Assembly (NCBI RefSeq): GCF_004768545.1
Contig: NZ_CP038635.1
Coordinates: 2,852,001-2,916,000, forward strand
DNA from: Cupriavidus oxalaticus
GTDB taxonomy: Bacteria > Pseudomonadota > Gammaproteobacteria > Burkholderiales > Burkholderiaceae
Length of the DNA: 64,000 nucleotides
Direction: 5' to 3'
Both the position numbers and the translations under genes were made by a program. Below are positions 1 to 64,000 of this stretch, piece by piece. The notes under the pieces were generated by a model, which ran no database searches, was not told the DNA's origin, and worked only from the letters and a program-made list of their open reading frames with translations. Every line of letters starts with the position of its first letter. The first letter of the stretch is position 1.

Positions 1-231
1 CGCAATGGCCTGCCGCCCGCGGCGCTAGCCGATGTGCTGGTCAAGCTGGAACATCGTGCGGGCGCCGGCGCGCCATCGTCGGCATCGTCGGCATCGTCGG
101 CATCGTCGGCATCGTCGGCATCGTCGGCATCGTCGGCACCGGAGACCGCACCGGAGCGCGGCCAGGACTTCCTGTCGACGCACCCGCATACGCAGGCGCG
201 CATCGACGCACTGCGCCGCGCCGGAAAGTAA
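1..231 (+). CDS. M48-type metallopeptidase, C-terminal fragment (5' end outside window)
   Basis: The frame is open from base 1 and stops at 229-231. The last residues (LSTHPHTQARIDALRRAG) match the usual end of M48/HtpX-like periplasmic metallopeptidases, where the sequence LSTHP followed by an RI..L motif is typical. The catalytic HEXXH part would lie upstream of the window, so the family call rests on the tail alone. Between two short conserved pieces there is a low-complexity insert of seven Ser-Ser-Ala units encoded by a perfect 9-bp tandem repeat (76-138). Such an array can change copy number by slippage without a frameshift. The gene runs toward the leftward lgt gene, 19 bp away. Confidence 0.6.
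   Translation, partial: RNGLPPAALADVLVKLEHRAGAGAPSSASSASSASSASSASSASSAPETAPERGQDFLSTHPHTQARIDALRRAGK
76..138 (+). repeat. 9-bp tandem repeat, seven perfect copies, coding (Ser-Ser-Ala)7
   Basis: The unit TCGTCGGCA occurs seven times without a mismatch. As 9 is a multiple of 3, changes in copy number keep the reading frame and only alter linker length in the peptidase tail. Confidence 0.95.
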
Positions 232-250
232 CCGCCCGCGGCGCCTTGGC

Positions 251-1069
251 TCAGGCCGCCGGCTGCGGCGCGCCCGCGCCCGGCTGGCGCCGGTAGGCCC
301 AGATCACCATCGCGATGCCGGCCAGGATCATCGGCAGGCTCAGCCACTGCCCCATCGACATCTTCAGCGCCAGCAGGCCCAGGAAGCTGTCCGGCTCGCG
401 CGCGAATTCGGCGGCAAAGCGGAACGCGCCATAGCCGATCAGGAACACGCCCGAGACCGCGCCCATCGGCCGCGGCTTGCGCGCGAACAGCCACAGGATG
501 ATGAACAGCGCCACGCCTTCGCCGGCGAACTGGTACAGCTGCGACGGATGGCGCGGGATGTTGTCGCCCGCCTGCGGGAAGATCATGCCCCAGGGCAGGT
601 CGGTCGCGCGGCCCCACAGCTCGCCGTTGATGAAATTGCCGATGCGGCCGGCGGCCAGCCCGCACGGGATCATCGGTGCGATGAAGTCGGTCACCTCCAT
701 CCAGTGGCGGCGGCGCAGCCTGCCGAACAGCCACATGGCCACGATCACGCCGAGAAAGCCGCCGTGGAAGGCCATGCCGCCCTCCCACACCTTGAAGATT
801 TCCATCGGGTGCGACAGGTAGTACGTCGGCTTGTAGAACAGCACATAGCCCAGCCGCCCGCCCAGGATCACGCCCAGCACGCCGAAGAACAGCATGTCGT
901 CGAGGTCGCGCGTGGTCCAGCCCTTGGCCGCCATGTGCGGCTGGCGGATGCGCAGGCGGCCGAACCACAGGAACATGATGAACCCGGCCAGGTACATCAG
1001 CCCGTACCAGCGGATGGCAAGCGGGCCCAGGTGGATGGCAACCGGGTCGAACTGGGGATGGATCAGCAT
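251..1069 (-). CDS. lgt: Prolipoprotein diacylglyceryl transferase
   Basis: This 272-residue inner-membrane enzyme transfers diacylglycerol from phosphatidylglycerol to the lipobox cysteine of prolipoproteins, the first step of lipoprotein maturation. The sequence shows the Lgt signature ([16 protein letters not shown]), several hydrophobic segments and the usual N-terminus ([12 protein letters not shown]). The reading frame is open well upstream, but the conserved N-terminus fixes the start at 1069. The gene follows the LysR gene by 41 bp on the same strand. The partner enzyme LspA is encoded at the far end of the window. Confidence 0.95.
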
Positions 1070-1110
1070 GTTGGCGTGAATGAAGTTATCGGTATGGGCC
1101 GGCCGCGCGC

Positions 1111-2061
1111 TCAGCGCGGCGCCGCGGCGGCTAAGGTGGCCTCGGTGGCCTCGGTGTCCAGTGCGCCGGCAATCTCGATGAACGACCGCAGCACCGGCGC
1201 GACGCCGGCGCTGCCGCCGTCGCGCCAGGCCAGCCCGGTCTCGATCTGCGGGCCGGACTCGCGCAGCGCCAGGTACGACACGCCGGTGCGCCGGAGGTTG
1301 CACAGCGATGCCGGCACCAGCGCCACGCCCATGCCAGCCGACACCAGGCTGACAATGGTCTGCATCTGGATGGCTTCCTGCGCGATCGCCGGCACCAGGC
1401 CCTCGCGCGCATAGTAGCCCGTAATGATGTCATAAAACGCCGGCGCGCTTCGGCGCGGGAAGATGATCAGCGGTTCGGATGCTGCCTCGCGCAGCGATAC
1501 CTTGCCGTCCTGCGCGAGCCCGCCTGCCGGCCGCCAGCCGTCGGCGACTGCCAGCACCAGCGGTTCGCTGACCAGCGGCAGGTAGGCCAGTCCGGGCGGC
1601 ATCGCAGGCAGCTGTGGCCGGATCACCAGGCCCGCGTCGATCGCGCCTTCCAGCAGCGCTTCGAGCTGGACGTCGCTGGTGGCCTCGCGCAACTGCAGTT
1701 GCACCTCCGGATGACGCGCCCGGAACCGCCGCAGCAGGTCAGGCAGGATGCCGTAGTCGGCGGTGCTGACGAAGGCCAGCGACAGCGAACCCAGCTCGCC
1801 CCGCGCCAGCCGCTGCGCCAGCCCGGGCAGGGCCGCGGCATCGGCCAGCACCCGCCGCACCTCGGGCAGCCACTGCGCGCCGGCCGGTGTCAGCGCCACG
1901 GAGCGCCGCGTGCGCACGAACAGCGGCACGCCAAGTTCCTCCTCCAGCGCCTGGATCTGCTGCGACAGCGGCGGCTGTGTCATCGATAGCCGTTGCGCGG
2001 CCCGGCCGAAATGCAGCTCTTCCGCCACGGTGACGAAGTAACGCAGCTGACGCAGGTCCAA
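1111..2061 (-). CDS. LysR-family transcriptional regulator, TTG start
   Basis: The 316-residue protein has the LysR winged helix-turn-helix at residues 1-60 ([39 protein letters not shown]) and a substrate-binding effector domain. The start is best read as TTG at 2061, giving [16 protein letters not shown] ribosome site lies 5 nt upstream and no ATG or GTG is available near the conserved N-terminus. It is divergent from ilvD across 150 bp of AT-rich DNA, the classical LysR arrangement, so control of ilvD or of its own gene is plausible. The effector is not known. The C-terminus ends in a small TEATEAT repeat. Confidence 0.85.
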
Positions 2062-2211
2062 GACGCCTCCTGATATTTTTTTCGACTCAATAGAGGGAAA
2101 ATAATATATTTGACACTCCAAAATGCAAGGGGCATGCTTTCCGGCACAACATCGGCTGCCCGCGTGACAGCGCACAACTCCGCGGCGCCGGACATCCCCC
2201 GGAGACCCACC
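2062..2211. promoter_or_regulatory. Divergent LysR/ilvD intergenic control region
   Basis: The stretch around 2071-2120 is markedly AT-rich against the high-GC background. A TTGACA element on the plus strand at 2110-2115 faces ilvD, with only a poor -10 (CATGCT) 17 bp downstream, as is common for activator-dependent promoters. The AT-rich block with TATATT/TATTAT on the minus strand probably serves the LysR gene. The exact LysR box was not resolved. Confidence 0.45.
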
Positions 2212-3885
2212 ATGGCATTCAACAAACGCTCGCAGAACATCACCCAAGGCGTGGCGCGTTCCCCCAACCGCTCGATGTACTACGCCCTCGGCTACAAGAA
2301 GGAAGACTTCGACAAGCCGATGGTGGGCATCGCCAACGGTCACTCGACGATCACGCCGTGCAATGCCGGCCTGCAGCGCCTGGCCGACGCGGCGATCGAC
2401 GCGGTCAAGGCGTCCGGCGCCAACCCGCAGGTGTTCGGCACGCCGACCATCTCGGACGGCATGTCGATGGGCACCGAGGGGATGAAGTACTCCCTGATCT
2501 CGCGCGAGGTCATCGCCGACTGCATCGAGACCGCGGCGCAGGGCCAGTGGATGGACGGCGTGGTCGTGATCGGCGGCTGCGACAAGAACATGCCCGGCGG
2601 CATGATCGCGCTGGCACGCACCAACGTGCCGGGCATCTATGTCTATGGCGGCACCATCAAGCCGGGCAACTGGAAGGGCAAGGACCTGACCATCGTGTCG
2701 TCGTTCGAAGCCGTAGGCGAATTCACCGCCGGCCGCATGAGCCAGGAAGACTTCGAGGGCGTCGAACAGCACGCCTGCCCGTCTACCGGCTCGTGCGGCG
2801 GCATGTACACCGCAAACACGATGAGTTCGTCGTTCGAGGCGCTGGGCATGTCGCTGCTGTACTCGTCGACCATGGCCAACCCGGACCAGGAGAAGGTCGA
2901 CAGCGCGGCGGAATCTGCGCGCGTGCTGGTCGAGGCGATCAAGAAGGACATCAAGCCGCGTGACATCATCACGCGCCAGTCGATCGAGAATGCCGTGGCG
3001 CTGATCATGGCCACCGGAGGCTCGACCAACGCGGTGCTGCACTACCTCGCCATCGCGCATTCGGCGGAAGTCGAATGGACCATCGAGGACTTCGAGCGCA
3101 TCCGCCGCAAGGTGCCGGTGATCTGCAACCTGAAGCCTTCGGGGCAATACGTGGCCACCGACCTGCACAAGGCGGGCGGCATCCCGCAGGTCATGAAGAT
3201 CCTGCTCAAGGCCGGCCTGCTGCATGGCGACTGCCTGACCATTACCGGCCGCACGCTGGCCGAAGAACTCGAACACGTGCCAGACACCCCGCGTGCCGAC
3301 CAGGATGTGATCCTGCCGATCGAAAAAGCGCTCTACAAGGAAGGCCACCTTGCCATCCTGAAGGGCAACCTGGCCGAGGAAGGCGCCGTCGCCAAGATCA
3401 CCGGGCTCAAGAACCCGGTCATCACCGGCCCGGCGCGCGTGTTCGAGGACGAGCAGAGCGCGATGGAAGCCATCCTGGCCGACAAGATCAACGCCGGCGA
3501 CGTGCTGGTGCTGCGCTACCTCGGCCCCAAGGGCGGCCCGGGCATGCCGGAAATGCTGGCGCCGACCTCGGCCATCATCGGCAAGGGACTGGGCGAGTCG
3601 GTCGGGTTTATCACCGATGGCCGCTTTTCGGGTGGTACCTGGGGCATGGTGGTCGGCCACGTCGCGCCTGAGGCGGCGGTGGGCGGCACGATCGCGCTGG
3701 TGCAGGAAGGGGACTCGATCACCATCGACGCGCACAAGCTGCTGCTGCAGCTGAACGTGCCGGAGGAAGAGCTGGCGAAGCGGCGTGCCGACTGGAAGGC
3801 GCCGGCGCCGCGCTATACGCGTGGGGTGCTGGCGAAGTTTTCGAAGCTGGCGTCGACGGCCAGCAAGGGTGCAGTGACGGATTGA
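2212..3885 (+). CDS. ilvD: Dihydroxy-acid dehydratase
   Basis: This 557-residue iron-sulfur enzyme dehydrates 2,3-dihydroxyisovalerate and 2,3-dihydroxy-3-methylvalerate in the common branched-chain amino acid pathway. Cysteines of the cluster-binding type are visible at residue 50, at 123 in CDKNMPGG and at 195 in the [16 protein letters not shown] motif. The C-terminal [11 protein letters not shown] carries the conserved serine region. The start at 2212 ([13 protein letters not shown]) has GGAGA 6 nt upstream. An in-frame ATG at 2133 and the frame opening at 2110 lack family support. A strong terminator follows at 3905. Confidence 0.97.
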
Positions 3886-3904
3886 GGCGCACTTGCCGGA
3901 TGAG

Positions 3905-3932
3905 AAAAGCCCGCAATCCCGCGGGCTTTTTT
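3905..3932. terminator. Bidirectional intrinsic terminator between ilvD and DUF2486 gene
   Basis: An AAAAGCCCGC / GCGGGCTTTT stem with a 6-nt loop, followed by TTTTTT on the plus side and with A residues on the other side, ends ilvD and probably also the leftward pepA-holC-DUF2486 unit. Confidence 0.9.
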
Positions 3933-3985
3933 GTTGGCTGAGGCGTCTTGCATGCCGGCCGCGCCAAGGGGGGCGATGGCTCGCT

Positions 3986-4474
3986 TCAATCCCCGCCCGG
4001 CGTCCGCTCGATCTCCTCCAGCGTGGCGTCCAGCCACTCCACCAGCCGGGCCTCCAGCGACTGCGTCAGCTCGCTGGCGAGCTGCGCCGTCAGCGGCGCC
4101 AGCCGCGCCTGCAGCGTGGCTTCGGTATGGGCCTCGACCACCTGCGGCCACTCGGTGCGAAAGCGCAGCATCACGCGCGACAGCAGCTCGCTGCGCATGG
4201 CGCGCAGGTCGTCCTCGCCGGGATCGGTCGCCCCTGCCGGGGCTTGCGGCGCCGCTGCTTCGGCCTGCGGCTCCGCGCTATCGCCAGTATCGCCCACATG
4301 CATGACCATGCCGGATTCGGCCATGCCGAAGGTATCGATGACGCCCTCCTGCGTAGCGGCCTGCGGCTGCGCCGCCGATTCCGCATCCGGCAGTTCGACC
4401 ACCTCCGTCAGCAGCGGAATGCTGTCGTTGGGCCCCGGCCGCGGAATCACCCGCGATGTGGTGCGTTCGCTCAT
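3986..4474 (-). CDS. DUF2486 family protein
   Basis: The protein has 162 residues and begins MSERTTSRVIPRPGPNDSIP. It resembles the DUF2486 proteins found downstream of holC in Burkholderiales (recognised from the N-terminal IPLLTEVV pattern). The middle is Ala/Gln/Glu-rich and low-complexity, and the C-terminal 70 residues are predicted helical (ELTQSLEARLVEWLDATLEEIE). No enzymatic motif or signal peptide is visible. Its ATG overlaps the holC stop by 4 nt, so the two are translationally coupled. Function is unknown. Confidence 0.7.
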   Translation of the reverse strand: MSERTTSRVIPRPGPNDSIPLLTEVVELPDAESAAQPQAATQEGVIDTFGMAESGMVMHVGDTGDSAEPQAEAAAPQAPAGATDPGEDDLRAMRSELLSRVMLRFRTEWPQVVEAHTEATLQARLAPLTAQLASELTQSLEARLVEWLDATLEEIERTPGGD

Positions 4475-4905
4475 GCTGCGTCTCCCTTGGGCTGGCCGAT
4501 ATCGTGATGCGTCAGCGGATAGCCGCGTTCGCGGTAGAAGCGGTAGCGCTGGCGGCCGGCTTCGCGGGCGGCGTCGCCGGACCCCACCACTTCAATCAGG
4601 CGTTCGAAACTGGCGAATTGCGCCGGCGGCTGGTCGGACACGTTGATCAGCAGCTGGTGGTGCGGCACGCCTTCGGTGGTGGCGGCCAGCAGGATCGGCG
4701 TGACCGCCGCATTGGGGTGTTCAAGCCCGCAATGCGGCAGGAAATCCAGCGCCGAAAAGGTCCACAGGCGCGCATCCAGGTCCGCCAGCTGCGCCGGCGT
4801 GCCGTGGATCACTACCTTCTGGCCGGCGCCGTAGGCCTTGCGGACCAGCCGGCAGACATAGCCGAGCAGGTCCGGCACGTTGCTGTGGAAGTCGATGCGC
4901 GTCAT
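4471..4905 (-). CDS. holC: DNA polymerase III chi subunit
   Basis: The 144-residue protein matches HolC: MTRIDFHSNVPDLLGYVCRLVRKAY at the start, a central LWTFSALDFLPHC region and VSDQPPAQFASFERLIEVV near the end. Chi joins psi to the clamp loader and contacts single-strand-binding protein. The order pepA-holC is conserved widely in proteobacteria; here holC lies 43 bp after pepA and overlaps the DUF2486 gene. No holD is visible in the window. Confidence 0.92.
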   Translation of the reverse strand: MTRIDFHSNVPDLLGYVCRLVRKAYGAGQKVVIHGTPAQLADLDARLWTFSALDFLPHCGLEHPNAAVTPILLAATTEGVPHHQLLINVSDQPPAQFASFERLIEVVGSGDAAREAGRQRYRFYRERGYPLTHHDIGQPKGDAA

Positions 4906-4948
4906 GGGCGTTTGCTGCTTGCGTTGCCGGGGTGGCTGACTGCAGCCG

Positions 4949-6487
4949 TCAGGCCGCGCGGTCCATCAGGAACTGCGTCAGCAGCGGCACCGGGCGGCCG
5001 GTGGCGCCCTTGGCCGCACCGCTCTTCCAGGCGGTGCCGGCGATGTCCAGGTGGGCCCAGTCGTACTTCTCGGTAAAGCGCGACAGGAAGCAGGCCGCGG
5101 TCACGCTGCCCGCCGGGCGCCCGCCGATATTGGCCATGTCGGCGAAGTTGGACTTGAGCTGGTCCTGGTACTCGTCATCGAGCGGCATGCGCCAGGCGGT
5201 ATCCATGGCATGGCGGCCGGCCTGCAGCAGCTGGTCGGCCAGCATGTCGGAGCGCGAGTACAGGCCGCTGTTCTGGTGGCCCAGCGCGATGATGCAGGCG
5301 CCGGTCAGCGTGGCCACGTCGATCACCGCGGCCGGCTTGAAGCGCTCGACGTAGGTCAGCGCGTCGCAGAGGATCAGGCGGCCCTCGGCGTCGGTGTTCA
5401 GGATCTCGATGGTCTGGCCCGACATGCTGGTGACGACATCGCCCGGCTTGGTGGCGACGCCGCTGGGCATGTTCTCGCAGGTCGGCACCACGGCCACGAC
5501 GTTGAGCTTCAGGCCCATCTCGGCCACGGCCTGGATGGTGCCCAGCACCGAGGCGGCGCCGCACATGTCGTACTTCATCTCGTCCATGCCCTCGCCCGGC
5601 TTGAGCGAGATGCCGCCGGTGTCGAAGGTGATGCCCTTGCCCACCAGCACCACCGGCGCCTGCTTGGCACCGGCGCCGTCATAGCGCAGCACGATGAACT
5701 GCGGCGGCTCCTCGCTGCCCTTGGTCACGGCCAGGAAGGCGCCCATGTTGAGCGCCTCGATCTGCTTGCGGCCCAGCACTTCGGCCTTGAGCTTGTGGCG
5801 CTTGGCGATGCTGCGCGCGGCATTGGCCAGGTAGGTCGGGGTGCAGATATTGGACGGCAGGTTGCCCAGGTCACGCGTCACTTCCATGCCGTTGGCGATG
5901 GCGGTGCCGCGCACAGCGGCCTGGGTGGCGGCGCGGGCGTCGCTGCTGTCGACCGCGATCACGACCTTGCGCAGCGACGACTTGTCGGCGCCGTTGGGCT
6001 TGCCGTTGGCATTGGCGCGCTTCAGGCCGGGGTGGCGCTCGAGCAACCGGTAGCCGGCGTCGCGCACCAGCGTGATGGTGCTGATGATGGCCCACGAAAC
6101 GTCGCGCTGCTGCGGCGCCTGCTGCGCCAGGCACCACAGCGCGGTGGTGGCGCGCGTGGACGACAAGGCACGCACCGCGGTGCGCACGGCGTCGGCAAAG
6201 GCCTTGTCCGAGAACTCGGCTTCCTTGCCCAGGCCCACCAGCAGCACGCGCGCGGCGCCGACGCCGGCCACTTCGTGCAGCATCAGGTGGGTGCCGCGCT
6301 TGCCTTCGAAGTCGCCCTGCTTGACCAGCCGCGCCACCAAGCCCTTGGTGGCCGTATCCAGCGCCTTGGCCACGCCGGCCAGGTTCTGGCCCTCGAACAG
6401 GCCGACCACGAGGCAGTCGGTCTTGGTCGCCAGGAAACCATTTTGGCCGGCTTTGCTCAAATCAAGGGCTTTTGTGCTAAATTCCAT
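4949..6487 (-). CDS. pepA: Cytosol (leucyl) aminopeptidase, M17 family
   Basis: The 512-residue protein hydrolyses N-terminal residues from peptides and in E. coli also binds DNA. The C-terminal catalytic domain shows [16 protein letters not shown] and the [16 protein letters not shown] signature that supplies metal ligands and catalytic residues. The start at 6487 ([14 protein letters not shown]) has a GGAAGGA ribosome site; an upstream in-frame start at 6529 lacks family support. It is divergent from lptF over 187 bp, as in E. coli, and is the first gene of a pepA-holC-DUF2486 unit. Confidence 0.96.
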
Positions 6488-6674
6488 CGCGCTTCCTTCC
6501 AGGGGCTCGTTAGACACGAAAGCCTCCATTATCCGCGATTTTTACCCCGCGACCTGCCGCCGCTGATACGCCCCGGCCACGCTGACAGCCAGTTGTGCTG
6601 CCAGCCCGCTGTTCTGCCAGGCACCTCGCACGGCACATCGCCCGCTCCGGCCGGCAGCCCGGAACCGAACCCGC

Positions 6675-7802
6675 ATGATCCTTCAACAAGCCCTGCGACG
6701 CGAGCTCGCCTACACCGCCGGGGCGGTGTTCCTGGTGATGCTGACCTTCATGCTCACGTCGCTCGTGATCCGCATCCTGGGATTGGCCGCCAACGGCAAG
6801 GCCAGTCCCAACGACGTGCTGATGCTGATCGGCCTGGCCACCATCGGCTACCTGTCCATCCTGCTGTCGGCCACCCTGTTTATCTCGACCCTGATCGTGC
6901 TCACGCGCTGGTACAAGGATTCGGAGATGGTGGTGTGGTTCTCGGCCGGCATCTCGCTGCGCGACCTGGTCAAGCCGGTGCTGCAGTTCGCCGCGCCGTT
7001 CATCGTGCTGGCGCTGCTGCTGGGCATGTTCGCGTGGCCGTGGGCCAACCAGCAGAGCGCGCTGTTCCGCGACCGCTTCGAGCAGCGCGGGGTGATGTCG
7101 ATGATCGCCGCCGGCCGCTTCATCGAGCCGGCCAAGGCCAACTACGTGCTGTTCATCGAGGGCATGGACCCCGGCATGAAGTTCGCGCGCAATGTCTTCG
7201 TCGCCAATGCCGAGGCCGACAAGATCGGCGTGGCGCTGGCGCACCAGGGCAAGTTCGAGACCATGCCCAATGGCGACCGCCTGGTGGTGATGGAGAACGG
7301 CCGCCGCTATTCCGGCACGCCCGGCCAGATCGACTACCGCATCGTCGAGTTCGAACGCTACGCGGTCAAGGTGGACAGCAAGCCGCCCGAGTCCGAGGCC
7401 AAGTTGCCGCCCAAGAGCCGCGACACCATCGAGCTGATCCGCAACCCCACGCGCGAGAACCTGGGCGAGCTGATCTGGCGTATCTCGCTGCCGATCCTGG
7501 CGTTTAACTTCGTGATGATCGCGATCCCCCTGGCCTATGTGAACCCGCGCCTGGGCCGCTATACCCCGCTGGTGTTCGCGGTGCTGATCTACCTGACCTA
7601 CAGCAACCTGGTCAACCTGACGCAGTCCTGGGTGCGCAACGGCTCGGTGCCGTTCTGGCTGGCCTGGTGGCCGATCCACCTGACGGTGTTCCTGGGGGCG
7701 CTGATGCTGTTCCGCTACCGGCAGAACCGCAGCCTGGGCGGCTGGCGCGCCGTGTTCGGCCTGAAACGGCGCAATGCCGCCACCAGCGGGAGCCAGGCAT
7801 GA
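6675..7802 (+). CDS. lptF: Lipopolysaccharide export permease LptF
   Basis: The 375-residue membrane protein belongs to the YjgP/YjgQ family: MILQQALRRELAYTAGAVFLVM at the start, TM segments at both ends and a large periplasmic beta-jellyroll region in the middle (about 130-270). With LptG and LptB it extracts LPS from the inner membrane and passes it to LptC and LptA. It overlaps lptG by 4 nt (ATGA). LptB, LptA and LptC are not in the window. Confidence 0.93.
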   Translation: MILQQALRRELAYTAGAVFLVMLTFMLTSLVIRILGLAANGKASPNDVLMLIGLATIGYLSILLSATLFISTLIVLTRWYKDSEMVVWFSAGISLRDLVKPVLQFAAPFIVLALLLGMFAWPWANQQSALFRDRFEQRGVMSMIAAGRFIEPAKANYVLFIEGMDPGMKFARNVFVANAEADKIGVALAHQGKFETMPNGDRLVVMENGRRYSGTPGQIDYRIVEFERYAVKVDSKPPESEAKLPPKSRDTIELIRNPTRENLGELIWRISLPILAFNFVMIAIPLAYVNPRLGRYTPLVFAVLIYLTYSNLVNLTQSWVRNGSVPFWLAWWPIHLTVFLGALMLFRYRQNRSLGGWRAVFGLKRRNAATSGSQA

Positions 7803-8968
7803 GGATCCTGCGCGTCTATGAACGCTACTTCGGGCGGCTGGTCTATAGCGTGTTCGCCTTCATCCTGTTCGCGGTGCTGTCGCTGTTCGTGTTCTTCGAC
7901 ATGCTCAACGAGCTGGAGAACGTCAACGCCCAGTACACCTCGCTGGTGGCGCTGTTCCACGTGCTGCTGCAGGCCCCTACCCGGGTCTACGAGGTGCTGC
8001 CGATCGCGGTGCTGATCAGTGCGATCTACGTGTTCTCGCAGCTGGCCAGCCAGTCCGAGTTCACCATCTTCCGTGTCGCCGGCCTGAATACGCGGCAGGC
8101 GCTGTTCTCGCTGTTCAAGCTGGCGGTGCCGCTGGCGATCGTGACCTTTCTCTTCGGCGAGTTCATCGGCCCGCGCGCGGAGCAGTATGCGCAGAAGCTC
8201 AAGCTCGAGGCGATCGGCGCGACGGTATCGGCGGGCTTCCGTTCCGGCGTCTGGGTCAAGGACCGCGACCAGGATCCGGCCGGCGGCGGCGAGATCACCC
8301 GCTTCGTCAACGTGGCGGGGCTGCGCCCGGACCAGACCATCACCGGCATCACCATCTACGAATTCGACCCGCAATACCGCCTGCGCGTGATCCGCGTGGC
8401 CAACGAAGGCCGCTACCAGGGCGGCCAGGCGTGGGAACTGCAAGGGGTCAGCGAGACGCGCTTTACCGAGCTGATGCCGCAGGCCGATCCGGCCAAGCCC
8501 GCGCCGCCGCGTGATGCACTGGCGCCGGATTTCCGCGCCGAGCAGCTCAAATTCCCGCGCGTGGCGATGCACTCGGAGCTGACACCGCAGATCCTGTCGG
8601 TGCTGCTGGTGACGCCGGAGCGGATGTCGACGCTGGACCTGTTCCGCTATATCCGCCACCTGCGCGACAACAAGCAGGACACGCAGCGCTACGAGATCGC
8701 GTTCTGGAAAAAGGTGATCTACCCGCTGACGCTGTTCGTGATGGTGGCGCTGGCCCTGCCCTTTGCCTACCTGCACGCGCGTGCCGGGGCGGTGGGCGTG
8801 AAGGTGTTCGGCGGCATCATGCTGGGGCTGTCGTTCCACCTGTCGAATACGCTGTTCTCGCACGTCGGCCTGCTGCATACCTGGCCGCCGATCATCTCCG
8901 CGCTGGTGCCAGGCACGCTTTACCTGACGGTGGCGCTGCTGGCGCTGCGCTGGGTCGACCGGCACTGA
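7799..8968 (+). CDS. lptG: Lipopolysaccharide export permease LptG
   Basis: The 389-residue second permease subunit of the LPS exporter starts MRILRVYERYFGRLVYSVF, typical of LptG. It has N-terminal TM segments, a periplasmic domain (about 140-290) and C-terminal TM segments (YPLTLFVMVALALPFAYLHARAGAVGVKVFGG). The start at 7799 is set by the ATGA overlap with lptF; the frame is open further upstream. cbiX follows 8 bp downstream, so it is probably co-transcribed. Confidence 0.94.
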   Translation: MRILRVYERYFGRLVYSVFAFILFAVLSLFVFFDMLNELENVNAQYTSLVALFHVLLQAPTRVYEVLPIAVLISAIYVFSQLASQSEFTIFRVAGLNTRQALFSLFKLAVPLAIVTFLFGEFIGPRAEQYAQKLKLEAIGATVSAGFRSGVWVKDRDQDPAGGGEITRFVNVAGLRPDQTITGITIYEFDPQYRLRVIRVANEGRYQGGQAWELQGVSETRFTELMPQADPAKPAPPRDALAPDFRAEQLKFPRVAMHSELTPQILSVLLVTPERMSTLDLFRYIRHLRDNKQDTQRYEIAFWKKVIYPLTLFVMVALALPFAYLHARAGAVGVKVFGGIMLGLSFHLSNTLFSHVGLLHTWPPIISALVPGTLYLTVALLALRWVDRH

Positions 8969-8976
8969 GGACGGCC

Positions 8977-9375
8977 ATGGCAGCTTCCGGTCGTGCCCTG
9001 GTCCTGTTCGCACACGGCGCGCGCGATGCGCGCTGGCGCGAGCCGTTCGAGCGGCTGCAGCAGAAGCTGGTTGCCGCCCTGCCCGGCTGCGAAGTGCGGC
9101 TGTCGTTCCTGGAACTGATGTCGCCCCTGCTGCCGGATACGCTGGCGGAACTTGCCGCGGGCGGCGTGGCCGAGGTCACCGTGGTGCCGGTGTTCTTTGG
9201 CCAGGGCGGCCATATCCGGCGCGACCTGCCTGCCCTTCTCGACCAGTGCCGGCAGGCCCATCCTGGCCTGCAGCTTCACTGCGCGGCCGCGGTCGGCGAG
9301 TCCGATGCGGTGCTGGATGCGATCGCGGCTTACTGCATGGCGTCGCTGCCGGGCGCGGATCGCGCACAGCCCTGA
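8977..9375 (+). CDS. cbiX: CbiX/SirB-type sirohydrochlorin chelatase
   Basis: The 132-residue protein is a single-domain class II chelatase with the N-terminal LVLFAHGARDARW (catalytic His in the HGA motif) and VVPVFFGQGGHIRRDLP (second metal-ligand His). Proteins of this size insert iron or cobalt into sirohydrochlorin. Convergent cobA and the sulfite reductase operon next door argue for iron and siroheme; this is inference from context. Translation probably follows that of lptG (8 bp gap, GAGG site). Confidence 0.85.
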   Translation: MAASGRALVLFAHGARDARWREPFERLQQKLVAALPGCEVRLSFLELMSPLLPDTLAELAAGGVAEVTVVPVFFGQGGHIRRDLPALLDQCRQAHPGLQLHCAAAVGESDAVLDAIAAYCMASLPGADRAQP

Positions 9376-9402
9376 GCGGCACCTTGCCTCGAATCAATGA
9401 AA

Positions 9403-9436
9403 AAAGCCCCGTGCCGGCATACCGGCACGGGGCTTT
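9403..9436. terminator. Bidirectional terminator between cbiX and cobA
   Basis: A perfect 15-bp stem (AAAGCCCCGTGCCGG, 9403-9417, paired with 9422-9436) around a CATA loop, with A and T runs on the respective sides, separates the convergent genes. Confidence 0.92.
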
Positions 9437-9460
9437 GTCATTCTGGCGTGCGCTTGTGGC

Positions 9461-10261
9461 TCAGGCAGCGCGCGGCGTGCGCACTTCAGTCACGCCCACG
9501 TCCTCCCGCGGCGCCTCCGTCGCGCGCGCGGCCAGCGCGGCGCCGATCATCAGCAAGCTGGGTTGCACCGGGTCAATCCATGCCGCCGCTTCCCCGGCCG
9601 CCATCTGGCCGAGCGTGAACTCGCGGCTGCGCTGGCGCGGCGTGGTGGCGGCTTCCACCACCCATGCCGGCGTCGACGCGGGCTTGCCGTGCGCGATCAG
9701 TTGCGCGGCGATCGAGGCGGCCTGGTCGCGGCCCATGTAGTAGACCAGCGTGTCGGCCCTGACCGCGGCTTCGATATCGGGCGAACCCTCGCCGTCCGCC
9801 GCCTTGGCCTGCGTGGCAAACGCCACGCTGCGCGACACGCCGCGCCTGGTCAGCGGCTTGCCGATGGCCGACGCGGCCGCCAGCGCCGCGGTGATGCCGG
9901 GCACCACCTCATATTCGATGCCGGCCGCTTCCAGCGCCTGCAGTTCCTCGTCGGCGCGGCCGAACAGCATCGGGTCGCCGCCCTTCAGGCGCACCACGCG
10001 CTCGTACTTGCCGGCCAGGTCGACGATCTGCCGGTTGATGAACAGCTGCGCGGTGGAGCGCTGGCCGCAGCGCTTGCCGACTTCGACCAGTTCCGCCTGC
10101 GGACACCAGGCCAGCATCTCCGGCGACACCAGTGCATCGTGCAGCACCACCTGGGCTTCGCCCAAAAGCCGTGCACCACGCACCGTAATGAGGTCTGCCG
10201 CACCGGGGCCTGCCCCGATGAGGTACACCTTGCCGTAAGTCTTCCGTGCCTGCTTGCCCAT
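9461..10261 (-). CDS. cobA: Uroporphyrinogen-III C-methyltransferase
   Basis: The 266-residue SAM-dependent enzyme makes precorrin-2 from uroporphyrinogen III. The family motifs GKVYLIGAGPGAADLITVRG, VVRLKGGDPMLFGRADEE and VPGITAALAAASAIG are intact. It lacks the N-terminal dehydrogenase/ferrochelatase domain of CysG, so oxidation to sirohydrochlorin must be supplied elsewhere, and the convergent cbiX may supply metal insertion. It is the last gene of the cys operon, 39 bp after cysN, consistent with siroheme supply for CysI. Confidence 0.94.
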   Translation of the reverse strand: MGKQARKTYGKVYLIGAGPGAADLITVRGARLLGEAQVVLHDALVSPEMLAWCPQAELVEVGKRCGQRSTAQLFINRQIVDLAGKYERVVRLKGGDPMLFGRADEELQALEAAGIEYEVVPGITAALAAASAIGKPLTRRGVSRSVAFATQAKAADGEGSPDIEAAVRADTLVYYMGRDQAASIAAQLIAHGKPASTPAWVVEAATTPRQRSREFTLGQMAAGEAAAWIDPVQPSLLMIGAALAARATEAPREDVGVTEVRTPRAA

Positions 10262-10300
10262 CTCCAGCCCCTCGTCCGCCGTGTTCCTGTTGATTACCGA

Positions 10301-11605
10301 TCAGGAGAACGCACGGATCATGCCTGCGGCCACCGTGTGGTTGGTCGCCTCGTCGATCAGCACGAAGGCGCCCGTTGCCGGATTATCGCCGTAGGCATCG
10401 CACACGATCGGCTTCTGCAGCGAGATCTGCACCGAACCGATATCGTTCAGGCGGACGTCGTGGCGGCCGGTCTCGTGCGACAGCGTGTGCACGTCCAGCA
10501 CGCGGTCCACCGCCGACACGCGCGCGAACACGCTGGCCGTGGTGTGCTTGAGCACGTACTTGCGCGACGGGTTCAGCGACTCGTCGTCGAACCAGCACAG
10601 GTCGGCCTGCAGCTTCTTGGCGGAAGCCGCCGTCGCATCGGCGGCAACGAACATGTCACCGCGTGATACATCGACGTCCTCGGCCAGGCGCACGGTGACG
10701 GTGTCGCCGACGTTGGCCGATTCAGCGGCGCCATTCGGTGTCAGCACTTCGGCCACCACCGCTTCGCGGTTGGCGGGCAGCACGCGCAGCTTCTGGCCGA
10801 CGCGCACGGTGCCGGCTTCCACGCGGCCGGCATAGCCGCGGAAATCGTCCGATTGCGAACCGTCCTGGCGGATCACCAGCTGCACCGGGAAGCGCAGCGC
10901 GGCGTCATCCTCGGGCGCGGCTTCTTCCACCGGCAGCTCTTCCAGCAGCGGCAGCAGCGGCTCGCCCTGGTACCACGGCATGGCGTCGCTCTCGTGCACG
11001 ATGTTGTCGCCGCGCAGCGCGGAGACCGGCACATAGCGCACGTCCTTCAGGCCCAGTTGCTCGGCCAGTTCGGTATAGGCGGTGCGGATCTCGTTGAAGC
11101 GCTGCTCGCTGTAATCAACCAGGTCCATCTTGTTGACGGCGACGATCACGTGCTGGATTTCCAGCAGCTTCAGGATCGCCGAGTGGCGCTTGGTCTGCGC
11201 CAGCAGTTCGGCGCGGCCGTCATTGACGGTGACGCGCGTGGCATCGACCAGCACGATGGCCGCATGCGCGGTGGAGGCGCCGGTGACCATGTTGCGGGTG
11301 TACTGCTCGTGGCCCGGCGTATCCGCGATGATGAACTTGCGGCGCGCGGTCGAGAAGTAGCGGTAGGCCACGTCGATGGTGATGCCCTGCTCGCGCTCGG
11401 CTTCCAGGCCGTCGGTCAGCAGCGAGAAGTCGATCTGCTCGCCGGCGGTGCGCTTGTTCTTGGCGTTGGCCAGCGCGGTCAGCTGGTCGGACAGCACGGC
11501 CTTGCTGTCGTACAGCAGGCGGCCGATCAGCGTGCTCTTGCCGTCGTCGACGGAGCCGGCGGTGATGAAGCGCAGCAGGCCTTGATGAGTTGCTTGGTGA
11601 GTCAT
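10301..11605 (-). CDS. cysN: Sulfate adenylyltransferase large subunit (GTPase)
   Basis: The 434-residue EF-Tu-like GTPase couples GTP hydrolysis to the formation of adenosine 5'-phosphosulfate by CysD. The G1 loop (GSVDDGKSTLIGRLL), G3 (DTPGHEQY) and G4 (NKMD) are present. The protein ends after the beta-barrel domains, so there is no fused APS kinase (CysC) domain, which agrees with the APS-reducing CysH in the same operon. It lies 21 bp downstream of cysD. Confidence 0.96.
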   Translation of the reverse strand: MTHQATHQGLLRFITAGSVDDGKSTLIGRLLYDSKAVLSDQLTALANAKNKRTAGEQIDFSLLTDGLEAEREQGITIDVAYRYFSTARRKFIIADTPGHEQYTRNMVTGASTAHAAIVLVDATRVTVNDGRAELLAQTKRHSAILKLLEIQHVIVAVNKMDLVDYSEQRFNEIRTAYTELAEQLGLKDVRYVPVSALRGDNIVHESDAMPWYQGEPLLPLLEELPVEEAAPEDDAALRFPVQLVIRQDGSQSDDFRGYAGRVEAGTVRVGQKLRVLPANREAVVAEVLTPNGAAESANVGDTVTVRLAEDVDVSRGDMFVAADATAASAKKLQADLCWFDDESLNPSRKYVLKHTTASVFARVSAVDRVLDVHTLSHETGRHDVRLNDIGSVQISLQKPIVCDAYGDNPATGAFVLIDEATNHTVAAGMIRAFS

Positions 11606-11626
11606 GTCTGAATCCTTTGCTGCGGC

Positions 11627-12592
11627 TTAGAAGTAGCCTTCCTTCTTGCGGCGCTCCATCGAGGCTTCGCTCGTCTGGTCGTCCATGCGGGTGGCGCCGC
11701 GCTCGGTGATCTCGGTCACCGCGGTCTCGGCGATGATCGCTTCCGGCGAATCGGCAACGCTGGCCACCGGGCAGGTGCAGCTGATGTCGCCGACGGTGCG
11801 GAAGCGCACCGACAGCACTTCGCTGACGTCGCCGTCCTGCTTGGGCGTGATCGGCGTGACCGGCACCAGCAGGCCGTTCTTGCGCACCACTTCGCGCTGG
11901 TGCGCGTAGTAGATCGGCGGCAGCGCCAGGTTTTCGCGGGCGATGTACTGCCACACGTCCAGCTCGGTCCAGTTCGAGATCGGGAACACGCGCATCTGCT
12001 CGCCCTGCGCCATGCGGGCGTTGTACAGGCTCCACAGCTCGGGGCGCTGGGCCTTCGGGTCCCACTGGCCGAACTCGTCGCGGAACGAGAAGATGCGTTC
12101 CTTGGCGCGGGCCTTCTCTTCGTCGCGGCGGGCGCCGCCCATCAGCGCGTCGAACTTGTGCGCCTCGATGGTTTCCAGCAGCGTCACGGCCTGCGCCGCG
12201 TTGCGCGAATCGGTTTCCTTGCGCAGGCGCACGGTGCCACGCTTGATCGAGTCTTCCACATGGCCCACCACCAGGCGCGCACCCAGTTCGGCCACGCGCT
12301 GGTCGCGGAACTCGATCACTTCCGGGTAGTTGTGGCCGGTGTCGATATGCACCAGCGGGAACGGCAGCTCGATCTTGCGGTCGCCCAGGCGGAAGGCCTT
12401 CAGCGCCAGGTGCAGCATCACGATCGAGTCCTTGCCGCCGGAGAACAGCAGCGCCGGGTTGCGGCACTCGGCCACCACCTCGCGGATGATGTAGATCGAT
12501 TCCGCTTCGAGGCGGTCGAGATGGTCGTTCTGTACCTGCAACAGGTGCGCCACACTGGAGGTGGCTTCTGCGATGTCGTTCATGATGCCCAT
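11627..12592 (-). CDS. cysD: Sulfate adenylyltransferase small subunit
   Basis: The 321-residue PP-loop ATP-binding subunit has LLFSGGKDSIVMLHLALKAF and the conserved VHIDTGHNYPEVIEFRD. It makes APS from sulfate and ATP with CysN. I chose ATG at 12592 (MGIMNDIAEATSSVAHLL) because a GAGG site lies upstream and it is 13 bp after the cysH stop; ATG at 12583 (MNDIAEA) is an equally family-like alternative. The longer reading frame would run into cysH. Confidence 0.94.
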   Translation of the reverse strand: MGIMNDIAEATSSVAHLLQVQNDHLDRLEAESIYIIREVVAECRNPALLFSGGKDSIVMLHLALKAFRLGDRKIELPFPLVHIDTGHNYPEVIEFRDQRVAELGARLVVGHVEDSIKRGTVRLRKETDSRNAAQAVTLLETIEAHKFDALMGGARRDEEKARAKERIFSFRDEFGQWDPKAQRPELWSLYNARMAQGEQMRVFPISNWTELDVWQYIARENLALPPIYYAHQREVVRKNGLLVPVTPITPKQDGDVSEVLSVRFRTVGDISCTCPVASVADSPEAIIAETAVTEITERGATRMDDQTSEASMERRKKEGYF

Positions 12593-12605
12593 TTTTGTAC
12601 CGGCC

Positions 12606-13409
12606 TCAATGCTTGATGTTCTGTTCGTGGAGCCCGCACTCTTTCGAGTCCTTGCTCTCCCACCACCAGCGTCCCGCGCGCACATCCTCGCCCGCGCGTA
12701 CCGCACGCGTACAGGGTTCGCAGCCGATGCTGGGATAGCCCTTGGCGTGCAGGTCGTTGACCGGCACGTCGTGGCGCTTCAGGTAGGCCCACACCTCGGC
12801 CTCGCTCCAGTCCGCCAGCGGATTGAACTTGGGGATGCCGCGGGCGTCGTCCATTTCCTCGAACGGCAGCTCGGCGCGCGTCACGGCCTGCTCGCGGCGC
12901 TGGCCGGTCAGCCAGGCGTCGGCGTGCGACAGCGCGCGGTTGAGCGGCTCGACCTTGCGGATGCCGCAGCATTCCTTGCGCAGGTCGATGCTGTCGTAGA
13001 AGGCGTTCAGGCCGTGCTTCTTCAGGTAGTTCTCGACCGCCTCGGCGTCCGGCGTGTATTGCTCGATGCTATAGCCGTAGTGCGACTGCACCTTGTCGAG
13101 CACCGCCAGCGTCTCGGCGTGCAGGCGCCCGGTCTGCAGCGTGAAGACGCGGATGCCGGCGCGCACGGCGGGGGTGCCGCGCAGGATGGCATCGGTCAGC
13201 ACCATGTCTTCGGCAGCCAGGCTGGAGGCAAAGCGCGCGCGGTAGAAACGCGCGGCGATGCCGGCCAGGCGCTCGCCCAGCTCGCGCTCCTTCTGTTCCA
13301 GCGCTTCGATGCTGCCGGTGTATTCCGGCGCCACCCACAGCGCGGGCGGCCGCAGTCCCGACACCGCACTGGCATCGACCACCGCGATATCGCTCAGCAC
13401 CGTGCTCAT
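12606..13409 (-). CDS. cysH: Assimilatory adenylyl-sulfate (APS) reductase, CysH family
   Basis: The 267-residue protein reduces activated sulfate to sulfite. It carries the cysteine pairs KECCGIRKVEPL (near residue 185) and GCEPCTR, plus the C-terminal ECGLH catalytic cysteine. The CC/CxxC set marks the [4Fe-4S] subclass that uses APS rather than PAPS, unlike the enteric enzyme. The absence of cysC from the operon and from CysN supports this. The start at 13409 overlaps the DUF934 stop by 4 nt. Confidence 0.93.
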   Translation of the reverse strand: MSTVLSDIAVVDASAVSGLRPPALWVAPEYTGSIEALEQKERELGERLAGIAARFYRARFASSLAAEDMVLTDAILRGTPAVRAGIRVFTLQTGRLHAETLAVLDKVQSHYGYSIEQYTPDAEAVENYLKKHGLNAFYDSIDLRKECCGIRKVEPLNRALSHADAWLTGQRREQAVTRAELPFEEMDDARGIPKFNPLADWSEAEVWAYLKRHDVPVNDLHAKGYPSIGCEPCTRAVRAGEDVRAGRWWWESKDSKECGLHEQNIKH

Positions 13410-14002
13410 GCCGTCGCCTTCGGCTGCACGGCGCCGCCTTCGGTGCGGGCACGGCGGAACAGCGGCAGCGGCTCGTCGACCGAAGCCTGGTAGGTCACGG
13501 TGAACTCGGTGAAGCCCTTGATGGCGTCGTCGATGTTCTTGTCGGCGCGGACCGCGAAGGCATCGAAGCCGCAGCGCTTCATGAAGTTGAGCTGGTCGCG
13601 CAGCACGTCGCCGACGGCGCGCAGCTGGCCTTCCCACTTGTAGCGGGTGCGCAGCAGGTAGGCCGCGGAGAAGCCGCGGCCGTCGCGGAACACCGGGAAG
13701 TCCACCGCTACCAGCGACACGCGGTCGAAGTACGCGGCGGCATCGCCCGGCTCGTCTTCCGGCGCCAGCCACACGCCGGTGCGGGCCGCGTCGCGGCCGG
13801 CCAGCAGCGCTTCATTGGCCTTCCACACCGACAGCGGGAACAGCACGGCGTCCTGGCTTTGCACTGCGGCGGCGATGCGCTCTTCGGTCAGCGGTTGCTC
13901 TTCAGTGGCGCGCAGCACGGTCCAGTTGTCTTCGACGATCACCGGGGTGACGTTCGCACTGCCCGTTGCATCCTGGCGTTGCAGTTGAATGATCTTTGCC
14001 AT
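13406..14002 (-). CDS. DUF934 family protein of the sulfur assimilation operon
   Basis: The 198-residue protein matches DUF934: the core LVAVDFPVFRDGRGFSAAYLLRTRYKWEGQLRAVGDVLRDQLNFMKRCGFDAF is highly conserved in the family, followed by a KGFTEFTVTYQ segment. It sits between cysI and cysH and overlaps cysH by an ATGA. No flavodoxin or flavoprotein subunit (cysJ) is present in the operon. An accessory role in the sulfite or APS reductase step is often suspected for this family, but I see no catalytic motif that proves it. Confidence 0.85.
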   Translation of the reverse strand: MAKIIQLQRQDATGSANVTPVIVEDNWTVLRATEEQPLTEERIAAAVQSQDAVLFPLSVWKANEALLAGRDAARTGVWLAPEDEPGDAAAYFDRVSLVAVDFPVFRDGRGFSAAYLLRTRYKWEGQLRAVGDVLRDQLNFMKRCGFDAFAVRADKNIDDAIKGFTEFTVTYQASVDEPLPLFRRARTEGGAVQPKATA

Positions 14003-14020
14003 GTTCAGTCTCTCCGGTCC

Positions 14021-15703
14021 TCAGGCTTCGGCGCGCTCGCGCGGCTGCTTGTCGGCATAGACGCGCTCCTTGAACGGGGCGATGCCGATGCGGGACAGGG
14101 TTTCGATAAAGCGTTCGTCTTCGATGCGGTTGGCCACGAAGGTGTCGATGATGCGGGTCACGACCTCGGGCATTTCCTCGGCGCTGAACGACGGGCCGAT
14201 CACCTTGCCCAGCGCGGTCTGGTTGCCCTGCGCGCCGCCCAGCGTGACCTGGTACCACTCCGAACCGTCCTTGTCGACGCCCAGCACGCCGATGTTGCCG
14301 ACGTGGTGGTGGCCGCAGGCGTTGATGCAGCCCGAGATGTTCAGTGAGATCTCGCCCAGGTCGTAGACGTAGTCGAGGTCATCGAAACGGTCCTGGATCG
14401 CCTGCGCGATGGGGATCGACTTGGCGTTGGCCAGCGAGCAGAAGTCGCCGCCCGGGCAGGCAATGATGTCGGTCAGCAGGCCGATGTTCGGGGTGGCCAG
14501 GCCAGCCTTCTTCGCCAATTGCCACAGTGCGTACAGGTCCTGCTTCTTCACGTCCGGCAGCACCAGGTTCTGCTCGTGCGCCACGCGCAGCTCGCCGAAG
14601 CCGAACTGGTCGGCGAAGTCCGCCACGGCTTCCATCTGCGCGTCGGTGGCATCTCCCGGGGGCGAGGCCAGGCCCGGCTTGGTCGACAGCGTCACCGCGG
14701 CGTAGCCCGGCACCTTGTGGCCGTGCACGCTGCGGCTGACCCAGCGCGCGAACGCCTTGTCTTCCAGCAGGTGGTTTTCGTACGAGGCGTCGGTGTCGGC
14801 CAGCTTTTCATACGCGGGCGGCGTGAAGTACTGGGCCACGCGGTCGAACTCGACCTGCGTCAGCGTGGCCGGGCCGTCCTTGCTGTGCTGCCATTCTTCC
14901 TCGACTTCCTGCGCGAACTTCTCCACGCCGATGGCCTTCACCAGGATCTTGATGCGGGCCTTGTACTTGTTGTCGCGGCGGCCATAGCGGTTGTACACGC
15001 GGATGGCCGACTCGACGTAGGTCAGCATGTGCTGCCACGGCAGGTCTTCCTTGATCACCGAGCCCAGGATCGGGGTGCGGCCCAGGCCGCCACCGGCCAG
15101 GATGCGCAGGCGCGTTTCGCCGTCGGCATTCTTGTAGGCGTAGATGCCGATGTCATGCATCTGCACCACGGCGCGGTCATCCTTCGAGGCCGAGATCGCG
15201 ATCTTGAACTTGCGCGGCAGGAAGGCGAATTCCGGCTGGAACGTGCTCCACTGGCGCAGCAGTTCGGCCAGCACGCGCGGGTCCACCGACTCGTCCGGCG
15301 CAACGCCGGCGAAGTGGTCGGTAGTGATGTTGCGCACGCAGTTGCCCGAGGTCTGGATGCCGTGCATCTCGACGCTGGCCAGCTCGGCCAGCACGTCGGG
15401 CACGCGCTCCAGCTCCATCCAGTTGTACTGGATGTTCTGGCGGGTGGAGAAGTGGCCATAGCCGCGGTCGTATTCGCGCGCGATGTGAGCCAGCTTGCGC
15501 AGCTGCGTCGACGACAGCAGGCCGTACGGGATCGCCACGCGCAGCATGTAGGCATGGCGCTGCATGTACAGGCCGTTCTGCAGGCGCAGCGGCAGGAATT
15601 CTTCCTCGGTCAGCTCGTCCGACAGGCGGCGGCGCACCTGGTCACGGAACTGGGCGACGCGCTCGTTGACGATGCGCTGGTCGTATTGGTCGTACTGATA
15701 CAT
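14021..15703 (-). CDS. cysI: Sulfite reductase hemoprotein (nitrite/sulfite reductase family)
   Basis: The 560-residue siroheme and [4Fe-4S] protein carries out six-electron reduction of sulfite to sulfide. Cluster cysteines are seen as C-x5-C in CPGGDFCSLANAKS and C-x3-C in SGCINACGHHHVGN. The N-terminal half has the RHAYMLRVAIPYGLLSS and HFSTRQNIQYNW substrate-binding elements. The operon has no cysJ, so electrons probably come from ferredoxin or another donor. It is 18 bp upstream of the DUF934 gene and 28 bp after the TSUP permease. Confidence 0.93.
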   Translation of the reverse strand: MYQYDQYDQRIVNERVAQFRDQVRRRLSDELTEEEFLPLRLQNGLYMQRHAYMLRVAIPYGLLSSTQLRKLAHIAREYDRGYGHFSTRQNIQYNWMELERVPDVLAELASVEMHGIQTSGNCVRNITTDHFAGVAPDESVDPRVLAELLRQWSTFQPEFAFLPRKFKIAISASKDDRAVVQMHDIGIYAYKNADGETRLRILAGGGLGRTPILGSVIKEDLPWQHMLTYVESAIRVYNRYGRRDNKYKARIKILVKAIGVEKFAQEVEEEWQHSKDGPATLTQVEFDRVAQYFTPPAYEKLADTDASYENHLLEDKAFARWVSRSVHGHKVPGYAAVTLSTKPGLASPPGDATDAQMEAVADFADQFGFGELRVAHEQNLVLPDVKKQDLYALWQLAKKAGLATPNIGLLTDIIACPGGDFCSLANAKSIPIAQAIQDRFDDLDYVYDLGEISLNISGCINACGHHHVGNIGVLGVDKDGSEWYQVTLGGAQGNQTALGKVIGPSFSAEEMPEVVTRIIDTFVANRIEDERFIETLSRIGIAPFKERVYADKQPRERAEA

Positions 15704-15731
15704 GGCGGGGTCCGTTCAGTATTCGTTGAAT

Positions 15732-16505
15732 TCAGGAAACGAGCTTGATGGCGACCAGCGTCAGCGTGGTCGCCAGGGCGGCACGCACCAGCCGTTCGGG
15801 CAGCGCCCGCGACAGTTGCGCGCCCAGCCAGATGCCGGGGATCGAACCCACCAGCAGCGCCAGCAGCAAATTCCAGTTGACGGTGCCGAGCCACACGTGG
15901 CCCAGCCCGGCCAGCGCCGTCAGCGGGACGGCGTAGGCGATATCGGTGCCGGCGACTTCGGCCGGCTTCATATGGGGATACAGCAGCAGGATCAGCGTGG
16001 CGCCAACCGCGCCGGCGCCGATCGACGACACCGTCACAAGCACGCCGATGACCGCGCCGACCACGATGGTGGCGATGACCTGGGTGCGGCCGTGCAGCTG
16101 GAAGCGCGGGTTGCGCTCGAGCCAGGCCAGCATCTGCTTGCGGAACAGCAGCGACAATACGGTCAGCAGCACCGACACGCCGATGGTCACGCGGATCGCG
16201 TGCAGCCACTGGGCGTTGAGCTCGCCGGCGCTCTTGAGCACCAGGATCGCCACGACCGCCGCCGGCAGGCTGCCGATGCACAGGCGCCGCACTACCTGCC
16301 ACTGCACATGGCCGTGGGCACGGTGCGCGATAGTGCCGAAACCCTTGGTGATGGCCGCGAAGGCCAGGTCGGTGCCGACAGCGGTCGCCGGCGAAAAGCC
16401 GAACAGCAGCGTCAGCAGCGGCGTCATCAACGAGCCCCCACCCACGCCGGTCAGACCGACGAGGACGCCTACAAACAGACCGGAAACGGTATAGGCCAGC
16501 GACAT
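15732..16505 (-). CDS. TauE/SafE (TSUP) family membrane transporter
   Basis: The 257-residue protein has about eight hydrophobic segments and the TSUP N-terminal pattern GLFVGVLVGLTGVGGGSLMTP, repeated in the second half (VSSIGAGAVGATLILLLYPH). The family moves sulfite, sulfonates, sulfate and other small anions. As the first gene of the cys operon it may import sulfate or export excess sulfite. Sequence alone cannot decide the substrate or direction. Confidence 0.85.
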   Translation of the reverse strand: MSLAYTVSGLFVGVLVGLTGVGGGSLMTPLLTLLFGFSPATAVGTDLAFAAITKGFGTIAHRAHGHVQWQVVRRLCIGSLPAAVVAILVLKSAGELNAQWLHAIRVTIGVSVLLTVLSLLFRKQMLAWLERNPRFQLHGRTQVIATIVVGAVIGVLVTVSSIGAGAVGATLILLLYPHMKPAEVAGTDIAYAVPLTALAGLGHVWLGTVNWNLLLALLVGSIPGIWLGAQLSRALPERLVRAALATTLTLVAIKLVS

Positions 16506-16670
16506 GAGGGACTCGGTGGGCCCTGGCCCGTGAGGCTCGCATCACAATCCGGGGGCTGCGAGCGGACGCACTGAGGGCAGGACGTTCATTAACAAAGTTC
16601 GAGAATCGTAATAAACTGGCCTCATACCTCAAACTAATAAGAAGTTGTTTGTTTATACGACCCGAGTTAT
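16506..16670. promoter_or_regulatory. Divergent cys operon / cysB control region
   Basis: The 165-bp gap between the leftward cys operon and cysB has an AT-rich core at 16590-16665 with ACTAATAAG and TTGTTTGTTTATA stretches. CysB, encoded next door, is a known activator of cys promoters with loosely conserved AT-rich sites, so its operators probably lie here. No site is precise enough to delimit. Confidence 0.5.
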
Positions 16671-17612
16671 ATGAACCTGCACCAGTTTCGCTTCGTGCGC
16701 GAGGCCGTCCGGCAGAACTACAACCTGACCGAAGCCGCTAAAGCGCTCTATACGTCACAACCCGGCGTGTCCAAGGCCATCATCGAGCTGGAAGAAGAGC
16801 TGGGTGTCGATATCTTCACGCGCCATGGCAAGCGCATCCGCAGCCTGACCGAGCCCGGGCGGCGGATCCTGACCTCGGTCGAGAAGATCCTGCAGGAGGT
16901 CGAGAGCCTGAAGCGGGTCGGCATGGACTATGCCGCGCAGGACCAGGGCAACTTCACCATTGCCACCACCCATACCCAGGCGCGCTACGCGCTGCCGCGG
17001 GTGATCGGCGAGTTCACCAAGCGCTACCCCAAGGTGCGGCTGTCGATCCAGCAGGGCAACCCGGCGCAGATCGCCGACATGCTGCTGCATGACCAGGCCG
17101 ATATCGGGATCGCCACGGAAGGCATCACCGACGACAAGAACCTGGTGTCGCTGCCGGGTTACCAGTGGACACATATGGTGATTACGCCACCCGATCATCC
17201 GCTGCTGGACAAGAAGCACCTGGCGCTGGAAGACCTGATGGGCTACCCGCTGATCACCTACGATCCCAACTTTGCCGGCCGGCCCAAGATCGACAAGGCC
17301 TTCGAGCTGCGCCACCTGAAGCCGGACATCGTGCTCGAGGCGATCGACGCCGACGTGATCAAGACCTACGTGGAGATCGGCCTGGGCGTGGGCATCGTCG
17401 CCGGCGTGGCCTATGATGCCGAGCGCGACCGAAACCTGCGCGGGATTTCGGCCGGGCACCTGTTCGGCAGCAATGTGACGCACCTGGCGGTCAAGCAGGG
17501 GGCCTACCTGCGCAGCTTTGTCTACACCTTTATCGAGCTGTTCTCGCCGACGCTGAACCGCAAGCTGGTCGAACAGGCCATGTCGGGCGAGCACGAAGCC
17601 TACGAACTCTGA
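16671..17612 (+). CDS. cysB: CysB-type LysR transcriptional regulator
   Basis: The 313-residue LysR protein matches CysB/Cbl: MNLHQFRFVREAVRQNYNLTEAAKALYTSQPGVSKAI, then RHGKRIRSLTEPG and the effector-domain pieces FTIATTHTQARYALP and YEIGLGVGIVAGVAYD-like text. CysB activates cysteine synthesis genes when N- or O-acetylserine is present. It is divergent from the sulfate operon, which is its expected target. Confidence 0.93.
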   Translation: MNLHQFRFVREAVRQNYNLTEAAKALYTSQPGVSKAIIELEEELGVDIFTRHGKRIRSLTEPGRRILTSVEKILQEVESLKRVGMDYAAQDQGNFTIATTHTQARYALPRVIGEFTKRYPKVRLSIQQGNPAQIADMLLHDQADIGIATEGITDDKNLVSLPGYQWTHMVITPPDHPLLDKKHLALEDLMGYPLITYDPNFAGRPKIDKAFELRHLKPDIVLEAIDADVIKTYVEIGLGVGIVAGVAYDAERDRNLRGISAGHLFGSNVTHLAVKQGAYLRSFVYTFIELFSPTLNRKLVEQAMSGEHEAYEL

Positions 17613-17699
17613 GCGCGGCAGCCCGCCGCCTCTCTCTATATAAGAAGCAGAACCCAATATGCATTCCCAATCCGTCACGCCGCGCCGGCCGGAGGCGCT

Positions 17700-18887
17700 G
17701 TGAGCAAACCCATGAGCGAACCCATGAGCGAAGCCACCAGCGAACTGCCCCGCATCCACTGGACCGAGGACGGCACCGAGCGCAGCGCCGCCTGGCGCTC
17801 CGAGGCCGGCAACCCGCCGCCGCGCCGCGTGGTGGTCGCCGACGACACCACCAGCGCCGACACCGCCTACCGGCTAGCCTGCGAGGGCACTGCCCTGCTG
17901 TGGCGCGGCGACTTCCAGAACGCGCGCCAGCTGCTCAACGCCATGGCGCGGCGCACCGAGCGCAAGCCCAAGAAGGCCAGCCGGCCAGGCCAGAAGGCCA
18001 AGGGCGCGCCCGGCTCCGCCACCGAGGCGTTCCACCTGCACCGGCTGGCGCAGTCGCAGCGCGCCCGCACGCTGGGCATGCTGCTGCTGCCGTTCGAGGC
18101 CGACCACAGCGTGCCGCTGCGCCGCGCGCCCGATGTCCGCGAAGCTTGCGAGCAGGTCTACGGTCCGGCGGGCGAGCCCTATGTGGCGTCGCTGCGAGAG
18201 CTGCTGGGCATGATCGGCGCCTATGAATGGCGCAGGAAAGGCGTGGAAATCCCGGCGCTGGAAGACCGCATCCATCCCTGGTACGGCGTGTTCTCGCCGG
18301 TGCGAGGCGAGTATGTCGACCTGGTCGCCGCCGAGCCGCTGCCGTCGAAAACGCTGGCCTTCGACATCGGCACCGGCACCGGCGTGCTGGCCGCGGTGCT
18401 GGCCCGGCGCGGCGTGCAGCGCATCGTCGCCACCGACCAGGACCCGCGTGCGCTGGCCTGCGCACGCGAGAACATCGGCCAGCTCGGCTATGCCGGCGCC
18501 GTCGAGATCGTGCAGGCCGACCTGTTCCCGGAAGGCCGTGCGCCGCTGGTGGTGTGCAACCCGCCGTGGGTGCCGGCCCGGCCCAGCTCGCCGGTCGAGC
18601 GCGCCGTCTACGATCCGGACAGCGCCATGCTGCACGGCTTCCTCGATGGGCTGGCCGCCCACCTGGAACCCGGCGGCGAAGGCTGGCTCTTGCTATCCGA
18701 CCTGGCGGAGCACCTGGGCCTGCGCCCGCGCGAGCAGCTCGAAGGCTGGATCGAGGCCGCCGGGCTGAAGGTGCTGGGCCGCTCCGATATCCGCCCGCGT
18801 CATCCGCGCGCCGCGGACCCCAGCGATCCGCTGCATGCGGCGCGCTCGGCCGAGGTGACTTCGCTGTGGCGCCTGGGCGTGCGCTGA
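17700..18887 (+). CDS. Class I SAM-dependent methyltransferase (small-domain type)
   Basis: The 395-residue protein has a C-terminal Rossmann methyltransferase: motif I FDIGTGTGVLAAVLARRG (near residue 220), acidic ATDQDP, and the NPPW motif (VVCNPPWVP) shared by enzymes that methylate planar nitrogens such as glutamine or exocyclic amines. The first 210 residues are a poorly recognisable domain with a basic linker (RRTERKPKKASRPGQKAKG), perhaps for nucleic acid binding. The GTG start at 17700 has GGAGG 4 nt upstream; ATG at 17712 is possible. Substrate unknown. Confidence 0.75.
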   Translation: MSKPMSEPMSEATSELPRIHWTEDGTERSAAWRSEAGNPPPRRVVVADDTTSADTAYRLACEGTALLWRGDFQNARQLLNAMARRTERKPKKASRPGQKAKGAPGSATEAFHLHRLAQSQRARTLGMLLLPFEADHSVPLRRAPDVREACEQVYGPAGEPYVASLRELLGMIGAYEWRRKGVEIPALEDRIHPWYGVFSPVRGEYVDLVAAEPLPSKTLAFDIGTGTGVLAAVLARRGVQRIVATDQDPRALACARENIGQLGYAGAVEIVQADLFPEGRAPLVVCNPPWVPARPSSPVERAVYDPDSAMLHGFLDGLAAHLEPGGEGWLLLSDLAEHLGLRPREQLEGWIEAAGLKVLGRSDIRPRHPRAADPSDPLHAARSAEVTSLWRLGVR

Positions 18888-18952
18888 CGCGCGTGCCCTT
18901 GCAGGCGGAGTTCGGCTATCCTTCCCGTCACAAATAAGACTGGAGGAGACAA

Positions 18953-20122
18953 ATGCCGAAGTTGCCCCGCCTGCTGCCCGCCATCGTACTTTCCACCCTG
19001 CTTGGCGCCAGCGCCGCCGCGCTGGCCGATATCCGCGTCGGCATCGACGTGTCCACCACCGGGCCGGCGGCCTCGATCGGCATCCCCTCCAAGAACACCG
19101 TGCTGATGTGGCCGCAGACGCTGGGCGGCCAGAAGGCGCACTACGTGATCCTGGACGACGGCTCCGACCCGGCCGCGGCGGTGCGCAATGTGCGCAAGCT
19201 GATTTCCGAGGAAAAGGTCGACGTGATCGTCGGCCCCAATATCACGCCGACTGCGCTGGCCGCGCTCGACGCCGTGTCCGAGGGCGAGACGCCGATGGTG
19301 GCGCTGGCCGCGTCGGCGTCGATCGTCGAGCCGCAGACCGACGCCAAGCGCCGCTGGGCCTTCAAGATGCCGCAGAACGACTCGCACATGGCGACCGTGC
19401 TGACGGAGTACATGAGCAACCACGGCATCAGGACGGTCGGCTTCATCGGCTTTGCCGACGCCTATGGCGAAAGCTGGTGGCGCGAGTTCTCCAGGCTGGC
19501 CGAAGTGCGCAAGATCAAGGTCGTCGCCAACGAGCGCTTCTCGCGCAACGATACTTCGGTGACCGGCCAGGTGCTCAAGCTGATGGCGGCAAACCCCGAC
19601 GCCGTGCTGATCGCCGGCGCCGGCACGCCCTCGGTGCTGCCGCAGAAGACGCTGGGCGAGCGCGGCTACAAGGGCAAGGTCTACCAGACCCACGGCATCG
19701 CCACCTGGGAATTCCTGCGCATGGGCGGCAAGGACGTGGAAGGCACGCTGTTCCCGACCGGCCCGGTCGTGGTCGCGCGCCAGCTGCCCGAGAACCACCC
19801 CGTGCGCAAGGTCGCGCTGGACTTCGTCAACCGCTACGAGGGCAAGTACGGCGCCGACAGCGTGACGCAGTTTGCCGGCGACGCCTGGGGCGCGTGGCTG
19901 CTGCTGGACGATGCCGCGCGCCGCGCGCTCAAGACCGGCGCCCAGCCCGGCACGCGCGAATTCCGCGCCGCCATGCGCGACGCGCTCGAATCCACCACCA
20001 ATCTCACCATCCCCAACGGCGTGCTGAACCTGAACGCGAAGGACCACCAGGGCTTCGACCAGCGTTCGCGCGTGATGGGGGTGATCCGCAACGGCAAGTT
20101 CGCCTATGCGGGCGACAAGTAG
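18953..20122 (+). CDS. Periplasmic substrate-binding protein, branched-chain amino acid ABC type
   Basis: The 389-residue protein has a clear signal peptide (LPRLLPAIVLSTLLGASAAALA) and the type I periplasmic-binding fold seen in LivK relatives: IRVGIDVSTTGPAASIG, VDVIVGPNITPTALAALD, GFADAYGESWW. No permease or ATPase is adjacent, so it is an orphan that may feed the livHMGF system at 38.5-42.2 kb or another transporter. A GGAGGA ribosome site precedes ATG. Aromatic acids and amides are common ligands in this group, and the ligand here is unknown. Confidence 0.82.
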   Translation: MPKLPRLLPAIVLSTLLGASAAALADIRVGIDVSTTGPAASIGIPSKNTVLMWPQTLGGQKAHYVILDDGSDPAAAVRNVRKLISEEKVDVIVGPNITPTALAALDAVSEGETPMVALAASASIVEPQTDAKRRWAFKMPQNDSHMATVLTEYMSNHGIRTVGFIGFADAYGESWWREFSRLAEVRKIKVVANERFSRNDTSVTGQVLKLMAANPDAVLIAGAGTPSVLPQKTLGERGYKGKVYQTHGIATWEFLRMGGKDVEGTLFPTGPVVVARQLPENHPVRKVALDFVNRYEGKYGADSVTQFAGDAWGAWLLLDDAARRALKTGAQPGTREFRAAMRDALESTTNLTIPNGVLNLNAKDHQGFDQRSRVMGVIRNGKFAYAGDK

Positions 20123-20167
20123 CCCAGCGCCCGCCGAACCCGGCCTTCTGAAAGGAAGCATCGCATC

Positions 20168-21052
20168 ATGACCACCACTTCCACTCCTTCCGTCACCGTT
20201 GCCTTCATCGGCCTGGGCGCCATGGGCTCGCACATGGTCCGCCACCTGCTGGCCGCCGGCCACACCGTGCGCGCCTTCGTGCGCCGCCCCGAGGCCGCCG
20301 AAGCGGCGCGCGCCATGGGTGCGGAGCCGTTCTTCACGCCCGCCGAGGCCGCGCGCGGCGCCAGCGTCGTCTTCACCAACGTGACCTCGTCCGAAGACGT
20401 GCGCGAAGTGCTGCTGGGCGAGCAAGGCGTGATCCACGGCGCGGCCCCCGGCACGGTATGCGTCGACCACAGCACCATCTCGCCGGTGGTCACGCGCGAG
20501 ATCGCCGCGGCACTGGCCGAGCGCGGCCTCGAGGCGCTCGACTGCCCGGTCTCCGGCGGCACCATGGCCGCCGCGTCCGGCAAGCTGACCATCATGGTCG
20601 GCGGCAAGCTCGACGTTCTGGAACGCGTGCTGCCGCTGCTGGAGCTGCTGGGCACGACCATCACGCATATCGGCGACAACGGCGCCGGCCAGGTCGCCAA
20701 GCTGTGCAACCAGATCGCGCAGGTGGTCAATATCGAAGGCATCGCCGAAGCCATGCGCTTTGCCTCGGCGCAGAACGTCGATACCGGCCGCGTGCTGCAG
20801 GCCATGTCGACGGGCATGGCGGGCAGCCGCATGCTCGACCTGATGGGGCCCAAGATGGTGTCGCGCAATTTCGCCGCCGGCATCGAGGCGCGGCTGCACG
20901 ACAAGGACTTCGGGCTGGCGCGCGCTATCGCCGAGGAAATCGGCCTGGACCTGCCGGCGATGCAGGCCACCTCGGCGCAGCTGCGCACGCTGATGGCCAA
21001 CGGCTGGGGCAAGGACGATACCTCGTCGCTGCTGCGCGTGCTGGAGGGCTGA
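20168..21052 (+). CDS. NAD(P)-dependent beta-hydroxyacid dehydrogenase
   Basis: The 294-residue protein belongs to the 3-hydroxyisobutyrate/tartronate-semialdehyde reductase family. The cofactor loop AFIGLGAMGSHMVRHLLAAGH is at residues 11-31, the substrate motif DCPVSGGTMAAASGKLTIMVGG follows near 125, and the catalytic lysine segment is GAGQVAKLCNQ. It lies 45 bp after the binding-protein gene and may share its transcript. The exact substrate is not set by sequence. Confidence 0.85.
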   Translation: MTTTSTPSVTVAFIGLGAMGSHMVRHLLAAGHTVRAFVRRPEAAEAARAMGAEPFFTPAEAARGASVVFTNVTSSEDVREVLLGEQGVIHGAAPGTVCVDHSTISPVVTREIAAALAERGLEALDCPVSGGTMAAASGKLTIMVGGKLDVLERVLPLLELLGTTITHIGDNGAGQVAKLCNQIAQVVNIEGIAEAMRFASAQNVDTGRVLQAMSTGMAGSRMLDLMGPKMVSRNFAAGIEARLHDKDFGLARAIAEEIGLDLPAMQATSAQLRTLMANGWGKDDTSSLLRVLEG

Positions 21053-21071
21053 GGGCCGCTCAGGTGCCTGC

Positions 21072-21998
21072 TCAGGTGCCTGTCAGGCGCAGGACGGCGC
21101 GTACCAGCGCGCTGTCGGCATCATTGAAGCCGTCGAGCACATTGAAGTGATGGCAGCCCGGCAGCACGAGATCGCTCGCTGCCGGACTGCCGACATTGGC
21201 GGGCCACGCCGCCCGCATCAGCGCATGTTGGCGGTGGTATTCGGCCGCTTCCAGCTCGCCCACGGCGAGCGCCAGCGGCGCGGCGGTGGCTGGCGCCATG
21301 TACGCCGGCGACAACCGCGTCACATCGTCTTCCGATAGCCGCAGGTCGCATTGCAGGAACGCGGCGCGGCGCAGCGGCTCCATGTCGTACAGCCCGCTGA
21401 CCGAGAGCCCGCCCCGGACCAGGTCCGCGGGCAGGTCTGGCGCCAATTGCGGCCAGCGTGCCGCCATCAGCATCGCCACCAGGTGGCCGCCGACGGAATG
21501 CCCGGCGGCGAACAGCCGTTGCGGGTCATGTCCCAGCACGCCGGATTGCCGGTACAGCCACGCCACGCTGCGCAGCACCTGCCGCACGATGTCGGGCACC
21601 GTCACCGACGGCACCAGCGAATAATTGACCACGGCCACCGACACGCCGAGCGCCGGCAGCACGCTGGCGACGAAACTGTGGTCGCGCTTGTCGAGCGCGC
21701 GGTAGTAGCCGCCGTGGACGAACACCAGCAGCGGCGGCGCCGCGCCGTCATCCGCTGGCGCCGTCGCCGGGAAATAGTCCAGCGTCTGATCCTGCGGATG
21801 CCGCGAGCCTGCATCGGCATAGCCCAGGTCCGCGATAAAGCCACCGCGCTCGCGCACCCGCGCCGACCATTCACCCCAGCGCGCCATATGCGCCGGGTTG
21901 TCCGGCACATTGGCTCGGTTGTTGTATTCGCGGTCGTAGAAGACGGGGTCCTGCGAGGGCAGGCTGGCGAGGCTCGCCAGCGAGGCTTGGTCGGTCAT
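21072..21998 (-). CDS. Alpha/beta hydrolase, kynurenine formamidase/esterase-like
   Basis: The 308-residue protein shows the HGGYY oxyanion-hole motif (VFVHGGYYRALDKRDHSFVA), the nucleophile elbow GHSVGGHL, and a terminal acid/His region (LPGCHHFNVLDGF). The oxyanion motif and the ALDKRDHSF stretch resemble bacterial kynurenine formamidases, but no other tryptophan-catabolism gene is near, so a general esterase is equally likely. ATG at 21998 is preferred to the upstream frame start at 22052. Confidence 0.75.
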   Translation of the reverse strand: MTDQASLASLASLPSQDPVFYDREYNNRANVPDNPAHMARWGEWSARVRERGGFIADLGYADAGSRHPQDQTLDYFPATAPADDGAAPPLLVFVHGGYYRALDKRDHSFVASVLPALGVSVAVVNYSLVPSVTVPDIVRQVLRSVAWLYRQSGVLGHDPQRLFAAGHSVGGHLVAMLMAARWPQLAPDLPADLVRGGLSVSGLYDMEPLRRAAFLQCDLRLSEDDVTRLSPAYMAPATAAPLALAVGELEAAEYHRQHALMRAAWPANVGSPAASDLVLPGCHHFNVLDGFNDADSALVRAVLRLTGT

Positions 21999-22125
21999 GG
22001 CGGTCGGTGGGTGCGGGGTCGGGACTGGTTTGGCGCGGCGTCGGTGATGCACGCGGTGACGGCGATGCTAACCGCAATCGCGATGCACAAGTTATCGGGG
22101 CCATTACCATCGCCACGGCGGCCGG

Positions 22126-22154
22126 TTGTCGGCCGGGGGGAATTGCGGCATAAT
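22126..22154 (+). promoter_or_regulatory. Promoter of tRNA-Leu
   Basis: TTGTCG (22126-22131), a 17-bp spacer and CATAAT (22149-22154) lie about 40 bp before the mature tRNA 5' end. Confidence 0.65.
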
Positions 22155-22195
22155 CGCCGGCTCAGCCCGGCATCGGTTCCGATGCCGTCACACCT

Positions 22196-22280
22196 GCCCG
22201 GGTGGTGAAACAGGTAGACGCAGGGGACTCAAAATCCCCCGCCGCAAGGCGTGTCGGTTCGAGTCCGACCCCGGGCACCA
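22196..22280 (+). tRNA. tRNA-Leu, anticodon CAA
   Basis: The 85-nt sequence folds as a class II tRNA with an encoded CCA end. The acceptor pair GCCCGGG/CCCGGGC flanks the molecule, the anticodon stem GGGGA/TCCCC encloses loop CTCAAAA (anticodon CAA, reads UUG), there is a long variable arm, and the T arm is GTCGG-TTCGAGT-CCGAC. The discriminator base is A, as expected for leucine. Confidence 0.96.
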
Positions 22281-22335
22281 CATTTCCCTCCAAAGCAATC
22301 AGTCGTCCACATGATGGGCGGCCCGGGGCTCATGC

Positions 22336-22524
22336 TCAAACCTCGATTTCGTCGAGCTTGTGCGTTTTCAGCCAATCGCGAACCAATACGTTGAGCCGTG
22401 TTTGCCAACGTGGCCCGCTCGCCTTCAGGGCTTCCAGGACATCGTCATCGAGTCGCACCGTGGTGGCTGTCTTCGTGGTACCGCGCGGACGGCCGCGCCC
22501 TCGCTTGACGAGCTTGTCAGACAA
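22336..22524 (-). CDS. BrnA-type antitoxin family protein, orphan, possibly 5'-truncated
   Basis: The 62-residue product has GRGRPRGTTKTATTVRLDDDV followed by LKASGPRWQTRLNVLVRDWLKTH, which matches the C-terminal DNA-binding half of BrnA antitoxins (VRLD.DVL..F...GPGWQTR.N). The only plausible start is TTG at 22524 without a clear ribosome site; the frame stays open upstream to a TGA at 22558-22560 with no ATG or GTG. No BrnT toxin gene is adjacent. It lies just 3' of a tRNA-Leu gene in locally less GC-rich DNA, so it may be the remnant of an element that entered at the tRNA. Confidence 0.6.
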   Translation of the reverse strand: MSDKLVKRGRGRPRGTTKTATTVRLDDDVLEALKASGPRWQTRLNVLVRDWLKTHKLDEIEV

Positions 22525-22693
22525 CAGTGTTTTTGTACGTACGAAATTAGCTCTGCATCACCAGCCAATCACGTCACTTATACCCGCGACTCCTTTCGGC
22601 TAAAGCCTTGAAAGGTGTCGGACAGCGCCCACTGGTGCCCCTGCGCCTGGCTTCCTATCCTATGGCATTGCCATCCCGTCAACAGGAGCCACC

Positions 22694-23437
22694 ATGAACC
22701 GACCGACCCTACCCGCCCTCGCCTGCGCCGCCCTGCTCGCCGGCTGCGCCGGCGCAAATGTGGAAAACCTGACCCAGGCAGGCGGCAGCCTGTTCACCGC
22801 CGCCACGCTGTCGGACACCAACGTCAAGACGCTGTCCGACCAGTCGTGCGCGGAAATGGACCAGAAGAACACCATTGCCCCGCCCGACAGCACCTACGCC
22901 AGGCGGCTCGCGAATGTGATGAACGGGCTTGGCAATACCGGGCTGCCGCTCAATGCCAAGGTCTACGTGACCAAGGACATCAACGCATGGGCCATGGCCA
23001 ATGGATGCGTGCGCGTGTACAGCGGGCTGATGGACTTCCTCAGCGACGACGAGGTGCGCGGCGTGGTCGGACACGAGATCGGCCATGTGGCGCTGGGCCA
23101 TACCAAGGCGGCGATGCAGGTGGCCTACTCCACCGCCGCTGCGCGCGGCCTGCTGGGATCTACCGGCATTGCTTCGCTGACCGCGCTGTCGTCCTCACAG
23201 ATCGGGGATCTGGCGGAGACGTTCGTCAATGCACAGTTCTCGCAGCGCCAGGAAACCGCTGCGGACGACTACTCCTTCAACTTGCTGACCAAGAACGGCG
23301 CCAACCGGCAGGCGCTGGCGTCGGCGTTCCGCAAGATGTCGCAGCTTGACGGCGGGAAGTCGAGCATGCTCAGCACGCACCCCGGCTCGCTGGAGCGCGC
23401 CAAGCATATCGAAGATCGCCTGGCTGGCGGGCGCTGA
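22694..23437 (+). CDS. M48-family metallopeptidase lipoprotein (LoiP/YggG-like)
   Basis: The 247-residue protein has a lipoprotein signal with lipobox LLAGC (Cys19), a zinc site HEIGH (GVVGHEIGHVALGHTKAA) and a downstream glutamate in QRQETAADDYSFNLL. It ends with LSTHPGSLERAKHIEDRL, the typical tail of this family. It is expected to be a periplasmic quality-control protease anchored to a membrane. An AGGAGCC ribosome site precedes the ATG. Confidence 0.9.
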   Translation: MNRPTLPALACAALLAGCAGANVENLTQAGGSLFTAATLSDTNVKTLSDQSCAEMDQKNTIAPPDSTYARRLANVMNGLGNTGLPLNAKVYVTKDINAWAMANGCVRVYSGLMDFLSDDEVRGVVGHEIGHVALGHTKAAMQVAYSTAAARGLLGSTGIASLTALSSSQIGDLAETFVNAQFSQRQETAADDYSFNLLTKNGANRQALASAFRKMSQLDGGKSSMLSTHPGSLERAKHIEDRLAGGR

Positions 23438-23468
23438 GCGCGCTGCCTGACGCGCCCCGCCTGGCGCC

Positions 23469-24284
23469 TTACCGCGATTCGACGAACGCGAGCACCGTGG
23501 CCAGCATGCCTTGCAGCGCCGGCTGCAGCGCCGCCGACCGCGCCTCATCGTAGGCGAACGGGTATGTCTCGCTCATATACGCACACTGCGACAGCTCGAG
23601 CTGCACCGCGTGCACGCCATCCTGCGGCTTGCCGTACTGGCGCGTGATATAGCCGCCCTTGAAGCGGCCGTTGAGCACCGCGGTATGGCCGGGCACCGCG
23701 CTCGCCAGCTCGAGCAGCTGGTTCGCGAGCCCCGCGTCGCAGCTCTCGCCATTGGCCGTGCCGAGGTTGAAATCCGGCAGCTTGCCTTCGAAGAAGCGCG
23801 GCAGCAACGAGCGGATCGAATGCGCGTCCCACAGGGCGACGGTGCCGTGCTCGGCCTTCAGGCGCGCCAGTTCCGCCGCCAGCGCTTCATGGTATGGGCG
23901 CCAGATCGCGTCGCGGCGTGCGGCGATTTCCGCATCGTCGGGGCCGTTGCTGCCATCGGCATAAAGCGCCGTCTTGTCAAAGGTGTCGACCGGGCACAGG
24001 CCGGTGGTGTCCTGGCCGGGATACAAGTTGGCATTGTCGGGCGGGCGGTTCAGGTCGACCACATAGCGCGAATGCGTGGCGACCAGCACCGAGGCGCCCA
24101 GCTCGCGGGCAAAGCCGTAGAGCCGTTCCAGGTGCCAGTCGGTATCGGGCACGGTGCGCGCCTCGGCGGTAAGGCGCTGAGAGACCGAAGCCGGCAGGTG
24201 CGTGCCGACGTGCGGCATCGATACCAGCAGCGGGCGCGTGCCGCGATGCAGGGTGAAGGCGGGGGTATCGGTGGAGAAGGACAT
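23469..24284 (-). CDS. hutG: N-formylglutamate deformylase
   Basis: The 271-residue protein hydrolyses N-formylglutamate to glutamate and formate, the last step of the five-enzyme histidine route. It matches the FGase family: LLVSMPHVGTHLP, VVDLNRPPDNANLYPGQDTTGLCP, LWDAHSIRSLLPRFFEGKLPDFNLGT. It is the last hut gene, 53 bp after hutF, and converges on the M48 lipoprotein gene without an obvious terminator. Confidence 0.94.
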   Translation of the reverse strand: MSFSTDTPAFTLHRGTRPLLVSMPHVGTHLPASVSQRLTAEARTVPDTDWHLERLYGFARELGASVLVATHSRYVVDLNRPPDNANLYPGQDTTGLCPVDTFDKTALYADGSNGPDDAEIAARRDAIWRPYHEALAAELARLKAEHGTVALWDAHSIRSLLPRFFEGKLPDFNLGTANGESCDAGLANQLLELASAVPGHTAVLNGRFKGGYITRQYGKPQDGVHAVQLELSQCAYMSETYPFAYDEARSAALQPALQGMLATVLAFVESR

Positions 24285-24337
24285 GTTCTTTGCAATGCGT
24301 TGGGCGGTGCCCGTATTTGTCGCGTACTTGTCGCGTA

Positions 24338-25744
24338 TCAGTCGGCCAGCAGGCTGGCGCGGGCGGCGATGAACTGCCGGGCCGCTTCGGACTGCAGCGC
24401 ATGCGCGCCATGCTGCACGCGGCTGCGGCCGGCGGTGCGGACCTCCGCTAGTGTCTCATGACCGTGGTTCGCAAACACGTGGGTGGCCAGCGCCTGGGCG
24501 CCGTCGAGGCCGGTCAGCGTCGGGTGCGCACCGTCCAGCACCACGAAGTCCGCCTGCTGGCCAGGCGCCAGCCCGGCCACGCCGCGGCCACTGGCGCGTG
24601 CGCCGCCCGCCACGGCTTCCAGATAGAGGCGGTCGGCCACCTGCAGGTGGGTATCCGAGGCCAGCACGTTGCGCTGCTGCAGGCCCAGCCGCTGGCCGTA
24701 TTCGAACAGGCGCAGTTCCTCGGCCACGCTGACGCTGGCATGGCTGTCCGAGCCGATGCCCCACGCGCCGTGCTGCGCGAGGTAAGGCGCCGCCTCGAAC
24801 ACGCCATCGCCGAGGTTCGCTTCGGTGGTCGCGCAGATGCCGGCCACGGCGCCGCTATGCGCGAGGCGCCGGCGCTCGTCCCAGTCCATGTGCGTGGCGT
24901 GCACCAGGCACCAGCGCGCGTCGACGTCGACATGATCGAACAGCCATGTCACCGGGCGCGTGCCGGACCACGCGATGCAGTCGTCGACTTCGCGCTGCTG
25001 CTCGGCGATATGGATATGGACCGGCGCCTGCGCGTCGATCGCCTTCAGCCCCGCCAGCGCATGCAGCAGGCTGTCTTCGGGCACAGCGCGCAGCGAATGC
25101 GGCGCCAGGCCGAGACGCGCGCCGGCCTGCGCGCACACGGGCGACAGCCGCTCCAGCAGGCGCAGCATGGCGTCGGTGTTGTGCAGGAAGCGGCGCTGTT
25201 CGGCGAGCGGCGGCTTGCCGCCGAAGCCGGCGGTCTGGTACAGCACCGGCAGCAGCGTCATGCCGATGCCGGTGCGCTGCGCCGCGCGCAGCAGCCGCAG
25301 CGACATCTCGGCGGCATCGGCGTAGGGCTTGCCGTCGGCGTCGTGGTGGACGTAGTGGAACTCGCACACGCTGGTATAGCCTGCGCGCAGCATCTCGATG
25401 TAGAGCTGGGTGGCGATGGCTTCCAGCGTGTCGGGCGAGATCCGCTGCGCGAAGCGGTACATCAGCGTGCGCCAGCTCCAGAACGAATCGGCGCCGGCGG
25501 GATTGTCGCCCTGCGGGCGGCTGCGGTATTCGGTCAGGCCGGCAAAGCCACGCTGGAATGCGTGCGAATGCAGGTTGGGCATGCCCGGCAGCACCGGGCC
25601 CGCGGCGCGCGGCACGCCGGCATTTGCGGCGGCACCGGCCTGCACGGTGGTCAGGCGGCCCTGCTCGTCCCAGGCGAGCAGCACATCGCGCGCCCAGCCT
25701 TCGGGCAGCAGGGCCCAGTCTGCGAACAGCTGCGATGCGCTCAT
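24338..25744 (-). CDS. hutF: Formimidoylglutamate deiminase
   Basis: The 468-residue amidohydrolase converts formiminoglutamate to formylglutamate and ammonia. Metal-binding motifs are [32 protein letters not shown] and HATHMDWDE, with [24 protein letters not shown] downstream. Its presence with hutG defines the five-step pathway instead of the formiminoglutamase route. The ATG overlaps the hutI stop by 4 nt. Confidence 0.95.
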
Positions 25745-27015
25745 GGCTGTGCCTCCGCTTGCGCCGGATATACGCGCCCTTGCCGCACGACCGTCAAGGC
25801 GGGATTGCGGCCGAACCAGTACGCCAGCTCCGCCGGCGAATCGACGCGCCAGAGCACGAAGTCAGCCCCTCGCCCCGCTTCCAGCTTGCCGTGGCGCTCC
25901 GGTGCACCCAGCGCGCGCGCCGCATGCACGGTCACGCCGGCCAGCGCTTCGGGCACCGTCAGGCGGAACAGCGTGCAGGCCATATTCATCATCAGCAGCA
26001 GCGACGTCACCGGCGACGTGCCGGGGTTGTGGTCGGTCGAGATCGCCATCGGCACGCCGTATTGGCGCAACAGCGCGATCGGCGGCAGGTTGGTGTCGCG
26101 CAGGAAATAGTAGGCGCCGGGCAGCAGCACCGCGACCGTGCCGGCTTCCGCCATCGCGGCGACACCGGCCTCGTCGAGATGCTCGAGATGGTCCGCCGAC
26201 AGTGCGCGATGGCGTGCGGCCAGCGCCGCGCCGCCGAGGTTGCTGAGCTGCTCGGCGTGCAGCTTGACGCGCAGGCCGTGGCGCGCAGCGGCATCGAAAA
26301 CGCGTTCGGTCTGCGCGATCGAGAAGCCGATCGATTCGCAGAAGGCATCGACGGCGTCGACCAGCCCTTCTTCGGCCAGCGCCGGCAGCATGCTGCCGCA
26401 CACCAGGTCGATGTAGTCGTCGGCGCGCCCCGCGTACTCGGGCGGCAGCGCGTGCGCGCCGAGGAAGGTGGTGCGCACCGCGACGCCGAACTGCTCGCCC
26501 AGGCGACGCGCCACGCGCAGCTGCTTGCGCTCGGCTTCCAGGCTGAGGCCATAGCCGGACTTGATCTCGATGGCGGTCACGCCTTCGGCGAGCAGCGGTT
26601 GCAGGCGCGCGGCGGCCTGCGCGAACAGCGTGTCTTCGTCGGCGTCGCGGGTGGCGCGCACGGTCGAGACGATGCCGCCGCCGGCGCGCGCGATTTCTTC
26701 ATAGCCGGCACCGGCGAGTCGCATCGCGAACTCGTCGGCGCGCTGGCCGCCGTAGACCAGGTGCGTGTGGCAATCGACCAGTCCCGGCGTGATCCACGCG
26801 CCGTTGGCGTCGTGGCGCGGCAGGTCGCGGTAGGACTGCGGCAATTCTGCCGCGGCGCCAAGCCAGGCAATGCGGCCTTGCTCGACCACGAGCGCGGCAT
26901 CGCGGATGGCGCGCGCCGGGTCGGCGTCGGGCAACAGGTGGCAGTTGTGCCAGACACCGTCGGCGCTGGCAGCATTGGCTGCACTGGCGGTGCCAGGTAC
27001 GGAAGGCAGCGTCAT
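25741..27015 (-). CDS. hutI: Imidazolonepropionase
   Basis: The 424-residue amidohydrolase opens 4-imidazolone-5-propionate to formiminoglutamate. It shows [23 protein letters not shown], the [21 protein letters not shown] segment and the C-terminal [28 protein letters not shown] typical of HutI. The start at 27015 is fixed by the 4-nt overlap with hutD; the frame stays open upstream only as a shadow of hutD. Confidence 0.95.
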
Positions 27016-27605
27016 TGATCGGACTCCATTTCCAGCGTGACACACAGGCACAGCGCGTCGCCGGCGCCTGGCGCGAAGGCTTGCCGGCCAGCGGGTTCGC
27101 CGGCGGGATACAGCACGCCCTGCCCCGCGTCCAGCGCTACGGCCGGCTGCGCGTCCTGCGCCAGCCAGGTGCCGGACACGGCAAGCAGGCAAACGGTATC
27201 GGCGCCGGTGCTGATGGCAAACCCCTGGCGGAAGGCGTCGACGCGCGCGCGGCAGCGGCCACGCCGCGTCATCACGTTGAAGTCGCGCGTGGGGCCGTCG
27301 AGCAATGCCGACTGCAGGCCGGTGTCGCCAGAGAAGGCAAACGGTGCGCCGGGCTGGACCAGCCGATGGCTGAAGCTGCCGTCGTCGGCGCGCAGCACAA
27401 CACCGGCACCGTCGAGCAGCACGATCTGGCGGTCGATGCCGGGAAAGGCGGAGAACGGGCCGTCGGCTTCGATATCGGCCACGCTCAGGCGCCAAACGAA
27501 GTCATCCATGCCGGCACCCGGCGGCCACACCGCGATCTCGCGCGTGTTGCCGCCGCCATTCTTCCAGCGCGTCGGGTCGATGGCCGCGAGCGTGAACGTC
27601 CTCAT
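27012..27605 (-). CDS. hutD: HutD/Ves family cupin protein
   Basis: The 197-residue protein matches HutD/Ves: [19 protein letters not shown] near the N-terminus, [29 protein letters not shown], and [15 protein letters not shown]. The fold is a double cupin with no assigned reaction. In pseudomonads it has been proposed to act as a governor that limits urocanate overload rather than as a pathway enzyme. It overlaps hutU and hutI by 4 nt on each side, so its expression is tied to both. Confidence 0.9.
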
Positions 27606-29302
27606 ACGCCCTTCACCATCGGCAGGTTCAGGCCCTTTTCCTGCGCGCATGCGATGGCGATGTCGTATCCCGCATCGGCATGGCGCATCACGCCGGTGGC
27701 CGGGTCGTTCCACAGTACGCGCTCGATGCGTTTGGCTGCTGCATCGGTGCCATCGCAGACGATCACCACGCCGGAGTGTTGCGAGAAACCCATGCCCACG
27801 CCACCTCCATGGTGCAGGCTGACCCAGGTGGCGCCGCCGGCGGTATTGAGCAGCGCGTTCAGCAGCGGCCAGTCGGACACGGCGTCGGAACCGTCGCGCA
27901 TCGCTTCGGTCTCGCGGTTGGGCGACGCCACCGAGCCGCAGTCCAGATGGTCGCGGCCGATCACCACCGGCGCCTTCAGCTCGCCGGACTTCACCATCTC
28001 GTTGAAGGCCAGGCCGGCGCGGTGGCGCTCGTCCAGGCCAACCCAGCAGATACGCGCCGGCAGGCCCTGGAAGGCGATGCGGTCGTGCGCCATGTCGAGC
28101 CAGCGGTGCAGGTGCTTGTCCTCGGGGAACAGCTCCTTCATCTTGGCGTCGGTCTTGTAGATATCCTCGGGATCGCCCGACAGCGCGACCCAGCGGAACG
28201 GGCCCTTGCCGCGGCAAAACAGCGGGCGGATATAGGCCGGCACGAAGCCCGGGAAATCGAAGGCATTGTGCACGCCCTCATCGAACGCCACCTGGCGGAT
28301 GTTGTTGCCGTAGTCGACCGTCGGCACGCCCATCTTCTGGAAGTCGAGCATGGCCTGCACGTGCTTGACAATCGACGGGCGCGCGGCGGCTTCCACCGAC
28401 TTGGGATCGCGCTTGCGTGCGTCTTCCCACTGCTCGACCGTCCAGCCTTGCGGCAGGTAGCCGTTGACCAGGTCGTGCGCCGAGGTCTGGTCGGTAACGA
28501 TATGCGGACGCATGCCGCCGGCCTGCGCGCGCTTGGCGAGCTCCGGCACGATGTCGGCGGCATTGCCAAGCAGGCCGACCGAGATGGCTTCTTTCTTTGC
28601 CGTGGCCTCGGCGATCATCGCCAGCGCCTCGTCCAGCGTGGTGGCCTTCTTGTCGAGGTAGCGCGTGCGGATGCGGAAGTCGATGCGCGATTCCTGGCAC
28701 TCGATCGCCAGCACGCAGGCACCCGCCAGCACGCCGGCCAGCGGCTGCGCGCCGCCCATGCCGCCCAGGCCCGCGGTCAGGATCCACTTGCCCGACAGGT
28801 CGCCGTCGTAGTGCTGGCGGCCGGCTTCGACAAAGGTCTCATACGTGCCCTGCACGATGCCCTGCGTGCCGATGTAGATCCACGAGCCCGCGGTCATCTG
28901 GCCATACATCATCAGGCCGGCGCGGTCCAGTTCATTGAACTTGTCCCAGGTGGCCCAGTGCGGCACCAGGTTGGAGTTGGCGATCAGCACGCGCGGCGCG
29001 TCGGGGTGCGTGCGGAACACGCCGACCGGCTTGCCCGACTGCACCAGCAGCGATTCGTCCTCGCCCAGGCGACGCAGGCTGTCGAGGATGGCGTCAAAGC
29101 ATTCCCAGTTGCGCGCGGCCTTGCCGATGCCGCCGTACACCACCAGGTCCTGCGGGCGCTCGGCCACGTCGGGGTCCAGGTTGTTCTGGATCATGCGGTA
29201 GGCAGCTTCGATCAGCCAGTTCTTGCAGTGCAGCTGGGTGCCATGCGGGGCGCGGATTTCGCGCTGGCCGCGCTGGATGAATTGGCTTTCGTTGGCGTTC
29301 AT
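27602..29302 (-). CDS. hutU: Urocanate hydratase
   Basis: The 566-residue NAD-dependent enzyme converts urocanate to imidazolonepropionate. Typical elements are [27 protein letters not shown], the NAD loop [15 protein letters not shown], and [22 protein letters not shown] near the C-terminus. ATG at 29302 (MNANESQF) with a nearby AGGAGAA site is preferred to the longer frame. It follows hutH by 40 bp. Urocanate, its substrate, is the known inducer that releases HutC. Confidence 0.96.
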
Positions 29303-29342
29303 GTGCTTGTTCTCCTTCGTTGGCGCTTGTGACGCGCTCCAA

Positions 29343-30917
29343 TCAACCAGCGTTGGTCGGCAAGATTTCCCGAACCGCCTGCGGCCACCCCGCCCCCGCA
29401 TCCCCCTGCACCACCCACTGCTTCATCGCTTCGATATCCGGCGCCAGGTAGCGGTCGCCTTCCACAAAATCCACCCGCGCACGGATACGTGCCAGTTCCT
29501 GCTCCACCAGCGGCGATGACTTCAACGGGCGGTGGAACTCGATACCCTGCGCCGCTGCCATCGCCTCGATGCCGACCACTACCGCGGTGTTGGCCGCCAT
29601 GTCGCCCAGCCGGCGCGCGCCGTAGGTGGCCATCGACACATGGTCCTCCTGGTTGGCCGAGGTCGGCAGGCTGTCCACGCTGGACGGATGCGCCAGCGAC
29701 TTGTTCTCCGAGGCCAGCGCGGCCGCGGTCACCTGCGCGATCATGAAGCCCGAGTTCAGGCCGCCGTCGCGCACCAGGAACGGCGGCAGGCCCGACAGGC
29801 CGGTATCGAGCAGCAGCGCCAGCCGGCGCTCGGAAATCGCACCGATCTCGGCGATCGCCAGCGCAATGATGTCGGCGGCAAAGGCCACCGGCTCGGCGTG
29901 GAAGTTGCCGCCGGAGACCACGTCGCCCTGCTCGGAAAACACCAGCGGGTTGTCCGACGCGGCATTGGCCTCGATCTGCAGGATGCGCGCGGCGTGCTGC
30001 AGGTTGTCCAGGCAAGCGCCCATCACCTGCGGCTGGCAACGGATCGAATACGGGTCCTGCACGCGGCCGCAGGTTTTGTGCGAATCGACGATCTCGCTGC
30101 CATCCAGCATCGCGCGCACGGCGCCGGCCACGGCGATCTGGCCGGCCTGGCCGCGGGCTTCATGGATGCGGGCGTCGAACGGCTTGACCGAGCCCTTGAT
30201 CGCTTCCAGCGACAGGGCGCCCGCCACCAGGCCGGCGGCAAAGGTGTCTTCGGCGGCAAACAAGCCGGCCAGTGCCAGCGCGGTCGACACCTGCGTGCCG
30301 TTGAGCAGCGCCAGGCCTTCCTTCGGGCCCAGCTCGAACGCCTTCAGGCCGGCACGGGCCAGGCCCTCGGCTGCCGGCACGCGCTTGCCGTCGACCAGCA
30401 CGTCGCCCACGCCGATCAGCGTGCACGACATATGCGCCAGCGGCGCCAGGTCGCCCGAGGCACCGACCGAACCCTTGGCCGGGATGCACGGCGTCACGCC
30501 GTGGTTGACCAGCGCCAGCAATGCCTCGATCAATTCCGGACGCACGCCGGAATGGCCGCGCGCCAGGCTGACCGCCTTGGTGGCCAGGATCAGGCGCACC
30601 GTATCCTCGGCCAGGTCCGGGCCGGTGCCGACGCTGTGCGACAGCACCAGGTTGCGCTGCAGCTGCGCCAGTTTGTCGTTGGGGATACGGGTCTGCGCCA
30701 GCTTGCCGAAGCCGGTATTGATGCCGTAGACCACGGCGTCGGCGTCGATGATGTCCTGCACGGTGGCCTGCGCGGCGCGCACGCCGGGCCAGGCGGAATC
30801 GGCCATGGCCACGCGCACTTCGCCGCGGTAGATGCGGCGCAGGTCGGCCAGGGTGACTTGGCCCGGCTGCAAGGTCAGCAGCGGGCAGGAGGCTTGGTCG
30901 TGTTGGCTCGCAGTCAT
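29343..30917 (-). CDS. hutH: Histidine ammonia-lyase
   Basis: The 524-residue enzyme deaminates histidine to urocanate. The MIO prosthetic group forms from Ala153-Ser154-Gly155 in [30 protein letters not shown] and [21 protein letters not shown] are also conserved. It is the first gene of the hutHUDIFG unit. Its start at 30917 has an AGGAA site that directly abuts a HutC-like operator, so repressor binding would block both promoter and leader. Confidence 0.96.
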
Positions 30918-30926
30918 TTGTATGTT

Positions 30927-30961
30927 CCTGTCTATACAGCTTAGGATAAAAATTGAAGCAA
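30927..30961 (-). promoter_or_regulatory. hutH promoter with HutC-like operator
   Basis: On the minus strand TTGCTT (30961-30956), a 17-bp spacer and TGTATA (30938-30933) form a candidate promoter. The palindrome TGTATAGACA (30938-30929) overlaps the -10. It is one base away from the TGTA-N2-TACA pattern known for HutC in pseudomonads. The same 15-mer GCTGTATAGACAGGA recurs at 34639-34653. Confidence 0.7.
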
Positions 30962-30980
30962 TGGCTGACCCTCGCGCGGA

Positions 30981-31739
30981 TCAGCCGAAAGCGGGATTGC
31001 CGTCGGCGCGGAATCGGCTGCCGAGGCGGTAACGGTTGCCCGGGTGCAGGCAACGAACGAATGTCACTGGCACGCCATTGGTCCAGGTGCGGCGGGTCAG
31101 CATCAGGCAAGGTTGCGTTGGCGGCATTTCCAGTTGCGCGGCCTGCTCCGGCGTGGCGGCAATGGCATCGACCACGTGCTCTACCTGATCGTAGGGCACG
31201 TGGCGCAACAGGTATTCGCCGGGCTGGGTCGCGCTGAAGTCCTGGCCGATGAAGTCCGGCGCCACGCGCGGGTTCACGTAGCGGTCTTCCAGCTGCACCG
31301 GCACGCCATCTTCGCGATGCACGCAGACCGAATGGAACACGGACTCTCCGGTGTGCAGCTCCAGCGCGGCCGCCACCTCGATCGACGCCGACACCCGCTC
31401 GACCAGGATCACGTCGCAGGCATAGTCATGCCCGCGCATGCGGATCTCGTCCTGCAGGTTAACCACCGACAGCAGCGTGGACTGCGGCTTGTGCTCGGCG
31501 ACGAAGGTGCCGACGCCGGCGACGCGCACCACCCGCCCCTGCTCCGACAGCTCGCGCAGGGCCCGGTTGACGGTCATGCGCGAGACGCCGAAGCGGTTCA
31601 CCAGTTCCTGCTCCGACGGCACCCGGTCGCCCGGCTGCCACGCGCCGCTCTGGATCTGGCGGGCGATGTACTCCTTCACCTGCTGGTAGAGCGCGGTGGG
31701 AGAGGAAGCTGGGGTGGCGGAGCCGACGGCGTGGTTCAT
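30981..31739 (-). CDS. hutC: GntR/HutC-family repressor of histidine utilisation
   Basis: The 252-residue protein has a GntR winged helix at residues 17-85 (ALYQQVKEYIARQIQSGAW, VPSEQELVNRFGVSRMTVNRAL, GTFVAEHKPQS) and a UTRA effector domain. The C-terminus RTWTNGVPVTFVRCLHPGNRYRLGSRF is characteristic of HutC. It is expected to repress hut genes until urocanate binds. It is the last gene of the ABC transporter operon (6-bp gap) and lies 63 bp upstream of hutH, so its own promoter carries a HutC-like site. Confidence 0.93.
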   Translation of the reverse strand: MNHAVGSATPASSPTALYQQVKEYIARQIQSGAWQPGDRVPSEQELVNRFGVSRMTVNRALRELSEQGRVVRVAGVGTFVAEHKPQSTLLSVVNLQDEIRMRGHDYACDVILVERVSASIEVAAALELHTGESVFHSVCVHREDGVPVQLEDRYVNPRVAPDFIGQDFSATQPGEYLLRHVPYDQVEHVVDAIAATPEQAAQLEMPPTQPCLMLTRRTWTNGVPVTFVRCLHPGNRYRLGSRFRADGNPAFG

Positions 31740-31745
31740 GGCGTT

Positions 31746-32525
31746 TCAGTGCTCGGCCGCGGCAATGGCCTCGGCGCGGATTTCCTCGGTCAGCCGCGCC
31801 TTGAGCGCGGAAAACTCCGGAGAGGTCTTGATCGTGTAATGGCGCGGATGCGGAAAATCGACCGCGATATCGCTCTTGATCCGGCCCGGCCTGGCGGAAA
31901 ACACCGCCACCCGGTTGGCCATGAAAATGGCCTCGTCGATATCATGGGTCACGAATAATACCGTCTTGCGCGACGCTTCCCATATGCCGAGCAATAACTC
32001 CTGCATCAGCACGCGGGTCTGGTTGTCGAGCGCGCCGAACGGTTCGTCGAGCAGCAGGATCTTGGGATCGTTGGCCAGCGCCCGCGCGATCGCGGTGCGC
32101 TGCTGCATGCCCCCCGACAGCTGCTTCGGGTAATGGTGCTCGAATCCGCGCAGCCCCACGCGCTGGATAAAGAAGTCGCTGCGCTCCTTCTGCTCCGCCG
32201 CGCTCATGCCGCGCTCGCGCAGGCCGAAGCGCACGTTCTGCTCGATCGTCAGCCACGGGAACAGCGTGTACGACTGGAACACCATGCCGCGGTCGGCGCC
32301 CGGGTCGGAGACCGGCTGGCCGTCGAGCAGCACGCGGCCGGTGGAAGGCGTGTCCAGCCCGGCCACGATGCGCAGCAGCGTGGACTTGCCGCAGCCCGAC
32401 GGGCCCAGGATGGTGACGAAGTCGTTATCGCGCACTTCGAAATCGACCGGCTGCAGCGCCAGCGTCTTCCCGCCGCGCGGGTTGGAGAAGGTACGCGAGA
32501 CCTGCTGGATGGACAGTGCGCTCAT
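31746..32525 (-). CDS. ABC transporter ATP-binding protein, nitrate/taurine type
   Basis: The 259-residue ATPase has Walker A (GPSGCGKSTLLRI), signature LSGGMQQRTAIARAL, Walker B (ILLLDEPFGALD) and the His switch (VTHDIDEAIF). It groups with TauB/SsuB/NrtD ATPases by the DEPFGALDNQTR pattern and the FPHPRHY tail. Start at 32525 overlaps the permease stop by 4 nt. The operon with hutC points to import of histidine, urocanate or a related imidazole compound, which is inference. Confidence 0.9.
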   Translation of the reverse strand: MSALSIQQVSRTFSNPRGGKTLALQPVDFEVRDNDFVTILGPSGCGKSTLLRIVAGLDTPSTGRVLLDGQPVSDPGADRGMVFQSYTLFPWLTIEQNVRFGLRERGMSAAEQKERSDFFIQRVGLRGFEHHYPKQLSGGMQQRTAIARALANDPKILLLDEPFGALDNQTRVLMQELLLGIWEASRKTVLFVTHDIDEAIFMANRVAVFSARPGRIKSDIAVDFPHPRHYTIKTSPEFSALKARLTEEIRAEAIAAAEH

Positions 32526-33382
32526 TGGATCGAACTCCACGGGAACAGGCGCTGGTTGGCGCGCTTGAAGACAAGGTCGGAGACCAGGCCGATGCAGCCG
32601 ATCACGATGATGCCGAAGATGATCTGCCCGGTATTGAGCAGCGCCTGGCTGTCGGTGATCATGTGCCCGATGCCCGACGACGAGCCGATCAGCTCGGCCA
32701 CGATCACGTAGGTCCAGGCCCAGCCCAGCACCAGCCGCAGGATCTCGGCGATTTCCGGCGCGGCGCCCGGGATCAGCACGCGGCGCACGATGCCGGCGCT
32801 GTTGGCGCCGAGCGTGTAGGCGGCCTCGACCAGGTCCTTGCGCGCGCCGCCGACCGCCACCGCCACCATCAGCACGATCTGGAAGAACGAGCCGATAAAG
32901 ATCACCAGCAGCTTCTGGGTCTCGCCGATGCCGGCCCACAGGATCAGCAGCGGGATGAAGGCCGACGCCGGCAGGTAGCGGCAGAACGAAACAAAGGGCT
33001 CGAAGAACGCCTCGGCCGCCTTGTACGCGCCCATGAAGATGCCCAGCGGCACCGCCAGCACCGCCGCCAGCACGAAGCCGCCTACAACGCGCCACACCGT
33101 CATGCCGATGTCGCCGATGAAGTTGTGCTCGGTGAACAGGATCAGACCCTCTTTGGCCATCGTCAGCGGATCGGCCAGGAACGTGCGCGGCACGAAGCCG
33201 CCCAGCGTCACCACGGCCCACACGCCGAAGAACAGCACGAAGAAAGACAGGCCCAGCATCCAGCGGGTATTGGGCTGCACCGGCACCAGCGGTGCCAGCC
33301 AGGGATGGCGCCGGCGCGCCGGTGCCGCCGGGGGGGCGGACACCGCTGCGGGCGCGTGGGAACCGATTCGGGCTTGCGTCAT
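32522..33382 (-). CDS. ABC transporter permease, nitrate/taurine type
   Basis: The 286-residue membrane protein has about six TM segments and the EAA loop of the binding-protein-dependent permease family (DLVEAAYTLGANSAGIVRRVLIPGAAPEI). The N-terminal 40 residues are Ala/Pro-rich and cytoplasmic. ATG at 33382 is chosen because AGGAGG lies 10 nt upstream; the GTG three codons earlier is too close to that site. It follows the binding-protein gene by 30 bp. Confidence 0.9.
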   Translation of the reverse strand: MTQARIGSHAPAAVSAPPAAPARRRHPWLAPLVPVQPNTRWMLGLSFFVLFFGVWAVVTLGGFVPRTFLADPLTMAKEGLILFTEHNFIGDIGMTVWRVVGGFVLAAVLAVPLGIFMGAYKAAEAFFEPFVSFCRYLPASAFIPLLILWAGIGETQKLLVIFIGSFFQIVLMVAVAVGGARKDLVEAAYTLGANSAGIVRRVLIPGAAPEIAEILRLVLGWAWTYVIVAELIGSSSGIGHMITDSQALLNTGQIIFGIIVIGCIGLVSDLVFKRANQRLFPWSSIQ

Positions 33383-33412
33383 GACGTTCACGCCTCCTTG
33401 CGACTGCTCTGC

Positions 33413-34408
33413 TTACTTGAGGAAACGCGCGTCATACAACGCCGTCACGTCGGGCACCTGGCGGATCACGCCGATTTCCATCAGCACGCCCGCCGCTTCC
33501 TTGCTGAAGCTGGCGAGTTCGCCGGAGAAGAACTTCTTGTTGGCCTCGCGATCCTGCCAGCGCAGGTAGGCGGCCGACTTGGCGAACTGCTCGCCGGTCT
33601 GCTTGACTGCGGCACCCATGATTTCGTTAGCCTTCGCCGGCTCCTTCTGGATCATCTCGAGCGCCTCGAAGTAGCTGTCGACCAGCGCCTGCGCCGCCTT
33701 TGGGTTCTCCTTGAGCCACTTGGGCGCGCAGCCCAGCGTGTCGGTCACCATCGGGTAATCCAGCGTGGTCGCCAGGATCTTGCCCTTGTCCGGGTTCTGG
33801 CGGACGGTGGACAGGTAGGGCTCGTAGGTCATGGCGCCGTCGTTCTGGCCGGCCACGAACGCCTGCGCCGCCGCCTGCGGCGACAGCGTCGTGGTCTTGA
33901 CGTCCTTCAGCGACATGCCGTTCTTCTTCAGCATCCAGGCCAGGCCGAAGTACGGCGCGGTGCCCGGCGCATCGACGCCAATGGTCTTGCCCTTCAGGTC
34001 GGCGAAGGTCTTGACGTCGCCGCGCACGGCCAGGCCGTCGGCGCCGTAGGACTTGTCGAGCTGCACGATCTGGGTGATCGGTACGCCGTTGGCGTTCCAG
34101 GCCACATGGGTCTCGACCGTGGTCGCCGCGCACTGGATCGCACCGGCGGCCAGCGCCAGGTGGCGGTCCTTCTGCGGGATCATCTTGATGTCGACCTCGA
34201 CACCGTTCTTCTTGAAGATGCCTGCCTTGTCGGCCAGCGTCAGCGGCGCGAAGCCGGTCCAGCCGCTCATGCCGAGCGTGACCTTGGTGGTCTGCGCGTG
34301 GCCGGCGCCTGCCATGGTGACTGCCGCGGCAAACAGCGCGGCCTGCATTGCCTTGCGGCCACGAATCCTGCCTTGAATCCTGCCCTGCATGCGGCTTTCC
34401 ATCCTCAT
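33413..34408 (-). CDS. ABC transporter substrate-binding protein, NMT1/SsuA-like, hut-linked
   Basis: The 331-residue protein has a signal peptide after a basic start (GRKAMQAALFAAAVTMAGAGHAQ) and the SsuA/TauA/NMT1-like fold: KVTLGMSGWTGFAPLTLADKAGIFKKNGVEV, then TFADLKGKTIGVDAPGTAPYFGL and GQNDGAMTYEPYLSTVRQN. ATG at 34408 has AAGGAG 7 nt upstream. It is the first gene of the operon that ends with hutC. This is not the glycine-betaine-type HutXWV transporter known from pseudomonads, so the ligand needs testing. Confidence 0.87.
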   Translation of the reverse strand: MRMESRMQGRIQGRIRGRKAMQAALFAAAVTMAGAGHAQTTKVTLGMSGWTGFAPLTLADKAGIFKKNGVEVDIKMIPQKDRHLALAAGAIQCAATTVETHVAWNANGVPITQIVQLDKSYGADGLAVRGDVKTFADLKGKTIGVDAPGTAPYFGLAWMLKKNGMSLKDVKTTTLSPQAAAQAFVAGQNDGAMTYEPYLSTVRQNPDKGKILATTLDYPMVTDTLGCAPKWLKENPKAAQALVDSYFEALEMIQKEPAKANEIMGAAVKQTGEQFAKSAAYLRWQDREANKKFFSGELASFSKEAAGVLMEIGVIRQVPDVTALYDARFLK

Positions 34409-34472
34409 CGAAACGCTCCTTTGGTGTGTCCGTCGACGGCAGGCCATGCTTGTGGCGCGCTCGTTTTCGGGC

Positions 34473-34501
34473 ATTAAACAATGCCTGTATATACAAGTCA
34501 A
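34473..34501 (-). promoter_or_regulatory. Promoter of ABC-hutC operon with a HutC operator in the spacer
   Basis: On the minus strand TTGACT (34501-34496) and TTTAAT (34478-34473) are exactly 17 bp apart, and the spacer contains TGTATATACA (34495-34486), a perfect TGTA-N2-TACA palindrome. A repressor there would block RNA polymerase. The predicted start site lies about 58 nt before the binding-protein ATG. Confidence 0.78.
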
Positions 34502-34619
34502 TGTAGGGCTTCCCCCGAGGGGTTAGACGTCACATCACCGCGGAAATCGGCTGGACGGCGCGGAGGCATCAACCACCACAACGGTGCTGCGGCTTGCCGT
34601 AGGTGCGGAAAGCACCACC

Positions 34620-34653
34620 TTGGCACGCCAGAAGTGTTGCTGTATAGACAGGA
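34620..34653 (+). promoter_or_regulatory. Third HutC-like site within a rightward promoter-like sequence
   Basis: TTGGCA (34620-34625), 17 bp and TATAGA (34643-34648) form a plus-strand promoter match. TGTATAGACA (34641-34650) overlaps its -10, and the 15-mer 34639-34653 is identical to the hutH operator. No rightward gene follows; transcription would run antisense into the epimerase gene. Confidence 0.5.
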
Positions 34654-34678
34654 TTGAAGTGACGCCAGGATGAGCAAA

Positions 34679-34699
34679 CCCCGTGCCAGGGGCACGGGG
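34679..34699 (-). terminator. Possible terminator of the epimerase gene
   Basis: A 9-bp stem CCCCGTGCC/GGCACGGGG with a 3-nt loop, followed on the minus strand only by TTT, lies 18 bp after the epimerase stop codon. The weak T-run leaves its activity uncertain. Confidence 0.45.
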
Positions 34700-34716
34700 C
34701 GCGACCGCGGGCGCGC

Positions 34717-35721
34717 TCAGGCGTCGAAGAAGGAAGCGACCGTGGGAAAGCGCAGCCGCAGCCGCAACTCGCGCTTCAGGCGGCGGTTGTCGAGCCGGCG
34801 CGACTCGCTCATGAAGCTCAGCAGCGTCGGCTCAATCACTTCACGCGCCTGGCCGCGCGTAATACGCGGGGGCCGCGGCAGGCCGCGCCGATCGGCAACG
34901 AGGTCGAAGTAGTCGGCCATACGCAGCTCGGTATCGTCGCTGGCATGGACCACCCGCTGCGGCCGGCCGCGGAACAGCGCGGCAACCATGATGCGAGCCA
35001 GGTCGTCGGCATGGATATGGCTGGTGTAGACGTCGTCCTGCGGCACCAGCGCGGGCGTGCCCCGCTTGAGCCGGGCCACCGGCAGCCGCTCGGCGGCATA
35101 GATGCCCGGGATGCGCACTATGCTGGTGCGCCAGCCGGCATCGCGGCCAAAGGCGCGCACCGCCCCCTCGGCGGCCACGCGGCGGCGCGCGCGCGCCGTC
35201 TGCGGCCGCACGGCATGGAATTCCGACACCCGCGCGCCCTGCCGGTCGCCGTAGACGCCCGAGGTGCTGGCGTAGACAAAGGCACGGCGGCGAAGGCCCC
35301 GGTCGGGTAGAATGGCGGGCTCGCCGCCAGGCGTGCCGCCCTGCCGCCAGGCCTTGCGGCGCAAGGCGGCGAGCAAGGCACGCGTACGCGGATCGCCCTC
35401 GCCCTGACCGGGCGGCGGCGCCAGGTCCAGCACCTGCGTGGCCAGCCCGCGCAGCCGCGCCAGCGTCACCGGCCGGTCCAGGTCCGCCACCAGCGGCACC
35501 GCACCGGCGGCGCGCAGTTCGGCGCGGCGCGCCGGCTGCGACGTGACGGCAAACACGCGCATGCGCGACGACAGGATTCGCAGGCAGCGCGTCCCCACAT
35601 CCCCGCACCCGACGATCAACAGGCGCGGACGACCCAGCCGGCGGCTGGGGACCGGCAAAACTGGTAAAGCCGGCAGGAGCGGGAGGCGCGAGGACTGCAG
35701 CATCGACTGAATTTGGCTCAT
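34717..35721 (-). CDS. NAD-dependent epimerase/dehydratase (YeeZ-like SDR)
   Basis: The 334-residue protein has an N-terminal dinucleotide-binding loop (RLLIVGCGDVGTRCLRILSS), VADLDRP, a YASTSGVYGDRQG active-site stretch with the Tyr at the usual place, and HIHADDLARIMVAALF near residue 250. This is the extended/atypical SDR group often annotated as sugar nucleotide epimerases; the substrate is unknown. The first about 30 residues are not conserved in appearance, so ATG at 35703 is an alternative. Its start is 9 bp from that of the divergent reductase. Confidence 0.8.
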   Translation of the reverse strand: MSQIQSMLQSSRLPLLPALPVLPVPSRRLGRPRLLIVGCGDVGTRCLRILSSRMRVFAVTSQPARRAELRAAGAVPLVADLDRPVTLARLRGLATQVLDLAPPPGQGEGDPRTRALLAALRRKAWRQGGTPGGEPAILPDRGLRRRAFVYASTSGVYGDRQGARVSEFHAVRPQTARARRRVAAEGAVRAFGRDAGWRTSIVRIPGIYAAERLPVARLKRGTPALVPQDDVYTSHIHADDLARIMVAALFRGRPQRVVHASDDTELRMADYFDLVADRRGLPRPPRITRGQAREVIEPTLLSFMSESRRLDNRRLKRELRLRLRFPTVASFFDA

Positions 35722-35730
35722 AGACCGATT

Positions 35731-36798
35731 ATGGCTTATCAAGTAACCGTCATGCCCAGTGGCCACAAGTTCGAAGTGGCCGCGGACGAAACCATCCTCG
35801 GCGCGGCCCTGCGCCACAGCATCGGCCTGCCCTACGGCTGCAAGAACGGCGCCTGCGGCTCGTGCAAGGGCCGCGTGCTGGAAGGCACCATCGTGCAGGG
35901 CGACCACGCCCCGGCCGCGCTGACCGCGCAGGAAAAGACCGAGGGCCGCGCGCTGTTCTGCTGCGCCAACGCGTCGTCCGACATTACCATCGAATGCCGC
36001 GAAGTCCACGGCGCCGGCGACATCCCGATCAAGAAGGTGCCGTGCCGCGTGACCTCGCTGGAGCGGCTGGCCGATGACGTGATCGCCATCAAGCTGCAGC
36101 TGCCCGCGACCGAGCGCATGCAGTACCTGGCCGGCCAGTACGTGGAATTTCTGCTGCGCGACGGCAAGCGCCGCAGCTATTCGATCGCCACGCCGCCGCA
36201 CGAGGACGGTCCGATCGAACTGCATATCCGCCATATGCCGGGCGGCGCCTTCACCGACTATGTCTTCGGCGCCAAGGAAGGTGCCCCGGCGATGAAGGAA
36301 CGCGACATCCTGCGCTTCGAAGGCCCGCTGGGCAGCTTCTTCCTGCGCGAGGAATCGACCGCCCCGATCATCCTGCTGGCTTCCGGCACCGGCTTCGCCC
36401 CGATCAAGGCCATCGTCGAGCATGCCGCCTACACCGGCATCACGCGCCCGATGACGCTGTACTGGGGCGGCCGCCGGCCCAAGGACCTGTACATGCACGC
36501 GCTGGCCGAGCAATGGGCGCGCGACCTGCCCAACTTCAGGTACGTGCCGGTGGTATCCGACGCGCTGCCCGAAGACAATTGGCAGGGCCGCACGGGCTTC
36601 GTCCACCAGGCGGTGATCGCCGACCATCCCGACATGTCGGGCCACGAGGTCTACGCCTGCGGCGCGCCGGTGATGATCAACGCCGCGCGCGGCGACTTCA
36701 CCCGCCAGTGCAAGCTGCACGAAGACGCGTTCTTCGCCGACTCGTTCACCTCCGAGGCCGACATGCACCCGGCCACGCCGGCAGCACCCGCTGCCTGA
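35731..36798 (+). CDS. 2Fe-2S ferredoxin/flavin reductase (CDP-6-deoxy-glucoseen reductase-like)
   Basis: The 355-residue electron-transfer protein has an N-terminal plant-type ferredoxin domain with cluster cysteines in YGCKNGACGSCKGRVLEG and the fourth in ALFCCANA. It continues with the FAD-binding RSYSIATPPHE motif and an NAD-binding domain (IILLASGTGFAPIKAIVEHA, YACGAPVMINAAR). It resembles CDP-6-deoxy-delta-3,4-glucoseen reductase and phenol hydroxylase reductases. Its partner oxygenase or dehydrase is not in the window. ATG at 35731 (MAYQVTVMPSG) is chosen over 35713. Confidence 0.87.
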   Translation: MAYQVTVMPSGHKFEVAADETILGAALRHSIGLPYGCKNGACGSCKGRVLEGTIVQGDHAPAALTAQEKTEGRALFCCANASSDITIECREVHGAGDIPIKKVPCRVTSLERLADDVIAIKLQLPATERMQYLAGQYVEFLLRDGKRRSYSIATPPHEDGPIELHIRHMPGGAFTDYVFGAKEGAPAMKERDILRFEGPLGSFFLREESTAPIILLASGTGFAPIKAIVEHAAYTGITRPMTLYWGGRRPKDLYMHALAEQWARDLPNFRYVPVVSDALPEDNWQGRTGFVHQAVIADHPDMSGHEVYACGAPVMINAARGDFTRQCKLHEDAFFADSFTSEADMHPATPAAPAA

Positions 36799-36860
36799 CC
36801 CGCCCGGGCCGGCACGCCGTTCCGCCAGCGCAACAATGCCCGGGTCCGCCAAAATTGGTT

Positions 36861-36889
36861 TTGACACCCGGGCCCATGCGCCTTATATT
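36861..36889 (+). promoter_or_regulatory. Consensus sigma-70 promoter upstream of argD leader
   Basis: TTGACA (36861-36866) and TATATT (36884-36889) are separated by exactly 17 bp. The predicted transcription start falls at 36896-36897, on or next to the A of the leader ATG. Confidence 0.85.
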
Positions 36890-36896
36890 TGCCCGC

Positions 36897-36965
36897 ATGC
36901 ATACGACCTTCAACCGACGCCGCAGCTTCCGTACGTCGCTCCCCGCTGGGGTGCCGCGCGGCTGA
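36897..36965 (+). CDS. Putative leaderless Arg-rich leader peptide upstream of argD
   Basis: A 22-codon ORF encodes MHTTFNRRRSFRT followed by SLPAGVPRG. Five of 22 residues are arginine, including three adjacent Arg codons (CGA CGC CGC). It begins within a base of the predicted start site of a consensus promoter and has no ribosome site, so translation would be leaderless. It stops 28 nt before an intrinsic terminator, and argD follows. The layout is that of a ribosome-mediated attenuator sensing arginine. It is not tested here and could be fortuitous. Confidence 0.55.
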   Translation: MHTTFNRRRSFRTSLPAGVPRG

Positions 36966-36993
36966 CCGTCGACTGCGTCTGTTCAGGTCAACG

Positions 36994-37020
36994 AGCCACG
37001 GGCAACCCCCGTGGCTTTTT
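36994..37020 (+). terminator. Intrinsic terminator/attenuator in front of argD
   Basis: A 9-bp stem AGCCACGGG (36994-37002) pairs with CCCGTGGCT (37008-37016) around a 5-nt loop and runs into TTTTTGTTTTT. It lies between the leader ORF and argD (ATG 37092), so it must be read through or avoided for argD expression from the upstream promoter. Confidence 0.88.
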
Positions 37021-37091
37021 GTTTTTCCGCGCTTTTCCGCTTTTTTCCTGCTTGTCCGTCCATCGTTTAAAGCCGACCCCTGGAGTCCGCC

Positions 37092-38279
37092 ATGGCATTT
37101 GCTGAGTTTCCCGTCCAATCCCTGATGTACATCACCAACCGGCCCGAGCTCGTCTTCACCGAAGGCAAGGGCTCCTGGCTGACGGACCACAACGGCAAGC
37201 GATACCTGGACTTTGTGCAGGGCTGGGCGGTCAACTGCCTGGGCCACTCCAACCAGGGCATGATCGACGCGCTGGTCGAGCAGTCGAAGAAGATCATCAA
37301 CCCGAGCCCGGCCTTCTACAACGAGCCGATGCTGCGCCTGGCCAAACAGCTGACCGATAACAGCTGCTTCGACAAAGTCTTCTTCGCCAACAGCGGCGCC
37401 GAAGCCAACGAAGGTGCGATCAAGCTGGCGCGCAAATGGGGCCGCAAGCACAAGAACGGCGCCTACGAGATCATCACCATGGACCACAGCTTCCATGGCC
37501 GCACGCTCGCCACCATGAGCGCGTCGGGCAAGGCCGGCTGGGACACCATCTTCGCGCCGCAGGTGCCGGGCTTCCCCAAGGCCGAGCTGAACGACCTGGC
37601 CTCGGTCGAGAAGCTGATCACCGACAAGACCGTCGGCATCATGCTGGAACCGGTGCAGGGCGAAGGCGGCGTGATCCCCGCCACGCGCGAGTTCATGCAG
37701 GGCCTGCGCGCACTGGCCGACAAGCACAGGCTGCTGTTCATCGTCGATGAAGTGCAGGCCGGCTGCGGCCGCTGCGGCACGCTGTTCGCGTACGAGCTGT
37801 CGGGCGTCGAGCCGGACATCATGACGCTGGGCAAGGGCATCGGCGGCGGCGTGCCGCTGTCTGCGCTGCTGTGCAAGGCCGAAGTCGCCAGCTTCGAGGC
37901 CGGCGACCAGGGCGGCACCTACAACGGCAACCCGCTGATGACCGCGGTGGGCAGCGCAGTGATCGAGCAGCTGACCGCGCCGGGTTTCCTGGATGACGTC
38001 AAGGCCAAGGGCGAATACCTGAAGGAGCAGCTGCTGGCGCTGTCGGCCGAGTTCGGCCTGGGCGGCGAGCGTGGCGAAGGCCTGCTGCGCGCCCTGCTGC
38101 TGGACAAGGACATCGGCCCGCAACTGGTGGAAGAAGCCCGCGACATGGATCCGCAAGGCCTGCTGCTGAACGCGCCGCGCGCCAACCTGCTGCGCTTCAT
38201 GCCGGCGCTGAACGTCACGCGCGAAGAGATCGACCAGATGATCGGCATGCTGCGCACGCTGCTGAAGAAGCTGGCCTGA
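37092..38279 (+). CDS. argD: Acetylornithine aminotransferase (class III)
   Basis: The 395-residue PLP enzyme interconverts N-acetylornithine and N-acetylglutamate semialdehyde in arginine synthesis. It has [19 protein letters not shown] (phosphate site), [17 protein letters not shown], the [12 protein letters not shown] segment, [16 protein letters not shown] with the cofactor Asp, and the PLP lysine in [18 protein letters not shown] role as succinyldiaminopimelate aminotransferase is also possible for this family. CTGGAG lies 6 nt before the ATG. It appears to be monocistronic and attenuator-controlled. Confidence 0.9.
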
Positions 38280-38286
38280 CAAAAAA

Positions 38287-38304
38287 GCCTCGCGTAAGCG
38301 AGGC
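38287..38304 (-). terminator. Terminator for the leftward liv operon
   Basis: GCCTCGC/GCGAGGC with a GTAA loop is followed on the minus strand by TTTTTT (complement of 38281-38286). It points to the livHMGF transcript, although it sits just 7 bp after the argD stop; on the plus strand it has no T-run. Confidence 0.7.
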
Positions 38305-38337
38305 GTGAGGGCTGCTGCAAACCTTGCACACTGGCAG

Positions 38338-38383
38338 GTTTGCTCCCCTCTCCCGCTTGCGGGAGAGGGGCCGGGGGTGAGGG
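38338..38383 (+). repeat. Dispersed palindromic repeat, copy A
   Basis: The perfect hairpin CCCCTCTCCCGC-TT-GCGGGAGAGGGG (38345-38370) is followed by CCGGGGGTGAGGG and preceded by GGTTTGCT. The same element occurs inverted at 38455-38492 (degenerate) and at 63884-63922. Such G+C-rich intergenic palindromes are frequent in beta-proteobacterial genomes. Confidence 0.85.
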
Positions 38384-38454
38384 CAGGAGCGTCAAAAGCT
38401 GATGCTCGCGGGTTTAGAACCGTTGGCTTCGCTCGGCGTGGTGCCTTGCTAGCC

Positions 38455-38492
38455 CGCCCCTCACCCCAACCCTCTCCCCATGAGGGGGAACA
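38455..38492 (-). repeat. Dispersed palindromic repeat, copy B (inverted, degenerate)
   Basis: CGCCCCTCACCCCAACCCTC and the following CCCATGAGGGGGAAC are the reverse-complement relatives of copy A (GGGTGAGGG and GAGAGGGG portions), with a shortened stem. Copies A and B face each other about 80 bp apart. Confidence 0.7.
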
Positions 38493-38555
38493 CCTTGTTT
38501 AGGCCAGTTCGAGCGGCTTGGGAGCACCCAAAACCACTCGACCTTGCCGACGCCT

Positions 38556-39287
38556 TTACTCGCCCAGGTAGGCGGCCCGCACCTTGGGATCGTCCAGCAT
38601 CTGCCTGGCGTCACCGCTCATGGTGATCAGCCCGGACTCCATCACGTAGCCGCGGTGCGCTGCCTGCAGCGCCAGGCGCGCGTTCTGCTCGACCAGCAGC
38701 ACGGTCACGCCCTGCGCCGAGATATCGCGCACGACCTCGAAGATCTTGTCGACCATGATCGGCGACAAGCCCATCGACGGCTCGTCCAGCAGCAGCACCT
38801 TGGGCTGGCTCATCAGCGCGCGCGCCATCGCCAGCATCTGCTGCTCACCGCCGGACATGGTGCCCGCCAACTGGTTGGCGCGTTCCTTCAGGCGCGGGAA
38901 GATGCCGAACATGCGGTCGACGTCGGCCTTGATGCCGGCCTCGTCGTTGCGCGTGTAGGCGCCCATCTGCAGGTTCTCGGTGATGGTCATGCGCGCGAAC
39001 ACGCCGCGGCCTTCCGGCACCATCGCCAGCCCCTGCTTGAGCAGCGTGTAGCTGGGCACGCCCTTGATCGACTTGCCCATGTACTCCACGTCGCCGCCGG
39101 CCCAGCCCTGCAGGCCGGTGATGGCCTTCATGGTGGTGGTCTTGCCGGCGCCGTTGGCGCCGATCAGCGTGACCAGTTCGCCGTCCTGGATTTCCAGGTC
39201 GATGCCCTTGACGGCCTGGATGCCGCCGTACGCGACCTTCAGGCCGGAGATCTTCAGTACTGTCTGTTTCATTGCTGGCTGTGTCAT
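38556..39287 (-). CDS. livF: Branched-chain amino acid ABC transporter ATPase LivF
   Basis: The 243-residue ATPase shows Walker A (GANGAGKTTTMKAI), signature MSGGEQQMLAMARAL, Walker B (VLLLDEPSMGLSP) and the LivF-specific VEQNARLALQAAHRGYVMESG. The ATG at 39287 has GGGAGG 7 nt upstream; longer frames overlap livG. It closes the livHMGF unit. Confidence 0.94.
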   Translation of the reverse strand: MTQPAMKQTVLKISGLKVAYGGIQAVKGIDLEIQDGELVTLIGANGAGKTTTMKAITGLQGWAGGDVEYMGKSIKGVPSYTLLKQGLAMVPEGRGVFARMTITENLQMGAYTRNDEAGIKADVDRMFGIFPRLKERANQLAGTMSGGEQQMLAMARALMSQPKVLLLDEPSMGLSPIMVDKIFEVVRDISAQGVTVLLVEQNARLALQAAHRGYVMESGLITMSGDARQMLDDPKVRAAYLGE

Positions 39288-39304
39288 TGCTTTCCCTCCC
39301 GCCA

Positions 39305-40081
39305 TCAGTGCGCCGAGGTGCCGAGGTATGCCTCGATCACCGCGGGGTTGTTCTGCACCTCGTGCGGCAGGCCCTGGGCAATCACCTTGCCATAGTCCAG
39401 CACGGTCAGGCGGTTGCACAGGCCCATCACCAGCTTCACGTCGTGCTCGATCAGCAGGATGGTCTTGCCGTCGTTCTTGATCTTGTCGAGCAGGCCACGC
39501 AGCTCTACCTTCTCGGTCGCGTTCATGCCCGCGGCCGGCTCGTCCAGCGCCAGCAGCTTGGGCTCGGTCGCCAGCGCGCGGGCGATCTCCAGCCGGCGCT
39601 GGTGGCCGTACGACAGGTTGCGCGCGGTGAAGTTGGCGTACTTGCCGATGCCAACGTAGTCGAGCAGGTCATGCGCCATGTCCTCGATGCCCTCTTCCTC
39701 GCGGCGCACCGAAGGCGGCCGGAAGATCGCACCGAACAGCCCGGCCTTGGAGCGCACGTGCCGCCCCACCATCACGTTTTCCAGCGCGGTCATCTCGCCG
39801 AACAGGCGGATGTTCTGGAACGTGCGCGCGATGCCGGCCTTGGCCACCTCATGCACGGCGGTCGGCTGGTAGGGCTTGCCGCCCAGCACGAACTCGCCCG
39901 AATCCGGCGTGTACAGCCCGGTAATCACGTTGAAGAAGGTGGTCTTGCCGGCGCCGTTGGGGCCGATCAGGCCATAGATCTCGCCCGGCTTGATCTGCAG
40001 GCCCACCTCGGACAGTGCCTGCAGGCCGCCGAATCGCTTGTTGACCCCCTGTACCGACAGGAGGAAATCGTTGTTGCTCAT
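39305..40081 (-). CDS. livG: Branched-chain amino acid ABC transporter ATPase LivG
   Basis: The 258-residue ATPase has Walker A (GPNGAGKTTFFNVITGLY), signature LSYGHQRRLEIARAL (YG in place of SG, usual for LivG), Walker B (LLALDEPAAGMN) and IEHDVKLVMGLCNRLTVLDYG. Start at 40081 (MSNNDFLLSVQGVNKRFGG) is supported by AGGAGG upstream. It lies 13 bp after livM. Confidence 0.94.
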   Translation of the reverse strand: MSNNDFLLSVQGVNKRFGGLQALSEVGLQIKPGEIYGLIGPNGAGKTTFFNVITGLYTPDSGEFVLGGKPYQPTAVHEVAKAGIARTFQNIRLFGEMTALENVMVGRHVRSKAGLFGAIFRPPSVRREEEGIEDMAHDLLDYVGIGKYANFTARNLSYGHQRRLEIARALATEPKLLALDEPAAGMNATEKVELRGLLDKIKNDGKTILLIEHDVKLVMGLCNRLTVLDYGKVIAQGLPHEVQNNPAVIEAYLGTSAH

Positions 40082-40094
40082 GTTGTCCTCCTGG

Positions 40095-41252
40095 TCAGAA
40101 ACGGCCCACGCTGCCCGCACGGCGCACCACCGGGCGGTCTTCCTTGCGCGGCGACGGCCAGATGCCTGCCGGGCGGTACAGCATGACGCCAACCAGGGCC
40201 AGGCCGAACAGCAGCTGGCGCAGGACTTCGGCATCCACAATCACATGGCCGAACAAGCCGGTCTGCATCGGCTCCGCCACCACGCGCAGCAGCTCCTGGA
40301 AGCCCACCAGCAGGACGCCGCCCAGGATCACGCCCGGGATATGGCCCATGCCGCCGAGCACCACGATGGCCAGCACGTAGATCGATTCCCACAGCGTGAA
40401 CGATTCCGGCGACACGAAGCCCTGGAACGCGCCGAACACCGCGCCAGAGGCGCCGCCGAACGACGCGCCCATGGCAAAGGCCAGCAGCTTGATATTGCGG
40501 GTGTTGATGCCCATTGCCTTGGCGGCGATCTCGTCCTCGCGGATAGCGACGAAGGCCCGGCCGATGCGCGAGGTCTGCAAACGCAGGCACACGAACACGA
40601 TCACGATGACCAGGAACACCAGCAGGTAGTAGTACATGAACACCGGCGTGAACTTCAGCCCGAAGATCTCGTGCGACTTGGAGAAGTCGAAGCCGAAGAT
40701 ATGGACCGGGTCCACCGCGGTGATGCCCTTGGGCCCGTTGGTGATGTTCACCGGACGGTCCAGGTTGTTCATGAAGATGCGGATGATTTCGCCGAAGCCC
40801 AGCGTCACGATGGCGAGGTAGTCGCCGCGCAGTTTCAGCGTCGGCGCCCCCAGCAGCACGCCGAACGTGGCGGCCACCAGGATCGCGATCGGCAACACGA
40901 ACCACATCGACAAATGGATGCCGGTAGGGAACAGCTGGTGGATCCACTCGAACTGGTTCGCCAGGTGCGGCGAGCCGAGCAAAGCCATCAGGTAGGCGCC
41001 GACCGCGTAGAACGCGATATAGCCCAGGTCAAGCAGGCCGGCAAAGCCCACCACGATGTTCAGGCCCAGCGCCAGCATGATGTACAGCAGCGCAAAGTCC
41101 AGCACGCGGACCCAGTAGTTGCCGCCCAGGGTCTGGACGATGAACGGTGCGCACAGCGCGACCACCAGGAAGCCGATCAGCGCGGCCAGGGTCTTGGCCG
41201 GCACCTTCGTCGGAGCCGCGACGGCGGCCGTGGATGGAATCGGGGTATTCAT
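40095..41252 (-). CDS. livM: Branched-chain amino acid ABC transporter permease LivM
   Basis: The 385-residue permease has 8-10 hydrophobic segments and LivM hallmarks GLNIVVGFAGLLDLGYIAFYAVGAY, LRGDYLAIVTLGFGEIIRIF and GRAFVAIREDEIAAKAMGIN. The C-terminus is a short basic cytoplasmic tail (PSPRKEDRPVVRRAG). It lies 13 bp after livH. Confidence 0.94.
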   Translation of the reverse strand: MNTPIPSTAAVAAPTKVPAKTLAALIGFLVVALCAPFIVQTLGGNYWVRVLDFALLYIMLALGLNIVVGFAGLLDLGYIAFYAVGAYLMALLGSPHLANQFEWIHQLFPTGIHLSMWFVLPIAILVAATFGVLLGAPTLKLRGDYLAIVTLGFGEIIRIFMNNLDRPVNITNGPKGITAVDPVHIFGFDFSKSHEIFGLKFTPVFMYYYLLVFLVIVIVFVCLRLQTSRIGRAFVAIREDEIAAKAMGINTRNIKLLAFAMGASFGGASGAVFGAFQGFVSPESFTLWESIYVLAIVVLGGMGHIPGVILGGVLLVGFQELLRVVAEPMQTGLFGHVIVDAEVLRQLLFGLALVGVMLYRPAGIWPSPRKEDRPVVRRAGSVGRF

Positions 41253-41265
41253 GGATTCGCTCTCC

Positions 41266-42201
41266 TCAGGCGCGGTCCGCCACGCGTTCGCCCATGATGC
41301 CGGACGGACGGAAGACGAGCACAGTGATCAGTACGATGAAGGCGAAGACGTCCTGGTAGTTCGAGCCGAACACACCACCGGTCAGGTCGCCGATATAGCC
41401 GGCACCCAGCGCCTCGATCAGGCCCAGCAGCATGCCGCCGACCATCGCGCCGGCAAGGTTGCCGATGCCGCCCAGCACCGCGGCGGTGAACGCCTTCAGG
41501 CCCGGGATGAAGCCCATGTAGAAGTGGGCGTTGCCGTAGTTGGTGGCCATCATCACGCCGGCCAGCGCCGCCAGCGTGGCGCCGATCATGAAGGTGGCGG
41601 AGATGACAAAATTGGGGTTCACGCCCATCAGGCCGGCCACCTTCTGGTTCTCGGCGGTGGCGCGCATGGCGCGGCCGAGCTTGGTACGGTTCACCAGTGC
41701 CAGCAGGCCCGACATCACCATCACGGCCAGGCCGATGATGACCATTTCCTTTCCGGTGATGGTGGCGCCGGTTCCACCGATATCAATCGGCTCCGACGGC
41801 AGCAGTTGCGGGAAGGTCAGCGGGTTGCGCGACCAGATCAGCATGCCCATCGTCTGCAGGATGATGGACACGCCGATCGCGGTAATCAGCGGGGCCAGCC
41901 GTGGCGCATTGCGCAAGGGCCGGTAAGCGATTCGCTCGATCGAGTAAGACAGTATTGCGCAGACCGGCATCGCGACCAGGGTCGCAATGACCAGCGTCAG
42001 CCATTCGGGCAAGCCGGGGGCGAACTTCTGCAGGCCAAGAATCGCTGACAGGGCGGTCAGCGCGCCGATCATCAGGACATCGCCGTGGGCGAAGTTGATG
42101 ATCCCCAGAATGCCGTAGACCATGGTGTAGCCCAGTGCGATCAGCGCATAGATGCTGCCGAGCACCAGACCGTTCACGATCTGCTGGATAAGGATATCCA
42201 T
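41266..42201 (-). CDS. livH: Branched-chain amino acid ABC transporter permease LivH
   Basis: The 311-residue membrane protein begins MDILIQQIVNGLVLGSIYALIALGYTMVYGI, the standard LivH start, and contains GRAMRATAENQKVAGLMGVN and AFTAAVLGGIGNLAGAMVGG. AGGAG lies 6 nt upstream of the ATG. It is separated from livK by 216 bp that hold a terminator, so its expression is likely lower than that of the binding protein. Confidence 0.95.
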   Translation of the reverse strand: MDILIQQIVNGLVLGSIYALIALGYTMVYGILGIINFAHGDVLMIGALTALSAILGLQKFAPGLPEWLTLVIATLVAMPVCAILSYSIERIAYRPLRNAPRLAPLITAIGVSIILQTMGMLIWSRNPLTFPQLLPSEPIDIGGTGATITGKEMVIIGLAVMVMSGLLALVNRTKLGRAMRATAENQKVAGLMGVNPNFVISATFMIGATLAALAGVMMATNYGNAHFYMGFIPGLKAFTAAVLGGIGNLAGAMVGGMLLGLIEALGAGYIGDLTGGVFGSNYQDVFAFIVLITVLVFRPSGIMGERVADRA

Positions 42202-42363
42202 GAAAACTCCTGCTTCAGTCCCTTACCTGACGGCATGGTGTGGATGCCGGGGGAGGGACATTGATGTGGTGATGGGTAAGGTTGCCGAGGTTGCGTTGCT
42301 GGTAAGCGGCCCGCCATGCTCCATCCAGGGTAAGGATGCTTCTACATTAGGCGAGGCTAAAAA

Positions 42364-42396
42364 GAACGGCACCGCAAAATACTCACGGTGCCGTTC
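42364..42396 (-). terminator. Terminator between livK and livH
   Basis: An 11-bp stem GAACGGCACCG (42364-42374) pairs with CGGTGCCGTTC (42386-42396). On the minus strand it is followed by TTTTT. It lies 21 bp after the livK stop and would make livHMGF depend on read-through or a second promoter. Confidence 0.85.
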
Positions 42397-42417
42397 GGAT
42401 GGGCCGGTAAGCCCTGA

Positions 42418-43620
42418 TTACATCTTCACGACATCAAGGACGGACTTCTTCTTGTCCTTGTACTCGTACAGCGTGATGGTGCCTTCCTTCATGTCGCCCT
42501 TCTCGTCGAAGGCGATGTTGCCGATCACGCCCTTGTAGTTGGTCTTGGGCATTTCGGCCAGGATGGCAGCCGGTTCGGTCGAGTTGGCGCGCTTCATGGC
42601 GTCGACGATGACCATCACCGCGTCATAGGTGAACGGCGCGTAGATCTGCACCGGCGCGTTGAAGCGTGCCTGGTAGCGCTTGGAGAAGTCCGCGCCCTGC
42701 TCCATCTTCGACAGGGCCAGGCCGGCCTCGGAGCAGATGATGTTGGTCACGGCATCGCCGGCCAGCTCGGCCACCTTGTCGGTACAGACGCCGTCGCCGC
42801 CGACGATCTTGGCGCCGATGCCCAGTTCCTTGGCTTGCTTGGCGAACGGGCCGCCGGTGGCGTCCATGCCGCCGTACATGATCACGTCAGGCTTCTTGCC
42901 CTTGATCTTGGTGAGAATGGCCTTGAAGTCGGTAGCCTTGTCGTTGGTGGCCTCGCGTGCCACCACGTTCACGCCGGCCGCCTTGGCGGTCTTCTCGAAC
43001 TCGTCGGCCAGGCCCTTGCCGTAGGCGGTGGCGTCGTCGACGATCGCCACGCTCTTGGCATGGAGGGTCTTGCTGGCATAGTTGGCCAGTGCCGGGCCCT
43101 GCTGTGCGTCGGTGGCCACCACGCGATAGGTGGTCTTGAAGCCCTGCTTGGTGTAGTCCGGGTTGGTGGACGACGGCGAGATCTGCACGATGCCGGCATC
43201 GCTATAGATCTTGGAGGCCGGGATCGACGTGCCCGAGTTCAGGTGGCCGACCACGGCCACGACCTTGGCGTCGACCAGCTTCTGTGCCACCGAGGTGCCA
43301 GTCTTCGGATCGGCGGCATCGTCTTCGCCGACCAGTTCCAGCTTGATCTTCTTGCCACCGACCTCGAGGCCGGCCTTGTTGACTTCTTCCACGGCCAGGC
43401 GGGCGCCGTTTTCGTTGTCCTTGCCAAGGTGCGCGATACCGCCGGTCAGCGGGGCCGCGTGGCCGATCTTGACGACGGTCTCGCCACCGCCCGCGGCAGG
43501 GGCTGCTGCGGCCGGCGCCGAAGAGGCCGCATCCGCCGGCTTCTCTTCCTTCTTGCCGCAAGCTGCTACCAGCGCCACTGCGGCCGCGATCGGCAGAATC
43601 TTGGCAAACGTGATTTGCAT
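42418..43620 (-). CDS. livK: Branched-chain amino acid binding protein (LivK type), predicted lipoprotein
   Basis: The 400-residue protein has an N-terminal signal ending in a lipobox (VALVAAC, Cys21), then an Ala/Pro-rich linker (ADAASSAPAAAAPAAGGG) and the Leu/Ile/Val-binding fold (VVKIGHAAPLTGGIAHLGKDNENGARLAVEEVNKAG; VVGHLNSGTSIPAS). The lipobox suggests membrane anchoring rather than a free periplasmic form. ATG at 43620 has TAGGAG 7 nt upstream. It heads the liv cluster but has its own terminator. Confidence 0.92.
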   Translation of the reverse strand: MQITFAKILPIAAAVALVAACGKKEEKPADAASSAPAAAAPAAGGGETVVKIGHAAPLTGGIAHLGKDNENGARLAVEEVNKAGLEVGGKKIKLELVGEDDAADPKTGTSVAQKLVDAKVVAVVGHLNSGTSIPASKIYSDAGIVQISPSSTNPDYTKQGFKTTYRVVATDAQQGPALANYASKTLHAKSVAIVDDATAYGKGLADEFEKTAKAAGVNVVAREATNDKATDFKAILTKIKGKKPDVIMYGGMDATGGPFAKQAKELGIGAKIVGGDGVCTDKVAELAGDAVTNIICSEAGLALSKMEQGADFSKRYQARFNAPVQIYAPFTYDAVMVIVDAMKRANSTEPAAILAEMPKTNYKGVIGNIAFDEKGDMKEGTITLYEYKDKKKSVLDVVKM

Positions 43621-43695
43621 GAGTGATCTCCTAGGATTCACAAAAACAGGGATTTGCAACGCCTCCCGGACGTTTCCCTGGACCGCCTTTGTTTA

Positions 43696-43744
43696 GTTTC
43701 AATTTGAAACGCGCGCATTGTATCCCCTTTCTTTGCAGATGCAA
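43696..43744 (-). promoter_or_regulatory. livK promoter and adjoining palindromic operator
   Basis: On the minus strand TTGCAT (43744-43739), a 16-bp spacer and TACAAT (43722-43717) form a promoter. The perfect inverted repeat GTTTCAA-T-TTGAAAC (43696-43710) covers the predicted start site, a position typical of a repressor operator. Confidence 0.6.
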
Positions 43745-44140
43745 TACGCGACGCAACAAGTCGACCGATTTACCCTGCAAATGAGCTAGGGAATTTCCCC
43801 AATGCACAAATTGGGGCAATTCCCGCTCACATGGCGGGGCCGTCCCACATACTTACAAGAATCGTGCCTGCACCGCCTGGCGGGCGGCATTAGGCGCGGG
43901 CTGCGCCACTATAATAGGCCTTAATTAATTAGGCATTTCATTTCAAATGCGGCGCACCAATCTCTAATGTGCAGAATGTAGCGCCGCACCATAATAGGGA
44001 AAACCCCAGTTACGGGGATTACCCCTATTTGTCTGTTCGCCAAACACGCGGGTTATACATGCACCGATCGCATTGCACCGATAATGTGCATTGCGCGTCA
44101 TAAGCCCATGAATCGCGACCGCGCAGGCAAGCGCAAAAAA
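43745..44140. other. Long AT-rich, palindrome-rich gene-free region upstream of livK
   Basis: No credible gene lies between the livK promoter and the ispH terminator. It contains a 15-bp inverted repeat with one mismatch (43789-43803 and 43810-43824), an AT-rich TTAATTAATTAGG tract nested between TGCGCC (43902-43907) and GGCGCA (43951-43956), a partly repeated ATAATAGG block (43911 and 43991) and two GCACCGAT direct repeats near 44061 and 44076. Multiple regulator sites or a small RNA gene are possible; neither is shown. Confidence 0.6.
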
Positions 44141-44165
44141 AAAGCGCCGCATTGCGCGGCGCTTT
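44141..44165 (-). terminator. Terminator of ispH
   Basis: AAAGCGCCGC/GCGGCGCTTT with a 5-nt loop is followed on the minus strand by a run of T (complement of A at 44135-44143). It lies 40 bp after the ispH stop. Confidence 0.92.
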
Positions 44166-44205
44166 TGTCATCGGCGTATCGAGGTGCGGGCCGGCCCGCT
44201 GCCGT

Positions 44206-45171
44206 TCAGGCGGCGACGCTGGCCGGCATCAAGCCGCGCGGCAGCGGGAACGCCATGTTTTCCTCGATGCCCTCCAGTGCCCGCACCTGGCGCGCACCGA
44301 GCGCGCGCAGGCGATCGACGATCGACTGCGCCAGCGCCTCGGGCGCCGAGGCCCCGGCGGTCAGGCCGATGCGGCGCTTGCCGGCGATCCATTCCGGGCG
44401 CACCTGCTCCGGCGCATCGACCATATAGGCCGGCACGCCCAGGCGCTGCGCCAGTTCGCGCAGGCGGTTGGAGTTGGAGCTGTTGGGGCTGCCGACCACG
44501 ATCACCACCTCGACCTGCGGCGCCATGAACTTGACCGCGTCCTGGCGGTTCTGCGTGGCATAGCAGATATCCTGCTTCTTCGGCTCTCGGATCTGCGGAT
44601 AGCGCGCCTTCAGCGCGGCGACGATCTCGCGGGTCTCGTCCACCGACAGCGTGGTCTGGGTCACGAAGGCAAGCCGCGCCGGGTCCGCGATCTGCAGCCT
44701 GGCGACGTCGTCGGCCGTCTCGACCAGCACCATGCCGCTGTTGGCCTGGCCCATGGTGCCTTCGACCTCCGGGTGGCCGCGATGGCCGATCATTACGATC
44801 TCGCAGCCTTCCGCGCGCATCTTGCTGACTTCGACATGCACCTTGGTCACCAGCGGGCAGGTTGCGTCGAACACGTGCAGGCCGCGCTTGGCGGCGTCCT
44901 CGCGCACTTCGCGCGACACGCCGTGCGCACTGAAGATGACGGTGGCGCCGGCGGGCACCTCGTCCAGCTCGCGCACGAACACCGCGCCCTTGCTGCGCAG
45001 GTCCGCCACCACGTAGGCGTTGTGCACGATTTCATGGCGCACGTAGATCGGCGCGCCGAAGCGCGCGAGCGCGCGCTCGACGATCTCGATGGCACGATCC
45101 ACGCCTGCGCAGAAGCCGCGCGGCTGGGCCATCAGGATCTCGGCGTCGGGTGCGGTGGTCAGGTCAGGCAT
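44206..45171 (-). CDS. ispH: 4-hydroxy-3-methylbut-2-enyl diphosphate reductase
   Basis: The 321-residue iron-sulfur enzyme makes IPP and DMAPP in the last step of the MEP pathway. The three cluster cysteines are in [30 protein letters not shown] and the [12 protein letters not shown] region; [10 protein letters not shown] binds the diphosphate. The start is set at ATG 45171 ([16 protein letters not shown]). A GTG at 45198 would extend it but no ribosome site is seen for either. It follows fkpB by 37 bp, as in E. coli. Confidence 0.94.
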
Positions 45172-45208
45172 GCTGCGTGTCTGGACAGGAGTCGGCACGT
45201 TGGCGCAA

Positions 45209-45697
45209 TCAGAGGATGCCGATCAGCTGCACGTCGAACAGGATGGTCTGCCCGGCCAGCGGATGGTTGAAGTCGAACAGCGCCGCGGTCTCGCCGATTT
45301 CCTTCAGCACGCCCGCGTACTTGCCGCCGCCGGGCGCGTTGAACTCGACCAGGTCGCCCGGGCTGTAGTCTTCCTCGAACGAGCTGTTCTCGCGCAGCGT
45401 GGCCAGCGACACCCACTGCAGCAGTTCGGGATTGCGCGGCCCGAACGCGTGCTCCGGAGCGAGACGGTAAGTCATGCGCTCGCCTTCCGGCATGCCCCGC
45501 AGCGCCTGCTCCAGCGTGGGCGCGAGCTGGCCCTGGCCGAGCAGCAGCGTGGCGGGCTTGTCGTCGAAGGTGCTGACGACCTCGGTGCCGTTCTCTAGCG
45601 AGATGCTGTAGTGCAGGGTCAGGAAAGAGTCGGCCAGGACAGTCTTGCGGCCAGCCGTGCCGCCGTCGGCTTCCGACGCGAAAGTTTGCAAATTCAT
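45209..45697 (-). CDS. fkpB: FKBP-type peptidyl-prolyl isomerase, SlpA/FkpB-like
   Basis: The 162-residue protein has the two-part FKBP domain with an inserted flap seen in SlyD/Slp[42 protein letters not shown], then [19 protein letters not shown] and [18 protein letters not shown]. There is no His-rich metal tail, which favours SlpA over SlyD. The fkpB-ispH order is conserved in many proteobacteria. Confidence 0.88.
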
Positions 45698-45816
45698 GGG
45701 TGATCAACCGAGGAACAACCCGTATTGTATTCGACTGGCCCATCGCTCGCCGTGCCGAAGCGTATACCCCTTCTACCCTTCCAGTCTCCGGCCGGCGGTC
45801 CAAACCCTGAACGCCC

Positions 45817-46503
45817 ATGACCATAGCCAATTGGCCCGCCTGCGAGCGGCCGCGCGAAAAACTGCTGGAATGCGGCGCCGCCGCCCTGTCAGACGCCGAA
45901 CTGCTGGCGGTGTTCCTGCGCATCGGCGCGGCTGGCAAAAGTGCCGTCGACCTCGCCCGCGAGTTGTTGCACCGCTTCGGCTCGCTGACCGCCCTGTTCG
46001 CGTCCGAACCCGGCGCGCTGGCTGGCATCAAGGGCATGGGCGTTGCCAAATACGCACAGCTGCAGGCCATCCCCGAACTGGCGCGCCGCGCGCTGGCCGA
46101 ATCACTAAGGCTGCCGACCGGCTTCGACTCGCGCGCGGCGGTGCACAACTACCTGCGCCTGACGCTGGCATCGCTGCCGCACGAAGTCTTCCTGTGCCTG
46201 TTCCTCGATCCGCGCAACCGCATGATTGCCTGCGAAGAACTGTTCCGGGGCACCCTGACGCGCACTGCGGTGTATCCGCGCGAGGTCGCGCGCCAGGCGC
46301 TGGTGCATAATGCGGCGGGCGTGATCGTGGCGCACAACCATCCTTCCGGCACCACCGCGCCCAGCCAGAGCGACGTGCACCTGACTCGCGAGCTGGCAAG
46401 GACGCTCGAACTCATCGACGTGCATCTGCTCGACCATTTCATCGTGGCCGGCCAGGAAATCCGTTCGCTGGCTGACGGTTGCGAATGCCTGCCGGGACTG
46501 TGA
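45817..46503 (+). CDS. radC: RadC family JAB/MPN-domain protein
   Basis: The 228-residue protein begins [32 protein letters not shown], has a helix-hairpin-helix-like [30 protein letters not shown], and ends with the JAMM metal motif ([14 protein letters not shown]). The long-assumed DNA repair role is not well supported for the family; the biochemical function remains open. It lies between the divergent fkpB gene and the rpmB promoter. Confidence 0.92.
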
Positions 46504-46563
46504 CGCCTGCGGCACAGTGCTGGACGAGACACAACACATGCTGCCGTCATCGTACGGCAGGCA

Positions 46564-46593
46564 TTGATTCGCCGGAGGATTCCGGTCTATAAT
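46564..46593 (+). promoter_or_regulatory. Promoter of rpmB-rpmG
   Basis: TTGATT (46564-46569), 18 bp and a perfect TATAAT (46588-46593) lie about 100 bp before rpmB, consistent with strong ribosomal protein expression. Confidence 0.8.
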
Positions 46594-46692
46594 TTACGTT
46601 TCACTGAAGTCCCAACCGCTGCAGTCCGGGCCCGCGCGCCTTTTGTTGATCTGTTGCGAACATTGTCCACGAATAAGATTTAGGAGTGCTTC

Positions 46693-46926
46693 ATGGCACG
46701 CGTCTGTCAAGTGACCGGGAAAGCGCCGATGGTCGGCAACAACGTTTCCCACGCAAACAACAAGACCAAGCGCCGTTTTCTGCCCAACCTGCAGAATCGT
46801 CGTTTCTTCGTTGAATCCGAAAACCGCTGGGTGAGCCTGCGCGTCTCGAACGCCGGCCTGCGCCTGATCGACAAGAAAGGCATCGACTCCGTGCTCGCAG
46901 ACCTGCGCGCACGCGGCGAAGTCTAA
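46693..46926 (+). CDS. rpmB: 50S ribosomal protein L28
   Basis: The 77-residue protein starts [34 protein letters not shown], the standard L28 sequence without a zinc-ribbon cysteine quartet, and continues [24 protein letters not shown] site precedes the ATG. It is followed after 13 bp by rpmG. Confidence 0.98.
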
Positions 46927-46939
46927 TTAGGAGCACATC

Positions 46940-47110
46940 ATGGCAAGCAAGGGCGGCCGCGACAAGATCAAGCTGGAATCGACCGCAGGCACGGGTCACT
47001 TCTACACCACGACCAAGAACAAGCGCACCATGCCGGAGAAGATGGAGATCATGAAGTTCGATCCCGTCGCTCGCAAGCACGTCGCTTACAAGGAAACCAA
47101 GATCAAGTAA
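46940..47110 (+). CDS. rpmG: 50S ribosomal protein L33
   Basis: The 56-residue protein reads [20 protein letters not shown], then [20 protein letters not shown] and [16 protein letters not shown]. It is the zinc-free form, as the usual cysteine pairs are absent. TTAGGAG lies upstream. It forms a two-gene operon with rpmB and ends at a strong terminator. Confidence 0.98.
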
Positions 47111-47131
47111 TTGATCCGGTATCCCGACAAG

Positions 47132-47158
47132 AAGCCCCGCCCGGTTGCGGGGCTTTTT
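47132..47158 (+). terminator. Terminator of rpmB-rpmG
   Basis: AAGCCCCGC/GCGGGGCTT stem with a 6-nt loop and TTTTT run, 21 bp after the rpmG stop. Confidence 0.93.
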
Positions 47159-47376
47159 GTTGCCCACTCGTTCTGCTTACGGCGCTCCACGCGCGACGTT
47201 GGCGCCCGCAGAAGGCAGGAAGCGCGCCGTTCGGCACACCGCGGCCGGTGCCGCGCCCTTCCGGCGCGATCACCGCCCAATCCCGCCCGGTGCACTGGTG
47301 CACGGTATGGCGCGCACGGTGTAGACTTTGCCGTTTCCCCCATCCGCCTGGCGCCCTGCGGCGCTCTCTCCGCACC

Positions 47377-48969
47377 ATGAATTTCGATGTCGCCATCGTC
47401 GGCAGCGGTCTGGCCGGCCTTACGGTCGCGCTGCAACTGGCCGACACCCACCGGGTTGTCATTCTCAGCAAGCGCGCCATGACACAGGGCGCCAGCGACT
47501 GGGCACAAGGCGGCATCGCCGCCGTGCTGGATTCCGGCGACAGCCATGACGAGCACACGCAGGACACGCTCGTTGCCGGCGCAGGACTGTGCGACGAAGA
47601 GGCAACCCGCTTTATCGTGGAGCACGGGCGCGAGGCGATCCAGTGGCTGATCGACCGCGGCGTGCCATTCACGCGCGACGAGCAGGCCGAACTGGGCTTC
47701 CACCTGACCCGCGAAGGCGGCCACAGCCGCCGGCGCATCATCCATGCGGCCGATGCCACCGGACACGCGGTGGTCAGCACGCTGCTGCAGCAGGCCACGC
47801 AGCATCCGAACATCACCATCCTGGAAGACCATTTCGCGATCGACCTGATCACGTCACGCAAGCTGGGACTCCCGGGCAACCGGTGCTATGGCCTTTACGT
47901 GCTCGACGACAATACCGGCGCGGTACACACCCTCACCGCCACGCATACGGTGCTGGCCGCGGGCGGCGCGGGCAAGGTCTACCTGTACACCACCAACCCC
48001 GACACCGCCACCGGCGATGGCATCGCCATGGCGTGGCGCGCGGGCTGCCGGGTGTCGAACATGGAATTCATCCAGTTCCACCCGACCTGCCTGTACCACC
48101 CCTATGCCAAGTCGTTCCTGATTTCCGAGGCGGTGCGCGGCGAAGGCGGGCTGCTCAAGCTGCCCGACGGCACCCGCTTCATGCCCGAGCACGATGAGCG
48201 TGCCGAGCTGGCGCCGCGCGACGTGGTCGCGCGCGCCATTGACTTCGAGATGAAGAAGCGCGGCCTGGACTGCGTCTACCTGGACATCAGCCACCAGCCC
48301 GAAGCCTTCCTGAAGGAACACTTCCCGACGATCTACGCGCGCTGCCTGGAACTGGGCATCGACATCACGCGCGAGCCGATCCCGGTGGTGCCGGCCGCGC
48401 ACTACACCTGCGGCGGCGTTGTCACCGATACCGCGGGCCGCACCGATATCGGCAACCTGTATGCAGTGGGCGAGTCTGCCTGCACCGGCCTGCACGGCGC
48501 CAACCGGCTGGCCTCCAACTCGCTGCTCGAATGCATGGTGATCGGCCGCGCCGCGGCGGAAGACATCGCCTCGAAGGACAAGGCCGGCGCACCCAATATC
48601 ACGCTGCCGGCGTGGGACGAAAGCCGCGTGTCCGATGCCGACGAGGAAGTCGTGGTGTCCCACAACTGGGATGAACTGCGCCGCATGATGTGGAACTACG
48701 TCGGCATCGTGCGCACCAGCAAGCGGCTGGAACGCGCGCAGCACCGCATCGGCCTGCTGCGCGAGGAAATCGCCGAGTACTACGCGAATTTCCGCGTCAC
48801 GCGCGACCTGCTGGAGCTGCGCAACCTGGTGGAGGTGGCCTCGCTGATCGTTGACAGCGCGTACTCGCGGCATGAAAGCCGCGGACTGCATTTCAGCCGG
48901 GACTATCCGGATTCGCTGCCGAAGGCCCTGCCTACGGTGATGCAACCGCCCGCCGTGCGCAAGCGCTGA
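47377..48969 (+). CDS. nadB: L-aspartate oxidase
   Basis: The 530-residue flavoprotein oxidises aspartate to iminoaspartate, the first step of NAD synthesis. It shows the FAD loop [18 protein letters not shown], substrate motif [18 protein letters not shown], and the C-terminal [33 protein letters not shown]. The start at 47377 ([11 protein letters not shown]) is fixed by the FAD domain; the frame is open 129 bp upstream. It converges on nadC, whose pathway it shares. Confidence 0.96.
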
Positions 48970-48986
48970 GCGCCGCGCAGCAATAA

Positions 48987-49023
48987 AAAACGGGGTGCGA
49001 GCCTGATGGCTCCACCCCGTTTT
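48987..49023. terminator. Bidirectional terminator between nadB and nadC
   Basis: AAAACGGGGTG...CACCCCGTTTT with an inner GAGCC/GGCTC pairing forms one hairpin flanked by A and T runs on both strands. Confidence 0.9.
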
Positions 49024-49043
49024 GGCTTCGGGCTGGCGATGCG

Positions 49044-49907
49044 TCAGCCGATGATACGCAGCGAGTAATCCGTCGCGCGCACGTCCTTGGTCAATGCGCC
49101 CACCGAGATCCGGTCCACGCCGGTCTCGGCGAAAGTGCGGATGGTCTCGGCATTGACGCCGCCCGACACCTCAAGTAGCGCCCTGCCCTGGTTGATCTTC
49201 ACCGCGTCCTGCATCATCGGCACGGTGAAGTTATCGATCAGCACCGACTTCGCGCCTGCTGCCAGGGCTTCTTCCAGCTCCGCCAGCGACTCGACCTCGA
49301 CCTGCACCGACGCATCGGTATCGAGCGCCAGCGCCGCCTGCAGCGCGGCGGTGATGCTGCCTGCCGCGGCGATATGGTTTTCCTTGATCAGGATGCCGTC
49401 GTACAGCGCCAGCCGCTGGTTCTCGCCACCGCCGATGCGGACCGCGTACTTCTGCGCCAGGCGCAGGCCCGGCAGCGTCTTGCGGGTATCCAGCACGCGC
49501 GCGAGGGTGCCGGCGATCAGGTCGGCATAGCGGCGCGTCACGGTGGCCACGCCGGACAGCAGTTGCAGGAAGTTCAGCGACGGGCGTTCGGCAGTCAGCA
49601 GCGAGCGCGCCGGGCCGGTGATCTCGCACACCACGGAATCCGCCGCCATCCGCGCGCCCTCTTCCTGCAGCCAGCGCACTTCCAGCGCCGGGTCGACCGC
49701 GCGCATGCAGGCATCGAACCACGGCTGTCCGCACAGCACCGCCGCTTCGCGCACGATCACGCGCGCGTGCGCGGGCTTGCCAGCGGGCACCAGCAGGCCG
49801 GTCAGGTCGCCGCTGCCGACATCCTCGGCGATGGCGGCCTGCACATTGGCTTGCAGCGCTGCGTGCAGCGCTGCGCCGTAGCTGTCGAAAATCGGATTCA
49901 CGCTCAT
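49044..49907 (-). CDS. nadC: Nicotinate-nucleotide pyrophosphorylase (carboxylating)
   Basis: The 287-residue quinolinate phosphoribosyltransferase has [13 protein letters not shown] near the start, [42 protein letters not shown] in the centre, and [30 protein letters not shown] at the end. It makes nicotinate mononucleotide from quinolinate. The ATG at 49907 overlaps the nadA stop by 4 nt. Confidence 0.96.
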
Positions 49908-51058
49908 GCCGGGCCGATCCCCTGGAACAGCGCCTGTTCCTTCGCCAGGTCGGACGACGGACGCACATTGCGCTTCTGCGCCGCGGCGAAATCGAGCATG
50001 CGGTTGATGCAGGTCACCGCCTTGACGCCGATGGCCGGGTCGACGTGGATCTCGTTGCGCCCGGTCTCCAGCACCTCGGCCAGGTTGGTCAGCGCATTCA
50101 TCGCCATCCACGGGCAGTGCGCGCAGCTTTTGCAGGTCGCGCTGTTGCCGGCCGTCGGCGCCTCGATGAAGTGCTTGCCAGGCGCGGCCATGCGCATCTT
50201 GTGCAGGATGCCGTTGTCGGTGGCAACGATAAACTCGGTCGCGTCCAGCTTCTGCGCCGCTTCGATCAGCTGCGAGGTGGAGCCGACCACATCGGCCTGC
50301 GCCACCACGTTTTCGGGCGATTCCGGGTGCACCAGGATCTTGGCGTTGGGGAATTCGCGGCGCAGCAGGTCCAGCTCGATGCCCTTGAACTCGTCGTGCA
50401 CCAGGCACGAGCCCTGCCACAGCAGCATGTCGGCGCCGGTCTGCTTCTGGATATAGCTGCCCAGGTGCTTGTCGGGTGCCCACAGGATCTTCTTGCCCTG
50501 CGCGTGCAGGTGCTCGACGATCTTCAGCCCGATGCTCGACGTGACCATCCAGTCCGCGCGCGCCTTCACCGCCGCGCTGGTATTGGCGTACACCACCACG
50601 GTGCGGTCCGGGTGCGCATCGCAGAAGGCGGCGAATTCGTCGGCCGGGCAACCCAGGTCGAGCGAGCAGGTCGCATCCAGGTCCGGCATCAGCACGGTCT
50701 TCTCGGGGCTGAGGATCTTGGCGGTCTCGCCCATGAAGCGCACGCCGGCCACCACCAGGGTCTTGGCTTCGTGGTCGCGGCCGAAGCGGGCCATTTCGAG
50801 GGAGTCGGAGACGCAGCCGCCGGTTTCTTCGGCGAGGTCCTGCAGGTCGGCGTCGACGTAGTAGTGCGCCACCAGCACCGCATTACGTTCCTGCAGCAAG
50901 CGGCGGATACGCGCCTTCAGCGACTGCCGCTCATCGGGCGACAGCACCGGCGGCACCTTGGCCCAGGCATGGGCCACGCAGCTGCCGCCAGTGGCGTTTT
51001 CGGCATCCGCCAGGTTCGGCTTCTCGAACTCGACGGTCTTGATCGATTGTGGGGTCAT
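49904..51058 (-). CDS. nadA: Quinolinate synthase
   Basis: The 384-residue [4Fe-4S] enzyme condenses iminoaspartate with dihydroxyacetone phosphate. Cluster cysteines are seen in [27 protein letters not shown] and the [14 protein letters not shown] region; [29 protein letters not shown] is the N-terminal signature. nadA and nadC are translationally coupled, and nadB lies convergent, so all three de novo NAD genes are together. Confidence 0.96.
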
Positions 51059-51130
51059 CTCCGGGTACTCCTCTAGACCTCCGCCAACAGGGTGCGGCCG
51101 GCCAGAACATGGGGGAGTTTATCTAAAACA

Positions 51131-51155
51131 AAAGCCCCGCCATGGGCGGGGCTTT
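51131..51155 (-). terminator. Terminator of the desaturase gene
   Basis: An 11-bp stem AAAGCCCCGCC/GGCGGGGCTTT with an ATG loop is followed by TTTTGTTTTAG on the minus strand, 30 bp after the desaturase stop and before nadA. Confidence 0.9.
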
Positions 51156-51184
51156 GTCAAACCATACGGCGCGGCCGAATTGTA

Positions 51185-52375
51185 TCAGGCGTAGCGGCGC
51201 AGGCGCAGCGAGAAATCGTGCAACGCCTGGATGCCGCTGGCCTCGGCACGGTGGCACCAGGCCTGCAGCTGCTGCAGCAGCTGCTCGCGCGTCAGGTTGG
51301 AACGGCCCCAGATGGCGGCCAGTTCACGGCGCATTTCGACGAAGGTCTGCAGCGCCTTGTTCTGCTCGACGATGCTCGCCAGCTGCTCGCGCTGCTGTGC
51401 GGCCAGCTTGGTTTCCTCGCGGTGGAACCACTTGCTGGCGGGCTTGAAGCTGCGGTACTCGGCCACGCCGCCTTCCTTGAGCTTGTCCAGTTCCTGGCGG
51501 AACGCACCCTTGACGGCCTTGGCGTAGCGCGCCATCACGTCATAGCGGTTGGCGATGATGGCTTCCAGCGTGTTGTGATCGACCGGACGGGCTTCCACCA
51601 GGCGCGCCTTGGGCGGGGTCTTCTTGACCTTGGCCAGGCCGACCGCCTGCATCGCGCGGATATAGCCCCAGCCCACGTCGAACTCATACCACTTGATCGA
51701 AAACTTGGCCGAGGTCGGGTAGGTGTGGTGGTTGTTGTGCAGTTCCTCACCGCCAATGATCAGGCCCCACGGCGACACATTGGTCGACGCGTCTTCGCAA
51801 TCGTAATTGCGGTAGCCCCACCAGTGGCCCAGGCCATTGATGATGCCGGCGGCATGGATCGGGATCCACAGCATCTGCACTGCCCACACCGACATGCCGA
51901 TCACGCCGAACAGCGCCAGGTCGATGATCAGCATCAGGCCAACGCCCTGCCAGGTGAAGCGCGAGTACAGGTTGCGCTCGATCCAGTCATTCGGGCAGCC
52001 ATGGCTGAACTTGGCGATGGTTTCCTTGTTCTTGGCCTCGGCGCGATAGAGTTCAGCCCCTTCCAGCAGCACCTTGCGGATGCCGCGGGTCTGCGGGCTG
52101 TGCGGATCGTCCTCGGTCTCGCACTTGGCGTGGTGCTTGCGATGGATCGCGGTCCACTCCCTGGTGACCATGCCGGTGGTCAGCCACAGCCAGAAGCGGA
52201 AGAAATGCTGGGCGATCGGGTGCAGGTCCAGCGACCGGTGCGCCATGCAGCGGTGCAGGAAGATGGTGACGCCAGCGATGGTGATATGCGTCATCACCAG
52301 GGTGTAGATGACGATCTCCCACCAGGCCCAATTGGCAAGGCCGTTGGCGGCCCAGTCAAGAATAGTGTCGAACAA
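51185..52375 (-). CDS. Membrane fatty-acid (acyl-CoA delta-9 type) desaturase
   Basis: The 396-residue protein carries the three histidine boxes of membrane di-iron desaturases: HRCMAHRS, HRKHHAKCETEDDPHSP and EELHNNHHTYPTSAKFS. Hydrophobic segments lie between them. The last about 130 residues are soluble and helical, rich in Gln/Glu/Arg, which is longer than the catalytic core needs but common in proteobacterial homologues. It probably introduces a cis double bond into membrane acyl chains. It is monocistronic. Confidence 0.9.
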   Translation of the reverse strand: MFDTILDWAANGLANWAWWEIVIYTLVMTHITIAGVTIFLHRCMAHRSLDLHPIAQHFFRFWLWLTTGMVTREWTAIHRKHHAKCETEDDPHSPQTRGIRKVLLEGAELYRAEAKNKETIAKFSHGCPNDWIERNLYSRFTWQGVGLMLIIDLALFGVIGMSVWAVQMLWIPIHAAGIINGLGHWWGYRNYDCEDASTNVSPWGLIIGGEELHNNHHTYPTSAKFSIKWYEFDVGWGYIRAMQAVGLAKVKKTPPKARLVEARPVDHNTLEAIIANRYDVMARYAKAVKGAFRQELDKLKEGGVAEYRSFKPASKWFHREETKLAAQQREQLASIVEQNKALQTFVEMRRELAAIWGRSNLTREQLLQQLQAWCHRAEASGIQALHDFSLRLRRYA

Positions 52376-52766
52376 ACTGTTCTCCGTCGGTTAAACAGGA
52401 CTTTCCCGTGCAGGCCGGCTGGCCGGTGCACACAACGCGCAGAAAAAATAGCTGCGAATCTATTGATTGCGATAGCTGTCTGGCGCTTGCCTCGGGACCC
52501 GAAGTCGCTCCGGGCTCCCTGGCACGCGAGTCTGGCGCCGGCCGTGGCAGGCGGGACAAGGTACGAGCCGCTGCAATCTGGCGGCTGTCTGATGTGGGAG
52601 CGGGATGTCTCAACCCGCGACAACCCGGCATTCTACCGGATTGGCGAGGGCGCAAGCATACGCTATTTCCCGGATTTGGACGGGGTGCAACGGTTTTCGT
52701 TCCGTGGGGTGCCGAACTCGCCGCCTGGCTGGCATCTGCACGGTCCTGTGACGCTCAGGTGACAGT
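52376..52766. other. 391-bp gene-free region upstream of the desaturase
   Basis: No ORF with family support or RNA gene is seen between the desaturase start and the 3' end of the mscS-type gene. The 52450-52485 part is AT-rich and holds an imperfect inverted repeat (AGCTGCGAATC against GATTGCGATAGCT, 52460-52486), a candidate regulator site for the leftward desaturase gene. The rest appears unstructured. Confidence 0.5.
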
Positions 52767-54158
52767 CTAGGTGGCGTTGGCGGCTTCCGGCAAGGTACTT
52801 GCCTTGGGGGCGCCTGGTCCGGGCATCGGCGTCTCGTGCATCACACGCAGCTCACGCTGGGGATAGGGAATCGAAATGCCGTGCTCGCGCAGCGTGCGCC
52901 AGATGGCGCGGTTCATCGCGGATTGCACCCCTAGCTTTCCGTTCTGTGGATCGGCAATGTAGGCCGCGACTTCGTACTCGATGCCGCTGTCCGCAAACAG
53001 CACCAGGAAGGCCGCCGGCTCCGGGTCTTTCAGCACGCGCGGCAGTTCGCGCACGCATTCGGTCAGCAGTGCGATCACGGTCTCCGGGTCAGCGCTGTAG
53101 TCGGCCTGGACACGCGTCGCCACGCGCACATTGGTGTTCGAGAATGAATGGTTCTGCACCGACTGCGCCACCAATTGCTCGTTCGGCACCAGCGTCTCGC
53201 CGTCGCCGTTGCGCACCACGGTGTAGCGGGTGCGGATCTGCGACACGATGCCGGTGTACTTGTCCACCGTGATCTGGTCGCCCAGCTTGACCGAGCGGTC
53301 CAGCAGGATAATGAAGCCCGAGATGTAGTTGCTCGCGATCTTCTGCAAGCCCAGGCCCAGGCCCACGCCCAGCGCACCGCCGAACACCGACAGCACGGTC
53401 AGGTCGATCCCGACCAGCGACAGGCTCAGCAGCAGCGACACCAGCAGCAGCAAGGCCTTGGAGATGCGGGTCAGCACCACCTTCAGGTTGACGTCGAGGT
53501 TGGCCGAGCGCATCAGCCGCTCCTCCAGCCAGGACCCGAACCACATCGCCACCAGCACCGTCAGCAGGATCCAGACCCCCGCCATCAGCGTGTCGGCGAG
53601 GCTGATCTTCTGCTTGCCGCCGATCGAGAAGCGCACGTCCTGCATCCACGCGACCACCTCCGACAGCACGCCAAGCACATAAAGCGCCATGCCGATCCAC
53701 ACCAGCGTGGTCAGCACCTTCTCCACCAGCAGCAGCATGCCGTGCAACTGCCCGCTGCCGGACATGACCCGCCGCAGGATATAGAAGACGACATTGAGCG
53801 AGGTGATACCGAACAGCGGCACCAGCGCCAGCCGCAGCACGCTGATCGGGATCAACGGCTCCAGCGCGAAGCGCGCGACCATCACCAGCACCCAACCTGC
53901 CAGCGGGAACATGGCCCGCTCCAGGCTGGCGGCTGCAAAGCGCAGCGAGAAGCTGGAACTGGCGTAGCGCGCCTCGAGCCGGTGCACCACATAGCGCCCC
54001 AGCGGCCACGCCACCGCGAGGCAGCCGGCCAGCACCAGCAGCTGCCAGAAGAACCCCGGGCCGCCGGCATCGCGGATCAGGTCGTCCAGCATCTTGCCGA
54101 ACATCGAATGGGAGGCCGTCAGCTCGCCGCCGAGGCCGGACAGGGTTTCACCGTTCAT
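52767..54158 (-). CDS. MscS-family mechanosensitive channel
   Basis: The 463-residue protein has about five or six N-terminal TM segments, then the pore helix and MscS domain: FGGALGVGLGLGLQKIASNYISGFIILLDRSVKLGDQITVDKYTG and TLVPNEQLVAQSVQNHSFSN. The C-terminal alpha-beta domain follows, with a Pro/Ala-rich tail. It probably gates solute release under low osmolarity. It lies 57 bp after the RsmB-like gene on the same strand. Confidence 0.92.
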   Translation of the reverse strand: MNGETLSGLGGELTASHSMFGKMLDDLIRDAGGPGFFWQLLVLAGCLAVAWPLGRYVVHRLEARYASSSFSLRFAAASLERAMFPLAGWVLVMVARFALEPLIPISVLRLALVPLFGITSLNVVFYILRRVMSGSGQLHGMLLLVEKVLTTLVWIGMALYVLGVLSEVVAWMQDVRFSIGGKQKISLADTLMAGVWILLTVLVAMWFGSWLEERLMRSANLDVNLKVVLTRISKALLLLVSLLLSLSLVGIDLTVLSVFGGALGVGLGLGLQKIASNYISGFIILLDRSVKLGDQITVDKYTGIVSQIRTRYTVVRNGDGETLVPNEQLVAQSVQNHSFSNTNVRVATRVQADYSADPETVIALLTECVRELPRVLKDPEPAAFLVLFADSGIEYEVAAYIADPQNGKLGVQSAMNRAIWRTLREHGISIPYPQRELRVMHETPMPGPGAPKASTLPEAANAT

Positions 54159-54215
54159 CGGGGAGACTCAGGTTGAGGGCCGCCGTCCGCTGCAGACGGG
54201 CGGCGGCCACAGGCG

Positions 54216-55628
54216 TCAGCTGGTGCGTTCCAGCACCGCGGCAAAGAAGCCGTCGGTCTGGTGCAGATGCGGATACAGCGCGAACATGCCGCTATCCTGA
54301 GGCAACGCGGGCACTTCGATCTTCTGGTCGGCCAGCACCTCGCTGGCCGGAACCAGGCGGAAGTTGGGGTGCGCGGCGAGGAAATCGCGCACGATGGCCT
54401 CGTTTTCGGCTTCGAGCACGGAGCACGTGGCGTAGACCACGCGGCCGCCGCCCTTGACTAGGCGCGCCGCCGACTCAAGGATAGCGCTCTGCTTGGCAGT
54501 CAGCTCCAGCACCGATTCCGGCGTCTGGCGCCACTTCAGGTCGGGGTTGCGCCGCAGCGTTCCCAGCCCGCTGCACGGCGCGTCCACCAGCACCCGGTCG
54601 ACCTTGCCGGCCAGGCGCTTGATCTTGGCGTCGCGTTCGGAGTCGATCAGGACCGGATGGACGTTGGACAGGCCGCTGCGCGCCAGGCGGGGCTTCAGGT
54701 TGGCCAGGCGCTTTTCCGACACGTCGAAGGCGTACAACCGGCCGGTGGAGCGCATCGCGGCGCCCAGCGCCAAGGTCTTGCCACCCGCGCCGGCACAGAA
54801 GTCGACCACCATCTCGCCACGCTTTGGCGCCACCAGGTTGCACAGCAGCTGGCTGCCTTCGTCCTGCACCTCGACCAGGCCGTTGACAAAGATTGGCAGC
54901 TGGTTCAGCGCGGGCTTGCCGGTCATGCGGATGCCGGCGGGCGCCATCGGCGTCGGCTCGGCGCCCAGGCCGGCGGATTGCAGCTCGGCCAGCGCCGCAT
55001 CGCGGCTGGTCTTGCCCAGGTTGACGCGCAGGTCAAGCGGCGCCGGGCGCAGCCAGGCATCGCCCAGTGCCGCGGTAAATTCTTCGCCATGGCGGCGCAC
55101 CAGCTCGTCGTACAGCCATTCGGGCAGATTGGTGCGCACGCGCGGGGCCAGGCTGGAACGCTCGATCGTGGTCAGGCGGTCCAGCCATTCGGCCTCTTCG
55201 GGGTGCAGGAACGGCGTCAGTACGTCGCGTCCGAGCGTGGCCGCCAGGCCCAGCAGCGCCAGGCGGCGCGAGCTGGCGCCGGTGCCGCTTTCCGCAAACT
55301 GCGCGAACTCCACGCGCCGGCGCAGCACCGCATAGATGGCCTCGGCGATGATGCCGCGCTCGCGATGGCCCAGCTTGCTGTTCTCGCGGAAGTAATAGCT
55401 CACCACGGCATCGGCCGGGCGGGCGAACAGCATGACCTTGCCAAGCAGGCGGTCGATATGCTGGATATGCGAGGCGTGCAGCCCGCCGTGCATGCGCGGC
55501 GCGCCGTCGCGGACGGCATTGCCGTTGGCGGGCTTGCGGATGGGGCTGCCCTTGCCCTTTCTCTTGCCGCGCGGCGGCGCGTGGCCCTCGCTACGGGTGG
55601 GACGGGTTCCTGCCTGGTTGCGGCTCAT
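54216..55628 (-). CDS. RsmB/NOP family RNA m5C methyltransferase
   Basis: The 470-residue protein has a basic N-terminus (RGKRKGKGSPIRK), an NusB-like helical region (about 50-170) and a C-terminal SAM domain: VVDFCAGAGGKTLALGAAM, VLVDAPCSGLGTLRRNPD (PCSG, release cysteine) and VVYATCSVLEAENE (TCS, catalytic cysteine). These two cysteines define RNA cytosine-5 methyltransferases. The target may be 16S rRNA as for RsmB, but that is unproven. Its ATG overlaps the purN stop. Confidence 0.88.
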   Translation of the reverse strand: MSRNQAGTRPTRSEGHAPPRGKRKGKGSPIRKPANGNAVRDGAPRMHGGLHASHIQHIDRLLGKVMLFARPADAVVSYYFRENSKLGHRERGIIAEAIYAVLRRRVEFAQFAESGTGASSRRLALLGLAATLGRDVLTPFLHPEEAEWLDRLTTIERSSLAPRVRTNLPEWLYDELVRRHGEEFTAALGDAWLRPAPLDLRVNLGKTSRDAALAELQSAGLGAEPTPMAPAGIRMTGKPALNQLPIFVNGLVEVQDEGSQLLCNLVAPKRGEMVVDFCAGAGGKTLALGAAMRSTGRLYAFDVSEKRLANLKPRLARSGLSNVHPVLIDSERDAKIKRLAGKVDRVLVDAPCSGLGTLRRNPDLKWRQTPESVLELTAKQSAILESAARLVKGGGRVVYATCSVLEAENEAIVRDFLAAHPNFRLVPASEVLADQKIEVPALPQDSGMFALYPHLHQTDGFFAAVLERTS

Positions 55629-56293
55629 GCCTCGACTCCTGCCGCCCGGGTATGGGCGGAGATGGCCATCAGCAGTTGCGGCTCGGCCGGGTTGATAACG
55701 TTGACCACGCCGTCCTGCAGTTGCAGGCGGTCCTCGACGAACCAGCGGACGGCGCGGGGATAGATCTGGTGCTCGCAGTCGAGCAGGCGCTCGGCCAGGC
55801 TTTCGGGCGTGTCGGTGGGCAGCACATCAAGTGCGGCCTGGATCACGATCGGACCGTGGTCGAGTTCCGGGGTAACGAAGTGCACGGTGGCGCCGTGCAG
55901 CTTGACGCCGGCGTCCAGCGCTTGCTTGTGGGTGTTCAGCCCCGGGAAGCACGGCAGCAGCGACGGGTGGATATTCAGCAGCCGGCCCGCATAGCGGTCG
56001 ACAAAACCCGGCGTCAGGATGCGCATGAAGCCGGCCAGCACCACCAGGTCGGGGGCGTGGGCATCGATGGCCTCGGCCATCGCGGCATCAAACGAGGCGC
56101 GGTCGGGAAACTGGCGATGGTCGACCACGCCGGTGGCAATGCCTTGCTGCTGCGCGAACTGCAGCCCGGCGGCATCGGGCCGGTTCGACAGCACCGCTGC
56201 CACGCGCGCCGGCCAACCGCCGCCCGCGCAGGCACGGACGATGGCTTCCATGTTGGAGCCACGCCCGGAAATCAAGATGACAATTTTTTTCAT
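55625..56293 (-). CDS. purN: Phosphoribosylglycinamide formyltransferase
   Basis: The 222-residue enzyme transfers formyl from 10-formyl-THF to GAR in purine synthesis. It has KKIVILISGRGSNMEAIV, LAGFMRILTPGFVDRYAGRLLNIHPSLLPCFPGL and TVHFVTPELDHGPIVIQ, including the catalytic Asn, His and Asp. It is the first gene of a purN-rsmB-like-mscS-like unit. Confidence 0.96.
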   Translation of the reverse strand: MKKIVILISGRGSNMEAIVRACAGGGWPARVAAVLSNRPDAAGLQFAQQQGIATGVVDHRQFPDRASFDAAMAEAIDAHAPDLVVLAGFMRILTPGFVDRYAGRLLNIHPSLLPCFPGLNTHKQALDAGVKLHGATVHFVTPELDHGPIVIQAALDVLPTDTPESLAERLLDCEHQIYPRAVRWFVEDRLQLQDGVVNVINPAEPQLLMAISAHTRAAGVEA

Positions 56294-56558
56294 CGCGCAA
56301 TTCTACCAAGGCGAGGCACTAAACTCCGGTAACGCGAACCCATTAGGTACTTAATTCAGCAGGTCCGGACAAGTGCAATGCCCCTAACATGTGACGATGG
56401 CGCCGCATACCCCCGATTGATGGATTGTGACGCTTCGCCCCCTCTGCTAGAGTGGGCGCTACGTCCACGCGCCAATCCTGTGCAGGTTTTTCACGACACA
56501 GTGCTCCAAGCGAGCGGGTGACAACAAGGACAAAACGGGAAATTAGACGGGAACTCGC

Positions 56559-57218
56559 ATGTCGAACGCTGCACCGACGTTGTTGGTGGTCGATGATCAT
56601 CCTATGGCCTTGTCAGGCACCACGGCCTTCCTTGCCGAAGTCATGCCGGATGTCGCGGTACACGCCGCCGGCAGTGCCCGAGAAGCCCTGGCGAGCCTGC
56701 AGCAGGGGCTGCGCCCGGATATTGTGCTGCTCGATATCTGGCTGAACGACGGCACCGGCTTCGATGCCATGCAGTCGTTCAAGACCGTGATCCCCGGGGC
56801 GCGCTTTATCTTCATGTCCGCAGAAGCCACGCCCGAAATCGTCGGCCGCGCCCGTGCGCTGTCGGCATGCGGCTTCGTCGGCAAGCATCTCGATGCCAAT
56901 GCCTTCACCGCCGCGGTGCGCAAGGTGCTGGCGGGTGACACCTCCTTCCCTACCGATGAAGCCCTGAACGGGCGGGCCCAGTCGTTTGGCCCCGCGCACG
57001 GCATCCCGGTTACGCCGGCCGAGCTGGGCCTGACGCCGCGCCAGGGGTCCGTGCTGGCCCTGGTGCTCGAAGGCCTGCCGAACAAGGTGATCGCGCGCCG
57101 GCTCGGGCTGACCGAGAACACGGTCAAGGAGCACGTGTCGGCGATCCTGCAACGCCTGGGCGTGCGTACCCGGATGCAGGTGATGTCGCGGATGGAACGG
57201 TTCCGCCTGCGCCAGTAA
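56559..57218 (+). CDS. NarL/LuxR-type response regulator
   Basis: The 219-residue protein has an N-terminal receiver (acidic DD at 12-13, phosphoacceptor Asp59 in VLLDIWL, Lys in CGFVGKHLDA) and a C-terminal LuxR helix-turn-helix (LTPRQGSVLALVLEGLPNKVIARRLGLTENTVKEHVSAIL, about 158-197). It is convergent, 24 bp apart, with a hybrid histidine kinase that is its likely partner. Regulated genes are unknown. Confidence 0.9.
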   Translation: MSNAAPTLLVVDDHPMALSGTTAFLAEVMPDVAVHAAGSAREALASLQQGLRPDIVLLDIWLNDGTGFDAMQSFKTVIPGARFIFMSAEATPEIVGRARALSACGFVGKHLDANAFTAAVRKVLAGDTSFPTDEALNGRAQSFGPAHGIPVTPAELGLTPRQGSVLALVLEGLPNKVIARRLGLTENTVKEHVSAILQRLGVRTRMQVMSRMERFRLRQ

Positions 57219-57242
57219 GGCGCCGCACTTGCCCTCCCCAGC

Positions 57243-59168
57243 CTAAGCCGGGCGCAGCCATCGCCGCAGCAGCATCCGCAGCGACGCCGGGTCCACCGGC
57301 TTGGGCAGCACGAAATACCCCGCCTCTTCCGCCGCCGCCAGCGCGGCCGATTTCAGGTCGCCGGTCAGCAGCGCGCTGCGCGCCTGCGGTTGCGTGTTCT
57401 GCCAGCGCTCCAGCAGGTCCAGGCCGTTCTCGCTGCCCGGCAGCCGCAGGTCGCAGAAGATGATGTCCGGGCGCAGGCCCTTGGCAAACAGCTTGTCGGC
57501 CTCGGCGCCGTGCGCGGCGCAGGCCACGTGGATGCCCCACGCCTCCATCAGCGCGATCCACGCCTTGCGGATCTGGCTGTCGTCGTCGACCACCAGCACC
57601 GTGCCCTGCAGCCGGTCGGGCTTGGCTTCCTGGGCCTGCGCCATGGCACGCATCTCGCGCACGCTGGCGACGGTCTCGGCCGGCACCGGGGCCAGGGCGA
57701 ACCAGAACACCGAGCCCTTGCCCGGCACCGAGCGCACGCCATAGGTGCCGCGCATCAGCCGCACGCACTCCTTGAAGATCGCCAGGCCGAGGCCGAGGCC
57801 CTGAGACGGGTCGCGCTGCGGGTTGTTGACCTGGTAGTACGGCGAGAAGATCTCGGGCAGGTGCTCGGGCGTGACGCCGGCGCCGGTGTCCCAAACCTCC
57901 AGCCGCACGTGCTTGCGGCGCTGGCGCGCGGTCACCAGCACGCCGCCGCGCTGGGTATAGCGCAACGCGTTCTGCACCAGGTTAAACAGCGCGCGGCGCA
58001 GCAGCACCGGCTCGGCCATCGCGTACAGTTCGTCGGGCACGCGCGGCGTCAGCATCAGGCCGCTTTCGCGGGCGTCGGCGGCAAACTGGCTCATCACGTC
58101 GCGGATCAACGCGCCCAGCTCGCACGGCTCCAGCGTCGGCAGGACCTTGCGCCCTTCCAGCTTGGACAGGTCCAGCAGCGAGCGGAACAGCAGGTCGATG
58201 GTCTGCGTGCCCGCCGCCACCTGCTCCACCAGCGGATGCAGCGACGACGACTGGTTGCGCGCGCGCAGCGCTTCAACCAGCATCACCAGCGCATGCACCG
58301 GCTGGCGCAGGTCATGGCTGGCGGCGGCGAGGAAGCGCGATTTTTCTTCGCTGGCATGCAGCGCGCGCTCCTTTTCTTCCTGGAACTGCTTGGCCAGCCG
58401 GCGGCTGTCACCCTCGAGCTGGATCGCGCGGACCAGCGTGAGCTGCAGGTTGAAGGCATGGCGCGACAGCATCAGCGCGTAGATCACCAGCAGGCCCTGT
58501 ACATAAGCGCCATGGCCGGGGAAGGCGAACTCCGCCATCAGGATGCTGGGCACCAGGATCGGCACGCCGGCGTACACCAGGTTGGACGGCACCGGGGCCT
58601 GCGATACCGCGCCGCCGGCCAGCACGCCCAGCGTCAGCAGGTACAGCACGCTGGAGAAGACCACCGAGTCCGTATACAAATGCAGCAGTGCCGAGCTGCC
58701 CCAGGTTACCCCGGTCAGCAGCGCCAGCACGCGCATGTTGTTCCACCACCTGCGCGTATGCGCGGAACGGCTCATCGAGGCGCCGTCGCGCTGGTAGCCG
58801 ACATGGAACCACAGGCCGCCCGCGGTCAGCAGCAGCATGATCGCGCACCAACCCAGCAGTGCGGCGTGGCTGACTTCGCCCCAGAATCCCAGCGTGGTCA
58901 GCGCCGGCAGCAGCACGGAAGCGACGATGGCGGTCGGCGCATTCTTGTGCACGATGGCCATCAGCTTGGCGCGGGTCTCGACGTCAAGCTCACCGCTCGA
59001 TTGCGGCAGTATATGGGGCCGAAGCCGGGGGAGAAGCCGGGACAGGAACCGGTTGGGCAGCGCGTTCAAATGTGGCTGGCTTGAGATGGCAGGCGCAAGG
59101 CGAGAAAAAGCGGCAAGAAATGTCGTGTCGCGCGCGTTTTGGCTGCATGTGACGTCGGCGTGACACAC
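57243..59168 (-). CDS. Hybrid sensor histidine kinase with C-terminal receiver
   Basis: Read from the GTG at 59168 the protein has 641 residues: six or so TM segments (about 75-245), a coiled stretch, a HisKA domain with His285 in AAASHDLRQPVHALVML, an HATPase domain (NLVQNALRYTQRGGV, WDTGAGV, GLGLGLAIFKECV) and a receiver with Asp573 (IIFCDLRLPGSENG). It resembles hybrid kinases that pair with a separate LuxR-type regulator, here convergent. The start is uncertain: GTG 59168 and TTG 59069 lack ribosome sites, and ATG 58961 removes a conserved-looking ELDVETR segment. Confidence 0.82.
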   Translation of the reverse strand: MCHADVTCSQNARDTTFLAAFSRLAPAISSQPHLNALPNRFLSRLLPRLRPHILPQSSGELDVETRAKLMAIVHKNAPTAIVASVLLPALTTLGFWGEVSHAALLGWCAIMLLLTAGGLWFHVGYQRDGASMSRSAHTRRWWNNMRVLALLTGVTWGSSALLHLYTDSVVFSSVLYLLTLGVLAGGAVSQAPVPSNLVYAGVPILVPSILMAEFAFPGHGAYVQGLLVIYALMLSRHAFNLQLTLVRAIQLEGDSRRLAKQFQEEKERALHASEEKSRFLAAASHDLRQPVHALVMLVEALRARNQSSSLHPLVEQVAAGTQTIDLLFRSLLDLSKLEGRKVLPTLEPCELGALIRDVMSQFAADARESGLMLTPRVPDELYAMAEPVLLRRALFNLVQNALRYTQRGGVLVTARQRRKHVRLEVWDTGAGVTPEHLPEIFSPYYQVNNPQRDPSQGLGLGLAIFKECVRLMRGTYGVRSVPGKGSVFWFALAPVPAETVASVREMRAMAQAQEAKPDRLQGTVLVVDDDSQIRKAWIALMEAWGIHVACAAHGAEADKLFAKGLRPDIIFCDLRLPGSENGLDLLERWQNTQPQARSALLTGDLKSAALAAAEEAGYFVLPKPVDPASLRMLLRRWLRPA

Positions 59169-59291
59169 AAGTGGTGCATATCATGCCGCCTTTTGCCGTA
59201 TCGCGCCATGCCGGGGTAGGCGGATGCAGCACAAAAACAGCAGCTTAGCGCACATGGGGGCGCAGGCAGCGGCAAGCCGACCCATTCGCCT

Positions 59292-59297
59292 TATAAT
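59292..59297 (+). promoter_or_regulatory. Candidate -10 element of ribF
   Basis: A perfect TATAAT lies 35 bp before the preferred GTG start of ribF; no good -35 is seen at 17 bp. If used, it rules out upstream ATG starts at 59224, 59254 and 59296. Confidence 0.45.
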
Positions 59298-59331
59298 GCC
59301 CGCTTTACCCGAAACATTTCCCGCCGTCCCC

Positions 59332-60327
59332 GTGAAAGTCTTCCGCGGCCTGCCCAACGCCGAGAGCCGGGCGCCCTGCGCGCTCACCATCGGCAATTTC
59401 GACGGTGTGCATCGCGGCCACCAGTCGCTGCTTGCGCGCGCGCGCGCGGCGGCGGACGCGCGCGGCCTGCCGCTGTGCGTGATGACGTTCGAGCCGCATC
59501 CGCGCGAGTTCTTCACCCCGGACAAGGCGCCCACCCGCATCGCGCTGCTGCGCGACAAGCTGGAAAGCCTGCGCCGCAACGGCGTGGACCGCGTCGTGGT
59601 CGAGCACTTCAACGCCCACTTTGCCAGCCAGTCCCCGCAGGAATTCGTTGAAAACGTGCTGTGGCACGGCCTGCACACGCGCTGGCTGCTGGTCGGCGAC
59701 GACTTCCGCTTCGGCGCCAGGCGCGCGGGCGACTTCGCCTACCTGCAGGACGCCGGGCACCGGTTCGGCTTCGACGTCGAGCAGATGGGCTCGGTCTCCG
59801 AGGGCGGCATCCGCATTTCCAGCTCGGCGGTGCGCCAGGCCCTGGCCGATGGCGACCTCGAGCACGCGCGGCGCCTGCTGGGCCACGGCTATGCCATCAG
59901 CGGCCACGTGATCCACGGCCGCAAGCTGGGGCGCGACCTGGGCTTCCCGACGCTGAACCTGCGCATCTCGCACAAGCGCCCGGCGGTCAACGGCATCTTC
60001 GTGGTGCAGGTGCATGGCATTGCCGACCACCCGCTGCCCGGCGTGGCCAGCATCGGCGTGCGCCCGACCATCGAGGACGCCGGCCGCGTGCTGCTGGAAG
60101 TCCACCTCTTTGACTTCAATGAAAGCCTGTACGGCAAGCTGGTACGGGTCGAATTCATGAAGAAGCTGCGCGACGAGGCGCGCTTCGACAACCTGGAAGA
60201 CCTGACCGCCGCGATCGCCAAGGACAGCGCCGACGCGCGCGGGTTCTTCGGCCTGACCGCGCCCGGCGCTGCCGAGGGCACCGGCGGCCGCGACTTCGCT
60301 ACCTCCGCCACCGACCGAATTAGCTAG
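59332..60327 (+). CDS. ribF: Bifunctional riboflavin kinase/FAD synthetase
   Basis: The protein (331 residues from GTG 59332) makes FMN and FAD. The N-terminal adenylyltransferase domain has CALTIGNFDGVHRGHQSLL and the GGIRISSSAVRQAL motif; the C-terminal kinase domain has GRDLGFPTLNLRI and VNGIFVVQVHG. The start VKVFRGLPNAE aligns with the usual RibF N-terminus and lies downstream of a TATAAT, but it lacks a clear ribosome site, so ATG 59296 remains possible. The order ribF-ileS-lspA is conserved. Confidence 0.93.
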   Translation: MKVFRGLPNAESRAPCALTIGNFDGVHRGHQSLLARARAAADARGLPLCVMTFEPHPREFFTPDKAPTRIALLRDKLESLRRNGVDRVVVEHFNAHFASQSPQEFVENVLWHGLHTRWLLVGDDFRFGARRAGDFAYLQDAGHRFGFDVEQMGSVSEGGIRISSSAVRQALADGDLEHARRLLGHGYAISGHVIHGRKLGRDLGFPTLNLRISHKRPAVNGIFVVQVHGIADHPLPGVASIGVRPTIEDAGRVLLEVHLFDFNESLYGKLVRVEFMKKLRDEARFDNLEDLTAAIAKDSADARGFFGLTAPGAAEGTGGRDFATSATDRIS

Positions 60328-60441
60328 CGGCCGGCGCCCGCCAGTGTGCGCGGGCCCGGTTCGCATGCCCCGCCCAGTCTTCCCGCGCGCGCCCCGGCCT
60401 GCTGCCGGCCGCGCGCCAAACGAATTGCTCCGAGAATCGAA

Positions 60442-63342
60442 ATGTCCGACGACAAACGCGCCAAGTCCGATCAGAACCAGAAAAACAAGTATCCCGTCAA
60501 CCTGCTCGACACGCCCTTCCCCATGCGTGGCGACCTGCCCAAGCGCGAGCCGCAGTGGGTCAAGCAGTGGCAGGAGAAGCAGCTCTACAAGAAGATCCGC
60601 GCGGCGCGCAAGGGCGCGAAGAAGTTCGTGCTGCATGACGGCCCGCCGTATGCCAACGGCGATATCCACATCGGCCACGCCGTGAACAAGGTGCTCAAGG
60701 ACATGATCATCAAGGCGCGCGGCCTGAGCGGGCTCGACGCCGTCTACGTGCCGGGCTGGGACTGCCATGGCATGCCGATCGAGATCCAGATCGAGAAGAA
60801 ATTCGGCAAGGGCCTGCCGGTGCAGGAAGTCCAGGCCAAGGCGCGCGCGTACGCCACCGAGCAGATCAAGCGCCAGATGGTGGACTTCGAGCGCCTGGGC
60901 GTGCTGGGCGACTGGGACCACCCCTACCTGACCATGAACTACAGCAACGAGGCGGACGAATTGCGCGCGCTCGGCAAGATCATGGAAAAGGGCTACGTGT
61001 TCCGCGGCCTGAAGCCGGTGAACTGGTGCTTCGACTGCGGCTCGGCGCTGGCCGAGGCCGAAGTCGAGTACAAGGACAAGGTCGACCTGTCGATCGACGT
61101 GGGCTTCCCGTTTGCCGAGGCCGACAAGCTGGCGCACGCCTTCAAGGTGCCGTTCGACCAGATCAACGCCAAGCCCGGCTGGATCGTGATCTGGACCACC
61201 ACGCCGTGGACCATCCCGAGCAACCAGGCGCTGAACGTGCACCCCGAAGTGGAATACGCGCTGGTCGACACGCCGCGCGGCTACCTGATCCTGGCCACCG
61301 AGCGCGTCGAGGAGCAGCTGAAGGTCTACGCGCTGGAAGGCAAGGTCATCGCCACCGCAACCGGCGCCGCGCTGTCGGAAATCCGCTTCCACCACCCGCT
61401 GGCCAAGATGGACGCGGGATATGACCGCCTGTCGCCGGTCTACCTGGGCGACTACGTCACCACCGACACCGGCTCGGGCATCGTCCACTCGGCGCCCGCC
61501 TATGGCGTGGAAGACTTCCAGTCGTGCAAGGCGCACGGGATGCCCGACGGCGACATCATCAGCCCGGTGATGGGCAACGGCGTCTACGCCGGCACGCTGC
61601 CGCTGTTCGGCGGGCTGTCGATCTGGGATGCCAACCCCAAGATCGTCGACGCGTTGCAGGAATCGGGCAACCTGTTCAACTCGCACAAGTACACCCACAG
61701 CTACATGCACTGCTGGCGTCACAAGACGCCGATCATCTACCGCGCCACCTCGCAGTGGTTTGCGGGCATGGACGTGGATCCGACCGAGGAGAACGGCAAG
61801 CCCGTGCCGACCCTGCGCGAGACCGCGCTGGCCGGCATCGATGCCACCGAGTTCTACCCGGCGTGGGGCAAGCAGCGCCTGCACAACATGATCGCCAACC
61901 GGCCGGACTGGACGCTGTCGCGCCAGCGCCAGTGGGGCGTGCCGATGGCCTTCTTCGTGCACAAGGAAACCGGCGCGCTGCATCCGCGCACGCCTGAACT
62001 GCTGGAAGCCATCGCCAAACGCGTCGAGCAGCAAGGCATCGAAGCCTGGCAGACGCTGGATCCGGCCGAACTGCTGGGCGACGAAGCCAGCCAGTACGAA
62101 AAGAACCGCGACACGCTCGACGTCTGGTTCGACTCCGGCACCACGCACTGGACCGTGGTCCGCGGCTCGCACCGCGACGACCTGTACGACCCGGCCGCCG
62201 ACACAGCCGAAGGCCGCCTTGCCGACCTCTACCTGGAAGGCTCCGACCAGCACCGCGGCTGGTTCCACTCGTCGCTGCTGACCGCGTCGATGCTGTACGG
62301 CAAGCCGCCGTACAAGGCGCTGCTGACGCACGGCTTCACCGTCGACGGCGAGGGCCGCAAGATGTCCAAGTCGGTCGGCAACACCGTGTCGCCGCAGGAC
62401 ATCTCCAACAAGATGGGCGCCGAGATCATCCGGCTGTGGGTGGCCTCGACCGACTACTCGGGCGAGTTGTCGATCTCGGACGAGATCCTCAAGCGCGTGG
62501 TGGAAAGCTATCGCCGCATCCGCAACACGCTGCGCTTCCTGCTGTCGAACCTGTCCGACTACGACCACGGCAAGCACGCGCTGCCGGCGTCGGAATGGCT
62601 GGAGATCGACCGCTACGCCGTCGCGCTGACCGACCGGCTGCAGAAGGAAGTGCTGTCGCACTACGAGGCCTACGAATTCCACCCGGTGGTGGCCAAGCTG
62701 CAGACCTTCTGCTCGGAAGACCTGGGCGGCTTCTACCTTGACGTGCTGAAGGACCGCCTCTACACCACGGCGGCGGACTCCAAGGCCCGCCGCGCGGCGC
62801 AGAACGCGCTGTACCACATCACCCAGGCGATGCTGCACTGGATGGCGCCGTTCCTGTCGTTCACCGCCGAGGAAGCGTGGCAGGTCTTTGTCCACGGCAC
62901 CGAGCACACCGACACCATCTTCACCAGCACCTACTACCCGGTGCCGGAAATGGACGACGCCGATGACCTGCTGCAGAAATGGCATACGCTGCGCGAAGTG
63001 CGCGCCGAAGTCACCAAGCAACTGGAAGCGGTGCGCGTCGAAGGCGAGATCGGCTCGTCGCTGCAGGCGGAGCTGACCATCCAGGCCGGCGGCCCGGTGC
63101 TGCAGGCGCTGCAGAGCCTGGGCGACGACCTGCGCTTCGTGCTGCTGACATCGTCGGCCAAGGTCACCGCCGCGCCCGAAGCCGGCGACCTGCTGGTGAC
63201 GGTAACGCCGTCGGCACATGCCAAGTGCGAGCGCTGCTGGCACTACCGCGCCGATGTCGGCCACAACCCGGACCACCCCACCCTCTGCGGCCGCTGCGAC
63301 AGCAACCTGTTCGGCGCCGGTGAACACAGGAGCCACGCCTGA
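60442..63342 (+). CDS. ileS: Isoleucyl-tRNA synthetase
   Basis: The 966-residue class I synthetase has the HIGH motif ([20 protein letters not shown]), an editing CP1 domain ([26 protein letters not shown]), the KMSKS motif ([15 protein letters not shown]) and a C-terminal zinc finger ([30 protein letters not shown]). The start at 60442 ([20 protein letters not shown]) follows CGAGAATCGAA; the open frame before it is ribF-ileS spacer. No T-box is visible in the 114-bp leader. The stop overlaps the lspA ATG. Confidence 0.97.
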
Positions 63343-63872
63343 TGGCATCGACCACGTCCCGATCCGCCCGGCCGGCGCGCCGCGGCAGCAAGGCCGCGGG
63401 CAACACCACGCCGCTGCTGTGGCTGGCGTTCGCACTGCTGGTGGTGCTGCTTGACCAGTTCTTCAAGATCGTCATCGTGCGCAGCTTCACTTACGGTGAG
63501 TCGCGCCCGGTCACGAGCTTCTTCAACCTGGTGCTGGTCTACAACAAGGGCGCGGCATTCAGCTTCCTGGCCGACGCCGGCGGCTGGCAGCGCTGGTTCT
63601 TTACCGGACTGGGCCTCGTGGTCGGGGCGTTCATCGTGTGGCTGCTGTATCGGCATACCGGGCAGCGGTTGTTCTGCTTCGCCGTGTCGCTGATCCTGGG
63701 CGGCGCGGTCGGCAACGTGATCGATCGCGTGGTCTACGGGCACGTGGTCGACTTCCTGGATTTCTACGCGGGCCGGTATCACTGGCCGGCCTTCAATGTC
63801 GCGGACTGCGCGATCACGGTCGGCGCGGTGCTGCTGATCGTGGATGAGTTGCGGCGGGTGCGGAAGCACTGA
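63342..63872 (+). CDS. lspA: Lipoprotein signal peptidase
   Basis: The 176-residue inner-membrane aspartyl protease cleaves prolipoproteins after Lgt has lipidated them. The two catalytic aspartates are in [23 protein letters not shown] and [11 protein letters not shown]. There are four TM segments, and a 25-residue basic Ser/Arg/Ala N-terminal extension precedes the first. Its ATG overlaps the ileS stop by one base (TGATG). Confidence 0.95.
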
Positions 63873-63883
63873 ACTGCCGGATT

Positions 63884-63922
63884 GGGTTCCCCTCTCCCGC
63901 CGGGCGGGAGAGGGGAGCAAAC
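63884..63922 (+). repeat. Dispersed palindromic repeat, copy C
   Basis: CCCCTCTCCCGC (63889-63900), loop CGG and GCGGGAGAGGGG (63904-63915) are followed by AGCAAACC. This matches copy A at 38338-38370 in inverted orientation, including the flanking GGTTTGCT/AGCAAACC. Confidence 0.85.
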
Positions 63923-63994
63923 CATCTTGGGAAGCAAACCTCCAGCCGGCTTCCCCGGTATCATTTCCCTTTCCCCCCAGCCAGGTTCCCCACC

Positions 63995-64000
63995 ATGGAT
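63995..64000 (+). CDS. Possible start of the next gene (only two codons in window)
   Basis: An ATG GAT at the window edge lies 122 bp after lspA. In related genomes the gene after lspA is often coaBC, but two codons cannot show this. Confidence 0.2.

Follow-up and report, generated by a model that had tools for sequence, protein, structure and literature searches.

A candidate leaderless, ribosome-mediated arginine attenuator in front of argD in Cupriavidus oxalaticus and related bacteria

The trp, his, leu, ilv, thr and phe attenuators provide the class features of ribosome-mediated attenuation. The argD leader described here resembles them in the run of end-product codons within its short ORF and in the terminator before the biosynthetic gene, and in the alternative 1:2, 2:3 and 3:4 pairings predicted for it, with the stop codon near region 2; it departs from them in its arginine codons, in its gene, argD, and in a start codon set directly against the promoter. 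In the accessible parts of two surveys (PMC2965389 and PMC1262725) no arginine member of the ribosome-mediated attenuators was found. A leaderless attenuator ORF is described, in the available portions of two papers, for trpL/rnTrpL of Sinorhizobium meliloti, where the RNA begins at the ATG (PMC7298713; PMC10117765). The argD leader is similar in that its RNA is predicted to start from the leader ATG and that the terminated RNA would be an sRNA; trpL differs in its amino acid, tryptophan, and in its sequence, and rnTrpL/peTrpL are reported in those portions to be translated and active in trans. In Salmonella, according to the part of PMC6386406 available, consecutive arginine codons in the speF leader ORF, orf34/SpeFL, sense arginine in the control of polyamine synthesis through mRNA decay. 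The argD leader is likewise an upstream ORF with consecutive arginine codons; speF differs, on the same partial account, in that it is not an arginine-synthesis gene, that Rho and RNase G act in place of an intrinsic-terminator switch and that high arginine lowers its mRNA. T-boxes bind tRNA directly, without a leader ORF. They control arginine genes in other bacteria (PMC1262725, in its accessible part). Such control is exerted on the RNA and depends on the charging of tRNA, as would that by the argD leader; an Rfam search of the window and leader gave no T-box match. Finally, a homologous RNA of Burkholderia cenocepacia, BcKCsr7/nc5U30/RIT34, is filed as an sRNA, and the accessible literature on it yielded no leader peptide, link to argD or role in arginine metabolism.

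The window, that is the whole 64,000-nucleotide stretch of Cupriavidus oxalaticus DNA that was analysed, carries argD behind a leader whose features are collected in Table 1. As given in a preliminary description, a consensus promoter, an abutting ATG, a 22-codon arginine-rich ORF, an intrinsic terminator and argD are all present in the sequence. Five of the 22 codons are for arginine, three of them consecutive (36915-36923); by position, this run overlaps region 1 and the stop codon lies inside region 2, and a transcription start 7-8 nt past the -10 box would fall on 36896 or 36897. The argD leader would seem to be an arginine-specific, ribosome-mediated transcription attenuator, with a predicted response to arginine, and we put the probability of this at roughly 0.8; it probably switches the gene on at arginine shortage. 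The attenuation layout had already been proposed in the preliminary description, and both the layout and the in-frame arginine run, conserved across genera and families, support the proposal.

Table 1. Features of the argD leader, in window positions
Feature	Position	Strand	Basis
Sigma-70-type promoter of the argD leader, TTGACA-17-TATATT	36861..36889	+	Sequence, promoter scan; similar box pair before the leader ATG in 95/96 distinct family sequences
-35 box TTGACA	36861-36866	+	Sequence
-10 box TATATT	36884-36889	+	Sequence; 17-nt spacer to -35
Predicted transcription start, at or beside the A of the ATG (leaderless)	36896..36897	+	Inferred from -10 spacing
Leader start codon ATG	36897-36899	+	Sequence; 7 nt past the -10 box
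Leader ORF, 22 codons and TGA, reads MHTTFNRRRSFRTSLPAGVPRG*	36897..36965	+	Sequence; 128/128 loci have the run in frame with an ATG picked by promoter score
Candidate control codons CGA CGC CGC (Arg7-9), region 1, can pair with region 2	36915..36923	+	Window pairing by eye; 1:2 pairs counted in relatives
Further Arg codon CGT (Arg12)	36930..36932	+	Part of CCGU 36929-36932, pairing with ACGG 36998-37001 in the predicted stalled-state fold
Local hairpin SL1, directly 3' of the Arg codons	36934..36958	+	Window fold; hairpin at the equivalent place in seven clade alignments
Arg21 codon CGC, adjoining the ORF end	36957..36959	+	Sequence
Region 2 (GGCUGACC), overlaps stop codon TGA 36963-36965	36960..36967	+	Folds of leaders, clade alignments, window fold
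GGUC, forming the inner portion of the candidate antiterminator helix with 36964-36967	36986..36989	+	Clade alignments, window fold
Region 3, terminator 5' arm GAGCCACGGG	36993..37002	+	In the candidate antiterminator, AGCC 36994-36997 is the partner of 36960-36963; equivalent pairing in relatives
Intrinsic terminator: 10-bp stem 36993-37017 and T-rich tract	36993..37028	+	Sequence, terminator scan; stem -17.9 kcal/mol
Match to Rfam RF02884 BcKCsr7	36883..37021	+	28.2 bits, E 4e-4; gathering score 59
argD, acetylornithine transaminase, behind the terminator	37092..38279	+	NF002985, 784 bits

The promoter scan returned one site against a shuffle mean of 0.2. The terminator scan returned two against 1.9 in shuffles, a count that is by itself not above chance; the terminator is lifted above chance because the leader element is conserved, its DNA being present in 23 of 24 genomes of the same genus, the window's own among them (the sole miss is 54% complete). 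On sequence and conservation an intrinsic terminator is present between the ORF and the biosynthetic gene, and termination there is predicted. The whole leader folds somewhat better than its shuffles (z -1.95, 9/200 as good), for much of which the terminator may account. A terminator-like hairpin at 38287-38304 lies between argD and an oppositely oriented ABC-transporter gene, and argD looks monocistronic in the window. The only Rfam match at its gathering threshold in the window is a tRNA gene at 22196-22277. A search of the same genome for promoter-abutting ATGs gave three further exact consensus promoters (L304, L305 and L306), none with an amino-acid leader by eye; two of them open ORFs of 201 and 194 aa, by eye TetR-type regulators, and the third an ORF of five codons only.

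In the mechanism envisaged, transcription would begin at or beside the ATG, giving a leaderless mRNA whose short ORF a ribosome would translate. A shortage of charged tRNA-Arg would stall this ribosome on the CGA CGC CGC run, where it would cover region 1. Region 2 (36960-36967) would then be available to both 36986-36989 and region 3 (36994-36997), and with the antiterminator thus formed RNA polymerase would continue into argD. When arginine is plentiful, the ribosome would reach the stop codon inside region 2 and cover that region, the 36993-37017 terminator would form, and only a leader RNA of about 130 nt would be made.

The leader element was matched by DNA search in 40/40 same-genus genomes listed with an ArgD. 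This search is insensitive outside the genus and was replaced for the family by an ArgD protein search and reading of the upstream regions; of 299 family genomes, 30 of them hand-chosen for poorly covered genera, 275 yielded an ArgD, and the upstream regions were read for part of the 275. Among 96 distinct family sequences, defined as those with a GCCACGG...CCGTGGC terminator, 95 have an ATG 6-8 nt past the end of the -10 box that opens a short ORF with at least two consecutive arginine codons, as found by a script that favoured ORFs with RR. The run is of two codons in 11 of these, three in 31 and four in 53. At the sole exception, L136, only an argD fragment was matched. Nineteen family loci are without the terminator pattern and 17 of them are without the leader; the two that still bear the arginine run are L117, which has Ns across the start, and L174, which is without only the exact terminator pattern. 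At L168 a promoter-like stretch runs straight into argD, and the other 16 have no recognisable leader (13 of the 16 were read by eye, like L117 and L168; L111 and L119 were only scanned). A Burkholderia leader query matched 65/65 genomes of Burkholderia searched.

Across the order a window-type ArgD (E <= 1e-90) occurs in 18 of 120 genomes. By eye, an arginine-run leader is present at nine of these 18 loci (the window, L177, L179, L181, L183, L185, L186, L189 and L191) and absent from nine. Family f8 contributes 29 loci, of which 25 have a terminator of the GCCACAGG or ACCACAGG type, and in 24 of those 25 a promoter-abutting ORF with RR is found. In L217, from genome G460 of this family, the start and terminator are kept and the arginine run is lost, the leader reading MNIQTKFNRGSTSLVQSGKPCA with a single arginine codon, and the locus could serve as a natural experiment on losing arginine control. 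Four others of f8 (L210, L215, L218 and L219) have neither leader nor terminator. Nine loci of families f3, f24 and f5, anchored by hand, have arginine-run ORFs and quite different terminators, and a plausible promoter abuts the ATG in eight of them, that of L183 being doubtful. A script was applied to 58 of 80 named loci, the 22 distant ones (L282-L303) being left out; it found the leader in Cupriavidus, Paraburkholderia, Caballeronia, Burkholderia, Pandoraea, Herminiimonas, Collimonas, Undibacterium and Herbaspirillum autotrophicum, and no leader among these 58 in Achromobacter, Pusillimonas, Pelistega, Polynucleobacter, Glaciimonas, Zoogloea, Azonexus, Dechloromonas or Bordetella genomosp. 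13. A similar layout is found, unexpectedly, before the Bradyrhizobium-type argD in a different proteobacterial class, with 10-12 arginines in 28-30 codons, a TTGACA box in front of the ORF and an AGGCCGC-type hairpin behind it. This set comprises 12 loci picked for being positive (L261, L264-L272, L274 and L278; ten Bradyrhizobium and two alphaproteobacterial assemblies, with the alphaproteobacterial L273 left out), in eight of which a strict scan scored a terminator. Past argD at the distantly related locus L186 there is a match to the manganese (yybP-ykoY) riboswitch (2795-2971).

The leaderless start is predicted from the spacing of the -10 box, and published coordinates from B. cenocepacia bear on it. 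In the part of PMC10987360 available, an RNA on chromosome 1 of strain J2315 is placed at 2,967,641-2,967,787 (147 nt) and listed as RIT34 = nc5U30 = Bc_KC_sr7 = IG1_2967543. By arithmetic the published 5' end of this orthologue is 98 nt past the number in the intergenic name, an offset that assumes the IG number to be the start of the intergenic region. In Burkholderia the ATG lies 96-102 nt past the upstream stop codon in 36 of 41 rows, with 98 the commonest value, and in 38 of the 41 the distance from the ATG to the end of the hairpin is 147-150 nt, close to the length of the reported 147-nt transcript; some of these rows come from one genome, they cover 41 of 42 loci (L169 was missed), and J2315 is not among them. 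On spacing arithmetic, the B. cenocepacia coordinates agree with a 5' end at the ATG to within a few nucleotides. Translation of such an RNA in the Burkholderiaceae is plausible by analogy, because leaderless mRNAs are known in C. metallidurans, where 4.67% of primary starts give rise to them (PMC7563307), and leaderless genes also in B. cenocepacia (PMC4603805), both sources as far as they are accessible.

The same RNA is known from Rfam. Leaders from related genera match RF02884 ("Burkholderia sRNA 7") with scores of 164.7 bits for L155, 162.8 bits for L166 and 130.8 to 89.1 bits for L065, L107, L147 and L118, all six matching along the full model and exceeding the gathering score of 59. The window (28.2 bits), L058 and L061 do not reach that score, and no match at the 59-bit cut-off was seen for L001, L179, L181, L186, L191, L265 or L267. 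By sequence match, orthologues of the argD leader are RF02884 BcKCsr7, so that the RNA is not wholly new. The preliminary description knew of no arginine leader peptide of this kind in beta-proteobacteria; the RNA itself had already been catalogued, as an sRNA only. The listings and abstracts consulted, subscription papers and supplements lying outside the search, describe no arginine attenuator of argD, and argD is not mentioned in the main text of PMC6321483 or of PMC4603805. The main text of PMC5688073 describes short 5'UTRs arising from processing or attenuation and names neither argD nor a leader peptide.

That BcKCsr7 is a stand-alone small RNA acting in trans, its position before argD being incidental, is improbable. 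Rfam does file RF02884 as 'Gene; sRNA', and two reviews, PMC10987360 being one source, in the parts available list Bc_KC_sr7 among the sRNAs with confirmed expression. Against this, the conserved core is an in-frame arginine run, and the alternative name nc5U30 would place the RNA in the short-5'UTR series of Sass 2017. Linkage to argD can be judged from a DNA search made independently of argD, since most other loci were retrieved via argD and are uninformative on the point; of the 20 matches fetched from it, 14 had argD behind them, and the six that did not (L067-L069 and L071-L073) are chance or terminator-only matches with no arginine leader. Two of these six, L071 and L073 (genomes G077 and G232), have a leader-like terminator stem of the AATGAAGCCACGGGCAC type at another locus. 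A broader and still unlikely reading would combine the two functions: the leaderless arginine attenuator would be old and widespread, in ArgR-less Burkholderiales and in Bradyrhizobium, and its terminated product BcKCsr7 would be a small leaderless mRNA with two roles, attenuation in cis and an action in trans exerted by the RNA or by the arginine-rich peptide, like rnTrpL/peTrpL for tryptophan.

For the structural switch of the proposed attenuator, leaders were folded with a ribosome footprint masked at the first arginine codon, whereupon region 3 paired upstream with a probability above 0.5 in 21 of 22 leaders. Its partner is usually region 2 just past SL1; the best fold of L120 pairs elsewhere, and in a Pandoraea-type leader the region 3 pairing is 0.03 with the first codon masked and 0.6 with the second. 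RNAalifold applied to seven separately aligned clades gives a common architecture of SL1 followed by a GGC/GGCU that pairs with the terminator arm, and in the fold of the window GGCUGACC at 36960-36967 pairs with GGUC 36986-36989 and AGCC 36994-36997. This is likely to be the antiterminator, a prediction supported by conservation and the shared architecture and not by shuffles or by two-sided changes in the 2:3 helix. A different antiterminator was suggested in the preliminary description, pairing 36942-36950 with CCACGGG; the letters are present, and the pairing is rejected, as its bases lie in the SL1 hairpin and vary in close relatives (CCCCGCTGGGG, CCCCACCGGGG, CCCTACCGGGG).

Alignments gave the following counts, which are to be read with the caution that the structures were drawn from the very sequences tested and that the shuffles ignore relatedness. 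In alignment A2 (40 sequences) 95% of cells are paired in the 1:2 helix against at most 57% when slid, and 90% in the 2:3 helix against at most 39%; no covariation is found in either set of pairs in A2, and the pairs hardly vary. In alignment A1 (24 family f8 sequences) the 1:2 structure has ten pairs with two-sided changes, a number reached by 0/500 shuffles, four of them in the 1:2 helix, one beside it and five in an inner helix. The 2:3 structure has seven such pairs (12/500 shuffles as high), five falling within the inner helix, two within SL1 and none in the 2:3 helix proper, of whose cells 95% are paired in A1. Regions 2 and 3 flank the covarying inner helix, which is compatible with either state and fits 1:2 equally.

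Shuffling of single sequences gave no general support for the antiterminator, the mean region 3 pairing over 21 representatives being 0.59 against 0.50. For L065, L115 and L149 no more than 0.7% of shuffles reach the observed pairing, for L150 2.3% do, and the other 17 are unremarkable. The antiterminator segment of the window folds no better than its shuffles (z +0.86, 163/200 as good), and a swap test between families, run with fixed 9-nt arms by which the f5 arm was badly cut, returned 0.061. In several leaders an upstream partner stays available to region 3 when 12 nt past the stop codon are masked; for the window the pairing probability is then 0.75, at only -4.5 kcal/mol compared with -17.9 kcal/mol for the stem of the terminator and -26.9 in the stalled state. 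These negative single-sequence tests, together with a terminator-scan count that equals chance, would suit an unregulated, constitutive terminator, one shielding argD from the gene upstream or lowering argD expression. On this view the ORF would be incidental to RNA structure: CGACG..CG can form pairs with region 2 as well, so that RNA pairing could preserve those bases. We give this explanation little credence: a promoter-abutting ATG in 95/96 family sequences and properties of the arginine run itself speak against it.

In a peptide-blind repeat the ATG was picked by promoter score alone at 130 loci, from which L217, without CGACG, and one locus without an ATG drop out to leave 128, a set that includes related sequences and is not independent. 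In all 128 the arginine run is in frame with no stop in between, at nine distances from the ATG that range from 18 to 48 nt. Nine distances require at least eight length changes, every one of them a multiple of three, and this keeping of frame and of a stop-free run counts against the constitutive terminator, as does the synonymous variation of third positions within the run. CGG, AGA and AGG account for none of the 425 run codons at the 128 loci, compared with 19 of 121 arginine codons in eight window ORFs that are CGG or AGG, and the first codon of the run is CGA in 126/128 loci, compared with 4/121 arginine codons in those ORFs. In E. coli, one tRNA isoacceptor reads CGA, CGC and CGT. Outside the run the peptide varies by clade (GVPRG, AAVC, RYRLR, SSRTRA, GKPCA). 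The preliminary description had made its reading depend on conservation of the leader and on how freely its arginine codons vary, and in the comparison the run, frame, promoter-abutting ATG and terminator are kept and the rest of the peptide changes. Conservation of the arginine run in peptides that otherwise diverge by clade favours codon sensing over an arrest peptide. Nascent-peptide arrest of the SpeFL or TnaC kind, in which the peptide would sense arginine or ornithine in the exit tunnel, is the least credible explanation, for although the C-terminus is well kept within the window's genus (..VPRG or ..VPRR) and a Salmonella leader ORF with consecutive arginine codons is described, in the part of the source available, as conveying the arginine level, the C-terminus differs by clade with only the arginine run in common, and the RNA pairing of SL1 and region 2 can account for its conservation within the genus.

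An attenuator of this kind would fill a regulatory gap. No ArgR (PF01316) was detected in 40 genomes of the order, the window's own included, in a search whose positive control found it in 9 of 14 named genomes, eight of them over the cut-off, and the accessible part of PMC5343134 describes ArgR and several other regulators as highly conserved in gammaproteobacteria and absent in other classes. The argD leader is a concrete candidate, open to testing, for how arginine is sensed in the control of its own synthesis without ArgR. The findings also suggest that an RNA family held in Rfam as an 'sRNA' is the terminated leader of argD. If the attenuator is borne out, arginine would join the amino acids with a ribosome-mediated attenuator, and its leaders would be a sizeable natural collection of leader ORFs with leaderless starts among Gram-negative bacteria.
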